Position numbers and translations under genes: made by a program. The notes under the pieces were generated by a model, which searched no databases, was not told the origin of the DNA, and saw only the letters and a list, made by a program, of their open reading frames with translations. Below are positions 1-64,000 of a DNA stretch of 64,000 bases, one piece after another (position 1 is the first letter of the stretch; each line of letters opens with the position of its first letter). This DNA comes from an uncultured Selenomonadales bacterium. Lineage in GTDB: Bacteria; Bacillota; Negativicutes; Selenomonadales; Selenomonadaceae. The stretch is from NCBI GenBank assembly GCA_900315155.1, contig OMYB01000002.1:1-64000 (forward strand), in the 5' to 3' direction.

Positions 1-80
1 CAGATATCACATCTGGCTTTATCATGTTGCATGATCTACATTGTTTAGTTTTCAGAGAACAACTCCATCGCTTCAAGCGA
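1..80 (-). other. rRNA operon leader (partial, runs off the left edge)
   Basis: This stretch lies just downstream, on the minus strand, of a strong rRNA-type promoter. It contains a CTCTGAAAACTAAACAATG-like string (about 40-58, minus strand) that resembles rRNA leader and spacer antitermination/processing sequences in Firmicutes. The rRNA genes themselves would lie beyond position 1 and are not seen, so the rRNA assignment is inference from promoter quality and leader style. Confidence 0.5.
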
Positions 81-87
81 CTATGTT

Positions 88-116
88 AGTATAGCGCGTC
101 CGCGCTTCCATGTCAA
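88..116 (-). promoter_or_regulatory. Strong sigma70 promoter, rRNA type
   Basis: Read on the minus strand, TTGACA (111-116) is separated by exactly 17 bp from TATACT (88-93). This near-consensus promoter fires toward the left edge. No open reading frame follows it inside the window, which fits a stable-RNA operon starting just outside. Confidence 0.8.
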
Positions 117-164
117 CACTTTTTATAAAACTTTTTCAAATAAATTTTTGTCATTTTTGAGATC

Positions 165-190
165 AAAAAAGCCCCGGCCGAAGTCGGGGC
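165..190 (-). terminator. Intrinsic terminator of the tRNA unit
   Basis: A GC-rich hairpin (arms gcccc and ggggc extended by ggc/gtc pairs, 171-190) is followed on the minus strand by a run of six T (165-170). It closes the tRNA-Tyr/tRNA-Met transcript before the next promoter. Confidence 0.85.
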
Positions 191-204
191 TTGATGATTC
201 AAGA

Positions 205-281
205 TGGTGGCGGCACAGAGATTCGAACTCCGGACACTGCGGGTATGAACCGCATGCTCTAGCCAACTGAGCTATGCCGCC
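205..281 (-). tRNA. tRNA-Met (CAT)
   Basis: A 77-nt cloverleaf on the minus strand. The acceptor pairs GGCGGCA with TGCCGCC, the anticodon stem TGCGG/CCGCA closes a TTCATAC loop (anticodon CAT), the T arm has GTTCGAATC, and the CCA is genome-encoded (205-207). The fully paired acceptor end argues for an elongator rather than an initiator tRNA. A tRNA-Ile with lysidine-modified CAT cannot be excluded by eye. Confidence 0.9.
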
Positions 282-285
282 ATAG

Positions 286-371
286 TGGTGGGCAGGGATG
301 GATTCGAACCATCGTAATCCGAAGATGACAGATTTACAGTCTGTTCCCTTTAACCACTCGGGCACCTACCC
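286..371 (-). tRNA. tRNA-Tyr (GTA)
   Basis: An 86-nt class II tRNA on the minus strand with a long variable arm. The anticodon loop CTGTAAA gives anticodon GTA, the acceptor is GGGTAGG/CCTGCCC, and CCA is encoded at 286-288. It lies 4 nt upstream of tRNA-Met and is co-transcribed with it. Confidence 0.93.
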
Positions 372-400
372 GTTAACAACAAGCGTTGATAACATAAAGT

Positions 401-429
401 ATTATACAGAACTCACCAACACTTGTCAA
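401..429 (-). promoter_or_regulatory. Consensus promoter of the tRNA-Tyr/tRNA-Met unit
   Basis: TTGACA (424-429, minus strand), 17 bp, TATAAT (401-406): a perfect sigma70 consensus. It starts only about 7 bp after the ftsZ stop codon. No terminator was seen between ftsZ and the tRNAs, so readthrough from ftsZ is also possible. Confidence 0.9.
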
Positions 430-435
430 GTATTT

Positions 436-1626
436 TTATTTTTTACGCATCCAAACCGGAATATCGATCTCCCAGTTCGGCTGTTTCGGCTGCTGAACCT
501 GCTGGGCAGGCTGTACCGGCTGCTGGGCCTGCTGCGTCTGCTGCATGGCCGCCTGGCCCTGCTGTGGCATGCCCTGCGTCATCGGAGGCACCTGCTGCGC
601 TGCTGCGGTCTGCTGAGCCGCGAGTTTGCTGGCAGGTATACCAATCTCCTCCTGCGCGTCAAAGCCCGTAGCGATAACGGTAACGCGGACCGTATCCCCC
701 AGCGTATCGTCGATGGCAGCACCCCAGATGATGTTTGCCTGATCGTCAACGACCTGGCGGATGGCGCTCGAAGCCTCGGTGACCTCATACATGCTGAGGT
801 TCTCCTCAGTACCCGTAACGTTGAGCAGGACGCCGCGTGCACCGTCGATGCTCGTCTCGAGCAGTGGGGATTTGATGGCGATCTTGGCAGCCTCGACCGC
901 CGCATTCTCGCCCGTCGCCTCGCCGATACCCATGAGGGCAGAGCCGGAATTGCTCATGATGTTCTTGACATCTGCAAAGTCCAGGTTGATGAGGCCCGGG
1001 ATAGCGATCAGGTCCGAAATACCTTTGACACCCTGACGCAGGACATCATCGGCAATCGTGAAGGCTTCCGTAATCGGCGTCTTCTTGTCGACGACCTGCA
1101 TGAGACGGTCATTCGGAATCGTAATGATCGTATCCACATGCTTTTTAAGGTTTTCGATACCGCTGTCTGCGTTGCGGCGGCGCGTCATGCCTTCGAAGGA
1201 GAACGGACGCGTAACCACACCGACGGTCAGCGCACCGATTTCGCGGGCGCACTCAGCGACGACTGGAGCTGCACCGGTACCTGTACCGCCGCCCATGCCG
1301 GCCGTAACAAAGACCATATCGGCACCGCGCAAAGCCTCGACGATGTCATCACGGCTCTCCTCCGCCGCTTTCTGGCCGATCTCCGGTTTTGCGCCGGCAC
1401 CGAGGCCGCGCGTCAGTTTCTCACCGATCTGCATGCGTTTCGGCGCCTTGGATTTCAGCAGTGCCTGTGCATCCGTATTCACGGCAATGAACTCAACACC
1501 CTGCAGGCCAAAATCGATCATGCGGTTGACGGCGTTGCTGCCGCCGCCGCCAACACCGATTACCTTGATCTTTGCGAGCTGGCCCTGCTCATTATCATCC
1601 AATTCAAACACTCTGTAAACCCCCAT
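436..1626 (-). CDS. ftsZ: Cell division GTPase FtsZ
   Basis: The tubulin-like GTPase that forms the cytokinetic Z-ring. Visible are the N-terminal nucleotide-binding glycines [13 protein letters not shown] (24-36), the tubulin signature GGGTGTG (112-118) and the T7 synergy loop NLDFADV (214-220). A Gln/Pro-rich unstructured linker (about 333-383) leads to a basic C-terminal peptide ending [10 protein letters not shown], the usual docking site for FtsA, SepF or ZapD-type partners. The 396-residue length is normal. An alternative GTG start five codons in (1611), giving MFELDD, has a better G-rich spacer and is plausible. It follows ftsQ after a 140-bp gap holding a GGATGCCGG/CCGGCGTCC hairpin. 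No ftsA lies between them, unlike the common Firmicute order. Confidence 0.98.
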
Positions 1627-1766
1627 GCGATTATTTTCGAGGGATGACGGGACGCCGGTCCGGCATCCGTAAAATCCCCATATTCGTTACTGTAGTTATG
1701 CAGTTATAGCTATACCTTTATAATTTTACCATCAATCCGGTCGGATTTCCATAGGTAACAGGAAAC

Positions 1767-2555
1767 TTATTTGATTTTTTCCGGTGCATCCGGGTTAAAA
1801 TCACGCAATCGGATATAGGGAGCTTTAAAACGGAAGTCCACGAAATCAATGAGGTGCTTGCTTGCAGGCAAGGCATCGAGGAAATCCTGCGTCAGCTTCG
1901 CCTTTTCCTCCAGCCGGTCATCGAGGCTGCCGAGCCGGATCTGCACCGAGCTCGTGGTATAGGCGATGACCGCATCCGGATTTCCGACATAGATTTCAGA
2001 AAGCATATCGAGCGCATGATTGTCGAGCTTTCCCAGGAAGGCGAGTGCTCTGCTGATGTTCTCGTCGCTGTTGTCATCCCCTACGAACTTATCCTGGATG
2101 ACCACGCCTGTGACCAGAGGCAGAGGAGCCTGTCGAAGGTTTTTGTAGCTTGCTACAATCTTGCCTTCACGGCCCAGGTCGGCATAACCGTAGTTGCTTT
2201 CCACGGTGGCCAGCGGCCGCCGTTCCTCAATCGTAATATCGAGGGTATCCGGGAACTGGCGGCGTACGACGGCCGACTCGATGCGCAGGTCTTTCATCAG
2301 GTTTGCCGTCACCTGATCCGTCTCCAGCTGAAAAAGAGGCTGTCCCTTGTATACGCGGCCGATTTCCACAATATCGTTATCCTGCAGGTACTGGTTGCCA
2401 TGGACGACGATGCGCTGGACCGTAAAAAGCGGCGTATAGATGATCACGGCAATGAGGATGCCGCAGATGAGCAGGAAGAGTCCTCCTTTGATGACTCTCC
2501 GCGGGCTTCTCCTGCGTCTCACTTTATGCTGTGGCTGTTCTTCCCGCTGTTCCAT
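1767..2555 (-). CDS. ftsQ: Cell division protein FtsQ/DivIB
   Basis: A bitopic division protein bridging early and late divisome proteins. It has a highly basic cytoplasmic N-terminus (RRRRSPRRVIKGG), one membrane segment (FLLICGILIAVIIY), then a POTRA domain beginning FTVQRIVVHGNQYL with the typical DI-EIG and F-ETDQV pattern, and a beta domain. The ATG at 2555 is chosen because CAGGAG lies 9-10 nt upstream. A longer TTG-started frame (to 2609) would begin inside a terminator hairpin. The product is 262 residues. It lies downstream of ddl and upstream of ftsZ. Confidence 0.93.
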   Translation of the reverse strand: MEQREEQPQHKVRRRRSPRRVIKGGLFLLICGILIAVIIYTPLFTVQRIVVHGNQYLQDNDIVEIGRVYKGQPLFQLETDQVTANLMKDLRIESAVVRRQFPDTLDITIEERRPLATVESNYGYADLGREGKIVASYKNLRQAPLPLVTGVVIQDKFVGDDNSDENISRALAFLGKLDNHALDMLSEIYVGNPDAVIAYTTSSVQIRLGSLDDRLEEKAKLTQDFLDALPASKHLIDFVDFRFKAPYIRLRDFNPDAPEKIK

Positions 2556-2595
2556 GCGATCATCTCCTGTCTCCGTTTTTTCTTCGCCCGCGTGC

Positions 2596-2621
2596 AAAAA
2601 GCCGGACAAGTCTTGCCCGGC
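2596..2621 (-). terminator. Intrinsic terminator between ddl and ftsQ
   Basis: On the minus strand GCCGGGC (2615-2621) pairs with GTCCGGC (2601-2607, one G-U pair) around a 7-nt loop and is followed by TTTTT (2596-2600). It lies 10 bp after the ddl stop, so it may separate or attenuate ftsQ-ftsZ expression from the mur genes. Confidence 0.7.
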
Positions 2622-2630
2622 CGGTTTTCC

Positions 2631-3572
2631 TTATTTCTGATAACCTGCCATCTCGAGGATGCGGGCGCAGAGCTCTGGGAATTCGATGTCCATGGCACGG
2701 CCTGCATCCGGAACGAGAGAGAGCTCCGTCATGCCCGGTACCGAATTGACCTCGATGACATACGGCGTGCCATCCTCTGCGAGCATCATGTCGACGCGCG
2801 CCACGCCGCGGCAGCCGCATGCTGTAAAGGTCTTGACGGCAAGATCCTGGATCTCCTTCGTCTTTTCCTCGGACACACGCGCCGGGATGATGTGGTGCGA
2901 AGCACCTTTCGTGTACTTGCTCTCGTAGTCGTAACGGCCGGATTCCGTCGTGATCTCGATGATCGGGAATGCTTCTTTCTTCTCCGCATTGCCCCATACG
3001 GCAACGGTGAGTTCCATGCCCTTGATGAACTGCTCGATGAGCACTTCTTCGTCGTACTGGAACGCATCGGTCAGGGCTTTCTTGAGCGCATCGGATTTCT
3101 CGACGATGTAAACGCCGATGCTCGAGCCCTGGGAAGAAGCCTTGACGACGACCGGCAGGGAAAATTCCTTCTCGATCTCCGCAGCCAGGTCGCGCTGCTC
3201 CATCTCATAGCGGTGATAAATCTTCGCACGCGGCGTGGAAATATGCTCGGCCTCGCAGACGCGCTTCGTTGCCGCCTTATCCATCGTGATGGCCGCCGCA
3301 AGGACACCCGAGCCCGTGTACGGGATGCCGAGCATTTCGAGCGTACCCTGGATGAGGCCGTCTTCGCCGTATTTGCCATGCAGGGCATTGAATACGATGG
3401 CGCAGCCGCTCTTTTTGATATCCTCCGCAAACGTCTCCGGCTTCAGTTCCATGCCGACAGCGTTGTAGCCTTTGCTCTGCAGTGCCTTGAGGATGGCCGA
3501 CCCCGTCTGGCGGGAAATCTCAGCCTCGGTGGACGTGCCGCCCATGACGACGACGATTTTATCGTTGCTCAT
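2631..3572 (-). CDS. ddl: D-alanine--D-alanine ligase
   Basis: An ATP-grasp ligase making D-Ala-D-Ala for the MurF step in the cytoplasm. It starts MSNDKIVVVMGGTSTEAEISRQTG, the family's N-terminal substrate site. It has HGKYGEDGLIQGTLE, PYTGSGVLAAAITMDKAATK, the Ser/Gly-rich ATP loop KASSQGSSIGV and the metal-binding C-terminal VARVDMMLAEDGTPYVIEVNSVPGMT split across the last third. 313 residues matches DdlB-type enzymes. It is the last gene of the mur run before an intrinsic terminator. Confidence 0.97.
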   Translation of the reverse strand: MSNDKIVVVMGGTSTEAEISRQTGSAILKALQSKGYNAVGMELKPETFAEDIKKSGCAIVFNALHGKYGEDGLIQGTLEMLGIPYTGSGVLAAAITMDKAATKRVCEAEHISTPRAKIYHRYEMEQRDLAAEIEKEFSLPVVVKASSQGSSIGVYIVEKSDALKKALTDAFQYDEEVLIEQFIKGMELTVAVWGNAEKKEAFPIIEITTESGRYDYESKYTKGASHHIIPARVSEEKTKEIQDLAVKTFTACGCRGVARVDMMLAEDGTPYVIEVNSVPGMTELSLVPDAGRAMDIEFPELCARILEMAGYQK

Positions 3573-3622
3573 ATCGTTGTTTTCTCCTTTATTTCCGTGA
3601 TCCCGATTCCAGATGGCCTAGT

Positions 3623-5026
3623 TCAGGCCTTCAGCATGTCAACGAGTTCCTCGCTCGTCTTATAGATATCGCCGGCGCCCATCGTGATGATGAGATCACC
3701 TTCCTTGCAATGGTCTTTGAGATACGGTGCAATCTTTTCGCGGTCCTTGATGTAGACGACCTTCTGACCGGACTGTTTTTCGACTTCCTTGAGGATGGTC
3801 TCGCCGTTGATGCCCGGAATCGGGGCTTCGCCGGCAGCATAGACATCCGTGAGAATCAGCAGATCGGCAGCGACGAAAGCCTTGCCGAATTCCTCGTGCA
3901 GGAGCTGCGTGCGGGAATAACGGTGCGGCTGGAAGGCGCAGATGAGGCGGCCCGGCCTGGTCTGGCGAGCCGCGCCAAGCGTTGCAGCGATTTCCGTCGG
4001 ATGATGTGCGTAGTCGTCGACCACCCAGACGCCCTGCTCGCGGCCCTTCGTCTGGAAACGGCGCTTGGCACCGTGGAAGGCGGCGAGACCGGCAGCGAGC
4101 TTTTCGAACGGCACGCCGATGGACAGGCCGACGACGATGCAGGCCATGGCATCGAGCACGTTATGGCGGCCCGGGATGTTCAGGTCGATATGGCCGAGCT
4201 CCTCCTCACCATGAAAGACATCAAAGGAAATGCCCGAGCCGCTGTGCGCGATGTTTTTCGCGTTATAGTCTGCCTCGTGCTCGATGCCGTAGGAAATATA
4301 TTTGCGGTCGATCTTCTTTGCGATATTGCGCAGGTTCTCGTTCTCGAAGCAGAGCACGGCATAGCCTGTTTCCTTGTCCGTGTTCTCGATGAACTGTGTG
4401 AAGGCCTTGATGATGTTCTCCATCGTGCCGTAGTGATCCATGTGATCGTCTTCGACGTTCGTGACGACGGCGATATGCGGATGAAGTTTCAGGAACGAGC
4501 CATCGCTCTCATCGGCCTCCGAAACGAGATAGTCGCTTGTGCCGAGCTGGGCGTTCGTGCCGAGATCCGGCACTTCGCCGCCGACGACGATCGTCGGGGA
4601 TACGCCGGCTTTCTCGAGTGCCACGCCGATCATCGAGGTCGTCGTCGTCTTGCCATGTGCACCGGCAACAGCGATGCCTTTGTACTCGTTGACGAGCGCC
4701 GCATTGATATCGCTGCGATGCAGCTTGCGGATACCGAGATCACGTGCAGCGAGCACTTCCGGATTATCAAAGGGGATGGCTGTCGATACGACGATAGCAT
4801 CGACGCCGCGGACGTTCTCTGCACGCTGGCCGCCGAGATAGATGGTCGCACCGAGTTCGCGCAGGTTGCGGATGATGTCCGAATCGCTGCGGTCCGAACC
4901 GGATACCTCATAGCCGAGCTCAACCATGATGCGCGCGAGTGGGCTCATGCCAGCGCCGCCGATACCGACAAAATGGATTTTCTGGATTCCTGCAAGCTCC
5001 TTGAGCTGTTTCTTCAATTTCCTCAC
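3623..5026 (-). CDS. murC: UDP-N-acetylmuramate--L-alanine ligase
   Basis: Adds L-Ala to UDP-MurNAc, the first amino acid of the peptidoglycan stem. It has the Rossmann loop HFVGIGGAGMSPLA (18-31), the Mur-ligase P-loop GAHGKTTTT (122-130) and the EADESDGSF metal/substrate motif. 467 residues, normal. It starts at GTG (5026), with AGGAAATAAGG immediately upstream. It lies between murG and ddl; murB, often next to murC, is absent from this window. Confidence 0.97.
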   Translation of the reverse strand: MRKLKKQLKELAGIQKIHFVGIGGAGMSPLARIMVELGYEVSGSDRSDSDIIRNLRELGATIYLGGQRAENVRGVDAIVVSTAIPFDNPEVLAARDLGIRKLHRSDINAALVNEYKGIAVAGAHGKTTTTSMIGVALEKAGVSPTIVVGGEVPDLGTNAQLGTSDYLVSEADESDGSFLKLHPHIAVVTNVEDDHMDHYGTMENIIKAFTQFIENTDKETGYAVLCFENENLRNIAKKIDRKYISYGIEHEADYNAKNIAHSGSGISFDVFHGEEELGHIDLNIPGRHNVLDAMACIVVGLSIGVPFEKLAAGLAAFHGAKRRFQTKGREQGVWVVDDYAHHPTEIAATLGAARQTRPGRLICAFQPHRYSRTQLLHEEFGKAFVAADLLILTDVYAAGEAPIPGINGETILKEVEKQSGQKVVYIKDREKIAPYLKDHCKEGDLIITMGAGDIYKTSEELVDMLKA

Positions 5027-5050
5027 CCTTATTTCCTATCAACCAACGAT

Positions 5051-6172
5051 TCAATGTTTCTCATGGCCGGATGCGAGTTCCAGCACCATTTCCGCGATAT
5101 CCGATGCCGCCTGAGGCCGCCCGAGTGTTCGGCTGGCTGCAGCCATCTGCTCCAGTTTCTCCGGCTCACTGAGCAGTTCCGTGAGTACGGAGGAAAGGAC
5201 CTCCGGTGTGAGATCGCGATTCAGGATCATGCGCGCCGCACCTGCCTCTTCGAGCGCGCGGGCATTGTGCTCCTGATGGTTCTCTGCCGCATACGGATAC
5301 GGAATCAGGACGGACGGGATACCGCGTGCCGTCAGCTCGGCGAGACCCGTGGCCCCTGCGCGGAACACCGCGAGGTCAGCCATAGCCTGTGCCTGCGGCA
5401 TATTGTACAGATAGGGAACGACCTTGACATGGCTGACCGCATCGAGATCCGTACCCGTCTCGCGGATGCGGCCGAGGATATCCTCGTACTCCTTCTTGCC
5501 CGTCACGAGCAGGAACTGTACCTCGGTATGCTTCACTGCCTCGGCGATGACGGGAACCATCGCACGGTTGATGGCGCGTGCGCCGCGGCTGCCACCCGAG
5601 ACAAGCACCGTTTTTTTCTCCGGGTCGAAACCAAAAGCCTTCGCCCCCTCCGCGCGCGTTGCCGTCATGACCTCGCTGCGGATCGGGTTGCCCGTGTAGA
5701 CGACTTTATCCGCAGGGAAATGCTTCATAGCCTCCGGTGTACCGACGGCAATCTTCGTGACGAACTTCGACAGGATTTTGTTCGTGATGCCCGGCACGAC
5801 GTTCTGCTCCTGGATGAGCGTCGGTACGTGCATGAGACTCGACGCGAGCAGGATGGGTCCGCAGACGTAGCCGCCCGTTCCGACCGCCGCATCGGGATGG
5901 AACTGCTTCACGATGTGCATGGCCTTGGCAACGCCCGCCATAGCCTTGCCCGCCCGTACGAGATTTGCCGGCGTCAGATGGCGTTCGAAACCCTGGATAT
6001 CGACCGTCGTAAAGGGCAGCCCTTCTTTCGGGATGATATCCGACTCGAGGCCGCGCTTCGTTCCCACATAGAGGAAGTTCGCGTCCGGGCATTTCGCCTG
6101 AATCGTGCGGATAATGGTGAGGGCCGGGTAGATGTGTCCGCCCGTTCCCCCGCCGGAAACGATGATGTTCAC
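5051..6172 (-). CDS. murG: Undecaprenyl-PP-MurNAc-pentapeptide GlcNAc transferase
   Basis: A GT-B glycosyltransferase at the inner membrane face that converts lipid I to lipid II. It starts MNIIVSGGGTGGHIYPAL, the first glycine-rich loop. GTGGYVCGP follows, then QEQNVVPGITNK, VSGGSRGARAIN at the domain junction and FRAGATGLAEL with the C-terminal UDP-GlcNAc site. 373 residues, typical. It lies 17 bp after murD. An ftsW/spoVE gene, usual between murD and murG in many Firmicutes, is missing. Confidence 0.97.
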   Translation of the reverse strand: MNIIVSGGGTGGHIYPALTIIRTIQAKCPDANFLYVGTKRGLESDIIPKEGLPFTTVDIQGFERHLTPANLVRAGKAMAGVAKAMHIVKQFHPDAAVGTGGYVCGPILLASSLMHVPTLIQEQNVVPGITNKILSKFVTKIAVGTPEAMKHFPADKVVYTGNPIRSEVMTATRAEGAKAFGFDPEKKTVLVSGGSRGARAINRAMVPVIAEAVKHTEVQFLLVTGKKEYEDILGRIRETGTDLDAVSHVKVVPYLYNMPQAQAMADLAVFRAGATGLAELTARGIPSVLIPYPYAAENHQEHNARALEEAGAARMILNRDLTPEVLSSVLTELLSEPEKLEQMAAASRTLGRPQAASDIAEMVLELASGHEKH

Positions 6173-6189
6173 GCTCGATCTCCTCTCCC

Positions 6190-7563
6190 TTACTCCGGCA
6201 TCGCCATAACGAGGCGCTTGAAATCGCGGCCGCGCACGGCCATGTTATCATACATATCAAAACTTGCGCAGGCCGGGGAAAGCAGGACCGTCTGCGGCTC
6301 CTTTGCCATATCGTGTGCGATGGAAACGGCTTTCTCCATCGAGTAACCTGCCTCGAAAATCTGCGACTCCGGGTAGCCGTTCTTTACGGCCTCTTTGTGG
6401 AAGCGCTCTGCCGCATCGCCGATGAGGATGAGTGCATCCGTGCGCTCCTTGACGAGACCCATGAACTCCGTGAGGTCCGTCATCTTATCATCGCCGCCCG
6501 CGAGCAGGATGATATGGCCTGGGAACGAAAGCAGCGCCTTCTCTGCCGAATCCGTATTCGTCGCCTTCGAATCGTTGTAATAAGGGACGCCGGCGACCGT
6601 GCGCACATACTCGAGACGATGCTCGACGCCCTGGAAGGATTTCAGGACCTGGACGATGGCCTGCGGCGCGCAGCCGGCGAGGAAGGCGATAGCAGAAGCC
6701 GCCAGGGCATTTTCGACGTTGTGCCCGCCCCGGATGCCGAGCTCGTCGACGGCGCAGAGCGGATACTCCTGGCCATCCCAACGGATGACGAGGCGGTTAT
6801 CCCGGACGAAAGCGCCCTCTGCGAGCTCTTCGCGGCGGCTGAAGTAGCAGACGCGGCTCAGGGCGCGCTCCTTCATGCCGCGCGTGCGCGCATCGTCGTA
6901 GTTCAGCACGAGGAAATCCGATGCCGTCTGCTCGGCGAAGATTTTCTCCTTCATCGCCTGATAGACGTCCATGGTCTTGTGGCGGATGATATGGTCCGGC
7001 GTCACGTTGAGCACCGCCGCAATATGCGGATGGAAATGTTTCGATCCCTCCATCTGGAAGCTCGAGATTTCTGCGACGATACAGCCGTCAGCACCGATTT
7101 TCAGCGCCGTCTCCGAAAGAGGCACGCCGATATTGCCGGCAACGCCGACCTTTTCCTTCGGGAACTTCGTCTCCATGAGCAGGCCCGTGAGGGTCGTCGT
7201 CGTCGTCTTGCCGTTCGTCCCCGTGATCGCGAGAATCGGGGACTGCGCGAGCTCCTGAGCGAGCTCGACTTCACTGAGTACGCGGATGCCGCGCGCGTAG
7301 GCTTTCTGAACCAGCGGGATGGCAACGGGAACAGCAGGGGCCACGATGACCGCATCGACGCCGTCGAGCAGGCTTTCCTGCTGCGGGCCGAAAACGAGCC
7401 CGACACCGAGCTCGCGCATCTCCGTGAAATCTGCCTGGATATCGCTCTCCGCCTTGGCATCGCTGAGCACGACCTCTGCCCCGGCTTTTTTCGTGATGCG
7501 CGCGGCAGCAAAACTGCTGATGCCGGCACCGACGATGAGGATTTTCTTACCTTTGAGATTCAT
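6190..7563 (-). CDS. murD: UDP-N-acetylmuramoylalanine--D-glutamate ligase
   Basis: Adds D-Glu to UDP-MurNAc-L-Ala. It has an N-terminal Rossmann fold starting KKILIVGAGISSFAAA, the ATP P-loop GTNGKTTTTT (115-124), the EISSFQME motif typical of MurD and the C-terminal DSKATNTDSAEKAL and LLAGGDDK segments. 457 residues. It starts at ATG 7563, 15 bp downstream of mraY. Confidence 0.97.
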   Translation of the reverse strand: MNLKGKKILIVGAGISSFAAARITKKAGAEVVLSDAKAESDIQADFTEMRELGVGLVFGPQQESLLDGVDAVIVAPAVPVAIPLVQKAYARGIRVLSEVELAQELAQSPILAITGTNGKTTTTTLTGLLMETKFPKEKVGVAGNIGVPLSETALKIGADGCIVAEISSFQMEGSKHFHPHIAAVLNVTPDHIIRHKTMDVYQAMKEKIFAEQTASDFLVLNYDDARTRGMKERALSRVCYFSRREELAEGAFVRDNRLVIRWDGQEYPLCAVDELGIRGGHNVENALAASAIAFLAGCAPQAIVQVLKSFQGVEHRLEYVRTVAGVPYYNDSKATNTDSAEKALLSFPGHIILLAGGDDKMTDLTEFMGLVKERTDALILIGDAAERFHKEAVKNGYPESQIFEAGYSMEKAVSIAHDMAKEPQTVLLSPACASFDMYDNMAVRGRDFKRLVMAMPE

Positions 7564-7578
7564 GATATTGCCTCCCTG

Positions 7579-8538
7579 TTACGGCAGCATAGCGAGTCCG
7601 GCGACACCGGCCAGCAGGCCGACCGCCCAGAACACCGTAACGACTTTCCATTCCGACCAGCCGCCGAGCTCGAAATGGTGGTGGATCGGGCTCATGCGGA
7701 ACACGCGCTTGCCTGTTGTCTGGAAGGAAATGACCTGAATGATAACCGAAAGGGCCTCGCAGACGAAGATGAGGCCGATGATGGCGAGCAGCACCTCCGT
7801 ATGCGTGAGGATACCGACGGCTGCGAAAGCGCCGCCCAGCGCCAGCGAGCCCGTATCGCCCATAAATACCTTCGCCGGATGCGCATTGAAGCGCAGGAAG
7901 CCGAGGCAGGCACCGACGATAGCCACGCAGAAAATCGCGAGATCCGGATGTCCCGTGAGCAGGCAGACAACGGCATAGCAGCTGCAGGCGATGGCCACCG
8001 TTCCGGATGCGAGACCATCGAGGCCATCCGTCAGGTTGACCGCGTTCGAACCGCCGACGAGCACAAAGGGAACGAGCAGGTAGTAGCCGAAGCCGATGTT
8101 GACCGACGTATTGGCGATTGGTACCCAGACCGTCGTATCGATACCGAGCTCCTGCGTGCCGACGACCATCGTCACGATAGCGATGAGGATCTGCCCGAGC
8201 AGCTTCTGCTTTGCCTTGAGGCCGAGGTTGCGTTTCTTGACGACCTTGATGTAGTCATCGAGGAAGCCGAGCAGGAAATGGCCGAGCATGATGAACAGGG
8301 CGAGCAGCACTTCCTTCGAAAATGGGGCAACGACGAGCGTTGCGACGGTGATGCCGAGGATGATCATGATGCCGCCCATCGTCGGCGTTCCGCTCTTCGC
8401 CTGATGGCTCTTCGGTCCCTCTTCGCGGATGCTCTGGCCGAACTTCAGGCGGTGGAGCATCGGGATGAAGAACGGGCCCGAGATGAGCACAAACGCCGCC
8501 GCGATGACGGCAGCCAGCAATAACGGTTGCAAACTCAA
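7579..8538 (-). CDS. mraY: Phospho-MurNAc-pentapeptide transferase
   Basis: A polytopic membrane enzyme that transfers phospho-MurNAc-pentapeptide to undecaprenyl phosphate, giving lipid I. Visible are GTPTMGGIMI, the catalytic DDYIKV aspartates, NLTDGLDGLASG and the cytoplasmic MSPIHHHFE loop, all MraY signatures, within about ten hydrophobic segments. 319 residues. The start is TTG (8538) with GGAGACGTTATTC in front. Four GCTTTGAN repeats separate it from murF. Confidence 0.97.
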   Translation of the reverse strand: MSLQPLLLAAVIAAAFVLISGPFFIPMLHRLKFGQSIREEGPKSHQAKSGTPTMGGIMIILGITVATLVVAPFSKEVLLALFIMLGHFLLGFLDDYIKVVKKRNLGLKAKQKLLGQILIAIVTMVVGTQELGIDTTVWVPIANTSVNIGFGYYLLVPFVLVGGSNAVNLTDGLDGLASGTVAIACSCYAVVCLLTGHPDLAIFCVAIVGACLGFLRFNAHPAKVFMGDTGSLALGGAFAAVGILTHTEVLLAIIGLIFVCEALSVIIQVISFQTTGKRVFRMSPIHHHFELGGWSEWKVVTVFWAVGLLAGVAGLAMLP

Positions 8539-8560
8539 GAATAACGTCTCCTAACTTTAT

Positions 8561-8597
8561 GCTTTGATGCTTTGAAGCTTTGACTGCATGCTTTGTC
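8561..8597. repeat. Four short direct repeats (GCTTTGAN)
   Basis: Between murF and mraY, gctttgat (8561), gctttgaa (8569) and gctttgac (8577) are perfectly tandem. A fourth diverged copy, gctttgtc (8590), follows after 5 nt. This 60-bp gap is the longest between genes in the murE-murC run. Its function is unknown; slippage is the simplest explanation. Confidence 0.8.
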
Positions 8598-8601
8598 CTG
8601 C

Positions 8602-9981
8602 TCAGAGCAGGTCGATAATCTTTTCCATCTGCATGCCGCGCGACCCCTTGAAAAGAATCGTATCCCCCGGCTGCAGGAGCTCGTGGAGTTTCTCCGCGGC
8701 TTCCTCATGGCTCCCGCAGCGATAGACAACGGGCACGCCATTCTGCTCGGCGCCGTCCGCGATGAGGCTGCCCATCCTGCCGCGCGTGACGACAGCGGCG
8801 AAATGATGCGCCGCGAGCTCTTCGCCCACATGGAAATGCGCCTTCTCGGACACATCGCCGAGCTCAAGCATGTCGCCCATGACGGCGATCTTGCGGCCCT
8901 TGACGAGTTCCGACAGCGTGTTGATGGCCGCCGTCATCGACATCGGGCTGGCGTTGTAGGCATCGTTGACGACATGCCAATCCTTGACATCTTTCAGCTC
9001 GAAGCGCATCTTCGTCGCCTCGAGGTTGCCGAGACCCTGCTGGATCTCCTCTGCGCTGTACCCCAGCGCAAAACCTGCCGCGATGGCCGCGAGCGCATTG
9101 TAGACGTTGTGCCGGCCGACCATAGCGATCGTGTAGTCATGTGTCCCGCCCGCATAGGTGACCGCAAACGTCGTCTGCTGGCCTTCCGTGCGGATGTCGC
9201 TGCCGCGTACGTCAGACTCCTGCTCGATGCCGAACATCAGCACGCGCACGCCCTTCTCCGCTTTATCGCGCATGCCTGCCACATACGGGTTGTCCGCATT
9301 CAGGATGACCGTGCCGCCCGCCGGGATGGCTTCGACGAGCTCGCTCTTCGCCTTGGCGATGTTCTCGAGCGAGCCGAGGAGCTCCATGTGCGTCTCGCCG
9401 ACGTTCGTGACGATGCCGATGGACGGATTGGCAATCGGCGCCATGGCCTCGATCTGATGGAAGCCGCGCATGCCGATCTCGACAACGGCTGCCTTATGCT
9501 CTTTCTGGAGCCCGAGCAGGGTCAGTGGCAGGCCGATTTCGTTGTTGAAGTTTGCCTGCGTCTTGAGGACCGGGCCGCGTGCCGAGAGCACGGCAGCCGT
9601 GAGGTCTTTCGTCGTCGTCTTGCCATTCGAGCCCGTGATCGCGATGACGGGGAGCTTGAACTTTTCGCGCCAGGCATGCGCAATCTGCTGGTATGCCTTT
9701 AATGTATCGTCGACGCGAAAGACATCCGCGTTCTCGATGGCGGCGTATTTCTCCTCCGGGCATGCCTTGGAGACCACGACGCCCGCAGCACCCTTCTCTA
9801 CGGCTTCTTCCGCAAAGTCCTCACCGTTGAAGCGCTCGCCCTTGAGCGCGATGAAGAGCACGCCCGGCACGATCTTACGCGTATCGGTCACGACATCCGT
9901 GAACTCGGTAACAGACGGTGTAGCCTTTGCTGCGACGGGCTTCGTCGCGACGAGGATATCCCGGACATGGAATGCTGGCAT
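8602..9981 (-). CDS. murF: UDP-MurNAc-tripeptide--D-Ala-D-Ala ligase
   Basis: Adds the D-Ala-D-Ala dipeptide made by Ddl to the tripeptide precursor. It has an N-terminal MurF/MurE-type uridine-binding domain (VTDTRKIVPGVLFIALKGER), the ATP P-loop GSNGKTTTK (117-125) and NDAYNASPMSMTAAI, a MurF-type motif. 459 residues. The ATG overlaps the murE stop by one base (TAATG), implying translational coupling. Confidence 0.97.
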   Translation of the reverse strand: MPAFHVRDILVATKPVAAKATPSVTEFTDVVTDTRKIVPGVLFIALKGERFNGEDFAEEAVEKGAAGVVVSKACPEEKYAAIENADVFRVDDTLKAYQQIAHAWREKFKLPVIAITGSNGKTTTKDLTAAVLSARGPVLKTQANFNNEIGLPLTLLGLQKEHKAAVVEIGMRGFHQIEAMAPIANPSIGIVTNVGETHMELLGSLENIAKAKSELVEAIPAGGTVILNADNPYVAGMRDKAEKGVRVLMFGIEQESDVRGSDIRTEGQQTTFAVTYAGGTHDYTIAMVGRHNVYNALAAIAAGFALGYSAEEIQQGLGNLEATKMRFELKDVKDWHVVNDAYNASPMSMTAAINTLSELVKGRKIAVMGDMLELGDVSEKAHFHVGEELAAHHFAAVVTRGRMGSLIADGAEQNGVPVVYRCGSHEEAAEKLHELLQPGDTILFKGSRGMQMEKIIDLL

Positions 9982-11486
9982 TATTTGCCCTCCTTCGCAA
10001 GTTTCGCGGCAACGGCGGCACGCGCTTCTTCTTTATCATCAAAATGGATGGTTTTGTCTTTCAGGATCTGGTAGTTCTCATGCCCCTTGCCGAGGATGGC
10101 GACGATATCGTCTTTCTCAGCAAGCTCGATGGCACGGCAGATGGCCTCGCGGCGATCGACGATCTTCTCGTGATGCTTATTGCCGATGGTCTCTTCGACG
10201 CCGGCCTCGACCTGGTCGAGAATCTGCTGCGGATTCTCCGTGCGCGGGTTGTCCGACGTTGCGATGACGATATCGGCGAGCTTACCCGCGATGCGGCCCA
10301 TGATCGGGCGCTTCGTGTTGTCGCGGTCGCCGCCGCAGCCGAACACGGCGATGATGCGCTTCTTTGCGATCTTGCGCGCCGTCTCGAGCACGTTCTCGAC
10401 GCCGTCCGGCGTATGCGCATAATCGACGATGATGGAAAAATCCTGGCCCGCACGCACGAGCTCGAAACGGCCCGGAACCGCCGTGAAGTCCGCGAGCGTC
10501 TTCGCGATGACTGCCGCATCGACGTGCTCGGCAAGAGCCGCGCCCACGGCGGACATGACGTTGTAGACGTTAAAGATGCCCGTGATATGGAGGTCGAGCG
10601 GCATCTTGCCGAACGAAGCCTCGTTCAGCGTGAACTTCGCGCCGGAAGCGAGCACGTTGACGTCCGTCGCACGCAGGCTGGCCTGCTCGTTGTCGATGGC
10701 GTACGTGATATGCTCGCATTTCGCATGCTCGAGCATCGTCTGACCTGCCGCATCGTCGATGTTGACGACGGCCGTCTTGCCTTTCTTGACGCCCGGCTGG
10801 CATACCTTATCGAACAGCTTCGCCTTCGCGAGCTTGTAGTTCTCCATGGTTTTATGATAATCGAGATGATCCTGCGTGAGGTTCGTAAAAACCGCCGTAT
10901 CGAACTCGATACCGGCCACGCGCTCCTGATCGAGCGCATGGCTCGAGACCTCCATAACGACATAATCCATGCCCTTGTCGTGCATCATGGCCAGCGTCTT
11001 TTGCAGTTCAACGACGTCCGGCGTCGTATTATGGATCGGATAGACCTCATCCTCGATCATGATCTGGATCGTGCCGATGAGACCGACCTTATAGCCCGCG
11101 TTGCGCAGGATCGCGCGCGTGATGTAGCTCGTCGTCGTCTTGCCGTTCGTGCCCGTGATACCGATGACGCGCATCTTCTTTGCCGGGTAATCGTAAAAAT
11201 ACGGAACGATGGTATCGAGTGCCTGCTGAAGTTCCGGTACGCGCAGCACGGCAATGCCCGCCGGCACCTCTACGTCCTCACGCGTCGTCAGGACAGCCTT
11301 CGCACCGGCCTTGAGCGCCTGCGGGATGAAGGCATGACCATCGACATGCACGCCGGGGATGCAGACGAACAGTGTCCCATCCTTTACCTTGCGCGAATCA
11401 TGCTCGATGCCCGTAATCTCCGTATGTTTATCTCCGATGACAACCGCGCCCTCGACGAGAGACGCGAGATCTTCTATGGTCTTCAA
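9981..11486 (-). CDS. murE: UDP-MurNAc-L-Ala-D-Glu--meso-diaminopimelate ligase
   Basis: Adds the third stem-peptide residue. It has the P-loop GTNGKTTTS (about 111-119), EVSSHALDQERV, NVDDA-like Walker region, and SDNPRTENP. The DNPR tetrapeptide is the established signature of meso-DAP-specific MurE, as opposed to lysine-adding enzymes. The TTG start at 11486 (MKTIEDLASLVEG) is preferred because GGAGG lies 8 nt upstream. An ATG 10 codons earlier (11516) has no Shine-Dalgarno and lies close to a candidate promoter. 501 residues. It heads the murE-ddl run, separated from ftsL by a terminator. Confidence 0.96.
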   Translation of the reverse strand: MKTIEDLASLVEGAVVIGDKHTEITGIEHDSRKVKDGTLFVCIPGVHVDGHAFIPQALKAGAKAVLTTREDVEVPAGIAVLRVPELQQALDTIVPYFYDYPAKKMRVIGITGTNGKTTTSYITRAILRNAGYKVGLIGTIQIMIEDEVYPIHNTTPDVVELQKTLAMMHDKGMDYVVMEVSSHALDQERVAGIEFDTAVFTNLTQDHLDYHKTMENYKLAKAKLFDKVCQPGVKKGKTAVVNIDDAAGQTMLEHAKCEHITYAIDNEQASLRATDVNVLASGAKFTLNEASFGKMPLDLHITGIFNVYNVMSAVGAALAEHVDAAVIAKTLADFTAVPGRFELVRAGQDFSIIVDYAHTPDGVENVLETARKIAKKRIIAVFGCGGDRDNTKRPIMGRIAGKLADIVIATSDNPRTENPQQILDQVEAGVEETIGNKHHEKIVDRREAICRAIELAEKDDIVAILGKGHENYQILKDKTIHFDDKEEARAAVAAKLAKEGK

Positions 11487-11533
11487 TCCGATTTCCTCCT
11501 CTGTCAGCGGCCCCATGATCTGAGCCGTTAACT

Positions 11534-11562
11534 ATTATACGCTTTACCTATGGATTTTTATA
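11534..11562 (-). promoter_or_regulatory. Candidate promoter for murE and downstream genes
   Basis: A perfect TATAAT (11534-11539, minus strand) lies 17 bp from a weak -35 TATAAA (11557-11562). It sits between the ftsL terminator and murE, where a new promoter would be needed. Confidence 0.55.
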
Positions 11563-11589
11563 GAGGGAACAGCAAAAATTATAGGGCTG

Positions 11590-11630
11590 GGAAAACAAAG
11601 AAGGAAAGAGACGTTTCCCGGTCCCTTTCC
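11590..11630 (-). terminator. Intrinsic terminator after ftsL
   Basis: GGAAAGGGAC (11621-11630) pairs with GTCTCTTTCC (11603-11612) with one G-U pair and an 8-nt loop, followed on the minus strand by TTCTTTGTTTT. It begins about 11 bp past the ftsL stop and ends an mraZ-rsmH-ftsL transcript, at the place where ftsI normally sits. Confidence 0.85.
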
Positions 11631-11640
11631 TGTGTCCTGT

Positions 11641-12009
11641 TCAATGCTGTTCACGCGCGAAATAGATCTTATTCGGCACTTCCATGCCGAGCTTATCCGC
11701 AGCGACCGTCTTGATGCGCTGCGGCGATTTCAGCTTATCGATCTCGATCTGCAGGCGCTCGTTCTCTTGCTCGAGTTCTCGCACCGCATCCTGCGTGGCA
11801 ACGAGCCGATACCCGCGGTTCGCGGAGATGCCGCTCTGGATCGTCACGAGCATGGCCAGGATGGCTGCCACGGTAAAAAGCGCACGAAAATGGCTCCGCA
11901 AACTCGTATCGAGAACGGTCTGATAGAGGGGTTCCTTCACGTGCTGCTCGAGTTCGGCGATTTCGTCTTCATGGCTGCGTATCTCTTCCTCTTCCTGTCT
12001 GGCAAGCAT
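11641..12009 (-). CDS. ftsL: Cell division protein FtsL
   Basis: A short bitopic divisome protein that partners with FtsB/DivIC and FtsQ. It has an acidic/charged N-terminus (QEEEEIRSHEDEIAELEQH), one membrane segment (about 44-61, LFTVAAILAMLVTIQSG) and a leucine-zipper-like coiled coil (VRELEQENERLQIEIDKLK). The ending IKTVAADKLGMEVPN is typical of FtsL. 122 residues. Its ATG overlaps the rsmH stop by one base. Identification rests on topology and position. Confidence 0.85.
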   Translation of the reverse strand: MLARQEEEEIRSHEDEIAELEQHVKEPLYQTVLDTSLRSHFRALFTVAAILAMLVTIQSGISANRGYRLVATQDAVRELEQENERLQIEIDKLKSPQRIKTVAADKLGMEVPNKIYFAREQH

Positions 12010-12977
12010 CAGGACCCCCTCCTTTCTTTCTCTGTATCGGGTGGCAGTTTCTCTGCGATGCGGAGCTTGGCGCTGCGCGAACGCGAATTATGTGCAAGCT
12101 CATCCGGGCGCGCCTTCACAGGCTTGCTCAGCAGCTTGATTTCCGGATGGTGATGGCATACGCATACGGGGAGTTCCGGCGGGCAGATGCAGCCGCGCGA
12201 CATTTCCTTCAGCGTCTGTTTCGCGATGCGGTCCTCCAGCGAATGGAACGTGATGATAGCGATGCGTCCGCCCGGCTTCAGGTGCTGCACCGCCGTACGA
12301 AAGGCATGCTCGAGGATGCCGAGCTCGTCGTTGACCTCGATGCGGATCGCCTGGAAGATACGCTTCGCCGGGTGGCCGTTCTCTGCACGGCGCACGGCTT
12401 TCGGCACGGCCTTGCAGACGATATCCACGAGCTCGCCCGTCGTCTCAACCGGTTTCTCCCTGCGCGCTTCGACGATGAACTGGGCAATGCGCTTCGCCCA
12501 GCGTTCCTCGCCATAGTCGTGGAAGATGCGGTTGAGCTCATCCGCGCTGTAGGTATTCACAACGTCATAGGCGGAAAAATCGCGCTCGGGATCCATGCGC
12601 ATGTCGAGCGGGGCATCCTGCATATAGGAGAAGCCGCGCTCTGCCGTATCGATCTGATGCGACGATACGCCGAGGTCGAAGACGACACCATCCACCTCCT
12701 CGGCATGCTGGTCCGCGAGGATCTGTTCCAGATGGCGGAAGTTGTCGTGTACGATATCCACATGGCACGCGACATCCGCGAGGCGTTCTCTGGCTGCCTC
12801 GATAGCCTCCTCATCCTGGTCGATGCCGATGATGCGGCCCTCCGGCTCCAGCATCTCGGCGATGCGGTGCGAGTGGCCCGCTCCGCCCAGCGTACAATCC
12901 ACGTACGTTCCCCTGCGGTCCGTAACCAATCCCTTGACGGTTTCCTCCAGCATCACGCTGATATGATGGAATTCCAC
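12009..12977 (-). CDS. rsmH: 16S rRNA m4C1402 methyltransferase
   Basis: Methylates N4 of C1402 in 16S rRNA. The N-terminal FHHISVMLEETV is characteristic. The SAM-binding motif DCTLGGAGHS (27-36) and the acidic GIDQDEEAI follow, then VVFDLGVSSHQID and the C-terminal ITFHSLEDRI. The 322-residue length is typical of RsmH/MraW. It is the second gene of the mraZ operon, 21 bp after mraZ. Confidence 0.97.
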   Translation of the reverse strand: MEFHHISVMLEETVKGLVTDRRGTYVDCTLGGAGHSHRIAEMLEPEGRIIGIDQDEEAIEAARERLADVACHVDIVHDNFRHLEQILADQHAEEVDGVVFDLGVSSHQIDTAERGFSYMQDAPLDMRMDPERDFSAYDVVNTYSADELNRIFHDYGEERWAKRIAQFIVEARREKPVETTGELVDIVCKAVPKAVRRAENGHPAKRIFQAIRIEVNDELGILEHAFRTAVQHLKPGGRIAIITFHSLEDRIAKQTLKEMSRGCICPPELPVCVCHHHPEIKLLSKPVKARPDELAHNSRSRSAKLRIAEKLPPDTEKERRGS

Positions 12978-12998
12978 TGCTCTATCCCCTGTCCTGCC

Positions 12999-13436
12999 TT
13001 ATATTCCGAGTCCTGCGAGCGAGGCTGCGATTGCCGTGACATCCGGCTCGACCTCATCCGAGTACTTCATCCACTGCTCCTTGCTCCACACTTCGATGCG
13101 GTTGTCCGCACCCGTGAGCACGACATCCTGTCTTAACTGGATTCCCGCGTAATTGCGCAGATTCGCCGGCACGAGGAAACGCCCCTGCTTATCGCATTCC
13201 AGCGTGCGCGCTCCCGCAAAGAAGAACCGCACGATGGCGCGTGCCTCCGGTTTTGCGAGCGGCAGCTTGCGAAGCTTTTCCGCGAGCGCATCCCATTCTG
13301 GCTGGGCATAGAGGAAAAGGCACTGGTCGAGTCCCTTGGTAATGATAAAGGAAACACCGAGTTCCGCGCGGAAATCAGCGGGCAGGATGACACGCCCCTT
13401 GGCGTCGATGGCATGGACATATTCCCCCATGAACAT
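12999..13436 (-). CDS. mraZ: Transcriptional regulator MraZ
   Basis: A DNA-binding protein built of two SpoVT/AbrB-like swapped-hairpin domains (about 3-50 with HAIDAKGRVILPADFR, and 78-130 with LECDKQGRFLVPANLR). It represses its own dcw operon in E. coli and Mollicutes. 145 residues. The start at 13436 is preceded by GTGGTGAGGCAGG. The promoter just upstream carries 10-bp-spaced GTGG repeats, so autoregulation is likely. Confidence 0.96.
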   Translation of the reverse strand: MFMGEYVHAIDAKGRVILPADFRAELGVSFIITKGLDQCLFLYAQPEWDALAEKLRKLPLAKPEARAIVRFFFAGARTLECDKQGRFLVPANLRNYAGIQLRQDVVLTGADNRIEVWSKEQWMKYSDEVEPDVTAIAASLAGLGI

Positions 13437-13452
13437 CCTGCCTCACCACCTT

Positions 13453-13483
13453 TCTGACACTTTCCCCCACTATTCACCACTTT
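13453..13483 (-). promoter_or_regulatory. MraZ operator repeats
   Basis: On the minus strand AGTGG, AGTGG and AGTGT occur at exactly 10-bp steps, with a looser GTGG after them, between the -10 box and the mraZ ribosome binding site. Direct repeats of AAAGTG/GTGG type at helical spacing are the known MraZ binding sites. Confidence 0.75.
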
Positions 13484-13493
13484 ACCTATTCTT

Positions 13494-13522
13494 TTTATAA
13501 CAAAAAATTCCCTCTTTTGCAA
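13494..13522 (-). promoter_or_regulatory. Promoter of the mraZ-rsmH-ftsL operon
   Basis: TTGCAA (13517-13522), 17 bp, TATAAA (13494-13499) on the minus strand, directly upstream of the MraZ repeats. The -35 lies inside the preceding terminator hairpin. Confidence 0.65.
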
Positions 13523-13530
13523 GGGAATTT
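13502..13530 (-). terminator. Intrinsic terminator after the deacetylase gene
   Basis: AAATTCCC (13523-13530) pairs with GGGAATTT (13505-13512) on the minus strand, and the T-run continues to 13502. It ends the lgt-like/deacetylase transcript just before mraZ. Confidence 0.7.
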
Positions 13531-13576
13531 CCTGATTTATTTCATATTTACTTGTATACCGGTAAAAACCTGTGCT

Positions 13577-14416
13577 TCAGCTTTTGATCCATCCAAAGCG
13601 TTCGAAGATAGGGACATAGCGGATCCGTTCGATGAAATCCTTATTCGTGTTCTCCGTATGGAAGATCGGCACGCGCTCCAGAGCGAAGATATTGCTCGCC
13701 TTATCCACGTTGCCATACTTGATCGTAAACGCTGCTTTATAGCCCGCTTCCTTGACCAGCTCGGCGATATGGAGGTTGTACGTGCCCGTCGGATAGGCCA
13801 TGAAATCGACCGGATGGCCGAGTTCCTTCTCTGCCTGCTTTTTCGAGTCCACCAGTTCCGTACGCAGCTGCTCGTCCGAGAGATCCGTCATCGATTTGTG
13901 GTCCACCGTATGGGACTGGATGGAGATGGTCCCATCCTCCTCCATCTCGCGCGCCTGATCCCAGGTGATGTAGTTCGGATATTTGCCGAGGAAACTCGTG
14001 ATGACAAAAATCGTGCCCTTGAATCCATACTTCTGCAGGATAGGATAGGCGTTGTCATAGTTATCGCGGTATCCGTCATCGAACGTGATGAGCACCGGAT
14101 TCTCCGGCAGCTCGGCATTGCCCTCGAGGCTGTCGTAGAGCTCTGCGGGCGTAATCGTATGGTAGTCATGCTTCTTCAGGTACGACATCTGCTCGTCGAA
14201 ATCCTCTGGCAGAACCGAAAGGGAAATGTTCATGTTATCGACTTTATGGTAATTCAGCACCAGTACCTTCGTGCCATTCTCGCTGTCTGCCACCATGCGC
14301 GCTGTCATATGGCGCGGGCTCGCCGCAAGGAATGGGATGGCCAGCAGCAGGAGGAGCAGCAGAATGCGTTTCCACCAGCTGACTTTGTGTTTTTCCCCGA
14401 ACTTGCCGAAATGCAT
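13577..14416 (-). CDS. Membrane-anchored polysaccharide deacetylase (NodB family)
   Basis: A NodB-homology carbohydrate esterase 4 enzyme held in the membrane by an N-terminal segment (ILLLLLLLAIPFLAA), so the catalytic domain faces the periplasm. It has VLITFDDGYRDNYDNAYPIL (motif 1, the catalytic DD pair) and SHTVDHKSM (motif 2, the H-x3-H metal site). DFMAYPTGTYN (motif 3) follows. It probably removes acetyl groups from peptidoglycan or another cell-surface glycan; the substrate is not readable. The ATG at 14416 follows AAGGAGAGAATATCC. 280 residues. It probably shares an operon with the Lgt-like gene 31 bp upstream. Confidence 0.9.
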   Translation of the reverse strand: MHFGKFGEKHKVSWWKRILLLLLLLAIPFLAASPRHMTARMVADSENGTKVLVLNYHKVDNMNISLSVLPEDFDEQMSYLKKHDYHTITPAELYDSLEGNAELPENPVLITFDDGYRDNYDNAYPILQKYGFKGTIFVITSFLGKYPNYITWDQAREMEEDGTISIQSHTVDHKSMTDLSDEQLRTELVDSKKQAEKELGHPVDFMAYPTGTYNLHIAELVKEAGYKAAFTIKYGNVDKASNIFALERVPIFHTENTNKDFIERIRYVPIFERFGWIKS

Positions 14417-14447
14417 GGATATTCTCTCCTTATCTAACAACGATGGA

Positions 14448-15254
14448 TCACGAAAAGCTCGTATGGCTCCGGCGGCAGCGCAGGAGGAACCAGGCAAGCA
14501 GGACAATGCCGAGGCCGCCCGACAGCGCGCGCCCAAGCGGAATCAGCGATTGCGGCGAGCTCGACAGATAGAAGAACCCGCAGGCACAGCGCACGAAAGC
14601 GATGAGGCTCGCCCCGAGCAGGAACAGGCACCCGGCCTGCCTTGGCCGATGGATGAGTGCCTGGACGGCCGTGAGCAGCACCATGAGGACAAACACGGCA
14701 AACTGCATACCGGACTGGTACAGTGCGATGGGCTGGAAATACAAGTTATCCTTGAACCCATCCGGCCGGTAATCGTACTCCACATATTCCATGATGGCGT
14801 GGTCGTTGGGAACGTCGAGCGGCAGCGGCATGCCGAGCGTCTGCTGCAGGTTGAACATGCCGAACTCGTACGCGGCAATCATGAGCACAAAGGCGGGCAC
14901 GAGAAGATCGAGCCAGTACCAGGTGTCGAGACCATGCACACGGCACACACCGAACACGGCGAGGAGGCCGCCAAAAATCGATCCGTAGAAGGAAACGCCC
15001 CCCTGCCAGAGACAGATCACGCCGAGCAGGTCACCGCTGTACTCGCTGAAATGACTCAGCACATACCCGGCATGCCCGCAGACCGCCGCGAGGGGAATCC
15101 CCCACAACAGCATATCCACCACCGGCGCAAAGGACTCCCCATGCAGACGCGTATTCACCCAGGCGGCAGCGGTGCCGACAAGGATGGCTGCGAGCAGCAG
15201 GAGCCCGTAGGTATAGACTGGTACGCCGCCGATGACGGTGGCTATCATGCCCAT
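14448..15254 (-). CDS. Lgt-like membrane protein (degenerate prolipoprotein diacylglyceryl transferase paralogue)
   Basis: A seven-helix protein with the layout of Lgt, which transfers diacylglycerol to the Cys of prelipoproteins. It keeps a recognisable WQGGVSFYGSIFGG (normally GGxSFHGG) and FVRCACGFF (C-terminal Arg). In the signature normally reading GRxGNFxNxE, the Arg and Asn positions are replaced: the sequence is AYEFGMFNLQQTLG. A standard Lgt reaction is therefore doubtful. It may be a divergent paralogue with another lipid-transfer role beside the NodB deacetylase. The start (15254 or 15248) follows GGGGGAAGAAGG. Confidence 0.7.
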   Translation of the reverse strand: MGMIATVIGGVPVYTYGLLLLAAILVGTAAAWVNTRLHGESFAPVVDMLLWGIPLAAVCGHAGYVLSHFSEYSGDLLGVICLWQGGVSFYGSIFGGLLAVFGVCRVHGLDTWYWLDLLVPAFVLMIAAYEFGMFNLQQTLGMPLPLDVPNDHAIMEYVEYDYRPDGFKDNLYFQPIALYQSGMQFAVFVLMVLLTAVQALIHRPRQAGCLFLLGASLIAFVRCACGFFYLSSSPQSLIPLGRALSGGLGIVLLAWFLLRCRRSHTSFS

Positions 15255-15348
15255 CCTTCTTCCCCCTTTTTTATCCAATACTCACATTTATTTTAACGCG
15301 GCAGGCCATAAAAAACCACCCTAAGGTGATGAAAAAAAGCAAAAAGTA

Positions 15349-15357
15349 TGCTATAAT
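15349..15357 (+). promoter_or_regulatory. Extended -10 promoter for the DUF1858 gene
   Basis: TGCTATAAT (15349-15357) is a perfect extended -10; no good -35 is visible. It lies about 60 bp before the gene. Confidence 0.6.
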
Positions 15358-15417
15358 GCCTTTGAGGCGGGGTAGATATACCCCATCACCGTATTTTTTC
15401 TACAGGAGGTTATCACT

Positions 15418-15627
15418 ATGGCTGCGGCTATTACCAAGGATATGAGCATTATGGACGTCGTCCAGCAGTACCCGGACACGGTTGATGTCTTCATCAGCGC
15501 TGGCATGGGCTGCCTCGGCTGCGCTGCTGCGCACTTCGAGAACATCGAGCAGGGCGCGCTCGCACACGGCATCGATGTCGATGCCCTCATCAAGGGCCTG
15601 AACGAGGCTGTCGGTGCTGAGCAGTAA
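15418..15627 (+). CDS. DUF1858 / hybrid-cluster-protein-associated redox disulfide domain protein
   Basis: A 69-residue protein of the prismane-associated redox disulfide family. It starts MAAAITKDMSIMDVVQQYPDTVDVF and carries the CLGC disulfide in GMGCLGCAAAHFENIEQ followed by the HGIDVDALIKGLN helix. Members are thought to act in anaerobic redox or nitrosative stress handling, often near hybrid cluster protein, which is not in this window. AGGAGG lies 8 nt before the ATG. It is a single-gene unit with its own promoter and terminator. Confidence 0.9.
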   Translation: MAAAITKDMSIMDVVQQYPDTVDVFISAGMGCLGCAAAHFENIEQGALAHGIDVDALIKGLNEAVGAEQ

Positions 15628-15643
15628 TTGCTTATTCCTACGC

Positions 15644-15680
15644 AAAAAAAAACCACCGCATCTGCGGTGGCTTTTTTATT
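15644..15680. terminator. Bidirectional terminator
   Basis: CCACCGCA (15653-15660) and TGCGGTGG (15663-15670) form a hairpin flanked by A9 on the left and T6 on the right. It serves both the DUF1858 gene and the convergent chemoreceptor gene. Confidence 0.9.
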
Positions 15681-15696
15681 GCCCGTTTGCCAGGTA

Positions 15697-17403
15697 TCAA
15701 ACTTTGAAGTGATTGACTTCCTCGAGCAGACGGTCTGTGCCCTGCTTCGACTGCTCCATTTCCGTGAGGATCTGGTTGCACTTATCCGAGAGGTTCTGAA
15801 CCTTCTCCGCAATCGAGGAGTTGCCCTGTGCGCCTTCCTGCGTAGCCTTAGTGATCTCGTCCATCGCCCGTGTCATCGTCTCGATGGCCTCGGTCATCGA
15901 CTCCGCGCTGTGGCTGGACTGGATGGAGGAATCACGGAAGCGCTTGGCATCGGCCTGATACTGGTCAGCCGTATCGCTCATCGCATGATAGTCCGTGTTC
16001 ACCGTATCATCGACGAACTGCAGCAGGGAATCCGCGCCGTCGGAGAGCTGCTTGACGGCGCCCATGACCTGCCCCGTGAGGCCCTGGATCTTTTCTGCCG
16101 TCTGCGTAGAGGCCTCCGCGAGTTTGCGGACCTCATCCGCGACGACGGAGAAACCGCGGCCGGACTCGCCGGCGCGCGCTGCTTCTATGGCCGCATTGAG
16201 GGCGAGCAGGTTCGTCTGCTCCGCGATGCCGGAGATATCCTCCGTGAGCTTGCCGATGCTGTCGACGACCTTGGCCGCCTCGATGGCCTGCGCGAGCGTA
16301 TCCTTCGTCGAGGCATAAATGCCCTTTGCCGCCTCAATGGATTTGCTCGTATTCGCGCGGAGCTTATCGGCGCGCTCGTGGACTTCCTCGGTATAGGCCT
16401 TGTCGTCCTCAGCTTTCTTCGCGGCATCCTGCACGCTGGCATTGACCTGATCGGTCATGTGCTGCATGTTGGACGTAGAGGCAGCCGTCTCCTCCATGCC
16501 CGCAGCCATCTCCTCTGTGACAGCCGACATATCCTGGGCATCCGCGTTAAGGCTGTCGAGGAGTGTCTGGACTTTCTCGACCATCGCGGCACTCTGCACG
16601 GCCTCGTCGTGCACTTTGCCGACTACGCTGCGCAGCGAAGCCTGCATCTTGGCCAGCGCCTGTGTCATGCGACCGATCTCGTCTTCGCGGTGGAGCATGC
16701 TCTCCGGAACCTCGGCCGTGAGATCACCGGCTGCGACCGCGTCGAGCTCATGGATCGCAGCCTGCAGCGGATCCGCGATATTTTTCGCGATCAGAATGGC
16801 CGCTGCAATGCTGATCGCCAGCCCGACGAAGATAATCGCGAGGAAGATCTTGATGGACGTCGCGTAGGACTCGCTGCTCTGCTGATAGAGCTCCTTACCG
16901 GCGAGCACGTTGCGCGGCGTGACCGAGCTCAGGTCATCCGCTACAGCCTGGACTTTGAGTACGGCCTGCTCGACCTGCAGACGCTCTTCCGGCGAACTGC
17001 CGAGTTTCGAGACATTCTGGATGACCGCATTCGTATCCTTGGCATCGGCAGCGAGTTTATCGAGGCCCTCTGCCATCTTCGGATCCGCGTTGATTTCCTT
17101 CAGTTTCTCGATATCCGCATCCACAGCGCTGAAATCGGTGTTGATTTCCTTGGCGAGCATCTTGTGGTCCATCTTGCTCGCATCGGAGAGCAGCAGATAG
17201 GACGCATTGACATCGATGGAACGGAAACGCGAATTAATGTCATTGACGTACTGCGCCGTGATGATATTCTTCTCGTAAATTTCCTTTACCGCATTGTTGG
17301 AGCGGCTGTTGAAAAATACGCCAACGCCCGCAACCAAAACGGTGATAAGGATCATAATGGCCGAGAGGGCCAGGATTTTTGTGCGTACGGAAAGATTTTC
17401 CAT
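15697..17403 (-). CDS. Methyl-accepting chemotaxis protein
   Basis: A transmembrane chemoreceptor that controls CheA. It has TM1 (about 10-30), a four-helix-bundle ligand domain (about 35-185), TM2 (about 186-208) and a HAMP segment around [22 protein letters not shown]. The long coiled signalling domain has the conserved hairpin tip [20 protein letters not shown] followed by [16 protein letters not shown]. 568 residues. It is 16 bp downstream of a periplasmic sugar-binding lipoprotein gene, suggesting that protein presents its ligand to this receptor. Confidence 0.97.
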
Positions 17404-17419
17404 GATTCCTTCCCCCTCC

Positions 17420-18349
17420 TTACTTCAGGAACTGGCTCACGTTGTCTTTCGTGATTGCCGTGAACTTCGCCGTGTAGCCCTCGCCCGGCATCGTGCCGGA
17501 CATAGCCTGTTTCGCGAGGTCATACGTTGCCTCGCCTTCTTCGACCGCGTCCTGTTTGAGCGTCAGCCCCATGTCACCGGCCTGCACGGCCTTCAGTGCG
17601 TCGTCGACCGCATCGAGGCCGCAGACCACCACGTCCTGTTTGCCAGCGAGCTTCAGCGCGGCAACCGCACCGAGAGCCATCGAGTCATTCGCCGCTGCAA
17701 TACCATCGATCTGAGGGAAGATGGAAAGCCAGTTGGCCGTGATCTTCATGGCATTGGTATCGCTCCAGGCGGCAACGGCCTGATCCAGCACCTGGACATC
17801 CGGGCGTTTCTGCTTCAGGACCGTCATGAAGCCTTCGAGGCGGTTGTTGGCATCCTTCGAACCATTCGGGCCGCGCAGATAGCAGATTTTGGCGTTTGGC
17901 GGCAATTTCTCTGCCATGTACTCCGCCTGCATCTCGCCGCCTTTCTTATCGTCTGAATACACGCCGACGTACTTGCCGCCGTTGAGGCCGCGGTTGACCG
18001 TCACGACGTTGATGCCCGCGGCATTGGCCTTTTCGACCGTCGGTACGAGCAGATCCGGATCGACAGCGAGCAGGACGATGGTCTTGACGCCCTTATCCAT
18101 CGCCTCGTTCATCTGATCGATCTGCAGCGCCACGTCGTTCTTGGCATCGTAGTAGAGGACCTCCGTGCCATCAGCCTGAGCCTTTGCCTTGAACGCGTCC
18201 GCAAGCATCGTGCAGAAGCCATCATCCCCATTGTAGTTCAGATAGGCTACCGTATTGCTGGTCGTAGAGCCACACCCGCCTGCCAGCACGCTGACCACCA
18301 GCAGCAGGCATGCCGTCAGCACGCCGAGCAGCTTTGTCCGGAATTTCAT
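17420..18349 (-). CDS. Orphan sugar-binding periplasmic lipoprotein (Peripla_BP_4 type)
   Basis: A galactose/ribose-binding-like substrate-binding protein. It has a signal peptide ending in the lipobox LAGGC, then the type I periplasmic fold ([81 protein letters not shown]). 309 residues. No ABC permease or ATPase gene accompanies it. Its only partner is the adjacent chemoreceptor, so a sensing role is more likely than uptake. The ATG at 18349 follows GGGAGTGGTGAAACA. Confidence 0.92.
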
Positions 18350-18437
18350 TGTTTCACCACTCCCAAATATATCATGTTTTCTGTATACAGGTTATCCTAA
18401 TTTTACCTATTCTTTACAGAGTAGGGAAATCCTTCTA

Positions 18438-18475
18438 TAAAAAACCATTTCGTGGTTTTTTTCACGAAATGGTTT
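18438..18475 (-). terminator. Intrinsic terminator after proS
   Basis: Perfect 13-bp arms AAACCATTTCGTG (18442-18454) and CACGAAATGGTTT (18463-18475) surround an 8-nt loop. On the minus strand TTT follows. The plus-strand side also has a T-run (cctttttttt), so it may work both ways. Confidence 0.85.
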
Positions 18476-18509
18476 CCTTTTTTTGGATAAGATTTCCCGG
18501 CTGCGGGTA

Positions 18510-20225
18510 TCAAAGCGTTGCGAGCAGTTCCTGCGCCTTGGCGAGAGCCTGCTCACGCGGCACGACGAGCACCTCGCCCGTGCGGCGGACTTTGATCTCC
18601 ACCGTACCGGCCTCCATGCCCTTCGGGCTGACCGTGATGCGCAGCGGATAGCCGATGAGGTCGCAGTCCTTGAACTTGACGCCGGCACGCTCCGGGCGGT
18701 CGTCGAGCAGTGCGTCGATTCCGGCTTTTTTGAGTTCATCGTAGATAGACTCCGCATAGGAGAGCTGATCCTCTTTCTTGCCGTTGACCGGGACGACGAC
18801 GACCTCAAAAGGAGCGATGGCACGCGGCCAGATGATGCCCTGCTCATCGTTGTTCTGCTCGATGGCAGCGGCCATCGTGCGGCCGACGCCGATGCCATAG
18901 CAGCCCATGACGAGCGGATGCTCATGTCCCTGCTCATCGAGGAACTTCGCGCCCATGGCCTCGCTGTACTTCGTGCCGAGCATGAAGACCTGACCGGCCT
19001 CGATGCCGCGCGTCATCTTGACCGGGGCACCGCAGACCGGGCACGGATCGCCTTCCTTGATGAGGCGGATATCCGTGACGATCAGTCCCTCATTCGTGAA
19101 GTCGCGCTGCGGGTTGACGCCCTTGTAGTGCGTATCCTTTTCGTTGGCACCGGCCACGGCATTAACCATCTTCATGACCGTCTGGTCGACGACGATGTGC
19201 GTGCCCTTCTGGATGCCGATGGGGCTCATGAAGCCCGCGCAGCCGCCCGCTGCCGTGATGGCCTCTTCGTCCGCCATGCGCAGGTCGAGAGCTCCCTCGA
19301 TGCAGTTGAGCACCTTCGTCTCGTTGACTTCATGATCGCCGCGAACGAACGCAAGTACAAGCGCATCCGTGTCCGTCTGATAGGCCACGGCCTTGATCGT
19401 CTTTTCTACCGGCACGTTCAGGAAGTCGCAGAGCTTTTCGATCGTGCTCGTGCCCGGTGTAGCCACTTTTTCCAGCGGCTGCATCTCCTCGACCGGAGCC
19501 TTGATGACTTTGAGCTCCGCCTTCTCATCGCTGGCCGCGTATTCGCATTTCGTGCAGACCGCGATATTCGACTCACCGGCATCGGCGAGAACCGTGAACT
19601 CATGGGACTTCGCGCCGCCGATAGCGCCGTTATCCGCCTCGACCGGGCGGAACTCGAGGCCCATGCGCGTGAAGATCTTCGAATAGGCATCGTACATCTT
19701 CTGGTAGGACTCGCGCATGCCCTCCTCATCCTTATCGAACGAGTAAAGATCCTTCATAATGAACTCACGGCTGCGCATGAGGCCGAAACGCGGACGGCGC
19801 TCATCGCGGAACTTGTCCTGCATCTGCCAAAGCAGCAGCGGGAGCTGCTTGTAGGAGCGAACCTCGTCGCGCACGAGAGCCGTGATCATCTCCTCATGCG
19901 TCGGTCCGAGGCAGAACCCACGGCCATGGCGGTCATCGATGCGCATCATCTCATCGCCGTACGCATCCCAGCGGCCGCTTTCCTTCCAGTACTCCGCCGG
20001 CTGGAGAATCGGCATCATGATCTCCTGGCCGCCTGCATTCTCCATCTCCTCGCGGATGATCTGCTCGATCTTGCGGATCGTGCGCCAGCCCAGCGGCAGG
20101 AACGTGTACATGCCGCCGGCAGACTTGCGGATCATGCCCGCACGGTACATGAGCTGATGGCTCACGACCTCGGCCTCTGCCGGGGTATTGCGAAGGGTTG
20201 GTGCATAAAGGTTGCTTGCTCTCAT
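18510..20225 (-). CDS. proS: Prolyl-tRNA synthetase
   Basis: A class II aminoacyl-tRNA synthetase of the bacterial ProRS type with an editing insertion. It has motif 1 (GGMYTFLPLGWRTIRKIE), motif 2 (QDKFRDERRPRFGLMRSREFIMKD), an inserted YbaK-like editing domain in the middle (about 225-385), motif 3 (GCYGIGVGRTMAAAIEQ) and a C-terminal anticodon-binding domain. 571 residues, normal. Its ATG overlaps the ispG stop by one base (TAATG). It is last in the uppS-to-proS run. Confidence 0.97.
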   Translation of the reverse strand: MRASNLYAPTLRNTPAEAEVVSHQLMYRAGMIRKSAGGMYTFLPLGWRTIRKIEQIIREEMENAGGQEIMMPILQPAEYWKESGRWDAYGDEMMRIDDRHGRGFCLGPTHEEMITALVRDEVRSYKQLPLLLWQMQDKFRDERRPRFGLMRSREFIMKDLYSFDKDEEGMRESYQKMYDAYSKIFTRMGLEFRPVEADNGAIGGAKSHEFTVLADAGESNIAVCTKCEYAASDEKAELKVIKAPVEEMQPLEKVATPGTSTIEKLCDFLNVPVEKTIKAVAYQTDTDALVLAFVRGDHEVNETKVLNCIEGALDLRMADEEAITAAGGCAGFMSPIGIQKGTHIVVDQTVMKMVNAVAGANEKDTHYKGVNPQRDFTNEGLIVTDIRLIKEGDPCPVCGAPVKMTRGIEAGQVFMLGTKYSEAMGAKFLDEQGHEHPLVMGCYGIGVGRTMAAAIEQNNDEQGIIWPRAIAPFEVVVVPVNGKKEDQLSYAESIYDELKKAGIDALLDDRPERAGVKFKDCDLIGYPLRITVSPKGMEAGTVEIKVRRTGEVLVVPREQALAKAQELLATL

Positions 20226-21295
20226 TACTTTTTACGCTCCTCTAAAATTGCGTCGATTTCCTTGAATAATTCATTGACCAGTTCGCTCTCGGGGACCTTG
20301 CGGATAATCTCGCCCTTGCGGAAGACAAGGCCCTCGCCTTTGCCGCCTGCGATACCGACATCCGCGCCACGCGCCTCGCCCGGGCCGTTGACGACACAGC
20401 CCATGACCGCGACCTCGATGGGTTCCTGGATGCCTGCGAGCTTTTTCTCGACCTGCGCTGCGATAGCCGGCAGGTCGATGCTCGTACGGCCACAGGTCGG
20501 GCAGGCGACGAGCGTCGGGCCGTATTCCTTGAGGCCAAGGGATTTCAGGATCTCATTGGCCACGCGAACCTCGACGACCGGGTCACCCGTGAGGCTCACG
20601 CGCAGCGTATCGCCGATGCCCTCCGCGAGCAGCGCGCCGATGCCGACCGCCGACTTGATGATGCCCGTGTTCACCGTGCCGGCCTCCGTGATGCCGAGAT
20701 GCAGTGGATAGTCGCACGTCTCGCTCATAAGGCGGTAGGCCGCGATCGTCAGCGGCACATCGTGGGCCTTCAGCGAAATCTTCATATCGTAGAAACCCTG
20801 TGCCTCAAGGATATGCACATGCTCCATGGCCGAGGCCACGAGCGCCTCCGGCGTGATGCCGCCGTACTTCGCGAGAATCTTCTTGTCGAGAGAGCCCGCG
20901 TTGACGCCGATGCGGATTGGGATGCCGGCGGCCTTCGCCTCTTTGACGACGGCGCGGACGTTCTCCTCGCCGCCGATGTTGCCCGGATTCAGGCGCAGCG
21001 CCGAGATGCCCTGACGGATTGCCTCGATGGCGAGCCGGTAGTCAAAGTGGATATCCGCGATGAGCGGTACCCTGACGGCCTGAATGATATTGCCAAGATT
21101 TTTCGCCGCATCCATATCCGGCACAGCGAGGCGTACGAGGTCGCAGCCTGCGGCCTGGAGCGCGCGGATCTGAGCGACCGTTGCCTCGGTATCCGTCGTC
21201 TTTGTATTCGTCATCGACTGCACGGAGATCGGGGCACCGCCACCGATGGCGACGGGGCCGATGTGAATCTGGCGTGTCTTCTTACGTTGGATCAA
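20225..21295 (-). CDS. ispG: 4-hydroxy-3-methylbut-2-enyl-diphosphate synthase
   Basis: A [4Fe-4S] enzyme of the MEP isoprenoid pathway that converts MEcPP to HMBPP. It has an N-terminal TIM-barrel-like domain starting RQIHIGPVAIGGGAPISVQSMT, then a C-terminal ferredoxin-reductase-like part. Cluster cysteines are seen in LVACPTCGRTSIDLP and in VAVMGCVVNGPGEARGADVG. 356 residues. It is 5 bp downstream of rseP and works in the same pathway as dxr two genes upstream. Confidence 0.97.
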   Translation of the reverse strand: MIQRKKTRQIHIGPVAIGGGAPISVQSMTNTKTTDTEATVAQIRALQAAGCDLVRLAVPDMDAAKNLGNIIQAVRVPLIADIHFDYRLAIEAIRQGISALRLNPGNIGGEENVRAVVKEAKAAGIPIRIGVNAGSLDKKILAKYGGITPEALVASAMEHVHILEAQGFYDMKISLKAHDVPLTIAAYRLMSETCDYPLHLGITEAGTVNTGIIKSAVGIGALLAEGIGDTLRVSLTGDPVVEVRVANEILKSLGLKEYGPTLVACPTCGRTSIDLPAIAAQVEKKLAGIQEPIEVAVMGCVVNGPGEARGADVGIAGGKGEGLVFRKGEIIRKVPESELVNELFKEIDAILEERKK

Positions 21296-21300
21296 GATGT

Positions 21301-22341
21301 TCAGCCTCCCATAAACACGCGCACGATATCATTTTTCGTGGCGAGCAGCATCAGGAGCACCAGCAGCGTGATACCCGTGATCTGCAGGTAATACATGGCT
21401 TTCTCGCCCATCGGCTTGCCACGCACAGCCTCCACGCAGAGGCCGGCGAAGTGGCCACCGTCGAGCGCCGGAATCGGAAACAGGTTGATGATGCCGAGGT
21501 TCAGCGACAGGAAGGCCGTAAAATTCAGCAGCGGCACGATGCCGAGCTGAGCCACCTGACCGGCCATCTGTGCGACGCCGATCGGGCCTGCGAGATCCGC
21601 ACCCGAAAGCTCCAGCAGAATCTTGTAAAGCGCATCGATCATCGCATAGATGATCTGCCCCGTGCGCTGGACAGCCATGCCCATCGACTCAAAAAGCCCC
21701 GGATAGGTCATCTTCACATCGCTCATGACGCCGATCACCGAGCGCTTGCCGTTCTGGTCGTACGTCGGCGTCACCTGAGCCGTCACGGTCTCCTCTCCGC
21801 GCTGCACCGTAAAGGCAGCCGGTTTACCCGCATCCAGCTTGCTCGTCTCCGTGACGAATTCCTTCCACGAGCTGATGGGATGTCCATCGACAGCAATCAC
21901 GCGATCCCCGTTCTGAAGTCCTGCCTGGGCAGCCGGTTTGTCCGCCATGACCTGGCCGAGGATCGGCTCCGGGTTCGGCGTACCGACACCGGCAAAGAAG
22001 AAGATGCCGAAGAACAGGAAAACCGGCAGCACGAAGTTCATGAACGAACCCGCAAGGATCACGATCATACGCTTGTAGACCGGCTTTTCGCAGTAACCGC
22101 GGTCGCCGGCATCGTTCTGGGACGGATCCATGCCCGCGATATCGTTGAAGCCGCCGAGCGGAACCGCGCGGATCGAGTATACCGTCTCACCCTTCTTCAC
22201 GCTCACGAGCTTCGGCCCAAAGCCGATGGCGAATTCATCCACGCGCATGCCCGTCAGCTTTGCCGTGGCAAAATGACCGAGCTCATGAACGAGCACGAGC
22301 AGGCCGAAAACAAAAATGGCGGCGGCAATCGTCAAAACCAT
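21301..22341 (-). CDS. rseP: RIP zinc metalloprotease RseP/RasP
   Basis: A site-2 intramembrane protease that cleaves anti-sigma factors and signal-peptide remnants. It has HELGH (19-23, zinc site) in the first membrane helix, a PDZ domain (about 125-190, PAAQAGLQNGDRVIAVDG) and the NLFPIPALDGGH motif (286-297) that supplies the third zinc ligand. 346 residues. It lies between dxr and ispG, the standard Firmicute order. Confidence 0.96.
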   Translation of the reverse strand: MVLTIAAAIFVFGLLVLVHELGHFATAKLTGMRVDEFAIGFGPKLVSVKKGETVYSIRAVPLGGFNDIAGMDPSQNDAGDRGYCEKPVYKRMIVILAGSFMNFVLPVFLFFGIFFFAGVGTPNPEPILGQVMADKPAAQAGLQNGDRVIAVDGHPISSWKEFVTETSKLDAGKPAAFTVQRGEETVTAQVTPTYDQNGKRSVIGVMSDVKMTYPGLFESMGMAVQRTGQIIYAMIDALYKILLELSGADLAGPIGVAQMAGQVAQLGIVPLLNFTAFLSLNLGIINLFPIPALDGGHFAGLCVEAVRGKPMGEKAMYYLQITGITLLVLLMLLATKNDIVRVFMGG

Positions 22342-22365
22342 TCTGGTAAAGTTCCTTTCTAAAAT

Positions 22366-23523
22366 TTATTTCGATACCTTAGCGAGCAGGGTACGGGCAT
22401 AATCACGCGCCCAACGATCCTCCTCCATGAGTTCGTCCAGCGTCGGCTCCACGATGGTTTCCCGTTTCAGCATCGTCTGCTCGATGATGTCGTAAATGTC
22501 CAGGAAATGAATCGCATCCTGCAGGAAAGCGCCGACGGCCACCTCGTTCGCCGCATTGAAGACGCACGGCATCGAACCGCCGATGCGGCCCGCCTCGTAG
22601 GCAAACTTCAGGCCTTTGAACGTATCCGTATCCGGCTTCTCAAACGTGAGGTCATGCATGTTCCAGAAATCGAGCCGCTCGAAGTTCGAGGGCTGGCGTT
22701 CCGGATAGGTCAGCGCATACTGGATGGGCAGCTTCATATCCGGGCAGCCAAGCTGCGCGATGACAGCGCCGTCGCAGAACTGGATCATGGAGTGCACGAT
22801 GCTCTGCGGATGCACGACGACCTGAATCTTATCGTAATCGACGTCGTAGAGCCAGCGCGCCTCGATGACTTCGAGACCCTTGTTGACGAGGCTGGCCGAG
22901 TCCACCGTAATCTTCTGTCCCATCGTCCACGTCGGATGCGCGAGGACCTGTGCCTTCGTGGCATCCGTGAGTTCTTCGCGCTTCCTGCCGCGGAACGGGC
23001 CACCCGAGCAGGTCAGCAGCAGCTTCTCGATCTTCGCACGCTGCTCGCCCTGCAGGCATTGGAAAAACGCACAGTGCTCGCTGTCGACGGGCAGCAGGGA
23101 TACGCCCTGCTCCTTGACGCGTTTCGTCACGAGCTCGCCGGCGACGACGAGCGTCTCCTTGTTGGCGAGCGCGATGTCCTTCTTCGCATCGAGCGCCTTC
23201 ATCGTCGGCTCGAGACCAGCGAAACCCATCAGCGAGGTCACGACCCTATCCACATCCGGGAAAGCCGCTGCATCGATAAAGGCCTGACGGCCGCCGGCGA
23301 GCTTTGTCTTCCCACTGTAACGCTCCTTAAGGCGCCCATAGGCTGCCTCATCGGAGAGAACGGCGAGCTCCGGTTCGAACTCGCGGATCTGCTTCTCGAA
23401 GAGCTCATCGCTGCGGTTTGCCGCGATGACGCTCACATGGAACAGTTCCGGATGGCTGCGCACGACGTCGAGTGTCTGGCGGCCGATAGACCCCGTTGAG
23501 CCAAGGATAGCGATGTTTTTCAT
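22366..23523 (-). CDS. dxr: 1-deoxy-D-xylulose-5-phosphate reductoisomerase
   Basis: The NADPH-dependent second step of the MEP pathway. It has the nucleotide-binding loop GSTGSIGRQTLDV (8-20), ALANKETLVVAGE, the metal/substrate segment LLPVDSEHCAFFQCL, SGGPFRG, and SASLVNKGLEVIEARWLY. 385 residues, typical. It sits 24 bp after cdsA. With uppS and ispG it supplies isoprenoid precursors for the wall lipid carrier. Confidence 0.97.
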   Translation of the reverse strand: MKNIAILGSTGSIGRQTLDVVRSHPELFHVSVIAANRSDELFEKQIREFEPELAVLSDEAAYGRLKERYSGKTKLAGGRQAFIDAAAFPDVDRVVTSLMGFAGLEPTMKALDAKKDIALANKETLVVAGELVTKRVKEQGVSLLPVDSEHCAFFQCLQGEQRAKIEKLLLTCSGGPFRGRKREELTDATKAQVLAHPTWTMGQKITVDSASLVNKGLEVIEARWLYDVDYDKIQVVVHPQSIVHSMIQFCDGAVIAQLGCPDMKLPIQYALTYPERQPSNFERLDFWNMHDLTFEKPDTDTFKGLKFAYEAGRIGGSMPCVFNAANEVAVGAFLQDAIHFLDIYDIIEQTMLKRETIVEPTLDELMEEDRWARDYARTLLAKVSK

Positions 23524-23547
23524 ATCCGGCTTCCTCCCTTATCTTCC

Positions 23548-24378
23548 TTACTTCGCTGCGAGGTTCGCAAACTGCACGAAATAGTACACGAGCGGCGCGG
23601 TAAAGAGCACGCTGTCGAAGCGATCCCAGACGCCGCCATGGCCCGGGATGATATTACCGGAATCCTTGATGCCCGTATAGCGCTTCGCCACCGACTCGAC
23701 GAGGTCGCCGAGCGTCGCAAGCAGCGAAATGACGAAACCGAGGATGGCCATCTCCATGCCGGGCAGGCCGAAGAAAAGGCTCAGCCCATAGACGGAAGCC
23801 GTCGTACCGACAACGGAGCCCAGAAAGCCTTCGATGGTCTTGTTCGGGCTGATGGACGGGCAGAGCTTATGGCTGCCGATAGCGGAGCCGACGAAATACG
23901 CAAACGTATCGCTCGCCCACGTGCCGATGAACATGACCCAGATCATCGCCGAGCCGAAATCAAAGGAGCCGAGCATCGTGGCAAAATGGATATCCGGCTC
24001 CCAGAAGCGCAGCTGCACCATATAAGAGAACGAGATGCCGAAATAAAGGACGCCGGCAATCGACGTGCAGGCATCAACGAAACTCACGCGGCCATGCAGC
24101 AGCACGGATTCGAGCAGGATGATGAGCACGATGCCCGATACGACAGCCATGAACTCATCCGTATTGCCGAGCCATGCACAGCCCCATAACAGGACGAGGC
24201 CGACAAGCCCCGTGATAAACGTAAGATTTCCTCCATTATGACGGAAGGCACGCACGTACTCGAACCACGCAAGCAGGGCGAGCACAAGCACAGAACCGGC
24301 GAACAGGGCGCCGCCCGTCTGAATGATGAACGCGATCAGGGCGATGCCGATGATCCCGGTGATGATTCTCGTAAGCAA
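23548..24378 (-). CDS. cdsA: Phosphatidate cytidylyltransferase
   Basis: An integral membrane enzyme making CDP-diacylglycerol for phospholipid synthesis. It has about eight hydrophobic segments. The C-terminal CDP-alcohol signature is clear: SVAKRYTGIKDSGNIIPGHG followed by GVWDRFDS. 276 residues. It is 13 bp downstream of uppS. Confidence 0.96.
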   Translation of the reverse strand: MLTRIITGIIGIALIAFIIQTGGALFAGSVLVLALLAWFEYVRAFRHNGGNLTFITGLVGLVLLWGCAWLGNTDEFMAVVSGIVLIILLESVLLHGRVSFVDACTSIAGVLYFGISFSYMVQLRFWEPDIHFATMLGSFDFGSAMIWVMFIGTWASDTFAYFVGSAIGSHKLCPSISPNKTIEGFLGSVVGTTASVYGLSLFFGLPGMEMAILGFVISLLATLGDLVESVAKRYTGIKDSGNIIPGHGGVWDRFDSVLFTAPLVYYFVQFANLAAK

Positions 24379-24391
24379 AAATAACGCTCCT

Positions 24392-25189
24392 TTATTGGTT
24401 CTTCAATCCACCGAAGCGGCGGCTGCGGCCGGCGAAATCCTCCATCGCCGCGACGAAATCCTCCGGACGGAAATCCGGCCAGTTTACGTCGGTGAAATAA
24501 AACTCCGCATAGGCGGACTGCCAGAGCAGGAAATTCGAAAGACGCTCGTCGCCGCTCGTACGGATGACGAGATCCACAGGTGGATTTCCCGCCGTATCGA
24601 GTTCCTGGTCGATAGCAGCCTCGTCGATATCCTCCGGCTGGATTTCACCGGCGGCAGCCTTCGCCGCAAGGCGCTGGACCGCGCGCACGAGCTCATCCTG
24701 GCCGCCGTAGTTCGCGGCGACATTGAAATGGATGCCCGTGTTATCCTTCATGAGCTCCTCTGCCTCACGCATCTGCTTCTGCAGTCCCGGCGGGAGGCCC
24801 TCGATGCGGCCGATGAAGTGGATCCGTACATTATCCTCATCCATTTCCCGGAGTTCCTTGATGAGATACTCCGAAAACAGGTTCATGAGGAAATCCACCT
24901 CCGGGCGCGGACGCTTCCAGTTCTCTGTCGAGAACGCATAGACAGTCAATGCATCGAGTCCGAGGCCGATAGCCGTTTTCAGGATGTTCTTCAGCGTCTT
25001 GACGCCTGCGCGGTGGCCAGCCGTACGGATGAGGCCTTTGCCCGTGGCCCAGCGGCCATTGCCATCCATGATGACGGCCACATGACGGGGCAGGCGGTCC
25101 CACTGTATATTTTGGAATAACGGCGAATCATGCGCAGGGATCTCAAATTTCTCCGAGGAGCCAAGACCACCGATGAATTTTTTCAGCAT
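24392..25189 (-). CDS. uppS: Undecaprenyl diphosphate synthase
   Basis: A cis-prenyltransferase making the C55 lipid carrier used by MraY and MurG. It has HVAVIMDGNGRWA (36-48, catalytic Asp and P-loop), the GHRAGVKTLK segment, AFSTENWKRP, NYGGQDELVRAVQ and the C-terminal DLVIRTSGDERLSNFLLWQ motif. 265 residues, slightly extended at the N-terminus (MLKKFIGGLGSSEKFEIPAH). It is first in the uppS-cdsA-dxr-rseP-ispG-proS run. Confidence 0.97.
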   Translation of the reverse strand: MLKKFIGGLGSSEKFEIPAHDSPLFQNIQWDRLPRHVAVIMDGNGRWATGKGLIRTAGHRAGVKTLKNILKTAIGLGLDALTVYAFSTENWKRPRPEVDFLMNLFSEYLIKELREMDEDNVRIHFIGRIEGLPPGLQKQMREAEELMKDNTGIHFNVAANYGGQDELVRAVQRLAAKAAAGEIQPEDIDEAAIDQELDTAGNPPVDLVIRTSGDERLSNFLLWQSAYAEFYFTDVNWPDFRPEDFVAAMEDFAGRSRRFGGLKNQ

Positions 25190-25237
25190 ATTTCTTCCCT
25201 CAAGTCTGTACAGGCTTAAACAGGTTGATTTTCACAG

Positions 25238-25276
25238 AAAAAGAACAAAGCCCCTCTCTATTTTCAAGCGAGGGGC
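25238..25276 (-). terminator. Intrinsic terminator after the ferredoxin gene
   Basis: GCCCCTC (25270-25276) pairs with GAGGGGC (25250-25256) on the minus strand, followed by TTTGTTCTTTTT. It separates pyrH-frr-orf-fdx from uppS. Confidence 0.85.
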
Positions 25277-25288
25277 CGGTTCCTTTCG

Positions 25289-25459
25289 TCAAGGAGCTGC
25301 GATCGCGTCTACCGGGCAGCCGGCAGCGCAGGCACCGCACTCGATGCACTTCTCCGGATCGATATCATAGTGCTCCTGACCCTCGCTGATAGCTTCAACC
25401 GGGCAGGTAGCAGCGCACGAACCGCAGGAAATGCAGTCGTCACCAATCTTATATGCCAT
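25289..25459 (-). CDS. 2[4Fe-4S] ferredoxin
   Basis: A 56-residue clostridial-type ferredoxin, a soluble low-potential electron carrier. Two CxxCxxCxxxCP clusters are seen: CISCGSCAATCP and CIECGACAAGCP. The ATG at 25459 follows AAGGAGGTG with 7 nt spacing, so a longer frame reading in from 25492 is not used. It overlaps the preceding small gene by 11 nt. Confidence 0.96.
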   Translation of the reverse strand: MAYKIGDDCISCGSCAATCPVEAISEGQEHYDIDPEKCIECGACAAGCPVDAIAAP

Positions 25460-25676
25460 GACAGGACACCTCCTTTTCCATCCTGGCCGCAAGGGTCAGG
25501 CTGATCGTGCCGTCCTCCCGCTCACGCTGGCGGACGACATATAGACAGATTGGATCCGTCTTGAAAAAATCACGCGTTGGGCGTGTAATTTCCTCTTCAA
25601 AAGAAAGGCCAGCTGCCTCCAGCAGGGCTTCCGCCTCATGCTGCGGCCGGCCGATGCAGTCTGGTATCCCCTGCAT
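25449..25676 (-). CDS. Small PASTA-like protein of unknown function
   Basis: A 75-residue protein not confidently recognised. The N-terminal IPDCIGRPQHEAEALLEAAGLSF recalls a PASTA repeat (V/IP-DxxG-xxxxEAxxxLxxxGL), and the remainder predicts beta strands (LYVVRQRER, TISLTLAAR). There is no signal peptide. Its ATG overlaps the frr stop (TGATG) and its 3' end overlaps the ferredoxin start, so it is almost certainly translated. Confidence 0.7.
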   Translation of the reverse strand: MQGIPDCIGRPQHEAEALLEAAGLSFEEEITRPTRDFFKTDPICLYVVRQREREDGTISLTLAARMEKEVSCHGI

Positions 25677-26233
25677 CAGACTTCCATGACCTCTTTTTCT
25701 TTCTTTGCCTTGAGCTCATCGACGAGTTTCACATACTTGTCCACGAGCTTCTGCATCTTCTCCTGGCCGCGTTTGGACTCGTCCTCGGTGATCTCCTTGG
25801 CCTTCTCCTGTTTCTTGAATGCATCGTTGCCGTCACGGCGGACGTTGCGCAGAGCGACCTTGGCATCCTCAGACTTCTTGTTCACAGCCTTGACGAGTTC
25901 CTGACGGCGCTCCTTCGTGAGAGCCGGAATCGAAAGGCGGATGGCCGTACCGTCAGAGTTCGGGTTCAATCCGAGATCCGACTTCATGATAGCGACCTCG
26001 ATGTCGTGGAGAATCGAGCTCTCCCACGGCTGGATCATGATCATGCGCGGCTCCGGAACCGAGACCTTTGCGACCTGGTTGACCGGCGTCGGTGCACCAT
26101 AGTAGTCCACCATGACGTGATCCAGCAGGGACGGCGTAGCACGGCCGGCACGCAGGCTCGCCAGTTCACGTTTCAGGGACTCGATGCATTTCTTCATGCG
26201 CTCTTCCTGCGCAGAAAAGATTTCATTGCTCAT
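25676..26233 (-). CDS. frr: Ribosome recycling factor
   Basis: Acts with EF-G to split post-termination ribosomes. It has the usual [21 protein letters not shown]-terminal region, [34 protein letters not shown] and a coiled C-terminal helix bundle. 185 residues, exact family length. It overlaps pyrH by 4 nt (ATGA). Confidence 0.98.
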
Positions 26234-26958
26234 TCTTCAGTGCCTCCTACCGTCGTACCGATCTCTTCGCCGAGAGCGGCCTTGACGATGTTCTCGTGAT
26301 GGTCGATGTTAAAGACGACGAGAGGAATCTTGTTGTCCATGCAAAGGCTCGTGGCCGTGGAATCCATGACCTGCAGGCCCTTGTTGAGGATATCGATATA
26401 CGTAAGCGTATCAAATTTCTTGGCATTCGCGTTCTTATTCGGATCGCTGTCGTAGATGCCATCCGTGCCCTTCTTGGCCATGAGAATGACATCGGCCTCC
26501 GTCTCCGCCGCGCGCAGGGCCGCCGTCGTATCCGTGGAGAAATACGGGTTACCCGTACCAGCGCCGAAGATCACGACACGGCCTTTCTCCATGTGGCGGA
26601 TTGCCTTGCCGCGGATATACGGCTCAGCAACCTGGCGCATCTCGATAGCCGTCTGTACGCGCGTGTCGACATCCAGCTTCTCCAGCGCATCCTTGAGAGC
26701 CAGGGCATTCATGACCGTTGCCAGCATGCCCATGTAGTCCGCCGTTGCACGGTCCATGCCCTTCGCCGAGCCTGCGAGCCCGCGCCAGATATTGCCACCG
26801 CCGACGACGATGGCGACATCGATGCCGCGCTCACGGACCTTCTTGACCTGCTTTGCGATATCCTCGACGACAGCCGGGTTGATACCAAAGCCCTGATCCC
26901 CCGCGAGCGACTCGCCGCTGAGCTTGAGAACGATGCGCTTATATTTCGCTGAATTCAA
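26230..26958 (-). CDS. pyrH: UMP kinase
   Basis: A hexameric bacterial UMP kinase of the amino acid kinase fold. It has [14 protein letters not shown] at the N-terminus, [44 protein letters not shown] and [15 protein letters not shown]. The TTG start at 26958 ([11 protein letters not shown]) is preferred, because the GGAGG eight bases upstream would be the ribosome binding site. An ATG 5 codons earlier (26973) overlaps that GGAGG. About 242 residues. Confidence 0.96.
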
Positions 26959-27046
26959 AACACTTACCTCCATACAGACAAGAACACGCCAATACGTTCC
27001 TATCGGATGCTATTCGACACAAACGTGTCTTTCTCCTTTTTACCTT

Positions 27047-27089
27047 TCAAAAAAGAGGACACCAACCATATAGATTATGTGTCCTCTTT
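27047..27089 (-). terminator. Intrinsic terminator after tsf
   Basis: AAAGAGGACAC (27079-27089) pairs perfectly with GTGTCCTCTTT (27052-27062) on the minus strand, then TTT. It separates rpsB-tsf from pyrH. Confidence 0.88.
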
Positions 27090-27108
27090 CCCGATTTGTC
27101 AAAAGAAA

Positions 27109-27981
27109 TTATTTCATCTGAGCAGCAACTTCTGCAGCGAAGTTCTCCTGCTTCTTCTCGATGCCTTCGCCGAGCATGAAGCGCGTGAACTCCGTAACCT
27201 TGACATCGCCGAGGACGTCCTTCATCGTCTTTTCGGAATCCTTGACGAAAATCTGGTCGATGAGGCAGACTTCCTTGAGATACTTCTTGATGCGGCCTTC
27301 AACGATACGATCGACAATCTTCTCCGGCTTGCCTTCCTCGAGGGCCTGCTTGCGGGCAACTTCAGACTCATGATCGATGATGTCCTGCGGAACGCCGGAA
27401 TCATCGATAGCGATCGGAGCAGCGGCAGCGATCTGCATCGCTACGTCCTTGCCAAGCTGCTCGTCGCCGCCCGTCAGGTTGACGAGGACGCCGATCTTGC
27501 CACCCATGTGGATGTAGGAAGCAAGGCGGCCAGCGGACTCATAGCAGGCGAAACGGCGGAGGGAAATCTTCTCGCCGATCGTAGCCGTAGCGTTCGTGAT
27601 GAGGTCGGAAACCTTCTGGCCATCGAGCTCGCTCTCGTTCAGTGCATCGAGGTCAGCCGGCTTCGTCTCAGCGATGTGCTGAGCAACCTTGGCAAGGAGG
27701 CTCTTGAACTGCTCGTTGCCGGCAGCGAAGTCCGTCTCGCAGTTGATCTCGACGACGGCGCCCGTCTTGCCATCCGGCGTGATGTATGCGCCGACAGCAC
27801 CCTCAGCAGCAACGCGGCCTTCCTTCTTGGCAGCCTTGGCGATGCCCTTCTCGCGAAGCCAGTCCACAGCAGCAGCAGCGTCGCCGTCCGTAGCCGTGAG
27901 TGCCTTCTTGCAGTCCATCATGCCTGCGCCCGTCTTCTCGCGCAGATCCTTAACCATTGCAGCCGTAATCTTTGTTGCCAT
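27109..27981 (-). CDS. tsf: Elongation factor Ts
   Basis: The nucleotide exchange factor for EF-Tu. The N-terminal UBA-like region MATKITAAMVKDLREKTGAGMMDCKKAL, the EF-Tu-contacting ETDFAAGNEQF and the dimerisation core are present. The ATG at 27981 follows ATAGGAGG, with about 9 nt spacing; the frame upstream is not used. 290 residues. It follows rpsB in the classic rpsB-tsf order. Confidence 0.98.
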   Translation of the reverse strand: MATKITAAMVKDLREKTGAGMMDCKKALTATDGDAAAAVDWLREKGIAKAAKKEGRVAAEGAVGAYITPDGKTGAVVEINCETDFAAGNEQFKSLLAKVAQHIAETKPADLDALNESELDGQKVSDLITNATATIGEKISLRRFACYESAGRLASYIHMGGKIGVLVNLTGGDEQLGKDVAMQIAAAAPIAIDDSGVPQDIIDHESEVARKQALEEGKPEKIVDRIVEGRIKKYLKEVCLIDQIFVKDSEKTMKDVLGDVKVTEFTRFMLGEGIEKKQENFAAEVAAQMK

Positions 27982-28067
27982 TTGGTTTTTTCCTCCTATA
28001 AAAAGACGGGGCAAGGGATAAGGCCCTTACCCCGTTCTAAACTTGTCTCTTCTATTCGATAACGGAA

Positions 28068-28793
28068 TTACTCAGCGTCCGTATTCTTCTCGGAAGCCTC
28101 GTCGCCATCCTGGCCCTGACGGCCTTCGAGGACAGCGTCTGCCATCTTGCCCGTGAGGAGCTTGACAGCGCGGATAGCATCATCGTTGCCCGGGATGACG
28201 TAGTCGACTTCATCCGGATCGCAGTTCGTGTCTACGATAGCAACGATAGGAATGTTCAGCTTGCGGGCCTCAGCAACGGCGATGCGCTCTTTGCGCGGAT
28301 CGACGATGAAGAGTGCGCCCGGCAGCTTGTTCATGTCTTTGATACCGCCGAGGTTCTTCTCGAGCTTCTCCATCTCGTGCTTCAGCGTCTGAACTTCCTT
28401 CTTCGGCAGAACTTCGAACGTGCCGTTCTCTTCCATCTGCTCGAGTTCCTTCAGGCGGCTGATACGCTGCTGGATCGTGCGGAAGTTCGTCATCATGCCG
28501 CCGAGCCAACGCTCGTTGACATAGAACATGTTGGCGCGGAGAGCCTCTTCTTTGATGGCTTCCTGAGCCTGCTTCTTCGTGCCGACGAACAGGACGGATT
28601 TGCCCTGAGCTGCAACGTCACGCAGGAAAGCGTAAGCCTCGTCAACCTTCTTGACCGTCTTCTGGAGATCGATGATATAGATACCATTGCGCTCCGTGAA
28701 GATGTACTTCGCCATCTTCGGGTTCCAGCGGCGGGTCTGATGACCGAAATGGACACCGGCCTCAAGCAACTGTTTCATAGAAATAACTGACAT
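28068..28793 (-). CDS. rpsB: 30S ribosomal protein S2
   Basis: Ribosomal protein S2 starting [20 protein letters not shown], with [47 protein letters not shown] and [21 protein letters not shown]. 241 residues. The ATG at 28793 follows AGGAGG with 9 nt spacing. Confidence 0.98.
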
Positions 28794-28895
28794 AGTGGTG
28801 CACCTCCTGTTTTGTTCTTCTGCAGGTTTCATCTTCTGCACCACCTCTTTTGGGCACAGGGCAGAAATCCACCTGCATGCTTTTTCTTTACACCG
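28794..28895 (-). promoter_or_regulatory. Structured rpsB leader, candidate S2 autoregulatory RNA
   Basis: The roughly 100-nt 5' untranslated region has nested inverted segments on the minus strand. GCAGG pairs with CCTGC on the outside, TTCTGC with GCAGAA inside, and an innermost GTGCC/GGTG-type stem lies in between. The structure ends shortly before the AGGAGG. Autogenous leaders of rpsB are known in other bacteria; that this is one is inference. Confidence 0.4.
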
Positions 28896-28901
28896 CTAAC
28901 G

Positions 28902-28930
28902 ATTATAGCATAACGGGAAATAGAAAACAA
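28902..28930 (-). promoter_or_regulatory. Promoter of rpsB-tsf
   Basis: TTGTTT (28925-28930), 17 bp, TATAAT (28902-28907) on the minus strand with an extended TGC in front of the -10. Confidence 0.75.
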
Positions 28931-28943
28931 TACTTTTTTGAAA

Positions 28944-28978
28944 CAAAAAGGAGGCCGCATCCATTGACACGGTCTCCT
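28944..28978 (-). terminator. Terminator after groL
   Basis: GGAG-A-CCG pairs with CGG-C-CTCC (one internal mismatch) on the minus strand and is followed by TTTTTG, about 35 bp past the groL stop. Confidence 0.6.
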
Positions 28979-29011
28979 CATAATTTATGTGGTTGAAGAA
29001 CCCCTCGGGGA

Positions 29012-30640
<1,629 letters not shown>

Positions 30641-30705
30641 TTATGTTACCTCCAGTAAATTGCGGATTTATCCATGAGAATCGAGAATCAGCGAAGTCCG
30701 AAAAC

Positions 30706-30987
30706 TCAGCAGATAGCGAGGATGTCGCTCTCGCGAACGACGAGGTACTCCTTGTCCTCAACCTTGACCTGCGTGCCGGAATATTTGGAGAAGATGACTT
30801 TATCGCCAACCTTGACTTCCGGAGCGACGCGCGTGCCGTTGTCCAGCATCTTGCCTTCGCCGACAGCAACGACCGTGCCTTCCTGCGGTTTCTCTTTTGC
30901 CGTATCCGGCAGGACGATGCCGCTGGCAGTCTTCATATCGCTCTCTGCAACTTCGATGACAACTCTTTCGCCCAATGGCTTAATCAT
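30706..30987 (-). CDS. groS: Co-chaperonin GroES
   Basis: The 10-kDa co-chaperonin. It has [15 protein letters not shown], the mobile loop [19 protein letters not shown], and [14 protein letters not shown]. 93 residues. The last residue is an unusual cysteine (DILAIC). It is first in the groS-groL operon, under CIRCE. Confidence 0.98.
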
Positions 30988-31027
30988 AGGTATCTTCCTC
31001 CTATAAATGAAATGACGATGCTATCTG

Positions 31028-31054
31028 TTAGCACTCAACACACCCGAGTGCTAA
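31028..31054. promoter_or_regulatory. CIRCE element (HrcA operator)
   Basis: TTAGCACTC (31028-31036), N9, GAGTGCTAA (31046-31054): an exact match to the HrcA-binding CIRCE inverted repeat. It lies between the groS promoter and the gene, so groSL is derepressed on heat shock when HrcA is titrated. hrcA is not in the window. Confidence 0.97.
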
Positions 31055-31065
31055 CTACAGTTCTT

Positions 31066-31094
31066 ATAGTACCCTTTTTAAGTCAAAATGTCAA
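31066..31094 (-). promoter_or_regulatory. groSL promoter
   Basis: TTGACA (31089-31094), 17 bp, TACTAT (31066-31071) on the minus strand, placing the start site just upstream of CIRCE. Confidence 0.75.
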
Positions 31095-31112
31095 CCCATA
31101 AAGCTAAAAAAG

Positions 31113-31147
31113 TCAAAAAAACAAAAGCTCCCCTCTCGGGAAGCTTT
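31113..31147 (-). terminator. Intrinsic terminator after the ANTAR regulator
   Basis: AAAGCTTCCC (31138-31147) pairs with GGGGAGCTTT (31124-31133) with one G-U pair and a 4-nt loop, followed by TGTTTTTTT on the minus strand. Confidence 0.88.
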
Positions 31148-31151
31148 CCTG

Positions 31152-31739
31152 TTAAACCTTTCCGCCCGCAGCCCGGACGATGGCGGCTGCGACATCTTTG
31201 ACGGTGAGGCGCTTGGTCATGGCATAGCGCTGGATGCGGCGGTACGCCTCCTGCTCCGTGAGGTGGTGCGCCGCCATGATGATGCCTTTCGCGCGGTCGA
31301 GCGTCTTACGCGTCTCGAGGGAGTCACGCAGGCCTGCGAGTTCCTGCTCGAGGCCCTGCATCTCCTGCCAGCGCGAAAGCGCGATCTCGATAGCCGGGAA
31401 CAGGTTCTGCTCGCGCACGGGTTTTACGAGGTACCCCAGCACGCCGGCATCGTTTGCCTTCGCGACGATCTCGGGCTGACTGTAGGCCGTGAGCAGCAGG
31501 ACCGGTGCGAGGTGCTCATCGGCGATCTTGCGCGATGCCGTGATGCCATCCATATCCGGCATCTTGATATCCATGATCACGAGATCCGGATGGAACTTCC
31601 GCGTGAGCTCCACGGCCTTGCGCCCGTTGATGGCCTCCCCCACGACCGTATGGCCCGCCTCCTCCAGCATTTCCCGGAGGTCTAGGCGGATGATGGATTC
31701 GTTATCGGCAATGACGATATTCAGATTCTTGTGATGCAT
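31152..31739 (-). CDS. pdtaR: ANTAR-domain response regulator (PdtaR/EutV type)
   Basis: A two-component antiterminator. The receiver domain (about 8-120) has the phosphoacceptor in LVIMDIKMPDMDG and Lys in LVKPV. A coiled linker is followed by an ANTAR RNA-binding domain (ETRKTLDRAKGIIMAAHHLTEQEAYRRIQRYAM). ANTAR proteins bind tandem hexaloop hairpins in nascent RNA and prevent termination. The ATG at 31739 is taken as start; a TTG eight codons earlier overlaps the AAAGGAG. Its partner kinase gene lies immediately upstream. The RNA targets were not located in this window. The gene symbol is by analogy. Confidence 0.9.
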   Translation of the reverse strand: MHHKNLNIVIADNESIIRLDLREMLEEAGHTVVGEAINGRKAVELTRKFHPDLVIMDIKMPDMDGITASRKIADEHLAPVLLLTAYSQPEIVAKANDAGVLGYLVKPVREQNLFPAIEIALSRWQEMQGLEQELAGLRDSLETRKTLDRAKGIIMAAHHLTEQEAYRRIQRYAMTKRLTVKDVAAAIVRAAGGKV

Positions 31740-31759
31740 GATAGATGAGCGCTCCTTTA

Positions 31760-33208
31760 TCAATCATCGGTGGGATTCGGCTGATCTTTCGGCAGGCTGA
31801 TGCGTGCATGCGTGCCATGCTCCCTGCCACGCGGATCGTTTTCGAGGCGGAACGTGCCGCCCAGGTCTCCCTCGACGAGCGTGCGGACGATCTGCAGGCC
31901 CAGGCTGCGGCGCGGCCTATCGCAGAAATTTTCAGGAAGCCCGACACCGTCATCGTAGAGGTCGAGATACCAGTTCCCGCTGTCCTCCGTCACGCGCAGG
32001 CCGATCGTGCCGGACCTGCGCCCCTCGAACGCGTGCTCCATGGCATTGATCACGAGTTCGTTGAGCACGAGGGCAACGGAGCTCGCGCATTTCGACGGCA
32101 GGACAAGCCGTGGCCCCTCGAACTCCGTATGGATGGTAAACTCACTGTCCGCCATGTCATGGGCAGCGAGATTGAAAATCTGCTTCATGACCTCCTGTAC
32201 ATCGATATCCTCCGAGCCCTGCTGGGAAAGGAATTCGTGCACGACGGAAATCGAAAGGATGCGGTTGATGCTTTCGGCGAGCGCCGCTTTGACATCCGCC
32301 GATGGAGAGCGGCGGGCCTGCAGCCGCAGAAGGCTGGCGATGGTCTGAAGGTTATTCTTCACGCGGTGGTGGATTTCCTGGATGACGGCCGACTTGATGC
32401 GGATTTCCTTGTCCTTCGCACGCGTCTCCGTGACATCCTTCAGAATCACGATGCGCCGTTTCAGCACGCCGCCGAACTGCAGCGGCAGGTCGCGGCGGAT
32501 GATGATGAGCCCGCCTTCCTCGAGTTCTTTCTCCCATGGCCGGTCGGTCTCGACGATTTCGCGCACGACATGCTGCGTGAGCTGACGGTCGAACAGGTAG
32601 TGTCCTTTCAGGCTGCCGACACCGAGCACGCGGTAGATGCGCTGGGCGTCCGTGCCCGCATAGGTGATGCGGTTCCGCCCATCGGTGATGATGACGCCGT
32701 CGCGTGGCGAAAGAGGCGTCCACGCCTCTGGTACGAGCCCATGCCGCGCATATTCTAGGATGTCGACCGCCGAATCGAGCAGATGATGATAGCCATCAAT
32801 GGATAGTCTCTCGCCATCCACATTAAAGCTCACGACGGCGATGACGCGCGAACCGTCGTGGATGCCGAACGTATACATATCGATCATCGCGCCGTAGTTC
32901 CATTCACGCTTGCCGCGGCGCGGCTGCCCGTCGTGGAAGGTCTCCCGGACGAGCGGCTCCTCCTGCGCATGGATCATATGCCCCGTCTCATCCGGCACCC
33001 CGGTCATATAGATGGTATGCGGATGACGCTGCGCCGCCACGAGAAGCCTGCCCGCCTCGCGGGTTTTCACGAAAAGGAACAGCTGCCCGTAGACGAGGTC
33101 AGAAATAAACGAAAACGCCGCGCTCATGCGCACGAGAAGGTTGATCTGCATTTCAGTCAGTGACGTATTCTCGCGGCACAAGGATGCTAAGTCTTTGGCT
33201 GCATGCAT
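31760..33208 (-). CDS. pdtaS: HisKA_2/HWE-like sensor histidine kinase (PdtaS/EutW type)
   Basis: A cytoplasmic sensor kinase of the family that pairs with ANTAR regulators. It has an N-terminal H_N/GAF-like region (about 1-140), a PAS-like region (about 160-270, VIITDGRNRITYAGTDAQRIYRV), the phosphoacceptor box EIHHRVKNNLQTIASLLRLQ and a HATPase domain (LVLNELVINAMEHAFEG, LYDDGVGLPENF). 482 residues, no membrane segment. It lies 15 bp after tsaD and overlaps or abuts the regulator, so the pair is transcribed with the t6A genes. Confidence 0.93.
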   Translation of the reverse strand: MHAAKDLASLCRENTSLTEMQINLLVRMSAAFSFISDLVYGQLFLFVKTREAGRLLVAAQRHPHTIYMTGVPDETGHMIHAQEEPLVRETFHDGQPRRGKREWNYGAMIDMYTFGIHDGSRVIAVVSFNVDGERLSIDGYHHLLDSAVDILEYARHGLVPEAWTPLSPRDGVIITDGRNRITYAGTDAQRIYRVLGVGSLKGHYLFDRQLTQHVVREIVETDRPWEKELEEGGLIIIRRDLPLQFGGVLKRRIVILKDVTETRAKDKEIRIKSAVIQEIHHRVKNNLQTIASLLRLQARRSPSADVKAALAESINRILSISVVHEFLSQQGSEDIDVQEVMKQIFNLAAHDMADSEFTIHTEFEGPRLVLPSKCASSVALVLNELVINAMEHAFEGRRSGTIGLRVTEDSGNWYLDLYDDGVGLPENFCDRPRRSLGLQIVRTLVEGDLGGTFRLENDPRGREHGTHARISLPKDQPNPTDD

Positions 33209-33223
33209 AAAACCGCTTCCTTT

Positions 33224-34240
33224 TTATTTTTCTTCGAGGTCAAGTCCCGGAATCGCATTGAGATACAGGTCGCTGAAATGCCCCGCCTCTGCCTGATAGT
33301 AGCCGCGGCAGGCAATCATCGCCGCGTTGTCCGTGCAGAGGATGCGGTTCGGGTAGAAGAACCGCACGCCCTGCCGCTCTGCCTCCGCGCGCAGCCTGCC
33401 TTCGAGGCCGCTGTTTGCCGCAACGCCGCCCGCGAGCACGAGCGTATCGCGCCCCGCCTCGCGCACAGCCTCGAACGCCTTGCCGACGAGCACATCGACG
33501 ACGGCGTGCTGGAACGAAGCCGCGATATCCGGCTTGTTGAGCTCGTGCCCTTTCATCTTTTCGCTGTTGATGTAGTTCAGCACGGCCGACTTCAGGCCGC
33601 TGAAGCTGAACTCATAGTTGCCCTTGCCGACGAGCGCCTCAGGGAAATCGATGGTCGGCTTTCCCTCTTTGGCAAGTGCATCGATGCGCGGGCCGCCCGG
33701 ATAGGGCTCACCCATGACGCGTGCGATCTTGTCGAACGCCTCACCCGCCGCATCATCGCGCGTCTGCCCCATGAGATGGAACGAATTATAGCCGCGCACA
33801 TCGACGAGGGCCGTGTGCCCGCCCGAAACGACGAGCGCCATGAACGGCGGCTCGAGCGCCGGCTCTGAGAGGAAGTTCGCGAAGATATGCCCCTCGAGAT
33901 GGTTGACGCCGATCAGCGGCTTATCGAGCGAAAAAGCCAGAGCCTTTGCCGCGGAAACGCCGACGAGCAGGGCACCCACGAGCCCCGGCCCGTACGTCAC
34001 GGCTACCTGGTCGATATCGCTGAGTTCCACGTTCGCCTGGCGGAGCGCCTCATCGATGACCGGCATGATGTTCACAATATGCTTGCGGGAGGCGATTTCC
34101 GGCACAACCCCACCGAATTTCTGATGTACGGGGATCTGCGTCGAGATGACATCCGACAGGATTTCCCTGCCGCCGCGCAGCACAGCCGCCGACGTCTCAT
34201 CGCAGCTCGACTCGATACCCAGCGTCAGTTTTTCACTCAC
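33224..34240 (-). CDS. tsaD: tRNA N6-threonylcarbamoyladenosine synthesis protein TsaD
   Basis: The catalytic ASKHA-fold subunit of t6A37 synthesis with TsaB and TsaE. It has LGIESSCDETSAA at the N-terminus, the metal motif HLEGH (H114 and H118), VSGGHTALV and LAGGVAANSGLEGRL. A GTG start at 34240 is chosen because it gives the family N-terminus and has GGGAGG about 8 nt upstream. It overlaps rimI by 8 nt. 338 residues. Confidence 0.97.
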   Translation of the reverse strand: MSEKLTLGIESSCDETSAAVLRGGREILSDVISTQIPVHQKFGGVVPEIASRKHIVNIMPVIDEALRQANVELSDIDQVAVTYGPGLVGALLVGVSAAKALAFSLDKPLIGVNHLEGHIFANFLSEPALEPPFMALVVSGGHTALVDVRGYNSFHLMGQTRDDAAGEAFDKIARVMGEPYPGGPRIDALAKEGKPTIDFPEALVGKGNYEFSFSGLKSAVLNYINSEKMKGHELNKPDIAASFQHAVVDVLVGKAFEAVREAGRDTLVLAGGVAANSGLEGRLRAEAERQGVRFFYPNRILCTDNAAMIACRGYYQAEAGHFSDLYLNAIPGLDLEEK

Positions 34241-34757
34241 GTTCTTTCCCTCCCGGTATATCTTCCTCGTGGGGAACCTGTTTCCCCTGCCCCACGGCAT
34301 CGGGGAAAAGCTCCGCCAGTTTCGTATTCCACATGATGATAGCGTCTTCGCCGTTATCCGAATAATAGCCCTTGCGGCGCCCGGCCTCGCGGAATCCATA
34401 ATGATGGTAAAGCGCCAGCGCCGGTGCATTCGACGGGCGCACCTCGAGCGTCATCGCCGTGCAGCCGCGTGCCATCGACGCGCGGATCACCGCCTCCATG
34501 AGCTGCGTACCGATGCCCTTGCCACGGTACGCCCGCGCGATAGCGATATTCGTAATCTGCGCCTCGCCAAAGGAAATCCAGCAGCCTGCATAGCCGATGA
34601 CCTTCTCTCCATCCAGGGCGAGCAGGTAGCAGGTATTCTCATTCGCCGCTTCGCGCCAGAACGATTCGCGTGACCACGGCGTCGGAAAAGATTCCTTCTC
34701 CACCTCGGCTACGGCTCCCGCGTCCTCCGGAACCATCTCCCGGAACCGCAGCCTCAT
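34233..34757 (-). CDS. rimI: Ribosomal-protein-alanine N-acetyltransferase RimI
   Basis: A GNAT acetyltransferase annotated as modifying ribosomal protein S18. It has FREMVPEDAGAVAEVEKESFPTPWS, the acetyl-CoA loop AIARAYRGKGIGTQLM and LEVRPSNAPALALYHHYGF. The ATG at 34757 overlaps the tsaB stop (ATGA). About 174 residues, with a charged C-terminal tail beyond the usual ~150. Position in the tsa operon supports RimI over other GNATs. Confidence 0.93.
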   Translation of the reverse strand: MRLRFREMVPEDAGAVAEVEKESFPTPWSRESFWREAANENTCYLLALDGEKVIGYAGCWISFGEAQITNIAIARAYRGKGIGTQLMEAVIRASMARGCTAMTLEVRPSNAPALALYHHYGFREAGRRKGYYSDNGEDAIIMWNTKLAELFPDAVGQGKQVPHEEDIPGGKERE

Positions 34758-35464
34758 CGCGCCGCCTCCGGATGCCGTTTCTCCCAAAGGACCTCCGCCT
34801 CGCTGCGGCGGATGTAGCACGGCTCCATATCCATGACGTTATCCGCCTCACCGGCAGCCAGTTTCTGCAGGCCGAGCATGGCGACATTGGCCGCGCGCGG
34901 CATGAGCAGATGCGCCGGGGCAATCTTCACGTTCTCCGGCAGTTCGATCTTGCCGCGGATGCGCTTCGCGATGACGTCGCCGGTGAGCACGACGGGCCCG
35001 TCCACTTCGCCGCAGGCCGTGACGACATCCACCGTTTTCTCCACGGAAATGGGCTCACGCACGACGAGCCGACCGTCCACCCATTCAAAGCTCTCGCGAT
35101 AGGCATTGCCTTTCTGTGCGTCGAGCAGGCTCACGATGCGCACGCCCGGCACAGGGAAATGGCAGGCGAGTGCCGCCAGGGTCGATACGCCGACGATCGG
35201 TTTCTTCAGCACATATGCCATCGCCTTTGCCGTTGCGAGGCCGATGCGCAATCCCGTAAAAGAGCCTGGCCCGATGCTCACGGCAATGCCGTCGAGGTCT
35301 TCCTTTTTGACGGATGCCATGCGCAGGACCTGCTCGATATGCGGCAGCAGCGTCTCCGAATGCGTGAGCTTGGCCTGCATCGTCAGCTCGGCGGACAGCT
35401 TCGCCTCCGAAGCCACAGCCACGCTCGATACCTGTGTCGCCGTATCAATGGCTAAGATAGACAA
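34754..35464 (-). CDS. tsaB: t6A synthesis protein TsaB
   Basis: The non-catalytic ASKHA paralogue that scaffolds TsaD. It has MSILAIDTATQVSSVAV, KLTHSETLLPHIEQVL, the GPGSFTGLRIGLATAKAMAY signature and GVSTLAALA. 236 residues. It overlaps tsaE by 20 nt and rimI by 4 nt. Confidence 0.96.
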   Translation of the reverse strand: MSILAIDTATQVSSVAVASEAKLSAELTMQAKLTHSETLLPHIEQVLRMASVKKEDLDGIAVSIGPGSFTGLRIGLATAKAMAYVLKKPIVGVSTLAALACHFPVPGVRIVSLLDAQKGNAYRESFEWVDGRLVVREPISVEKTVDVVTACGEVDGPVVLTGDVIAKRIRGKIELPENVKIAPAHLLMPRAANVAMLGLQKLAAGEADNVMDMEPCYIRRSEAEVLWEKRHPEAAR

Positions 35465-35927
35465 GTTTCTCCAACTCCTTTACAAACGGCTCGTATTCCT
35501 CTCCGATGCTCGAAACCGTAATCTGGCGACCCGTCTCATCGCCCGGGATGCGCTCGATATGCACCTCGACGTAATCCTCGGGCAGGGAATCGGGGAACTT
35601 GTCCGGCCACTCGATGACCACGATGCCCTCCGGCTCGTCCGTATACTCGTAGAAGCCGATATCCTCCAGTTCCTCCTCCGTCTCCAGGCGATAGAGATCG
35701 AAATGGTAGATGGGGCAGATGCCCTCATAGATATTCATCAAGTTGAATGTCGGGCTTGTGACCTCTCCCTCGACGCCGAGCGTACGCGCAAGGCTCTGCA
35801 CGAACAGCGTCTTGCCCGCACCGAGATCGCCCACGAGGCACAGGACCGTACCCTCGTGGATCTTCTTGCCGACCAGCTCAGCCAGCTGCGCGGTTTCCGC
35901 CGGGGAATGTGTCATACATGTAAACAT
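35445..35927 (-). CDS. tsaE: t6A synthesis ATPase TsaE
   Basis: A P-loop ATPase that activates TsaB-TsaD. It has the Walker A GDLGAGKTLFVQ, VTSPTFNLMNIYEG, YHFDLYRL and the Walker B-like EGIVVIEWPDKF. 160 residues. It starts at ATG 35927 or the ATG four codons in (35915). It is the first gene of tsaE-tsaB-rimI-tsaD-pdtaS-pdtaR. Confidence 0.96.
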   Translation of the reverse strand: MFTCMTHSPAETAQLAELVGKKIHEGTVLCLVGDLGAGKTLFVQSLARTLGVEGEVTSPTFNLMNIYEGICPIYHFDLYRLETEEELEDIGFYEYTDEPEGIVVIEWPDKFPDSLPEDYVEVHIERIPGDETGRQITVSSIGEEYEPFVKELEKLVYLSH

Positions 35928-35990
35928 CGGTTACTTTGCTCTCCTATCATAAAATCGCAAATCGACACCATAAATTATATTCAGCATTTT

Positions 35991-36019
35991 ATTATACCGT
36001 AGGCCGTCCCTCCTGTAAA
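35991..36019 (-). promoter_or_regulatory. Promoter of the tsaE operon
   Basis: TTTACA (36014-36019), 17 bp, TATAAT (35991-35996) on the minus strand, about 65 bp before tsaE. Confidence 0.75.
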
Positions 36020-36152
36020 TCGGATTTTCTTTCCAACAATCAATAATTATTATCCATAACTATTTATTCTCGAGATATTATCAAATGGCGAGAATCCTAG
36101 AGCATTGATAAGAATTTCAAAGATATTATGCAATAATCATAAAAAATCAAGA

Positions 36153-36181
36153 TTTATAACTTGCACGCCATGACGTATAAT
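36153..36181 (+). promoter_or_regulatory. Promoter of the rubrerythrin gene
   Basis: TTTATA (36153-36158), 17 bp, TATAAT (36176-36181). It lies in an AT-rich 336-bp divergent intergenic region (35928-36263) that otherwise holds only the tsaE promoter and the inverted repeat below. Confidence 0.65.
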
Positions 36182-36191
36182 AAAGCCATAC

Positions 36192-36218
36192 CAAGTAAAG
36201 AGCAACTATGGTTACTTG
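36192..36218. promoter_or_regulatory. Inverted repeat between promoter and rubrerythrin gene
   Basis: CAAGTAA (36192-36198) and TTACTTG (36212-36218) with a 13-nt spacer, starting about 11 bp after the -10 box. It is a possible operator or 5' hairpin. It does not match a PerR or Fur box that I can recognise. Confidence 0.45.
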
Positions 36219-36263
36219 ATAAGGAATAAGTGTGTTGTACTATATTTTAGGAGGTTATCGACG

Positions 36264-36809
36264 ATGAAAAAATTTGTTTGCACGGTTTGCGGTTATGTCT
36301 ATGAGGGCGACCAGGCACCGGCTGAGTGCCCGATCTGCCATGCACCGGCCTCCAAGTTCGTCGAGCAGACTGGCGAAATGAAGTTTGCGGATGAGCATCA
36401 TGTCGGCACGGCAAAGGATACGGATCCGCGCATCCTCGAAGGCCTGCGCCAGAACTTCACGGGTGAGTGCTCCGAGGTCGGCATGTACCTCGCCATGAGC
36501 CGCCAGGCAGACCGCGAAGGCTATCCGGAGATTGCCGAGGCCTTCAAGCGTTATGCATTCGAGGAAGCGGAGCATGCCGCCAAGTTCGCAGAACTCCTCG
36601 GCGAAGTCCTCACGAACAGCACGAAGAAGAACCTCACGATGCGCATCGACGCCGAGCACGGCGCATGCCAGGGCAAGAAGGACCTCGCCGTCCTCGCCAA
36701 ACAGCTCAACCTCGATGCTGTCCATGACACGGTTCATGAGATGGCCAAGGATGAAGCCCGCCATGGCCGCGGCTTCAAAGGTCTCTTCGACCGTTATTTC
36801 GGTGAATAA
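36264..36809 (+). CDS. Reverse-type rubrerythrin (rubredoxin plus di-iron domain)
   Basis: A peroxide-reducing oxidative-stress enzyme of anaerobes. It has an N-terminal rubredoxin-like domain with two CxxC pairs (CTVCG and CPICH, residues about 6-30), then a ferritin-like four-helix domain with di-iron ligands ([32 protein letters not shown]). Rubredoxin first and di-iron second is the reverse rubrerythrin order. 181 residues. AGGAGG lies about 9 nt before the ATG at 36264. Confidence 0.95.
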
Positions 36810-36856
36810 TCCCAACGGATTTTCCACATATCCTATCATCCAATCCAACTATTAAC

Positions 36857-36903
36857 AACAGGAAGCGCCCTGACCATCCCGTGATGGCAGGGCGCTTCCT
36901 GTT
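36857..36903. terminator. Strong bidirectional terminator
   Basis: Perfect 16-bp arms (36857-36872 and 36888-36903) with a 15-nt loop and T-rich flank. It sits between the convergent rubrerythrin and hybrid kinase genes. Confidence 0.92.
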
Positions 36904-36924
36904 TTTGCGGTTTTGCCGCTCCCT

Positions 36925-38541
36925 CTATTTCCTTTGTCTTGCCGAAATATGTTTCTGCAGGGCAGCATGCAGCTTCTTGACGTCGATGGGCTTCGTGACG
37001 TAGTCATTCATACCGCTCGCCATCGCCTGAGCCACATCCTCATCAAAAACGTCCGCGCTCAATGCGATGATGGGAATTTTTGCAGCATCCTCATGGCTGC
37101 TGTGGCGGATGGCGCGCGTTGCCGCGTAGCCGTCCATGACGGGCATCTGGATATCCATGAGGATGGCCTGATACGTGCCGGGATCGTTCGACTCAAATTG
37201 CTGCACGGCATCCTGTCCGTTGACGGCCGTGTCGATGACATATCCCTGCTCCGTGAGGATGGCCTCTGCGATTTCCCGGTTCATTTCGTTATCCTCGGCG
37301 ATGAGCAGCCGCATTCCGTGCGGGTTAAACGCTTTGCCAGCCACCGTCGGACGCCTGACCGGGCACGAGAGCACCGGCTGCAGGGGGATCGTCACGATAA
37401 ACGTCGTCCCCTCGCCCGGCGTACTCTCCGCCCGGATGGAGCCATGCATGAGCTTGACCAGATTCCAGGAGATACTGAGTCCCAGCCCCGTCCCACCGTA
37501 GCGTTGGCGCGTATTGGCATTTGCCTGCTCAAACGGACGGTAAAGGCGGCTGAGCTCCTCCTGCGTCATGCCGATACCCGTATCGCGGATGATAAAGGTC
37601 GTCAAAGCCGTTTTTTCCTTGAGCACCTGGGAAACCTTAAAGAACACGCTGCCGCCTTCCGGCGTAAATTTCAAGGCATTGCCCAGGATATTCATGAGGA
37701 TCTGCTTAACATGCAGAGGATCGCCGAGAACATCCGGCACCAATAGGGCTGACGTGTCGCATACGAGCTCGATGCGCTTGCTCGCGGCCTGCCCATGAAA
37801 AACCGCCTGAAGCTCCTCAACAATGCCCGTCAGCTGAAACGACGTCGAAACGACTTTCATCTTGCCCTGCCCGATCGTGTTCATGTCCAGGATATCATTG
37901 ATGAGCGACAGCAGGTGATCCGCCGCGAGCTGACTGTTCTTCAGTGCAGCCTTCCGCTGTCCCTCCTGCTCCTTGTCGTCGTTCAGGATATGCAAATAGC
38001 CGATGATGGCGTTGAGCGGCGTGCGGATTTCGTGGCTCATATTCGAGAGAAAATCCCCTTTCGCCCGACTCGCCTGGCGCGCGTTCTCCACGGCAGCCTT
38101 CAGCGCCTCGCGCTGCCATTTTTCCTGCAGCATTTCCTCCGTGTTATCGTAACGGAAATAGATATACTGCGCATGATGGTTCGTCGAATCATGCGTCGGC
38201 TGGAACATGGCCATGAGGTACCGCAGCGAGCCGTCCGGCATACGCTGGTGTTCCTGGCAGCGATAGGTTTTTCCCTCGCGGATGGCCTTGACCATCGCGA
38301 TATGCCAATCGCCGTCCACCTGCCAGCGTTTCTGCTCCTCGGGGATGAGGATGCCGACGAAATCCATAGCATCCCAAGGCTTCTTTTCTATGCGCACAAA
38401 ACCGTCTTCCTCGAGACGATAATACGTCGCCATGCCCTTGTCTAAATCGACACGAGCGACAAGCTCATTCGTCAGACAGGCATACCGCGCGAACTCTTCC
38501 AGTTCGAGGCGACGCTCCATGAGGCTGGGCTCACTCTTCAT
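36925..38541 (-). CDS. Hybrid sensor histidine kinase with C-terminal receiver
   Basis: A cytoplasmic signalling kinase. It has a PAS-like N-terminal region (about 20-140), a HisKA box FLSNMSHEIRTPLNAIIGY, a HATPase domain (NILGNALKFTPEGG, IRDTGIGM, YGGTGLGLSIS), and a receiver with AEDNEMNREI, phosphoacceptor ILMDIQMPVMDG and VTKPI near the C-terminus. 538 residues, with no membrane segment. It is the third gene of a cheB / REC-GGDEF-EAL / kinase run, so it may feed phosphate to the neighbouring receivers; its input is unknown. Confidence 0.93.
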   Translation of the reverse strand: MKSEPSLMERRLELEEFARYACLTNELVARVDLDKGMATYYRLEEDGFVRIEKKPWDAMDFVGILIPEEQKRWQVDGDWHIAMVKAIREGKTYRCQEHQRMPDGSLRYLMAMFQPTHDSTNHHAQYIYFRYDNTEEMLQEKWQREALKAAVENARQASRAKGDFLSNMSHEIRTPLNAIIGYLHILNDDKEQEGQRKAALKNSQLAADHLLSLINDILDMNTIGQGKMKVVSTSFQLTGIVEELQAVFHGQAASKRIELVCDTSALLVPDVLGDPLHVKQILMNILGNALKFTPEGGSVFFKVSQVLKEKTALTTFIIRDTGIGMTQEELSRLYRPFEQANANTRQRYGGTGLGLSISWNLVKLMHGSIRAESTPGEGTTFIVTIPLQPVLSCPVRRPTVAGKAFNPHGMRLLIAEDNEMNREIAEAILTEQGYVIDTAVNGQDAVQQFESNDPGTYQAILMDIQMPVMDGYAATRAIRHSSHEDAAKIPIIALSADVFDEDVAQAMASGMNDYVTKPIDVKKLHAALQKHISARQRK

Positions 38542-38600
38542 GGCACCTTTACTCCTTTAACAACACATTCCTGAAATCGCCCACGATAGGAGATCATGCA

Positions 38601-40271
38601 TCATGCACCTTGCAGCAGTTTGCAGAACGCCTCTGTTGGCAGCGGCTTGGAGAAATAATAGCCCTGAATATCCCGGCAGCCGATGCTCGCCAGATACCGG
38701 AGCTGATTCTCTGTCTCCACGCCCTCGATGATCGTCGAGATCCCGAGATCCTTCGCGATGCGCACGATGTCCCGCATGAGGATGCGCGCGGTCTGATCCT
38801 GCTCGATCTCCCGCACAAAAGCCATATCCACCTTGAGCGTGTCCACAGGCAGGTTCTTCAGCATATTCAGCGAGGAATAGCCGGTACCGAAATCGTCCAT
38901 AAGGATAATGAAGCCTTTATCGCGGAACTGCTGCGTGATGTTCTGGATCTGCGCCGGATGATCCATATACGCGCTCTCCGTGATTTCCAGTTTCAGCATC
39001 CTGGGCTCGAGGCCATACTTCCTGACCAGGCCGCAGAGATCATCGATGAGGCCGCGGTTGAAGAAATCCAGCCGTGAGACGTTGACCGAAACCGGCGTGA
39101 CTTGGGGAAGGAAGCGCTTTTCCCACGCCAGGAACTGGCAGACCTTCTCCCAGATGATGTAGTCGAGCCGCATGATGAAGCCGTTCCGCTCGAAGACCGG
39201 CAGGAACATGCCCGGCGGAACCATGCCTTTCTCCGGATGGTGCCAGCGCACGAGTGCCTCCGCGCTCACGACTTCCCGCGTATGCAGATCGTATACCGGC
39301 TGATAATACACGCAGAACTGATCCTGCTGGACGGCGATTTCCGTCTCTTTGACGAGGAGCTGCTCCTCGATGAGCTGATTCCGCATCGCATCGTCGTAGA
39401 CGGCGTAGCGCTTGATATAGTTGCCATGCGTGCTCTTCATCGCCATGCGTGCCCGGTCGAGCATGCGGTCGACCGGCAGGCGCGCATTGGCAATCGTATA
39501 GACGCCGACGAAAAAGGTGATATTCGCCGTCACCTCGATGTTCTGCAGCTCCTGGTCCATGCCATGGATCAGTGCCTCCATATCGGGTGCGCCCTCCGGC
39601 AGCAGAAGCGCGAACCGGTCCGCCCCCATACGGCAGCACATGCCGCCTGACGTCTTGGACACATGCTGGAGATACCCCGCCGCAGCCTTCAATATGGCAT
39701 TGCCCGTGATAACGCCAAACAGGTCGTTGATGACTTTGAAAGAGTGGATATCCCAATAACTGAGCTGCCAGTCCCCATGCTCCTGCTCCTGCAGCAGCTT
39801 CTCTGCCTTCCGGATAAACGTCTCTTGGTTGTAGATGCCGGTGAGTCTGTCGTGCTCGAGCGTATGCGTCATTTCGCGCACCTGCAGGTCCTTGGCATCC
39901 CGCTCGCGCCGCGCCATGACGTTGCGCACGCGGCACTGCACGACGATGGGGTTGTAGGGCTTTGTGATGAAATCATCCGCTCCCATCTCCATCGCAAGCG
40001 CCTCGCTCTGGCCATCCGTATAGGCCGTCATGACGATGGTAGGCAGGTCGGCGTGCTCACTGTTCTTGATGCGCGTGAGCACCTCGTAGCCATTCAGCGA
40101 TGGCATGATGAGATCCAGCATGACGATATCGACGTGCTTCGTTTCGATGATTGCGAGGCCGATGTCACCATCATCCGCCTCGAGAAAATCATAGTCATTC
40201 AGGAAATACTGCTTCAACATCTCACGATTCATCTCAACATCGTCGATGATCAGCATGACCGGTTTCGCCAT
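38601..40271 (-). CDS. REC-GGDEF-EAL protein, probable c-di-GMP phosphodiesterase
   Basis: A receiver-controlled cyclic-di-GMP enzyme. The receiver (1-120) has phosphoacceptor D53 in IVMLDLIMPSLNGYE. The GGDEF domain (about 140-290) is degenerate: the signature reads GADRF (216-220), so it is unlikely to make c-di-GMP. The EAL domain (about 300-550) is intact (AEALVRW at 337-343, LEITESAY, MDDFGTGYSSL, KVDMAF, EGVE), supporting hydrolysis of c-di-GMP. The ATG at 40271 follows AGGGAGG with 7 nt spacing. It lies between cheB and the hybrid kinase on the same strand. Confidence 0.93.
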   Translation of the reverse strand: MAKPVMLIIDDVEMNREMLKQYFLNDYDFLEADDGDIGLAIIETKHVDIVMLDLIMPSLNGYEVLTRIKNSEHADLPTIVMTAYTDGQSEALAMEMGADDFITKPYNPIVVQCRVRNVMARRERDAKDLQVREMTHTLEHDRLTGIYNQETFIRKAEKLLQEQEHGDWQLSYWDIHSFKVINDLFGVITGNAILKAAAGYLQHVSKTSGGMCCRMGADRFALLLPEGAPDMEALIHGMDQELQNIEVTANITFFVGVYTIANARLPVDRMLDRARMAMKSTHGNYIKRYAVYDDAMRNQLIEEQLLVKETEIAVQQDQFCVYYQPVYDLHTREVVSAEALVRWHHPEKGMVPPGMFLPVFERNGFIMRLDYIIWEKVCQFLAWEKRFLPQVTPVSVNVSRLDFFNRGLIDDLCGLVRKYGLEPRMLKLEITESAYMDHPAQIQNITQQFRDKGFIILMDDFGTGYSSLNMLKNLPVDTLKVDMAFVREIEQDQTARILMRDIVRIAKDLGISTIIEGVETENQLRYLASIGCRDIQGYYFSKPLPTEAFCKLLQGA

Positions 40272-40308
40272 GATAGAGCCTCCCTGTGTCTGTTTTGCGC
40301 TTCTCTCT

Positions 40309-41565
40309 TTACCCCTGATTGTTCCGTGCGGCTGCCATGATGGCCGCTGCCATATCGAGCAGGAAAACCTGATGCTCGACAGCGCCGAGGTCCATGGCGC
40401 GCTTCGGCATGCCATAGACCACGCTGCTCGCCTCATCCTGTCCGAGGATATGGGCTCCCACGCGCCGCATGCGCACGAGTCCCTTCGCCCCGTCGCCACC
40501 CATGCCCGTGAGAATGACACCGAGCGCCTTTTTCCCCACGCACCGCGCAACCGAGGCAAACAGCACATCGGCGGACGGCCTGACGCCGTGGAGTTTCGGG
40601 CCGGGCTGGCAGACGAGCATGAGCTGCCCGCCATGCCGCCGGACGACCGTATGCATGCCGCCCGGTGAAATATAGACATGATCGCGTTCGAGGGCCACAT
40701 CCTGTGCCCCTTCGCGGATGGTCAGCGGGCTCGTCCCGTTGAGCCGCTGAGCGAACAGCCGCGAGAACATCGACGGGATATGCTGCGCGATGACGATAGG
40801 CGGCAGTGGCGGTTTGAGCGTACGGAAAATCTCTGCCAGGGCCTCGGTTCCTCCCGTCGAGGAGCCGATGACGATGATCTCCGGGCTCGGCCAGCGGGAT
40901 AATTCCGCCTGCAGCGTCGGTGTCAGACGGCGCGGCTCTGCCTTTGGCACGGCTCCCTTCTTGCCGCTGATGCGGGCAATAGCCTGCTGTGCCGCTTCCA
41001 CCGCACGATCCGCCCTCGTCCGCAAATGCGGCTGCAGAGCAGCCGGACGTGACGGCCGGCTCTGCGCTGATGCAGACGGACGGACATCCGGCCGCGTCAG
41101 AGATCCCACTGTGGCCGCCCGCGATCTGACCGATGGCGGCGCGCTTTTCTTCGCTGCTGGGCGCGATACGGCTGGTGTCCGGGCACTTTTCTGCAGCTGA
41201 TCCGCACACTCACGGTAAAAGGCCGGCAGGCGGTCGCGGGCAATCGGCTTCGTCACAAAGGCCGAGACTCCCGCCTTCATCGCCTCCGGTTCCATGGCAC
41301 GGCTGATGCCGTAAGCAACGATTGGCACATTCGTGCGCTGAACCAGGACGTCAATGAAAGGCTCCTGCCCAAACCGCAGTCCCGCCATTGCATAATTCAC
41401 GAGGATCCTCGTCGGGCGGAACGAGTGATACTTCTCCGCCGCTTCATGGATGGATACTGCCTTGTCGAACTCTGAGCCTCCCGGCATCTCCCGGCTCAAC
41501 GCTCCCATCATATCTTTCAGGGTAAAGAGGGCCCCATCGATGATGAGCGTGCGCAATCCATTCAT
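40309..41565 (-). CDS. CheB-type protein-glutamate methylesterase with pseudo-receiver
   Basis: CheB demethylates chemoreceptors. The C-terminal esterase domain (about 228-415) keeps the catalytic triad: GSSTGG (234-239), AQHIP (H262) and GMGGDGAKG (D358). The N-terminal receiver-like domain (1-118) reads ILVNYAMAG where the phosphoacceptor Asp should be (N57), so normal phospho-control is doubtful. A Pro/Ala/Ser/Arg-rich linker of about 90 residues joins them, much longer than usual. The ATG at 41565 follows GGGGAGGGAGAG. No cheA, cheW or cheR is adjacent. Confidence 0.9.
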   Translation of the reverse strand: MNGLRTLIIDGALFTLKDMMGALSREMPGGSEFDKAVSIHEAAEKYHSFRPTRILVNYAMAGLRFGQEPFIDVLVQRTNVPIVAYGISRAMEPEAMKAGVSAFVTKPIARDRLPAFYRECADQLQKSARTPAVSRPAAKKSAPPSVRSRAATVGSLTRPDVRPSASAQSRPSRPAALQPHLRTRADRAVEAAQQAIARISGKKGAVPKAEPRRLTPTLQAELSRWPSPEIIVIGSSTGGTEALAEIFRTLKPPLPPIVIAQHIPSMFSRLFAQRLNGTSPLTIREGAQDVALERDHVYISPGGMHTVVRRHGGQLMLVCQPGPKLHGVRPSADVLFASVARCVGKKALGVILTGMGGDGAKGLVRMRRVGAHILGQDEASSVVYGMPKRAMDLGAVEHQVFLLDMAAAIMAAARNNQG

Positions 41566-41613
41566 AAGCTCTCCCTCCCCGTCCAAAACATTATTATTTT
41601 ATATTTTCTCCAT

Positions 41614-41635
41614 AAGGAAGGAAAATTCCTTCCTT
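41614..41635. promoter_or_regulatory. Perfect 10-bp inverted repeat upstream of cheB
   Basis: AAGGAAGGAA (41614-41623) and TTCCTTCCTT (41626-41635) with a 2-nt centre, 50-70 bp before the cheB start and 6 bp from the next gene's terminator. It could be an operator or part of a composite terminator. Confidence 0.5.
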
Positions 41636-41640
41636 TGCAT

Positions 41641-41666
41641 GAAAAAAGGACTGCCGAAGCAGTCCT
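41641..41666 (-). terminator. Intrinsic terminator after the isomerase-like gene
   Basis: AGGACTGC (41659-41666) and GCAGTCCT (41647-41654) around a TTCG loop on the minus strand, followed by TTTTTC. Confidence 0.9.
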
Positions 41667-41689
41667 CGATGGAAAAAGAAAAACAATGC

Positions 41690-42532
41690 TTAAAGTGCAT
41701 CGTACTGATCCTGGATGAAATGCCGCGCAGCGACGGCATTCTCCGGCACGGTGTTCTCGAGCGTGGCATGGATGTATGGCTTGCGTGCCTTGATGAAGCG
41801 CAGGATATCCGTATAATCCATCTCGCCCGTGCCGCACGCCACGGAGCGGAGCTTTTCGCCCGGCTTACCGCGTTGGAAATCCTTGAGATGTACGACGGAC
41901 ACGTACTCGCCGAGATCCTCGATGGCCGTGCGGATGACCGCCTCACGCGTATCGACATTGTGCGGTCCGAGCAGGTTTACCGGGTCCAGGATGATGCGCA
42001 GGTTCGGCGAGGCAATGGCACGGAGCACGGCGAGAGCCCGCTTCGAGTCGTAGACGATATGGCGGCAGACCGGCTCGATGGCAACGATGACACCGAAACG
42101 CTCCGCGCATTCGACCACTGGTGCAAGGTTGTGGATGAAGGTGCCGAGTGCCTCCTCGGTTTTGCTCTCCGGCGTATCCTCCACGTAGTCCACATTCGGC
42201 GCCCCCGTCTCCGTGCCGACCACACCTGCGCCGAGCTGTGCGGCAAAGCGGATATGGTCGAAATATCCCTGCTGGATAGCAGCGAGCTGTGCTGGGGCCG
42301 GGTTGCCGAGGTTTTTGTAGTTGCCGAGCACCGCAATGTCGATATCGTATTTTGCAAAGAGCTTCCGGAGGTACATCGCGAACCCCGGTGTCAGCGCCGC
42401 ATTGCCCGGATAATCCTTCATGACCTTCGTGAGTGCCAGGTGACCGCAGGCGAAGCCCTGCTCCCTGGCTATGGCCAGCCGCTCCTCCAGCGTGCCCGGC
42501 GCGATATCGTGCAGGCGGATACCTAACTGCAT
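41690..42532 (-). CDS. Sugar phosphate isomerase/epimerase-like TIM-barrel protein
   Basis: A xylose-isomerase-like (AP endonuclease 2) TIM barrel. It has MQLGIRLHDIAPGTLEERLAIA at the N-terminus, GAGVVGTETGAPN, the metal-ligand strands VIVAIEPVCRH (Glu), LRIILDPVNLLGP (Asp), VSVVHLKDFQRG (His, Asp) and PYIHATLENT. 280 residues. The substrate is not readable. The ATG at 42532 follows GAAGGATTATTT. It is monocistronic between two terminators. Confidence 0.85.
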   Translation of the reverse strand: MQLGIRLHDIAPGTLEERLAIAREQGFACGHLALTKVMKDYPGNAALTPGFAMYLRKLFAKYDIDIAVLGNYKNLGNPAPAQLAAIQQGYFDHIRFAAQLGAGVVGTETGAPNVDYVEDTPESKTEEALGTFIHNLAPVVECAERFGVIVAIEPVCRHIVYDSKRALAVLRAIASPNLRIILDPVNLLGPHNVDTREAVIRTAIEDLGEYVSVVHLKDFQRGKPGEKLRSVACGTGEMDYTDILRFIKARKPYIHATLENTVPENAVAARHFIQDQYDAL

Positions 42533-42611
42533 AAATAATCCTTCTTTCTTTTCTGTGTTTTCGTGGGGTGTAATTGCTTTCAATATGTTCTATCCACATT
42601 TTACCACAAAG

Positions 42612-42643
42612 AAAAAGCACCTGCCATAGGGCAGGTGCAAAAA
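42612..42643. terminator. Terminator after pyk (near symmetric)
   Basis: GCACCTGCC (42617-42625) and GGCAGGTGC (42630-42638) around a 4-nt loop, with T/A runs on both sides. The minus-strand TTTTTC fits pyk termination. Confidence 0.9.
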
Positions 42644-42662
42644 TAACCTGTTTTATACGATG

Positions 42663-44081
42663 TTACGCATCAAGCGTGTAAACGCGGATGGCGCTCGTGT
42701 TGCCCTCGCTGAGCTGGATGCCGGAGGTCACGATCGTCTTATCGCCGATCTCGACAAGACCGTGATCGAGTGCGCTCGTCGTAGCGGAGCCCGTCATCTC
42801 GTCCACCGTATGCCAGGAACGGCCCTTCAGCGGATAGACACCCCAGCGGAGGTTCAGATGACGTGCGACGACATCGTCCGGCGTGTAGGCAGCGATAATC
42901 GCCTTCGGGCGATACTTGGAGACGACCTTCGCCGTGTAGCCGGAGATCGTCGGCGTGACGATCGCCTTGGCGTCGAGCTCGTAAGCGAGCTCAACCGTAG
43001 CATGTGCGATGGCATCCGTCGTCGTATCCTGCTTGTGGATGCTGCGGCTCACGAAGAGATGCTTGTAGTCGAGCGAAGCCTCGATGCGCTTGGCGATGCG
43101 GGCCATCGTCTCCACCGCCTGCACCGGATAATCGCCGTTGGCCGTCTCGCCGGACAGCATGATGGCATCCGTGCCGTCGAGGATGGCATTACCGACATCG
43201 GAGACCTCGGCACGCGTCGGGCGCGGGTTCGTCGTCATAGACTCGAGCATCTGCGTCGCGACGATAACCGGCTTGCCGGCCTTGTTGCACTTCTTGATGA
43301 TCTCTTTCTGGATCAGCGGCACATCCTCCGCCGGGATCTCCACGCCGAGATCGCCGCGGGCGACCATGATGCCGTCCGAGACCTCAAGGATGCTGTCGAA
43401 GTTCTTGACGCCTTCGAGGTTCTCGATCTTCGGGATGATCTCCATGTGGCCATTATGCTTCTTGATGAGCTCGCGGATCGCGAGGACATCGCTCGCGCGC
43501 TGGATAAAGGAGGCAGCGACGAAGTCCATGTCGTTCTCGCAGCCGAAGATGATATCTTTCTCATCCTGCTCGGAGATCGGCGGCAGGCCCAGGGAGACGC
43601 CCGGAGCAGCGACGCGCTTGCGCGTGCTCATCTTGCCGCTGTTGAGGATCGTCGTGACGATATCCTTGCCTTTGATCTCATCGACTTTCAGCTCCACGAG
43701 ACCATCGGAGAGCAGGAGCTTGTCGCCCGGCTTTACCTCGGTGTACAGGCCTTTGTGGTTGATAGAGACGTGCTTCTCGTTGCCCGGCTCATCATCGTAG
43801 GTCAGCGTGAACTTGTTGCCCTTCTCGAGCATGACCTTACCGTCCTTGAACTCGCCGAAACGCATCTCCGGGCCTTTCGTATCGAGGATGAAGGAGATGA
43901 CCGTATGCTTTTTCTTTGCTGCCTCGCGCACCGCGTTGATGCGGCCGAGGTGCTCTTCGTGATCGCCATGCGAGAAGTTGAAACGTGCGCAGTTCATGCC
44001 TGCCTCAATGAGTGCTTCAACGACGCCCGGTTTCTCCGTGCTCGGACCCTGCGTGCAGATGATCTTCGTTTTTTTCAGCAT
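42663..44081 (-). CDS. pyk: Pyruvate kinase
   Basis: The last step of glycolysis, PEP plus ADP to pyruvate plus ATP. It has TKIICTQGPSTEKPGVVEALIEAGMNCARFNFSHG, the active-site lysine region EIIPKIENLEGV and the signature MVARGDLGVEIP, ATQMLESMTTNPRPTRAEVSDVGNA. The C-terminal allosteric domain follows. 472 residues, without the extra PEP-utilising domain found in Bacillus PykA. It has its own promoter and terminator. Confidence 0.97.
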   Translation of the reverse strand: MLKKTKIICTQGPSTEKPGVVEALIEAGMNCARFNFSHGDHEEHLGRINAVREAAKKKHTVISFILDTKGPEMRFGEFKDGKVMLEKGNKFTLTYDDEPGNEKHVSINHKGLYTEVKPGDKLLLSDGLVELKVDEIKGKDIVTTILNSGKMSTRKRVAAPGVSLGLPPISEQDEKDIIFGCENDMDFVAASFIQRASDVLAIRELIKKHNGHMEIIPKIENLEGVKNFDSILEVSDGIMVARGDLGVEIPAEDVPLIQKEIIKKCNKAGKPVIVATQMLESMTTNPRPTRAEVSDVGNAILDGTDAIMLSGETANGDYPVQAVETMARIAKRIEASLDYKHLFVSRSIHKQDTTTDAIAHATVELAYELDAKAIVTPTISGYTAKVVSKYRPKAIIAAYTPDDVVARHLNLRWGVYPLKGRSWHTVDEMTGSATTSALDHGLVEIGDKTIVTSGIQLSEGNTSAIRVYTLDA

Positions 44082-44161
44082 GTTTTTACCCCCATCAAGT
44101 AATCAAAAAAACCTTATTTCGTTCCCTATCGGGGCCTCACCGGACCCCCTTGCTATGAACC

Positions 44162-44190
44162 ATTCTACACTCTTTATTCGGCACGGGCAA
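44162..44190 (-). promoter_or_regulatory. pyk promoter
   Basis: TTGCCC (44185-44190), 17 bp, TAGAAT (44162-44167) on the minus strand. The roughly 75-nt leader contains a GGGTCCGGTGAGGCCCC hairpin. Confidence 0.65.
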
Positions 44191-44302
44191 CCAAAATCCC
44201 CCTATCTGGTTAAAGAAATTATTTTCAGAATATGCACGATATTTATTTCTTCTATTGTCATGTATAAACAAGGATTATCGATAAAAAGAAACGAAATTCG
44301 GA

Positions 44303-44338
44303 TAAAAAAAGCAGCCATCCCCCAAACCGGGATGGCTG
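44303..44338 (-). terminator. Intrinsic terminator after the FliD-like gene
   Basis: CAGCCATCCC (44329-44338) pairs with GGGATGGCTG (44312-44321) on the minus strand, followed by CTTTTTTT. The rest of 44191-44302 is AT-rich with nothing recognised. Confidence 0.88.
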
Positions 44339-44362
44339 TAAAAAACAAAGTCAGAATCAGGC

Positions 44363-45211
44363 TCAGAACATGAAGTTGAGCAGATTGCCCACCGACGTGT
44401 ACTGGGTCATGCTGTTGAGGGTCTTCCCCGAGTACAGGGAAGCCACCTCCATTTCGCCGCCGATCATGCTCTGCATCGACGGGAACATGCGGCTGCGCTG
44501 CGACCGCGCGAGATCCGCGTGGTGCTCTGCCTTGCCGGCGAGGCCACCGTAGCTGCCGAGCGAGTACTGCACGGCTTCACCGCGATCGACGATCGCCTTG
44601 GCGAGCTTGCTCTCATCGACGCTGAGCGCTCCCGTCTTGCTATCGACGCTGATGCCCATGGAGCCGTACTGGCTCGCACGGTACGTCGTGTCGGCAAACG
44701 TCGTGCCCAGTGCTTTCACGCGCGTGCTCACCTCCGCATTGCTCTGCGTAAACTGCAACGCATCGTTGTACTTCGAAACGAGGTTCTTGACGTTATCGAG
44801 GGTCTGCTGGAGTCCTTCGCTGTACGTCGTCTTGCCATCCGCTCCCTGCGTGATGTCCTTGTCCGAGAACGAGAAGTTGCTGCCCTTTACGAGCTGCGCA
44901 GCGCTTTTGAGGTCATCCATTGTGCTGTCATACTCCGCGTAGAACGTGGTCCGCGTGGACGTATACGAGCTGGTCAGGCCGTTGATACCACTCCGGATGC
45001 TCTGGATGGTCGCCAGATCCTGCTCACTTGTGTCGTTATAGGACTGCAGCTGGCTCGCCGGAGTATTCTGCACGTTCTGCCACTGGGTCAGGAACGTCGA
45101 AGTCTTCTGCGAGCTCTGCGTCTGGTTATTGCCAAAGAGCGAGAGGCCGTTATTCTGGGCCATCTTGTACATCATGTAGGTATTACCGGCCATCGAGGAA
45201 ATCGTAGCCAT
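44363..45211 (-). CDS. Uncharacterised protein with a FliD C-terminal-like region
   Basis: A 282-residue protein I cannot name. It lacks a signal peptide and membrane helix. The N-terminal third is Ser/Thr/Gln-rich (NNQTQSSQKTSTFLTQWQNV). The middle has helix patterns like flagellar cap proteins (LQQTLDNVKNLVSKYNDALQF). MGISVDSKTGALSVDESKLAKAI is close to the FliD C-terminal theme (GI-x-D-x-x-G-x-L-x-x-D-x-x-K-L). It is much shorter than FliD (400-700) and no flagellar genes are near. A candidate -10 (GATAAT, 45262-45267 minus) lies upstream. It might be a secreted filament-associated or adhesin-like protein. Confidence 0.55.
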   Translation of the reverse strand: MATISSMAGNTYMMYKMAQNNGLSLFGNNQTQSSQKTSTFLTQWQNVQNTPASQLQSYNDTSEQDLATIQSIRSGINGLTSSYTSTRTTFYAEYDSTMDDLKSAAQLVKGSNFSFSDKDITQGADGKTTYSEGLQQTLDNVKNLVSKYNDALQFTQSNAEVSTRVKALGTTFADTTYRASQYGSMGISVDSKTGALSVDESKLAKAIVDRGEAVQYSLGSYGGLAGKAEHHADLARSQRSRMFPSMQSMIGGEMEVASLYSGKTLNSMTQYTSVGNLLNFMF

Positions 45212-45316
45212 GATCTTTCCCTCCCTTCCATGGTATGCTGGGGACTTCTTTCCCTAATACTATTATCGCCTATTTCGCGGGAAAAGGAAAGAGTTTTTGC
45301 ATCGAAATCCTCGTTT

Positions 45317-45892
45317 TTATCCTTCTTTTCCGATATCCGGCAGGAAATTATCCTCATCGCTCCAATCGTCCGGCATCCCCTTGACGACGAGGACCGGGCA
45401 GGGGGCCTGCTGCATGACCTGGCTGCTGACGCTGCCCATGACGATGCGGTGGAACGTGCCGAAGCCGCGGCCGCCCATGACGATGAGGTCACTTTCCTCC
45501 TCCTCCGCCACGTCGAGGATCGTATCGGCCGGCTCCCCCGTCTCGACACGCGTATGCGCCGGGATCTCGCGCGGGATCACATGCATGAGATCCGCGAGAA
45601 ACTGGTACGCAGCGATCTTCAGTTCCGCCGGCACATAGCCGCTGAGACTCACCTGCTCAAACGCCGCGACATTCTTGTTGAAATCCACGACCATGAGCAG
45701 CGTGAGCTCTGCCCCTGTGGCCTCCGCGAGCTGGATGGCCTTGCCCACGGCCTTGAACGCCGTGCCCGAGCCGTCGGTCGGCACGAGGATGCGGTCGCAG
45801 CGCACCGGCCTGCCCGCCTGCTTCGGACGGTTCTGGATATCCTCGACAATCTGCGCCGGGTCTTTTTCCTCGACACGCTTTGCGTCAAACAT
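45317..45892 (-). CDS. Universal stress protein (UspA family)
   Basis: A Usp-fold cytoplasmic protein. RILVPTDGSGTAFKAVGKAIQLAEATGAELTLLMVV starts the fold. The ATP-binding pattern G-x2-G-x9-GS is intact in GGRGFGTFHRIVMGSVS, followed by CPVLVVKG. 191 residues, with about 32 extra N-terminal residues (MFDAKRVEEKDPAQIVEDI). It follows the efflux permease gene by 13 bp and probably shares its operon. Confidence 0.93.
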   Translation of the reverse strand: MFDAKRVEEKDPAQIVEDIQNRPKQAGRPVRCDRILVPTDGSGTAFKAVGKAIQLAEATGAELTLLMVVDFNKNVAAFEQVSLSGYVPAELKIAAYQFLADLMHVIPREIPAHTRVETGEPADTILDVAEEEESDLIVMGGRGFGTFHRIVMGSVSSQVMQQAPCPVLVVKGMPDDWSDEDNFLPDIGKEG

Positions 45893-45905
45893 GATACACC
45901 CTCCT

Positions 45906-47087
45906 TTAGTCCATCTCTGCCGCGAGACGCTTCATCTCGGCCTTCTGATGAGCCTCTGCCGCCAGGCGCTGCTGCATCTGCTTTTTCGACTTGTAGAACT
46001 TGATGCAGAACAGCACTGCGACGATGCCCATGTAGATGAGGAACGCGCCGATTTCCTTGGAAATATCCGGCAGGCTCGCCCCGCGCTCGATGATGTCGCG
46101 CGTGAAATGGAACTCCCACGTGAGCGGGAAAATATGCGAAACGTTCACGACCCAGTCCGGGTAGAACGCCGTCGGTCCCGTCGGTCCGCCGAAGATAAAG
46201 CCGCCCGGGATAAAGAGGATCATGCGCGAGGACGCAATGCCCGGGTTGGCCGCCGTCCAGCCGAACAGCAGGCTCAGCATGCCGACGGTCATGACGTAGA
46301 AAACCTGCAAAATCAGGAACTCAATGAGATTTCCGGAAAACGTCATATCGCCGAGCACGCGCAAGAGGCCCATGCCGAAGACAAACGATACCGCGAGGCA
46401 CGCGCCATAGGGAATGATGCGCAGGATGAGATCCCACGGCGTACCGTTCATGAGGATGCCGTCGAGCTGATGCGTGAGGCGCAGGCGCGGAATCATACCG
46501 ATGGTCGCAAACGTAAAGAACATCGAACCGAAGAAGAATAGGAAGCCCTGCACCTCGACGTTGTAGTTCGACCCGTTCGGGTTGAACAGATTGCGGTCCG
46601 CGAGGCCGATTGTGCCCTGCAAGCTGTCATTCGTGCTGCCCGGGTCGCCCGACGCCGCCGCGTTATCGAGCCCGAGGAGCTGGTTGAGTGCCACTTTGAT
46701 GTTCGAGCTCTGCGCCGTGTTCGTATTGTCGTAGAACACGCCGACATTCGCGGCCTCTCCCGTGTACCGGCTCTTCTCGAGATCCGGCGGGAAATAAATC
46801 ACGGCGATGGCCTGATCCCGGTAAAACAGCGTGGACGGATCCGTCGGCGTATTGAGCACAGCCGTGACGTGCATGTACTCCGAAGCGTTGATCTTATTCG
46901 TCATCTCGCGGCTGTAGGCCGAGTTATCGAGGTCGATGATCGCGACAGGCGCGTCCTCCGAGATGTTGCCGCTGAGCATCGTGCCCAGCACGAGAGCGAT
47001 GACCGTCGCAACCATGATGCAGACTTTTTCATACGGCATGCCCTGACCGGAGAACAGGAACCGGATTTCATCTCTTAGTGAATTCAC
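45906..47087 (-). CDS. ABC-2 type efflux permease (YhhJ/YbhR-like)
   Basis: An integral membrane permease of the ABC-2 export family. It has TM1 (about 21-41), a large extracytoplasmic domain (about 42-175, VAIIDLDNSAYSREMTNKI), then about five more helices with the FFFGSMFFTFATIGMIPRLRLTHQ loop and FIFGGPTGPTAFYPDWVVNVSHIFPLTWE. 393 residues. The highly charged C-terminus is coiled. No ATP-binding subunit or second permease is encoded nearby, so either the ATPase is elsewhere or the system is incomplete. It overlaps the HlyD gene by 20 nt. Confidence 0.9.
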   Translation of the reverse strand: MNSLRDEIRFLFSGQGMPYEKVCIMVATVIALVLGTMLSGNISEDAPVAIIDLDNSAYSREMTNKINASEYMHVTAVLNTPTDPSTLFYRDQAIAVIYFPPDLEKSRYTGEAANVGVFYDNTNTAQSSNIKVALNQLLGLDNAAASGDPGSTNDSLQGTIGLADRNLFNPNGSNYNVEVQGFLFFFGSMFFTFATIGMIPRLRLTHQLDGILMNGTPWDLILRIIPYGACLAVSFVFGMGLLRVLGDMTFSGNLIEFLILQVFYVMTVGMLSLLFGWTAANPGIASSRMILFIPGGFIFGGPTGPTAFYPDWVVNVSHIFPLTWEFHFTRDIIERGASLPDISKEIGAFLIYMGIVAVLFCIKFYKSKKQMQQRLAAEAHQKAEMKRLAAEMD

Positions 47088-48168
47088 TGTCTTTCACCCC
47101 GATCGTCATGCCTGGAACCACACCGTCCTGCGGATCGATGAAAATGCGGACCTGGAAGCCCGTGAGGTCAGCCTGCCCTTTTTCGCGGGACTGCTTGAGA
47201 TCGGCAAAGCCCGGTGCCTTCGTGAGCAGGCGGATCGTACCGGAGACTTGCTTTTCGCCCGCGACCGTCGTGCCCATAATCGTGTCGCCTTCGCTGAGGC
47301 CTTTAGCCTGATCCTCGCTGATGTAGATATCGTAGTAAGCGCGATTGCTCTCGAGCAGTACGACCGGCGTCGACGGGGAGATCATCTCGCCCTCTTTCGC
47401 GAGGACCTTCAGCACCTTGCCATCCTCCGGCGCGCGAAGCGTCAGGCGCTCTTTCTGCACCTCGAGAGCCTGCTTCTGCTGGCTGAGCGCATCGATATCG
47501 TTGCTCATGTTGCTCGCGGCCTGGCGCTGCTGCGCGATCGTCGGCAGGTTCAGGCTGTCCGTATCGCCCGTGTCGCGGGCACCGGCGAGGAGTTTGTCGA
47601 GGAGCTGCTGCTGCTGCTCCACGTTCGCCTGTGCGACGTTCAGCGCCATCGTGGCATCATCGAGCTGGGACTGCGCGACGGCACCGGCCGCCACGAGAGC
47701 GGATTTACGCTGGTAGTCGATCTGGCTGTTTTTCAGCGTCGCAGCCGCTGCGGATACGGCCGCGCGCTGCTGGTCGATCTGGCGGAAGCTCTGCGTCTCG
47801 TCATTATCGGCCTTCATATAGTTGATGGCCTGTGTGCCGCCCTGCGAACGGATCTGCGCATCGAGCTGCGCAATCTGCGCCTGGAGTTTCTCGATGGCGA
47901 GATCCGTATCCGTCGAGTCGAGCTGCATGATGATATCGCCTTTTTTGACCTCGTCGCCCTCGTTCACGCACTGGCTGATGAGGCGGCCGCTCACGCTGTC
48001 AAACGACATCTTGACCTGCTCCGCCGTGAGGATACCCTCCTTCTTTTCCATGCCGAGGGCAATGGCATCATGCCCTTTGTACATGAGCAGCAGCCCGCCG
48101 ATGAACAGCAGAGCGATGAACGCCACCCCGACGCGCAGGGCTTTCTTCTTCGTATTGACCGGATTCAT
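47068..48168 (-). CDS. HlyD/EmrA-type membrane fusion protein
   Basis: The periplasmic adaptor of a drug or toxin exporter. It has one N-terminal membrane anchor (VGVAFIALLFIGGLLLMY), a biotinyl-lipoyl half-motif (GRLISQCVNEGDEVKKGDIIMQLD), a long alpha-helical hairpin rich in Gln/Ala (about 85-240), then the second lipoyl half (LTLRAPEDGKVLKVLAKEGEMI) and a beta-barrel domain. 366 residues. It lies downstream of marR and overlaps the permease gene. Confidence 0.94.
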   Translation of the reverse strand: MNPVNTKKKALRVGVAFIALLFIGGLLLMYKGHDAIALGMEKKEGILTAEQVKMSFDSVSGRLISQCVNEGDEVKKGDIIMQLDSTDTDLAIEKLQAQIAQLDAQIRSQGGTQAINYMKADNDETQSFRQIDQQRAAVSAAAATLKNSQIDYQRKSALVAAGAVAQSQLDDATMALNVAQANVEQQQQLLDKLLAGARDTGDTDSLNLPTIAQQRQAASNMSNDIDALSQQKQALEVQKERLTLRAPEDGKVLKVLAKEGEMISPSTPVVLLESNRAYYDIYISEDQAKGLSEGDTIMGTTVAGEKQVSGTIRLLTKAPGFADLKQSREKGQADLTGFQVRIFIDPQDGVVPGMTIGVKDSEFTKR

Positions 48169-48200
48169 AATTCCCTATCCTTTCTATGCCTATGCCGGCC

Positions 48201-48683
48201 TCACGCCGACAACTTCTTCAACAGGCGGATGAGCTCTTTCTGCTCCGACTCTGTGAGTTTCTCCATGAGCTTCGTCACGCGCAGGTAGTGCGGCGGCAGG
48301 ATTGTATCCATAAAGGAAATCCCCTTCGCCGTGAGCCGCACGACCTTGCCGCGGCCGTCGCCCGCAGCTGGCACGACATCCACCATGCCATCCCGCTCGA
48401 GCCGCTGCAGCATATTGCTGATCGTCGCGCGCGTCACACCGACCTTCGCGGCCAGCTGTGACGGCGCCACCCCCTCGCGGTTCTGATGCAGCACGATGAG
48501 CGCGCAGAACTTGCCCTCTGACAAGTGGTACTCCGCCTGCAGCACATCGAGGACCTCTGCCTGGATACCCTCTGCCGCCTGCTTGATGCCCAGCATCGCA
48601 ATCACCGCCGCCGGATGAATCTCCGGCACCACTTCCGCATGCCGCTCCAGCTCCTCCCACGTAGGGATCATCTCCCTCTTCAT
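48201..48683 (-). CDS. MarR-family transcriptional regulator
   Basis: A winged-helix repressor. It has YHLSEGKFCALIVLHQNREGVAPSQLAAKVGVTRATISNMLQRLERDGMV (recognition helix) and the wing AAGDGRGKVVRLTAKG. 160 residues. The ATG at 48683 follows AAGGTGGAG. It is first in the marR-hlyD-permease-usp run. A perfect palindrome lies just downstream of its own promoter, so it probably represses this efflux operon until a ligand binds. Confidence 0.94.
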   Translation of the reverse strand: MKREMIPTWEELERHAEVVPEIHPAAVIAMLGIKQAAEGIQAEVLDVLQAEYHLSEGKFCALIVLHQNREGVAPSQLAAKVGVTRATISNMLQRLERDGMVDVVPAAGDGRGKVVRLTAKGISFMDTILPPHYLRVTKLMEKLTESEQKELIRLLKKLSA

Positions 48684-48716
48684 CGCTCCACCTTCCTGTA
48701 TCATCTACCTCGCACT

Positions 48717-48740
48717 AGTTAGTTAGCTTTCTAACTAACT
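48717..48740. promoter_or_regulatory. MarR operator (perfect palindrome)
   Basis: AGTTAGTTAG (48717-48726) and CTAACTAACT (48731-48740) with a 4-nt centre, placed at about +5 to +30 of the marR transcript. Its size and position fit a MarR dimer roadblock. Confidence 0.85.
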
Positions 48741-48751
48741 TACGATGAATT

Positions 48752-48780
48752 ATTATAGCGGAATCCCAGGAAAACGTCAA
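48752..48780 (-). promoter_or_regulatory. Promoter of the marR efflux operon
   Basis: TTGACG (48775-48780), 17 bp, TATAAT (48752-48757) on the minus strand. Confidence 0.85.
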
Positions 48781-48782
48781 GC

Positions 48783-48825
48783 AAAAAGCCGCCATGAAAA
48801 AGGAATATTTTCCCTTCATGGCGGC
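48783..48825 (-). terminator. Intrinsic terminator after the aldose epimerase gene
   Basis: GCCGCCATGAA (48815-48825) pairs with TTCATGGCGGC (48788-48798) on the minus strand, followed by TTTTTGC. The T-run end overlaps the marR -35. Confidence 0.88.
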
Positions 48826-48859
48826 ATCGTATGATATAAAGGAATGTTTGTGTTTTTAA

Positions 48860-49735
48860 TCAGCCGATTGTAATGGTATATTCTGCGTGGAATGTCTTGC
48901 CCGGCGCGAGTTTCTGCGTGCCGGCTTTGTCGACGAACTCGCCGTTGAAGTCCGCGAAGTCTGCGTGACCGTACCAGGGCTCGAGGCAGAGGAACGGACC
49001 GCCGCCTTTCTCGGGCATCCAGAGGCCCCAGTAGGGGAATCCGGGCGCAGAAATGGAGATAGACTTTTCGCTCTTCGTCGAGCGGATCGTGAGCGTGTCG
49101 GACTTCAGATCGTCGTAGGCGCGCACGCCGCCCGCGAAAAGCGCATCCGTGAGCGGCAGTTTCGTGCCCTGGAGGCTCGGCTCTTTCTCATGCGAAAACA
49201 GTACGCCCGGGGCGAGCTGGTAGCACTCCGTGTCCTCCTCACGGTTGAACTCGACGTAGCAGTCCTCCAGCTTTTCTCCGTAAACAATCGGACAGCGTAA
49301 CGCCGGGTGCGCACCGATGGAGAACACCATCTCCGTCTCGTCCTCGTTCGTCACGTCCCATGTCACGCGGATGCTGCGGCCGACGAGCACATAGCCCACC
49401 TCGAGGCGGAACTTCCACGGGTATTGTTTCAGGGACTCCTCCGTCCAGCTGAGCATGAAGCGGATTGCATCCTTTTTCTGCTCCACCAGGGTAAAGTCCG
49501 AGATACGCGCAAGGCCGTGCGCAGGCAGTTCGTACGTCTTGCCACCCACGCGGTATTTCCCGTCCACAAGCTTGCCGACGATGGGGAACAGCAGCGGTGC
49601 GCTGTATTTCCACCACGTCGGATCGCCGCGCCACAGATACTCCGTCTCATCCGCCCGCTCCTTGATCGAGCGCAGCTCCGCGCCGTGGTCACGTACCTGC
49701 ACGAGCAGGTCCGCATTTTCCAATGCATATAACAT
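48860..49735 (-). CDS. Aldose 1-epimerase family protein (YeaD/LacX-like)
   Basis: A galactose-mutarotase-fold protein of the LacX/Gal-2-like branch. It has GAELRSIKERADETEYLWRGDPTWWKYSAPLLFPIVG, LPAHGLAR (active-site His), FSIGAHPALRCP (second His) and a C-terminal acidic residue in LCLEPWYGHADF. It would interconvert sugar anomers; the substrate is unknown. The ATG at 49735 is preferred (AAAGG about 9 nt upstream); an ATG three codons earlier is too close to the AAAGG. 291 residues. No operon partner. Confidence 0.9.
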   Translation of the reverse strand: MLYALENADLLVQVRDHGAELRSIKERADETEYLWRGDPTWWKYSAPLLFPIVGKLVDGKYRVGGKTYELPAHGLARISDFTLVEQKKDAIRFMLSWTEESLKQYPWKFRLEVGYVLVGRSIRVTWDVTNEDETEMVFSIGAHPALRCPIVYGEKLEDCYVEFNREEDTECYQLAPGVLFSHEKEPSLQGTKLPLTDALFAGGVRAYDDLKSDTLTIRSTKSEKSISISAPGFPYWGLWMPEKGGGPFLCLEPWYGHADFADFNGEFVDKAGTQKLAPGKTFHAEYTITIG

Positions 49736-49923
49736 GAGGTCCATCCTTTCCTGTTGTTCACACCACTTCATTGATACACTATACTCATTATACACGAGTC
49801 CCTCATGAAAATGTTTTCAAAAACTGACGAGGTGAAAACAATCGTCACCATCGAGGACAGTAACAGACCCTTCCTTTTAATATTATCGAATTACAATAAA
49901 GTAAAGCGGAAGGGGGATATCTA

Positions 49924-50339
49924 ATGCATACGATTCGATTATTTTTACTGATCGTCGCCGTTTTGCTGACGAGCGCTACCGTGACGGCCGCCGCGTCACC
50001 CGATACGACCGTCGCATGTTATACCGCTGCACCGGACGGGCGTGAGGCGTATGTCCGGGCCGCCGTGGCATGCGTGCACAGTATTTCATGCGTCGCGCAG
50101 CACGGGCAAAAACACTGACTGACGGTGCAAAAGCGTTCGTGAACGCCGCACTCCATGCCGAACTCGGCCTGCGCGAAGAGCGTGAAGCCGACCGATGGGC
50201 AGCGGCACTTCTGCCACGCGCAGGCATCGCGCCCACCACCGCCATCAGCCTTTGGGCGCACCTCGAAGCCGCGGGCATCTCTGACGATTCGTACTCGCAC
50301 CCATCATATAAAGAGCGAAAAAAAATCTACGGAAATTGA
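49924..50339 (+). pseudogene. Frameshifted secreted M48-like peptidase remnant
   Basis: A strong ribosome binding site (AAGGGGG) precedes an ATG encoding a clear signal peptide (MHTIRLFLLIVAVLLTSATV) and about 40 mature residues. That frame stops at 50118. In the next frame the coding continues from about 50070 as AFVNAALHAELGLREEREAD, then RWAAALLPRAGI, ending HPSYKERKKIYGN. E-x-EAD-x-W-A and the HP-x-x-x-ER ending are typical of the C-terminal half of M48-type metallopeptidases. The zinc HExxH is missing. A 1-nt loss plus an internal deletion would explain this. The same IYGN ending recurs beside the second amrS gene. It is divergent from the epimerase gene; the upstream 190 bp holds no clear promoter. 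Confidence 0.6.
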
Positions 50340-50340
50340 T

Positions 50341-50371
50341 CCATCGCCCATTCCCTCTCTACGCAAAAAGA
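50341..50371 (-). repeat. Relic of the AAA ATPase gene start region
   Basis: ccatcgc-cattccctctctacgcaaaaagac (with small differences) matches 57304-57336, the ribosome-binding and start region of the AAA ATPase gene. Here it lies between amrS copy 1 and the peptidase remnant with no ATPase attached. It is absent at the corresponding place beside amrS copy 2. Confidence 0.65.
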
Positions 50372-50380
50372 CGAATTTTC

Positions 50381-51226
50381 CTACACATTGCCCGGATACA
50401 CATGGGATAGGTAGAGCCGGGCGATATGTTGCAACTGCCGCAACGTCGCCACCGGCGTCGGATCGATGTCGCAGTGGTAGCGCGGGAAATAACGCGAAAG
50501 ATGCAAGGGAATATCCGATGACAGCGAAGCCAGCCACTGCGCGGCCGCCGCGATCTCCCCGGGATCGTCGTTGCGCCCAGGGATGACGAGCGTCGTGACC
50601 TCGACGTGCACGCCCGCGGCGACCGCTGCCGCAATCGTGTTCTGCGTCGTATGCAGGTCACCGCCCAGCCAGTCATAGTACGCCTGTGAAAAGCCTTTGA
50701 GGTCAATGTTCATGGCATCCACTAGCGGCAGCAGCGCCTGCAGAGGCTCGGTACAGATTTGCCCGTTCGTCACCAGTACGACGGCCAATCCCTGCGCACG
50801 CAGCAGCGGCGCACAATCGAGCAGATACTCATAGCTCACGAGCGGCTCGTTATACGTAAAGGCCACGCCGATACTCCCCCGCTGTTCCCGCGCCTCCACG
50901 GCCAGCGCTGCGAGCGCCTCAGGCGACACGACCTGCTGCGTGCGCACCTCCCCCACCCGTGCGCGGGAGAGTTCATAGTTCTGGCAGAACGGGCAATCGA
51001 GATTGCAGCCATAGCTGCCAACGGAGAGAATGACGCTGCCCGGGTGAAAATGATACAGTGGCTTCTTCTCGATCGGGTCTAGCGCGACAGCCGCCAGCTG
51101 TCCATAATTCGTGCAGACCACCCGCCTGTCCACACACGCCCGCGCCCCGCAGAAACCACTCTGTCCCTCGCGCAGATGGCAATGACGCGGGCACAATCCG
51201 CAGACCACTGCAGGCCTCTCCGCCAT
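50381..51226 (-). CDS. amrS: AmrS-type radical SAM protein, copy 1
   Basis: A radical SAM enzyme of the AmmeMemoRadiSam system, whose reaction is not established. It has an N-terminal cysteine cluster CGLCPRHCHLREGQSGFCGAR, the radical SAM CxxxCxxC in GCNLDCPFCQN, GVAFTYNEPLVSYEYLLD and MNIDLKGFSQAYY. The ATG at 51226 (MAERPAVVCG) follows GGGGAG with 9 nt spacing; a longer form from 51250 would begin MNYGELLV. 281 residues. The partners AMMECR1 and MEMO are not in the window. It is nearly identical to a second gene 7.6 kb away. Confidence 0.9.
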   Translation of the reverse strand: MAERPAVVCGLCPRHCHLREGQSGFCGARACVDRRVVCTNYGQLAAVALDPIEKKPLYHFHPGSVILSVGSYGCNLDCPFCQNYELSRARVGEVRTQQVVSPEALAALAVEAREQRGSIGVAFTYNEPLVSYEYLLDCAPLLRAQGLAVVLVTNGQICTEPLQALLPLVDAMNIDLKGFSQAYYDWLGGDLHTTQNTIAAAVAAGVHVEVTTLVIPGRNDDPGEIAAAAQWLASLSSDIPLHLSRYFPRYHCDIDPTPVATLRQLQHIARLYLSHVYPGNV

Positions 51227-51248
51227 AACCAGCAACTCCCCATAATTC

Positions 51249-51350
51249 ATCCTTTTTACAGCTTAAATTTTGTTGCCAATCCTACTCAAGCCGTGCCCTC
51301 TAACGGATCAGAAATGACCTGCCCGCCATACACTTTCTCGGGCGCAATAT
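51249..51350. repeat. Flanking repeat R, copy A
   Basis: About 100 bp, starting atcctttttacagcttaaat, that recurs at 57365-57476 with scattered substitutions. On the minus strand it could be the 3' end of a lost gene (reading IDIAPEKVYGGQV and ending EGTA-stop in both copies). The protein was not recognised. It lies between amrS copy 1 and the lysR stop. Confidence 0.8.
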
Positions 51351-52231
51351 CAATTCAGGGATTGCCCATAGTTCTGGCAAAAGTCCAAAAAAGCCTGTAA
51401 TGTGGGCGTGAGATATTTGTTTTGGTGATAAACGACACGGAAAGTACGCGAGAATCGTACACCTTGGACAGCAAACGTCTGCAGACGCCCCGCACGCAAA
51501 AATGGCTCTGCTACGCGCTGAGAAAGTGCCGTCAGGCCCAAATCTGCGGCCACAGCCTGCAGGATAGAGGCGGAATTGTTGTATACGCCGACCGTTGTAA
51601 AAGGCAGTTCAGCCGCCTGCATAACCGCCTCGAAAAGTGCCCGCGTGCCGCTGCCCTCCTCGCGCAGGATAAAAGGTGCCCCCGCAATGGCCTCGCGCGA
51701 CGCCTCTCCATGCAACTGGCGCACCGGTGCCGCGAGAAACACGAGCTCGTCACGCATAAATGGCCGCGCCACAAGCTGTGACGATGTGATCTCGCCCTCA
51801 ATCAGCGCAACGTCGATATCGTCCGCCAGCAGGCGCTGTTCCAGCTCGCGCGTATTGCCAACGCGTGAAAGCAACCGACAATGCGGCTGTGTCACATGGA
51901 AGGCATGCAATAGGGGCACGAATACACTTTCGCCGATGGAAAGTGTCGCACCGATAGTCAATGGGCTGGCCACCGCGAAACCGCGCATGGCCTCATCTGC
52001 CTGATGTGCCAGTGCCAGCATATGCGTGGCATAGCCGAGCAAAGCCTCCCCTGCTGCCGTCAGGTGCAGCTGCCGCCCGATACGGTCGAACAGTGCCGTG
52101 CCGTAATGCTCCTCCAACTCACGCACAGCCTGGCTCACCGACGGCTGAGAAATATGGAGTACGCCCGCCGCCCCCGTCATCGAGGACTCACGACAGACGG
52201 CCTGAAATATACGAAAATGACGCAGTGTCAT
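51350..52231 (-). CDS. LysR-family regulator (CysB/YeiE-like)
   Basis: An N-terminal winged helix (LRHFRIFQAVCRESSMTGAAGVLHISQPSVSQAVRELE) and a periplasmic-binding-like effector domain (LTIGATLSIGESVFVPLLHAF, ILREEGSGTRALFEAV). 293 residues. The ATG at 52231 follows AGGAG with 8 nt spacing. It lies downstream of yeiH on the same strand, across a terminator. LysR/YeiH pairs are common, so it probably regulates yeiH. Its 3' end abuts repeat R. Confidence 0.93.
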   Translation of the reverse strand: MTLRHFRIFQAVCRESSMTGAAGVLHISQPSVSQAVRELEEHYGTALFDRIGRQLHLTAAGEALLGYATHMLALAHQADEAMRGFAVASPLTIGATLSIGESVFVPLLHAFHVTQPHCRLLSRVGNTRELEQRLLADDIDVALIEGEITSSQLVARPFMRDELVFLAAPVRQLHGEASREAIAGAPFILREEGSGTRALFEAVMQAAELPFTTVGVYNNSASILQAVAADLGLTALSQRVAEPFLRAGRLQTFAVQGVRFSRTFRVVYHQNKYLTPTLQAFLDFCQNYGQSLN

Positions 52232-52251
52232 AGTACAAGCTCCTACCAACA

Positions 52252-52278
52252 CAAAAAGGCTGACCCATTGTCAGCCTA
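52252..52278 (-). terminator. Terminator between yeiH and lysR
   Basis: AGGCTGAC (52271-52278) and GTCAGCCT (52258-52265) with a short loop on the minus strand, followed by TTTTGTG. lysR begins only 20 bp later, so lysR expression depends on readthrough or an unseen promoter. Confidence 0.75.
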
Positions 52279-52331
52279 TACTCAGGAAACGCTGCTCACC
52301 CCTCAGCATTTCCTCAGCCGTAAAATTTTAC

Positions 52332-53423
52332 TCAGAAAAACACCCGCACAATGGTATACGCTAAGCCTACCAAAAATATCGAGCACAGGCAAGCGCTCGT
52401 GAGCGGACGCGCACCTTTATGCGCGACGACGGAGAAATTCACGTTGAGTCCCAATGCCGCCATCGCCATGCCGAGCAGGATATAGGCGAGCGTCACGAGA
52501 CTACTCGTGAGCTCCGAGACGAACGGCACATACGTGCCCACGGCACTTGCAAGCAGAAAACCGCCCATAAACCAGGGGATTGGCACGCGCTTCAGCTGCG
52601 CCCACCAGCCCTGCGACGCCGTAGCATTTGCAGAAGTGGTCTCGACCTCCACGCTCCCCACACCGGCCAGAATCGCCTGACGCTGGACAACGGCCGTGCG
52701 GCGCGCCTCCAGTACCCCGACGAGCACGGCAACTGGTGCGAGCAACAGTACGCGGGAGAGTTTCGCCACAATGGCGGCATCCGTACCGACCGCGCCAGCC
52801 GCCCCGCCTGCGGCAACGGCGTGCGCAATTTCATGCAGGCTGAGCCCTGCGAGCGTACCGAACTGCGTCTCTGAGAAGCCAAGCACTGGCTGCAAGGCGA
52901 CGAGCACCAACGTGAACGCCGTACCGAGGATGGCCACGCAGGCCACGGCGAGCACCGAATCATCCGCTTTTGCTCTGGCCGCTCCCGCCACGCCCATGAC
53001 CGCCGCAGCACCACAAATAGACGAACCGCAGGCCGTGAGCACCGCGAGTGTATGCTCCACGCCAAACAACCGCCGCGCCACGACATAGTTCAGCGTGACC
53101 ATGACCGTGACAACCACGATGGCCGCCAACAGGCTTTTCATACCCGCACCCATGAGCAGGATGAGGTTTAGCTTAAAGCCCAGCAGGATAATGCCCGCCC
53201 GCAGAAACTTGTTGGCAATAAACGGCGTCGACTGCCGTGCTGCATTGCGCAGGCTCGTTACGCCCTGCAACGCCATCCCCAGCAGCAACGCCAATACCAG
53301 CGCTCCCACGAGTGATAGCCCCGGCAGCATCACGAGCCACTGCCCGCCCAATGAACAGGCCAACGTCACTAACAGTCCCACTGCTACCGCATACCGCGAA
53401 AAGAAAGTACGCATCAGTCCCAC
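52332..53423 (-). CDS. yeiH: YeiH/UPF0324 family membrane protein, putative sulfate-type exporter
   Basis: A polytopic membrane protein with about ten helices. The conserved features are LLLGMALQG, the KFLRAGIILLGFKL repeat, LTACGSSICGAAAVMG, LSLHEIAHAVAAGGAAG and LLGMAMAALGLNVNF. 363 residues. Family members are proposed to export sulfate or related anions; function here is inference. GTG start (53423) with AGGAGG and 8 nt spacing. It has its own promoter. Confidence 0.93.
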   Translation of the reverse strand: MGLMRTFFSRYAVAVGLLVTLACSLGGQWLVMLPGLSLVGALVLALLLGMALQGVTSLRNAARQSTPFIANKFLRAGIILLGFKLNLILLMGAGMKSLLAAIVVVTVMVTLNYVVARRLFGVEHTLAVLTACGSSICGAAAVMGVAGAARAKADDSVLAVACVAILGTAFTLVLVALQPVLGFSETQFGTLAGLSLHEIAHAVAAGGAAGAVGTDAAIVAKLSRVLLLAPVAVLVGVLEARRTAVVQRQAILAGVGSVEVETTSANATASQGWWAQLKRVPIPWFMGGFLLASAVGTYVPFVSELTSSLVTLAYILLGMAMAALGLNVNFSVVAHKGARPLTSACLCSIFLVGLAYTIVRVFF

Positions 53424-53466
53424 GAAGAAAACCTCCTAATAGAATACCACGAATCATTTCGTCCTT

Positions 53467-53495
53467 AGTATACAGAAGGTTTATGTATATGTAAA
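53467..53495 (-). promoter_or_regulatory. yeiH promoter
   Basis: TTTACA (53490-53495), 17 bp, TATACT (53467-53472) on the minus strand. Confidence 0.75.
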
Positions 53496-53546
53496 ATACT
53501 TTGTTTTAATAAATTTCATAAGTATTTAGCTATGAATAATCCCCCA

Positions 53547-53577
53547 GAAAGCGCCCCCTCCCGAAGGAAGGAGCGCC
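53547..53577 (-). terminator. Hairpin downstream of the aminotransferase gene
   Basis: A GC-rich stem with a TTCG loop (GCGCTCC... and GGGGGCGC arms with G-U pairs) on the minus strand. It is followed by TTTC rather than a long T-run, so it is a weak terminator call. Nothing else was recognised in 53578-53673. Confidence 0.4.
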
Positions 53578-53673
53578 AAGCCTCTCTATAGTCAGGAAGC
53601 TGTCATTCAGCTCCAATCAAGCCCGTGATATTGTTAAGTTTCAGAATTGGAAGTCAATGTTACCCTCGGCGGT

Positions 53674-54858
53674 TCAGCGCCAATCGACGTTCGTGGCACT
53701 GACGGCTTTTTTGCGCAGGGATTCGAGACGGTTCAGGGCGTCCTGCAGCGTGGCGTCTTCTTTTGCGAAATGGAAGCGGACGAGGTTGTGGACGTCTTCG
53801 CGGAAGAAGCTGGAGCCCGGGACCGTAGCGACGCCGACCTCGGCGGTCATCCACTCGGCAAATTTGTAATCGTCCTTGACGCCGAACTCGGAGACGTCCA
53901 TGAGGACGTAATAAGCGCCCTGCGGATCCGTGAACGTGAAGCCGAGGTTCTTGAGCCCGCCGACGAAAAGCTTTTTCATGTGCGTGTAGTGCGCCTGCAG
54001 CTGCTGATAGTACGCGTCGCCGAAGTTCAGGCCGACGACCGCTGCCTCCATAAGGGGTGCCGCTGCACCGACGGTCAGGAAGTCGTGGACTTTCTTCACG
54101 CGGTCCGTGATTTCCGGCGAGGCGAGCACGTAGCCGAGGCGCCAGCCCGTGATGGAGTATGTCTTTGAAAGCGAATTGCAGGTAATCGTGCGCTCGCGCA
54201 TGCCCGGCAGTGCCGCCATGTAGACGTGCTTGTTCGGCGCATAGAGGATATGCTCGTAGACCTCATCCGTGATGACATAAGCATCGTATTTCTTGATGAT
54301 GTCGGCGATGGTCGTCATCTCCTCCATCGTGAAGACCTTGCCGCACGGATTCGACGGATTGCAGAGGATAAGTGCCTTCGCCCCCTGGCGGAACGCATCC
54401 TCGAGTTTCTCGGGATCAAAGGTGAACGCCGGTGGCACGAGTGGGATGTAGATGGGCTCCGCGCCCGTCAGGATCGTGTCGGCGCCGTAGTTCTCATAGA
54501 AAGGAGAGAAGATCGCTACTTTATCGCCAGGGTTCGTGATGGACATCATCGCCGCCATCATGGCCTCGGTGCTGCCGCACGTGACGACGATCTCGCTGTT
54601 CGGGTCGTAGTCGAGCCCCGAGAAATGCTTCTGCTTGCGTGCGAGTGCCTCACGGAAGTTCTGCGCGCCCCACGTAATCGCATACTGGTGAGGGCCGGTC
54701 TTGGCGACCTCGGACAGACGGTCTGTGATTTCCTTCGGCGGGTCGAAGTCCGGGAAGCCCTGCGACAGGTTCACCGCGCCGTATTGATTCGCCACCCGCG
54801 TCATACGGCGGATCACCGAGTCCGTGAAATGTGCCGATCTTTCGCTCAATGGTTTCAT
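53674..54858 (-). CDS. Class I/II PLP-dependent aminotransferase
   Basis: A fold type I aminotransferase resembling the methionine/kynurenine aminotransferase group. It has NLSQGFPDFDPP, QYAITWGAQNFREALA, CGSTEAMMAAMMSI, LILCNPSNPCGKVF, VITDEVYEHILY, the PLP lysine in NSLSKTYSITGWRLGY and NLVRFHFAKED. 394 residues. The amino acid substrate is not readable, but divergence from a metQ-like gene suggests methionine or sulfur amino acid metabolism. Confidence 0.94.
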   Translation of the reverse strand: MKPLSERSAHFTDSVIRRMTRVANQYGAVNLSQGFPDFDPPKEITDRLSEVAKTGPHQYAITWGAQNFREALARKQKHFSGLDYDPNSEIVVTCGSTEAMMAAMMSITNPGDKVAIFSPFYENYGADTILTGAEPIYIPLVPPAFTFDPEKLEDAFRQGAKALILCNPSNPCGKVFTMEEMTTIADIIKKYDAYVITDEVYEHILYAPNKHVYMAALPGMRERTITCNSLSKTYSITGWRLGYVLASPEITDRVKKVHDFLTVGAAAPLMEAAVVGLNFGDAYYQQLQAHYTHMKKLFVGGLKNLGFTFTDPQGAYYVLMDVSEFGVKDDYKFAEWMTAEVGVATVPGSSFFREDVHNLVRFHFAKEDATLQDALNRLESLRKKAVSATNVDWR

Positions 54859-54924
54859 ATAAAAAGTCCACCTTTCTATTATCCATAAATCATATCCGAT
54901 AACAAGGTTTTAACTATGAACATA

Positions 54925-54953
54925 ATACTACTCCTCTATGGACATTTTGTCAA
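54925..54953 (-). promoter_or_regulatory. Aminotransferase promoter
   Basis: TTGACA (54948-54953), 17 bp, TAGTAT (54925-54930) on the minus strand. Confidence 0.7.
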
Positions 54954-55002
54954 TCTCGTTAAAAATTATCCGCAAAATTAGTAAAATATGTAAACTTTCC
55001 TC

Positions 55003-55031
55003 TTGACAAGGAGATAGAATCCGTATATGAT
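55003..55031 (+). promoter_or_regulatory. metQ promoter
   Basis: TTGACA (55003-55008), 17 bp, TATGAT (55026-55031). The leader of about 48 nt is too short for a SAM or T-box riboswitch. Confidence 0.85.
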
Positions 55032-55085
55032 ACTAGACATGCTGAAATGATATGTTAAAGAAATCACACGTAAGGAGGAATCTGC

Positions 55086-55913
55086 ATGAAGCGGAACAAA
55101 GCTATCCTGACCATTCTATCTATCCTGGTGGCTGCCACCATGATGCTCACCGGCTGCGGCGGAGGCTCCGGCGCAGACAACGGCAAGACCATCAAGATTG
55201 GCGCATCCGCCGTGCCTCATGCGGAAATCCTCGAAGCAGCCAAGCCGTTGCTCGAAAAGAAAGGCATCCATCTCGAGATTGTCGAATTCAACGACTACGT
55301 CCAGCCAAACCTCGCGCTGAACTCCAAGGAACTGGACGCCAACTTCTTCCAGCATAAGCCCTACCTCGACAACTTCATGGACGAGCACAAGGACGTCAAG
55401 CTGAAATCCGTCGGCGGCATCCACATTGCGCCGATGGGCGTGTACTCGAAAAAAGTCAAGGACCTCAACGACCTCGCCGATGGTACCAGCGTCTCCCTGC
55501 CGAACGACCCGACCAACGGGGGCCGCGCTCTGCTCCTCCTCGAGAAGGCCGGCCTCATCAAGCTCAATCCGAACGCCGGCCTCAAGGCAACCGTACAGGA
55601 TGTCACCGAAAACCCGAAGCATCTGAAATTCCAGGAAATGGAAGCCGCCCAGATTCCGCGCTCCCTCGAGGACGTGGACGCAGCCATCATCAACACGGAC
55701 TATGCACTGAAGGTTGGTCTCGTTCCTTCCAAGGAAGCGCTGATCCTCGAAGATAGCACATCCCCCTACGTCAACATCGTCGCCGTCCGTGAAGGCGATG
55801 AAAGCCGTCCGGAAATCCAGACGCTCATGGAAGTCCTCCACAGCGATGAACTCAAGCAGTTCATCCTCGACAAATACCAGGGCGCCATCGTACCGGCTTT
55901 CACAGAAAACTGA
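55086..55913 (+). CDS. metQ: MetQ/NlpA-family substrate-binding lipoprotein
   Basis: The methionine-type ABC binding lipoprotein. It has a signal peptide with lipobox LTGCG, then TIKIGASAVPHAEILEAAKPLLEKKGI, VQPNLALNSKELDANFFQHKPYLD, VSLPNDPTNGGRALLLLEKAGLI and AAIINTDYALKVGL. 275 residues. AAGGAGG precedes the ATG. No metN/metI genes accompany it, so it relies on a transporter elsewhere. It is alone between its promoter and terminator. Confidence 0.94.
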   Translation: MKRNKAILTILSILVAATMMLTGCGGGSGADNGKTIKIGASAVPHAEILEAAKPLLEKKGIHLEIVEFNDYVQPNLALNSKELDANFFQHKPYLDNFMDEHKDVKLKSVGGIHIAPMGVYSKKVKDLNDLADGTSVSLPNDPTNGGRALLLLEKAGLIKLNPNAGLKATVQDVTENPKHLKFQEMEAAQIPRSLEDVDAAIINTDYALKVGLVPSKEALILEDSTSPYVNIVAVREGDESRPEIQTLMEVLHSDELKQFILDKYQGAIVPAFTEN

Positions 55914-55927
55914 TTGGGAAACAAACG

Positions 55928-55973
55928 AAGGACCGCAGCAAACCGTCACGGAATGCTGCAGTCCTTATTTTTT
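55928..55973 (+). terminator. Intrinsic terminator after metQ
   Basis: AAGGACCGCAGCA (55928-55940) and TGCTGCAGTCCTT (55954-55966), one mismatch, then ATTTTTT. Confidence 0.88.
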
Positions 55974-55999
55974 AAAGCAACGACCGTAAAGGGTAGCCG

Positions 56000-56131
56000 C
56001 TATGTGTAAAGGCGGTCGAGATTACAGCCATAGCTGCCAATCGAGAGAATGACTCTGCCGGGATAAAAATGATACAACGGCTTTTTCTCAATCGGATCGA
56101 GCGCAACCGCCGCCAGTTGCCCATAATTCAT
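56000..56131 (-). pseudogene. amrS fragment, third copy
   Basis: From ATG 56131 the minus strand reads MNYGQLAAVALDPIEKKPLY, HFYPGRVILSIGSYGCNLD, then RLYT and a stop. This matches an internal stretch of amrS (TNYGQLAAVALDPIEKK... to the first radical SAM Cys) and is broken after the first cluster cysteine. Its first codon overlaps the stop of the AAA ATPase gene. Confidence 0.85.
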
Positions 56132-57306
56132 CCGATATGATAGACCCGCTTTAAATACCGGTCAAACTGCGGCACGGTAAAGGCTACGGTGCCACGCTGA
56201 GGCGCATAGATAAAGCCCTTGTGGATAAGCTGTGCGCGCAGGGGGCCGACTTTCTGCGCGGACTCACCCATCTGCTGCGCGACATCCTTCATATTGCAAG
56301 GCAATTCCCCAGAGCGTACCATTGCTGTCATGAACTCGAGCTCGCGCGGTGTGGCGCGGTCGTGGCGCACCTTGAAAAAGGCCTCGTCCATCGCGCTCTC
56401 AAAATCCCGATAGGCGCGCTCAACAATGGCCACCGTAATCGTGTCCGCGTGCGCGCGGTTCTCCCATATCCACTTGCCATACTCCTGAATGAAATAGGGA
56501 TAGCCCTCTGTCACCACCAGCACACGTGCCACAGCGTCCGACTCAAACGTAACTTGCATTTTTGCCGCTGGTTTCTCCAACGCAAGCCTGGCATCCGCCT
56601 CGGACAGGCTGCCTATCGCCGTAAACTGGAACAGGCGCTCCGCATACGACTTGATTTCTCCAGCCAGACGTACGATTTTCGGCAGACCGGCAGCGAAAAC
56701 GACCAACGGATAGCCCTTTTGGTTCACGCGATGCAATGCCTCAATCAATGCCTCAAAATCCGCATCATCGATGTACTGAATTTCATCAATGAACAAGGCC
56801 ACGCCCTGCTCCCTTTTCTGTGCCAGACGCCCAAGTGCAAGAAAAAGTTCTGTCATATCGTTCGGCAGGTTGCCCGTGTCTGCAATGCCATGTACGGGGT
56901 CAAAGGCAATCTCGATGCCCGCAGCTTTGTCCGTGTATTTCACGGAAAACGCCTTGAGGATGCCCATCGCTTTCTTGACATAGCCCTCGAGTTTATCCAT
57001 CGGGCTCAGTTTGCTCATGAGCTTGTAGATATGCAGCACGATGGCCTCCTGGAAGCTGTGCTCCCGCTCAGCGATTTCCATATATTCCACCGGCACATCC
57101 ATATCCTCGGCCATTTCGCCGATACGATTGAGCAGCACCGTCTTTCCTACGCCGCGCAAGCCATAGTAAATGACCGAACGCGCGGGAAACCCCACACGGA
57201 TATTTTCCAACACAGCCTGCGCATCATGCAAAACCTGCTCGCGCCCTGCGAGATACGCCGGGGTCGTACCTGCGCCCGGCCGATAGGGATTCGGTGTCAA
57301 TACCAT
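56128..57306 (-). CDS. AAA family ATPase (AAA_16/archaeal ATPase-like)
   Basis: A soluble P-loop ATPase starting MVLTPNPYRPGAGTTPAYLAGRE, a common opening for this family of AAA proteins in Firmicutes. It has Walker A GLRGVGKTVLLNR, Walker B GVALFIDEIQYIDD, sensor FAAGLPK and a C-terminal winged-helix-like part (DVAQQMGESAQKVGPLRAQLIHKGFIY). 392 residues. Function is unknown; relatives occur in mobile and defence-type regions. The ATG follows GAGAGGAAATATGCG. The stop codon is supplied by the neighbouring amrS fragment. The gene occupies exactly the insertion described between the two ATCC repeats. Confidence 0.85.
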   Translation of the reverse strand: MVLTPNPYRPGAGTTPAYLAGREQVLHDAQAVLENIRVGFPARSVIYYGLRGVGKTVLLNRIGEMAEDMDVPVEYMEIAEREHSFQEAIVLHIYKLMSKLSPMDKLEGYVKKAMGILKAFSVKYTDKAAGIEIAFDPVHGIADTGNLPNDMTELFLALGRLAQKREQGVALFIDEIQYIDDADFEALIEALHRVNQKGYPLVVFAAGLPKIVRLAGEIKSYAERLFQFTAIGSLSEADARLALEKPAAKMQVTFESDAVARVLVVTEGYPYFIQEYGKWIWENRAHADTITVAIVERAYRDFESAMDEAFFKVRHDRATPRELEFMTAMVRSGELPCNMKDVAQQMGESAQKVGPLRAQLIHKGFIYAPQRGTVAFTVPQFDRYLKRVYHIG

Positions 57307-57364
57307 CGCATATTTCCTCTCTACGCAAAAAAAGACTTATACAAGGCTATTATACCTTATATAA

Positions 57365-57476
57365 ATCCTTTTTTACAGCTTAAATTTTGTTGCTAATCCT
57401 ACTCAAGCCGTACCCTCGAACGAATCAAAAACGACCTGCCCGCCATACACTTCCTCGGGCGCAATATCCATGCAGG
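57365..57476. repeat. Flanking repeat R, copy B
   Basis: Starts atccttttttacagcttaaa and matches 51249-51350. In copy A it is joined directly to cccataattcatcc next to amrS. Here the 1.2-kb ATPase segment lies in between. On the minus strand it ends in the same EGTA-stop reading. Confidence 0.8.
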
Positions 57477-57922
57477 CATACGGGTCGCGCGTGCCCTCGA
57501 GATCAAGTACGATTGCCAAAATTGCCCGGGGTGGAAAATTGTCTGCGCGGGTCCTGCAGCGCATGGCTGATTATTTGCATTGCGCCCCAGAATTACTTTG
57601 CGAAGAGCTGGCTGACAATCCCCTGCTGCAACGCCTGCGCGAGGAGAAAACTGCCAGAATCTCGGGCGGCATCTACCATGAGCTGCAGGTGCGCATGACC
57701 TACAACTCCAACCACACCGAGGGCAGCCGCCTGACCGAGGAACAGACGCGCATGATTTTCGAGACGGCTACGCTGGACGGCGGTGACGGCGTTCCGGTCG
57801 ACGAAGCCTTCTACTACAGAGGCCTTGCCAACTGGCCGCAGGAGCACGGCTGGCTCACCGATAGCTGCCTCGACGGCCAGGACACGTTTCAGCGTCTATT
57901 GGAGCAATTCGACATAAAATAG
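57470..57922 (+). pseudogene. HTH-Fic family gene, internally deleted
   Basis: The frame encodes a Cro/C1-like helix-turn-helix (STIAKIARGGKLSARVLQRM), then the Fic N-terminal region (ISGGIYHELQVRMTYNSNHT, EGSRLTEEQTRMIFETATLD). It then jumps to a Fic C-terminal-like tail (YYRGLANWPQEHGWLTDSCL, ending DTFQRLLEQFDIK). The catalytic HPFxxGNGR core is absent. The 5' end is also cut at repeat R, with no ribosome binding site or promoter. An intact relative would be a DNA-binding Fic AMPylase. Confidence 0.75.
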
Positions 57923-57970
57923 AATCCACTCCCGCAGACGAGTAAATATCCACAAAAGAGCCCCGAAGTT

Positions 57971-57997
57971 GATGAAAGGCAAAAAATTTACGGAAAC
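57971..57997 (+). pseudogene. Peptidase C-terminal relic beside amrS copy 2
   Basis: The plus strand reads DERQKIYGN, matching the ERKKIYGN end of the frameshifted peptidase remnant at 49924-50339, in the same tail-to-tail position relative to amrS. It shows that the duplicated unit once included the peptidase 3' end. Confidence 0.55.
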
Positions 57998-58830
57998 TAC
58001 ACATTGCCTAAGTGCACGTAGCGCAAGTACTGCCGTGCGACGCGCTGCAGCTGCTGCAGCTTTGCCACAGGTGTCGGCGCGATGTCACAGTGGTAGCGCG
58101 GGAAATAACGCGAAAGATGCAAGGGAATATCCGATGACAGCGAGGCCAGCCACTGCGCGGCCGCCGCGATCTCCTCGGGATCGTCGTTGCGCCCCGGGAT
58201 GACGAGCGTCGTGACCTCGATGTGCACGCCTGCGGCAACCGCCGCCACGATCGTGTGCTGCGTCGTACGCAGGTCGCCGCCCAGCCAGTCATAGTAGGCC
58301 TGTGTAAAGCCTTTGAGGTCAACGTTCATGGCATCGACCAGTGGCAGCAATTTTTGCAGTGGCTCCTCGCAGATCTGTCCGTTCGTCACCAGCACAACGG
58401 CCAATCCCTGTGCGCGCAGCAGCGGCGCACAATCGAGCAAATACTCATAGCTCACCAGTGGCTCATTATACGTAAAGGCCACGCCGATACTCCCCCGCTG
58501 TTCCCGTGCCTCCACAGCCAGCGCCACGAGCGTCTCCGGCGACACGACCTGCGTGCGCACCTCCCCCGCCCGTGCACGGGAAATCTCATGGTTCTGGCAG
58601 AACGGACAGTCGAGATTACAGCCATAGCTGCCAACCGAGAGAATGACGCTGCCAGTATGAAAATGGTACAGCGGCTTCTTTTCTATCGGGTCGAGCGCAA
58701 CCGCCGCCAGCTGCCCATAATTCGTGCAGACCATCCGTCCATCCACACACGCCCGCGCCCCGCAGAAACCACTCTGTCCCTCGCGCAGATGGCAATGACG
58801 CGGGCACAGTCCACAGATCACATCCGCCAT
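57997..58830 (-). CDS. amrS: AmrS-type radical SAM protein, copy 2
   Basis: Nearly the same protein as the gene at 50381-51226. It has CGLCPRHCHLREGQSGFCGAR, GCNLDCPFCQN, GVAFTYNEPLVSYEYLLD and MNVDLKGFTQAYY. Differences are mostly conservative. The ATG at 58830 (MADVICGLCP) is 8 nt after AGGAGG; an ATG one codon earlier is equally possible. 277 residues. A TATAAT box lies about 22 bp upstream. Both copies keep an open frame and all cluster cysteines, so both may be active. Confidence 0.92.
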   Translation of the reverse strand: MADVICGLCPRHCHLREGQSGFCGARACVDGRMVCTNYGQLAAVALDPIEKKPLYHFHTGSVILSVGSYGCNLDCPFCQNHEISRARAGEVRTQVVSPETLVALAVEAREQRGSIGVAFTYNEPLVSYEYLLDCAPLLRAQGLAVVLVTNGQICEEPLQKLLPLVDAMNVDLKGFTQAYYDWLGGDLRTTQHTIVAAVAAGVHIEVTTLVIPGRNDDPEEIAAAAQWLASLSSDIPLHLSRYFPRYHCDIAPTPVAKLQQLQRVARQYLRYVHLGNV

Positions 58831-58911
58831 CATCAACACCTCCTTGTCGTCATTATACTATATACCCACCCCTTTCGTCCCTTCTGGCTATCTTACCTGT
58901 ACGAAAATTTA

Positions 58912-58940
58912 TTGACACAGCATCAAAGAGCGGATATACT
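58912..58940 (+). promoter_or_regulatory. Strong promoter with no obvious gene
   Basis: TTGACA (58912-58917), 17 bp, TATACT (58935-58940). The following 100 bp contain no open frame with a ribosome binding site. It may give a small RNA or a second, longer transcript for the 32-residue peptide at 59112. Confidence 0.7.
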
Positions 58941-59025
58941 GAGGAATCCTCGGTAAATTTCTTTGAGTCAAACGCATATCCATACTGAATACGGCAAACG
59001 TCAGGTAATTTGTCCATCTTACAAT

Positions 59026-59054
59026 TTTCCATTCCACGCAGATTATGCTATAAT
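59026..59054 (+). promoter_or_regulatory. Promoter of the small peptide gene
   Basis: TTTCCA (59026-59031), 17 bp, TATAAT (59049-59054) with an extended TGC before the -10. Transcription would start near 59061. Confidence 0.75.
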
Positions 59055-59058
59055 AAGA

Positions 59059-59086
59059 GCGGCCCAGCGCTGGCACGCTGAGCCGC
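59059..59086. other. GC-rich hairpin in the peptide leader, possible antisense terminator
   Basis: Arms 59059-59069 and 59076-59086 form 11 pairs around a 6-nt loop. On the plus strand one position is a C/A mismatch. On the minus strand the same position is a G-U pair and TCTTATTAT follows. It therefore forms better in a minus-strand transcript and could end one. Confidence 0.5.
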
Positions 59087-59111
59087 AAAACTGAATAAGG
59101 AGGTGGTTCCG

Positions 59112-59210
59112 ATGTACTTTGAGACGAAAGGCCTCAAGTTCTTCGTTTCAGGCAAGTTTGTTGTAGCGTTTGCAACATCGATAGCTATACTTGTCGAAGC
59201 ACTCGGATAG
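59112..59210 (+). CDS. 32-residue hydrophobic peptide, candidate type I toxin-like
   Basis: An ATG follows AAGGAGGTGG with ideal spacing, after an extended -10 promoter and a 5' hairpin. The product starts MYFETKGLKFFVSGKF and ends VVAFATSIAILVEALG. Residues about 17-31 form one possible membrane-spanning segment, preceded by a basic, aromatic N-terminus. It ends at TAG, 24 bp before its own terminator. A near-consensus promoter on the opposite strand (59278-59307) would make RNA complementary to the 3' half or all of this message. The layout resembles type I toxin-antitoxin loci, but the peptide was not matched to a known toxin family. A regulated small membrane protein is the alternative. 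Confidence 0.65.
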   Translation: MYFETKGLKFFVSGKFVVAFATSIAILVEALG

Positions 59211-59233
59211 TGACCATCACTCATTCGACCGAG

Positions 59234-59262
59234 AGGACGCCTGGCAGGGCGTCCTTTTGGTT
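59234..59262 (+). terminator. Intrinsic terminator of the small peptide unit
   Basis: AGGACGCC (59234-59241) and GGCGTCCT (59248-59255) around a 6-nt loop, then TTTGGTTT. Confidence 0.85.
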
Positions 59263-59277
59263 TCTATTTACACTATC

Positions 59278-59307
59278 ATTATACGCCTTGACGGGAGTAT
59301 CCGTCAA
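59278..59307 (-). promoter_or_regulatory. Strong convergent promoter facing the small peptide gene
   Basis: TTGACG (59302-59307), 18 bp, TATAAT (59278-59283) on the minus strand; the start would be near 59271. The only thing downstream is the antisense strand of the peptide gene. The -35 is part of a hairpin, CTTGACGG/CCGTCAAG (59287-59308). It lies just after the putP stop and has no T-run of its own. Confidence 0.7.
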
Positions 59308-59320
59308 GCGGCAGACTTCA

Positions 59321-60799
59321 TCAGATTTCGCTCTTGCCGACGGCGTCGAAAGTCTGCTGGATGGATTTCGATGGCTCCTTATCGAGCAGGCTGACGATGG
59401 CGATGGCGAGGAGGCCGAACGTGAAGCCCGGGACGATCTCGTAGAGGCCAAACCATGCGAACTGCTTCCAGACGAGGACAGTGACGCCGCCCGTGATGAT
59501 GCCTGCGACGACGCCGTTGCGCGTTGTGCGTTTCCAGAACAGGCTCATGAGGATCGCGGGGCCGAACGCGGCACCGAAGCCCGCCCAAGCGTAGGAGACC
59601 ATGTCGAGGATAAAGCTGTTCGGGTTCATGCCGATAAAGATAGCAAGCGCCGCGATGATCAGCACGGAGGCGCGGGAAATCCAAACGAGCTCCGTCTGGT
59701 CTGCGTTCTTGCGCAGGAGCGTGCGGTAGAAGTCCTGGGCGAACGCGGAGGCCGCGACGAGGAGCTGCGAGGAGGCCGTGCTCATGATGGCCGCGAGGAC
59801 GGCGGACAGGATGAGGCCGGCGGCCGCCGACGGGAACAGCGTATTCGTGAGCACGAGGAAGACCGTCTCCGAGGCCGTGCCCTCCAGCGGCGTATCGAGA
59901 TAGACGCGGCCGACCATGCCGACAGCGACGGCCGCGATCATGGAAATGATGACCCAGCTCATCGCGATGCGCGTGGCCTGCGTGATTTCTTTCGAGCTGC
60001 GCACGGCCATGAAGCGCACGAGGATGTGCGGCTGGCCGAAATAGCCGATACCCCAGGCGAGCAGGGATATGAGTTCGATTGCGCCCATCGTCGTGCCGTC
60101 CGGCTTCGTGAGCGGCTGCAGCATGGAGGCCTGGACGCTCTCGAGCTCCGTCACGACATGGCCAAAGCCGCCCATTTCCATGGCGGCCGTGATCGGGACG
60201 ACGAGGATGGCGAAGAACATCATGACGCCCTGGATGAAGTCCGTGCGCGAGACGGCGAGGAAGCCGCCGATGAGCGTGTAGAACACGACGGAGCCCGCGC
60301 CGATGAAGATGGCGAACTCATACGGGATGCCGAAGACCGTCTCAAACAGGCGGCCGGCCGAGACAAAGCCCGACGACGTGTAGATGATGAAGAAAATCAG
60401 GATAAAGATCGCCGGCACGATGCGCAGGATGCCGCTTTTATCCTCGAAGCGGTTCTGCAGGAACTCCGGCAGCGTCAGCGCGTTCTGCGCGAGCTCCGTG
60501 TATTTGCGCAGGCGCGCGGCGATAAAGCGCCAGTTTGCCCACGTGCCGAGGCAGATGCCGACGGCGATCCAGCCCGCATTCAGGCCGGAGAGATAGGCCA
60601 TGCCCGGCACGCCCATGAGCATCCAGCCGCTCATGTCGGACGCCTCGGCACTCATCGAGGTCACCCAGGCACCGAGCTTGCGGTTGCCGAGGAAGTAGTC
60701 GCTCATGTTCCTCGTGCGGCGATAGTAGTAAACGCCGATGGCCATCATGAGGCCGATGTAGAGGACAAACATGTTAATAATTGTCAGATCATGCGTCAA
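59321..60799 (-). CDS. putP: Sodium/proline symporter
   Basis: An SSS-family symporter importing proline with Na+. It has about 13 membrane helices. Signatures are MSDYFLGNRKLGAWVTSMSAEASDMSGWMLMGVPG, GLNAGWIAVGICLGTWANW, GFLAVSRTDFIQG, GIGYFGQPHILVRFMA and SAVLAAIMSTASSQLLVAASAFAQD. 492 residues, as in PutP. Monocistronic. Confidence 0.96.
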   Translation of the reverse strand: MTHDLTIINMFVLYIGLMMAIGVYYYRRTRNMSDYFLGNRKLGAWVTSMSAEASDMSGWMLMGVPGMAYLSGLNAGWIAVGICLGTWANWRFIAARLRKYTELAQNALTLPEFLQNRFEDKSGILRIVPAIFILIFFIIYTSSGFVSAGRLFETVFGIPYEFAIFIGAGSVVFYTLIGGFLAVSRTDFIQGVMMFFAILVVPITAAMEMGGFGHVVTELESVQASMLQPLTKPDGTTMGAIELISLLAWGIGYFGQPHILVRFMAVRSSKEITQATRIAMSWVIISMIAAVAVGMVGRVYLDTPLEGTASETVFLVLTNTLFPSAAAGLILSAVLAAIMSTASSQLLVAASAFAQDFYRTLLRKNADQTELVWISRASVLIIAALAIFIGMNPNSFILDMVSYAWAGFGAAFGPAILMSLFWKRTTRNGVVAGIITGGVTVLVWKQFAWFGLYEIVPGFTFGLLAIAIVSLLDKEPSKSIQQTFDAVGKSEI

Positions 60800-60892
60800 A
60801 GGGATTCCGTCCTTTCGTTGGTTCCAAACTTGTGCCGAACAACCGCCATATCCACACGACAGCTCGTTACAGCTTACAGTTACATTCCCTAT

Positions 60893-60922
60893 TATAGGCG
60901 AAAACGGTGTATATTGGCAACA
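60893..60922 (-). promoter_or_regulatory. putP promoter
   Basis: TTGCCA (60917-60922), 18 bp, TATAAT (60893-60898) on the minus strand. Confidence 0.75.
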
Positions 60923-60981
60923 AAAATATTTATAGGAACTATATCTTTTTCGTCATAGCGTACACTTTTTTCAAAAAACAC

Positions 60982-61010
60982 TTGCCAAAGTGGAGAAAGT
61001 CCTGTATAAT
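60982..61010 (+). promoter_or_regulatory. Promoter of the flavoprotein gene
   Basis: TTGCCA (60982-60987), 17 bp, TATAAT (61005-61010). It is divergent from putP, with about 60 bp between the two -35 boxes. Confidence 0.8.
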
Positions 61011-61035
61011 ACGTAAGGTTTTGGAGGGATACACT

Positions 61036-62421
61036 ATGAAACAATATGATGTAATCATCGTCGGCGGCGGTCCTGCCGGCGTCTTTGCGGGCTACGAGCT
61101 CATCGAGAAACGCCCGGAGCTCAAGATCCTCATCCTCGAAAGCGGCCACGATATCTATCACCGCGTCTGCCCCATCTCCGCGGGTAAGGTCAAGGGCTGC
61201 ATCGGGTGCAAGCCCTGCAGCATCATGCGCGGCTTCGGCGGCGCGGGCGCGTTTTCGGATGGCAAATACAACTTCACGACGGAGTTCGGCGGCTGGCTCA
61301 ACGAATACGTCTCCGATGAGACCGTCATGGAGCTCATCAACTACGTCGATCAGATCAACCAGAAACACGGCGCACCGGCCAAGGTCTTTACGACGAAGGG
61401 CTCGGACATCGGCCGCCAGGCGCTGAAATACGACCTGCACCTGCTCTCCGCGAGCGTACGCCACCTCGGCACGGAGAACAACCTCTGCATGCTGGAGCAG
61501 ACCTATGAGTACCTCAAGGACAAGATCGAGTTCCGCTTCGAATGCCCCGTCGCGTACATCCACTCCGACGGCAGCGGCGACAACGAGGTCGAGCTCGAGG
61601 ACGGCGAGAAACTGCAGGCCGAGTATCTCATCGTTGCCCCGGGCCGCGCGGGTGCCGAGTGGTTCAGCAACGAATGCGACCGCCTCGGCCTCGAGCAGGA
61701 GAACAACCGCGTCGATGTCGGCGTGCGCGTCGAGGTACCGGACGCCGTCTGGGATGACATCACGAGCCAGGTTTACGAGGCAAAACTCGTCTACCGCACA
61801 AAGCAGTACGGCGATTTCGTCCGCACGTTCTGCATGAACCCGCACGGCCACGTTGTCATGGAGAACACGGACGGCATCGTGACGGTCAACGGCCATTCCT
61901 ACAGCGATCCGAAACTGCAGAGCCACAACACGAACTTCGCCCTGCTCGTCTCGAACCACTTCACGGTACCGTTCAAAGAGCCGCACCAGTACGGCAAGCG
62001 CATCGCCTCGTTCTCGAACATGCTCGGCGGCGGCATCATCGTCCAGCGCTACGGCGACCTCATCAAAGGGCGCCGCACGAATGCGCACCGCATGAGCAAG
62101 AGCTTCACGCATCCGACGCTGCAGGCCACGCCGGGCGATCTCTCCCTCGTCCTGCCGAAACGCCATCTCGATAACATCATCGAGATGATCCAGGCGCTGA
62201 ACCACATCGCGCCGGGCATGACGAACGACGACACGCTGCTCTACGGCGTCGAGGTCAAGTTCTACAGCTCCCGCGTCGTGCTCACGAACGAGCTCGAGAC
62301 AAAGCTCCCGAATGTCTTCGCCATTGGCGACGGCGCCGGCGTCACGAGAGGCCTGTCGCAGGCCGGCGCCAGCGGCGTCTATGTCGCGCGCACCATCCTC
62401 GGGCGCATCGCAAAAAACTAA
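61036..62421 (+). CDS. FAD-dependent dehydrogenase of the COG2509 type
   Basis: A flavoprotein with an N-terminal dinucleotide loop (YDVIIVGGGPAGVFAGYELIE, residues 4-24), the family-specific CPISAGKVKGCIGCKPCSIM then RGFGGAGAFSDGKYN, a mid domain, and a C-terminal FAD motif VFAIGDGAGVTRGLSQAGASGVYVAR. 461 residues. The ATG at 61036 follows GGAGGGATACACT. The substrate is unknown; relatives are annotated as uncharacterised FAD-dependent dehydrogenases. The three clustered cysteines could bind metal. Confidence 0.92.
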   Translation: MKQYDVIIVGGGPAGVFAGYELIEKRPELKILILESGHDIYHRVCPISAGKVKGCIGCKPCSIMRGFGGAGAFSDGKYNFTTEFGGWLNEYVSDETVMELINYVDQINQKHGAPAKVFTTKGSDIGRQALKYDLHLLSASVRHLGTENNLCMLEQTYEYLKDKIEFRFECPVAYIHSDGSGDNEVELEDGEKLQAEYLIVAPGRAGAEWFSNECDRLGLEQENNRVDVGVRVEVPDAVWDDITSQVYEAKLVYRTKQYGDFVRTFCMNPHGHVVMENTDGIVTVNGHSYSDPKLQSHNTNFALLVSNHFTVPFKEPHQYGKRIASFSNMLGGGIIVQRYGDLIKGRRTNAHRMSKSFTHPTLQATPGDLSLVLPKRHLDNIIEMIQALNHIAPGMTNDDTLLYGVEVKFYSSRVVLTNELETKLPNVFAIGDGAGVTRGLSQAGASGVYVARTILGRIAKN

Positions 62422-62431
62422 ATCAACACAT

Positions 62432-62476
62432 AAAAAAATAGCAGGTACAGAAATTTCTGTACCTGCTATTTTTTTA
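62432..62476. terminator. Bidirectional terminator
   Basis: Perfect 15-bp arms (62439-62453, 62454-62468), AT-extended, with A-run and T-run on either side. It is shared by the convergent flavoprotein and permease genes. Confidence 0.92.
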
Positions 62477-62479
62477 TAC

Positions 62480-63763
62480 TCAGAGATAACACAGCCAGAC
62501 GTAGACGTTGGCGATGGCTACGGTCATTATCATGACCGGGAACGCGATCTTCATGAAACCGAGGAACGAAATCGTCTTGCCGTGCTTCGCTGCGAGCGAG
62601 GCGACGACGACGTTCGCGCTGGCGCCGATAAGCGTGCCGTTGCCGCCGAGGCAGGCGCCGAGGGACAGAGACCACCAGACCGGGTCGAGGTTCGACATGC
62701 CCATGGCACCCATATCCTGGATGAGCGGGATGAGCGTCGCGACGAACGGGATGTTATCGATGAAGGCCGAGGCGAACGCACTCATCCAGAGGATGAGGAA
62801 CGACGTCGCCATGACGTCGCCGTTGGTGACGGTGATGGCCGCAGCGGCGAGCTCCTTGATGACGCCCGTCTCGACGAGGGCGCCGACGAGGACGAACAGG
62901 CCGGCAAAGAAGAAGATGGCCGTCCACTCAACCTTGCCGAGGACTTTCGCGATCATGCCCTCATCACGCGTATAGGAGATCAAGAGCAGCAGGCCGGCGC
63001 CCATGAGCGCGGCCGTTGCCGTCTGCAGATGCAGCTGGTCGTGCATGACGAAAAGCGAAATCGTGATGAAGATAACCGCAAGGCATTTTTTCAGCAGCTT
63101 CGGGTTCGCGATCTGGCTCTTGGCGTTGAGGCGCATGACCTGGGCCTGCAGCTCCGGCGTCGTCTTGAAATCGTTGCGGTAGACGGCGATGAGCACGAGC
63201 TCCGTCACGATAAAGATAAAGACGCAGATCAGGGACAGGTTCGCGATGAAGTCCATGAAGTTCAGCCCGACGGCGCTGCCGATCATGATATTCGGTGGGT
63301 CACCGATGAGCGTCGCCGTGCCGCCGATATTCGACGACAAGATTTGCGAAATGAGATACGGCTTGACATCGACATGCAGCTGCGACGTGATGCTGAACGT
63401 GATCGGCACGGTCAGCAGGACGGTCGTGACATTATCGAGCAGGCCGGAGCAGACCATCGTGAGCGCGGAGAGCGCGACGAGCAGGGCGACCGGCTGGGCC
63501 TTGACCTTTTTCGCCGCCCAGATCGCGAGAAAGTTAAACAGGCCGGTCTCACTCGTGATGTTGACAATGACCATCATGCCGATGAGCAGTCCTAGCGTAT
63601 TGAAATCGATATGGGTGATGGCCGTCTGCTGATCGAGGATCCCAAAGAAGATCATGAGCATGGCGCCGACGATGCCGACGATGGTGCGGTGTACCTTCTC
63701 TGAAATGATCAGCGCGTAGGCCACGATAAAGATCGTGATAGCGATCGTATGAGCAGTGAACAC
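62480..63763 (-). CDS. ArsB/NhaD-type ion transporter (IT superfamily)
   Basis: A 12-helix permease of the ArsB/NhaD family. It has the twin motifs CSGLLDNVTTVLLTVPI and ASAFIDNIPFVATLIPLI at matching places in the two halves, ISSNIGGTATLIGDPPNIMIG (as ILSSNIGGTATLIGDPPN) and GACLGGNGTLIGASANVV. 427 residues. Members move arsenite, Na+/H+ or dicarboxylates; no ars genes are adjacent, so the ion cannot be assigned. GTG start (63763) after GAGAGGGATTTTC. Confidence 0.9.
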   Translation of the reverse strand: MFTAHTIAITIFIVAYALIISEKVHRTIVGIVGAMLMIFFGILDQQTAITHIDFNTLGLLIGMMVIVNITSETGLFNFLAIWAAKKVKAQPVALLVALSALTMVCSGLLDNVTTVLLTVPITFSITSQLHVDVKPYLISQILSSNIGGTATLIGDPPNIMIGSAVGLNFMDFIANLSLICVFIFIVTELVLIAVYRNDFKTTPELQAQVMRLNAKSQIANPKLLKKCLAVIFITISLFVMHDQLHLQTATAALMGAGLLLLISYTRDEGMIAKVLGKVEWTAIFFFAGLFVLVGALVETGVIKELAAAAITVTNGDVMATSFLILWMSAFASAFIDNIPFVATLIPLIQDMGAMGMSNLDPVWWSLSLGACLGGNGTLIGASANVVVASLAAKHGKTISFLGFMKIAFPVMIMTVAIANVYVWLCYL

Positions 63764-63809
63764 GAAAATCCCTCTCTTCTATCCGTTTCTCTTCTCTCTC
63801 CCCTGTGGC

Positions 63810-64000
63810 TCACGCCTGATACTTCGGTGTGATGACGATGTTCTCGCCGTCGCGCCGGATCTGATACGTGAGATGCGTCGCACCCTTTTGCGCGAGCTGC
63901 AGGCGGAGCTGCAGCAGCTGTTTGCCGAGCTCCTGCATGAGTGCAGGATGGAAACCTGCCTGGCGGAAATCCGCCGGCGGCTCGATCTCGCCGCGCTCGC
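63810..64000 (-). CDS. Unidentified protein, 3' end only
   Basis: An open minus-strand frame entering from the right edge and ending at TGA 63810-63812. The last 63 residues read ERGEIEPPADFRQAGFHPAL, then MQELGKQLLQLRLQLAQKGA, and end DGENIVITPKYQA. A helix is followed by beta strands; no family was recognised. The codon choice is like its neighbours. It is upstream of, and co-directional with, the ArsB/NhaD-type gene. Confidence 0.65.
   Translation of the reverse strand, partial: ERGEIEPPADFRQAGFHPALMQELGKQLLQLRLQLAQKGATHLTYQIRRDGENIVITPKYQA

Follow-up and report, generated by a model that had tools for sequence, protein, structure and literature searches.

A 2025 paper listed type I toxin-antitoxin systems from only three phyla before adding its own cyanobacterial case. 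Detection of such systems is difficult, since gene callers miss peptides of this small size and the sequences change rapidly in evolution. In the AapA/IsoA systems of Helicobacter (Epsilonproteobacteria), the antisense RNA IsoA covers mainly the 5' region. The structured AapA mRNA encodes a peptide of about 30 residues with one amphipathic helix, a long-distance interaction between its 5' and 3' parts hides the Shine-Dalgarno sequence, and the systems occur in multiple chromosomal copies with the antisense RNA transcribed from an opposing promoter (PMC6733600, PMC8309996). Control in two steps, in which an inactive mRNA is processed and then attacked by the antisense RNA, has been established in other type I systems with locked mRNAs (PMC6733600, PMC11228461). 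The type I systems TxpA/RatA, BsrG/SR4 and YonT/SR6 of Bacillus subtilis are found in prophage or prophage-like loci, encode longer toxins (58 aa for YonT) and have RNAs that overlap at the 3' end. Among these, TxpA/RatA and BsrG/SR4 are Firmicute chromosomal systems in which the antisense RNA starts beyond the 3' end of the toxin gene. YonT/SR6 is likewise chromosomal, and its antisense RNA, which also starts beyond the 3' end of the toxin gene, overlaps the toxin mRNA (PMC5848175). The Fst/Ldr family comprises short hydrophobic peptides, ~33 residues long, that are controlled by antisense RNAs (PMC7472228).

In this work, a locus from an uncultured Selenomonadales bacterium is compared with these systems. 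The window is the whole stretch of DNA that was analysed, 64,000 nucleotides of contig OMYB01000002.1. We consider it likely that this chromosomal locus represents a module of the type I toxin-antitoxin-like kind and belongs to a new Negativicutes family, with transcription, repression and toxicity being inferred. Sequence comparison shows a conserved peptide, a conserved opposing promoter, strand-specific hairpins and a covarying hairpin within the ORF, and it supports a pairing between the leader and the 3'UTR. The initial annotation had already read the locus as a type I layout, and the retention of the opposing promoter together with the peptide supports that reading. The extended -10 promoter, 5' hairpin, Shine-Dalgarno sequence, 32-residue ORF and terminator that it reported are all present, each in its reported place. 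The features of the locus are as follows.

59026-59054, plus strand: sense promoter TTTCCA-17-TATAAT with an extended -10 (TG; TATGCTATAAT) and a predicted start at ~59061
59059-59086: 5' hairpin of the mRNA, GCGGCCCAGCG/CGCTGAGCCGC; on the minus strand, the predicted terminator of the antisense RNA
59058-59050, minus strand: tail of the predicted antisense terminator, TCTTATTAT
59090-59103, plus strand: conserved leader ACTGAATAAGGAGG, which includes the Shine-Dalgarno sequence
59097-59103, plus strand: Shine-Dalgarno sequence AAGGAGG
59112-59210, plus strand: ORF of 32 codons with its ATG at 59112, encoding MYFETKGLKFFVSGKFVVAFATSIAILVEALG, a putative membrane peptide and the toxin candidate
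59121-59149, plus strand: hairpin within the ORF, GAGACGAA (59121-59128) / TTCGTTTC (59142-59149), with silent-site covariation
59211-59227, plus strand: 3'UTR stretch CCATCACTCATTC, which in predicted folds pairs with the leader and Shine-Dalgarno sequence (long-distance interaction)
59228-59264, plus strand: intrinsic terminator of the sense mRNA, also delimited as 59228-59261
59307-59278, minus strand: antisense promoter TTGACG-18-TATAAT, with a predicted start at ~59271 and a predicted RNA of ~220 nt that spans the whole mRNA

With its TG extension included in the score, the sense promoter came first among 3164 plus-strand positions in the region, and nearly all homologues have a TATAAT-like -10 at the same place. 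The opposing TTGACG-18-TATAAT promoter, which the initial annotation had placed past the terminator, matches at 11 of 12 positions and ranked first of 3173 minus-strand positions over 3.2 kb. Simple scans over 1.3 kb returned three promoters, against 0.8 expected, and three terminators, against 1.1 expected. This excess alone is only modest; it is the comparative evidence from homologous sequences that puts the locus far beyond chance. A GTG start at 59103, which would add 3 residues, was rejected, the ATG at 59112 being conserved among the homologues.

In the preferred reading, a structured mRNA of ~205 nt would encode the 32-residue membrane peptide, which is predicted to form a single helix. 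As long as this mRNA is full-length, its leader and Shine-Dalgarno sequence would pair with the 3'UTR just past the stop codon, keeping translation low until the RNA is processed or refolds. The strong opposing promoter past the terminator would produce an antisense RNA of ~220 nt, complementary to the whole mRNA and ending at the 5' hairpin, and by base-pairing this RNA would expose the mRNA to cleavage. Loss of the antisense RNA would allow the peptide to be made, and the membrane would then probably be disturbed. That the Negativicutes family uses two-step control of this kind (inactive mRNA, processing and antisense attack) is inferred from the anatomy of the locus and from comparison.

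Several other features were observed in the window. The -35 of the antisense promoter lies within a local inverted repeat (CTTGACGG/CCGTCAAG, 59287-59310) between the locus and a convergent putP-like gene; the repeat is absent from the homologous loci. Upstream of the locus (58912-58955, plus strand) there is a strong promoter-like sequence, TTGACA-17-TATACT, followed by a small hairpin, and transcription from this site could yield either an extended sense RNA or a short RNA unconnected with the locus. A short fragment on the minus strand (55972-56131, MNYGQLAAVALDPIEKKPLYHFYPGRVILSIGSYGCNLD) nearly duplicates the start of a radical SAM activase-like gene (57997-58839, minus strand), with an ATPase gene adjoining, and looks like the relic of a partial duplication.

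The family was extended stepwise by profile searches and includes ~38 intact loci and several relics in ~22 genomes of one class, identified as Negativicutes because the named members are Selenomonas sp. or Selenomonadaceae. The first relatives are Selenomonadaceae: UBA2897 (the other member of the window's genus), Selenomonas sp. SUG490, RUG102, RUG371 and RUG12578. The next relatives, from two genomes of other families, have 28-residue peptides with a C-terminal ELCR, and the farthest, from a dozen further genomes of the class, have 29-residue peptides of the type MRFETKxFKLTVSSGFLWMIYQIIxELWK. The members have in common the leader AAAACTGAATA.AGGAGGTG, a peptide of 28-33 aa with the core M.(L/F)(E/K)TK.F.L.VS, a terminator and then the opposing promoter. 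A second copy, 57% identical, is present elsewhere in the window's own genome, and across the family there are up to five copies per genome at unrelated sites. The copies occupy unrelated chromosomal positions, and the flanking genes differ among those that are not orthologous. Occurrence across the family is patchy and relics are frequent; patchy distribution and truncated relics are usual for toxin-antitoxin genes and thus fit the toxin-antitoxin reading. The decayed copies (L045, L209/L219, L233, L234 and L239) keep the promoter, the 5' hairpin and the N-terminus, after which they have stops, break off, or are missing the 3' half together with the opposing promoter.

A narrower profile gave no match beyond the window's own genome in 398 sampled genomes of the phylum. 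A phage or plasmid origin is unsupported, as no homologue was found in collections of phages, plasmids and viral contigs. A weak PHROG match (phrog_36738, E 0.004) was obtained for the window peptide only and for none of its relatives, and was treated as chance. Most of the weak profile matches in genus g11, which have an internal TGA, seem to be chance similarities within a different gene, and a pattern scan of genome contigs mostly returned unrelated Shine-Dalgarno matches, with only those in Selenomonas/Selenomonadaceae being real. Searches of Pfam and NCBIfam with the window peptide and four relatives gave no match to any type I toxin family, even at E 10, and neither database has a family that covers the peptide. 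Rfam had no match at the window locus up to E 5 and only tRNAs elsewhere in the window, and at gathering scores 14 homologous loci gave nothing but a tRNA. Nothing relevant was found in the literature on type I systems in Selenomonas or Negativicutes, with subscription papers and T1TAdb lying outside the search. The family looks like a new one of a known kind, and it is outside the type I families modelled in Pfam and NCBIfam.

The position of the opposing promoter was assessed in the first set by scoring all minus-strand positions within ~3.1 kb of each intact locus with a sigma-70 matrix. The opposing promoter was the top-ranked minus-strand site in 21 of 22 loci, 15-19 nt beyond the terminator; the offset was 33 nt in L203, where the terminator pattern matched early, and 23 nt in L207. 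The initial annotation had suggested looking in relatives for conservation of the peptide and the opposing promoter, and had named homologues with the peptide and without the promoter as grounds for refutation. Both elements are conserved, and one intact locus, L208, is without a top-ranked opposing promoter. In the later set, a minus-strand TATAAT is found at +13 to +21 in each of the ten loci whose promoters are canonical, and it ranks 1, 1, 1, 1, 2, 7, 2, 1, 5 and 1. The other six loci of that set form the TVSD subfamily (L226, L227, L228, L229, L238 and L240) and have a different promoter element, TTCTAA-N13/14-(G/A)C(A/G)TA, which is found at the sense position in 5 of 6, at the antisense position in 6 of 6 and elsewhere only once in 288 kb. 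The pattern was derived from the same sequences, so that these counts are evidence of specificity and not of discovery. They suggest that both promoters of the subfamily changed type together, and the TTCTAA-type promoters are possibly read by an alternative sigma factor. A coding function for the antisense strand was rejected, as no minus-strand ORF equipped with a ribosome site is conserved in 20 loci.

All of the intact members encode a peptide with one hydrophobic segment, a stretch of ~19 residues that is C-terminal to a polar N-terminus. The best mean hydropathy over 19 residues is 2.08 for the window peptide and 1.2-2.25 in the first set, and a conserved lysine (K15 of the window peptide) lies inside the segment. 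An ORF of fewer than 60 codons with a hydrophobic, probably membrane-spanning segment is a general trait of type I toxins, and the family has it. The value of pS exceeded that of pN in 16 of 17 pairwise comparisons (e.g. 0.70 vs 0.23 for the window locus and L033). Judged from these substitutions, the peptide is under purifying selection.

The two hairpins that flank the coding region were examined for strand specificity. The kind of mismatch that is tolerated tells which RNA uses a hairpin because an A-C mismatch in one RNA is a G-U pair in its complement. The initial annotation had pointed to a C/A mismatch in the plus-strand RNA of the leader hairpin that becomes G-U in the minus-strand RNA, and this is confirmed for the pair 59064-59081. 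Among 22 distinct 5' hairpins the ratio of antisense-only to sense-only G-U pairs is 16:1, and among 16 distinct 3' hairpins the ratio of sense-only to antisense-only G-U pairs is 22:0. With these biases the 5' hairpin behaves as a part of the antisense RNA, where it is the predicted terminator, and the 3' hairpin as one that ends the sense RNA. Sense-only G-U pairs again prevail in the 3' hairpins of the later set (16:3). The 5' stems of that set are nearly perfect, which makes the bias uninformative, and the 16:1 ratio was not replicated. Antisense termination is also less certain there because the U-run is poor. The proposal that the 5' hairpin ends the antisense RNA is therefore backed by the first set and cannot be confirmed in the later one.

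In most members, the fold of minimum energy joins the leader (GAAUA..AGGAGG) to the sequence that lies between the stop codon and the terminator; in the window, fold prediction allows 59093-59099 to pair with 59220-59226. RNAalifold on a MAFFT alignment recovered the terminator only, a result that is limited by the alignment, which mis-registers the leader and the 3'UTR, and the pairings were therefore tested locus by locus. In the later set, where the 3'UTR partner is a plain anti-Shine-Dalgarno sequence (CCUCCcUAUUC), the cognate pairing was -11.6 vs -10.2 kcal/mol for permuted partners (0 of 20000 permutations). In the window-type set the values were -7.1 vs -5.8 kcal/mol (45 of 20000 permutations). 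For the window locus taken singly, the pairing is weak, at -6.4 kcal/mol with 53 of 300 shuffles as good, and sequestration of its Shine-Dalgarno sequence, expressed as a pairing probability, was not above that with shuffled 3'UTRs. Support for the lock comes only from the test of cognate against permuted partners and from single-locus shuffles in the later set. Across the family, the pairing of leader and 3'UTR is one that covaries when compared in this way. The helix usually has one mismatch, which may keep the lock openable, although this is an inference.

A further hairpin is formed within the ORF by nucleotides 10-16 and 32-38 in nearly all members. In 38 distinct sequences the pair 12/36 is A-U in 19, G-C in 17 and G-U in 2, and the pair 15/33 is G-C in 24, U-A in 10, C-G in 3 and U-G in 1, with no mismatches. 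Of the core cells, 184 of 190 are paired, against a mean of 151 and a maximum of 167 in shuffles and no more than 88 in slid registers. Because both pairs fall on third positions of codons, conservation of the protein does not account for the covariation. Fisher tests of this silent-site covariation gave 1.2e-8 and 7.6e-9 without phylogenetic correction; the loci are related and not independent, and the statistics overstate the significance.

The chief rival to the toxin-antitoxin reading is that the peptide is a non-toxic small membrane protein with a regulatory or stress role, for example by binding a membrane enzyme, and that the antisense RNA merely tunes its amount. All of the RNA-level evidence fits this explanation equally well. 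Conservation also extends over the entire peptide and takes in the polar ETK motif at the N-terminus, which a pure pore-former might not need, but the ETK codons also build the ORF hairpin and their conservation need not concern the protein. We regard this explanation as unlikely: the number of copies per genome at unrelated sites, the patchiness and the frequent relics are more typical of toxin-antitoxin modules, and a locked mRNA with a full-length antisense RNA would be elaborate control for a harmless product.

It is much less probable that the locus acts through a regulatory RNA from either strand, with the ORF being incidental or secondary, as in a dual-function RNA. The conserved folding is very strong (z -5.2 for the sense RNA and -4.7 for the antisense RNA against dinucleotide shuffles) and there is covariation inside the ORF. 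However, the reading frame, start codon and Shine-Dalgarno sequence are conserved across the members, the substitutions are mostly synonymous, and the peptide retains its length and composition even where the nucleotide sequence has diverged. A chance assembly of promoter- and terminator-like sequences between two convergent genes, to which the inverted repeat around the window's opposing -35 near the end of the putP-like gene and the only moderate scan excess might point, is already refuted by the recurrence of the arrangement with the peptide at unrelated positions in the ~22 genomes and has almost no probability left.

With the type I toxin-antitoxin module as the preferred reading, a wider one can be offered tentatively, which falls a little short of what we would call probable. 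The family would be a class-wide, unrecognised type I family of the outer-membraned Firmicutes, with DNA constrained on both strands by the peptide code, the locked mRNA and the full-length antisense RNA. In one branch, the promoters of toxin and antitoxin would both have changed to a shared type that is not sigma-70-like (TTCTAA-N14-GCATA), which would imply that one alternative sigma factor controls both RNAs. Two features of the family are unusual and directly testable: the covariation at silent codon positions inside the ORF and the suggested joint change of promoter type. The ~38 intact loci serve as natural variants whose comparison by itself reveals the promoter, the terminator, the long-distance pairing and the ORF hairpin. 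Selenomonas and its relatives, which are common bacteria of the rumen and mouth, gain a candidate, open to testing, for the control of stress or the arrest of growth.

The described systems differ in how closely they resemble this family. Like Fst and Ldr, the Negativicutes peptide is hydrophobic and of similar length with a putative antisense RNA, but it has no match to these families in Pfam or NCBIfam even at E 10. The Fst locus has convergent RNAs with a common bidirectional terminator and direct repeats, which are not seen at the Negativicutes locus. The Bacillus systems are likewise chromosomal systems of Firmicutes with an antisense start beyond the toxin gene, whereas the Negativicutes family has a predicted full-length overlap in place of an overlap at the 3' end, no phage relative was found for it, and its peptide is unrelated by Pfam/NCBIfam search. 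With AapA/IsoA the family has in common the short peptide with one predicted helix, the structured mRNA with a predicted long-distance interaction over the Shine-Dalgarno sequence, the multiple chromosomal copies and the opposing promoter. Unlike IsoA, the Negativicutes antisense RNA is predicted to start past the terminator and cover the whole mRNA, and the two are from different phyla, so that the likeness is one of layout only, with no peptide homology demonstrated. By analogy, the closest system in layout is AapA/IsoA, which has a locked mRNA and a peptide of 30 residues; where the placement of the antisense promoter is concerned, the closest are the 3'-overlapping systems of Bacillus.
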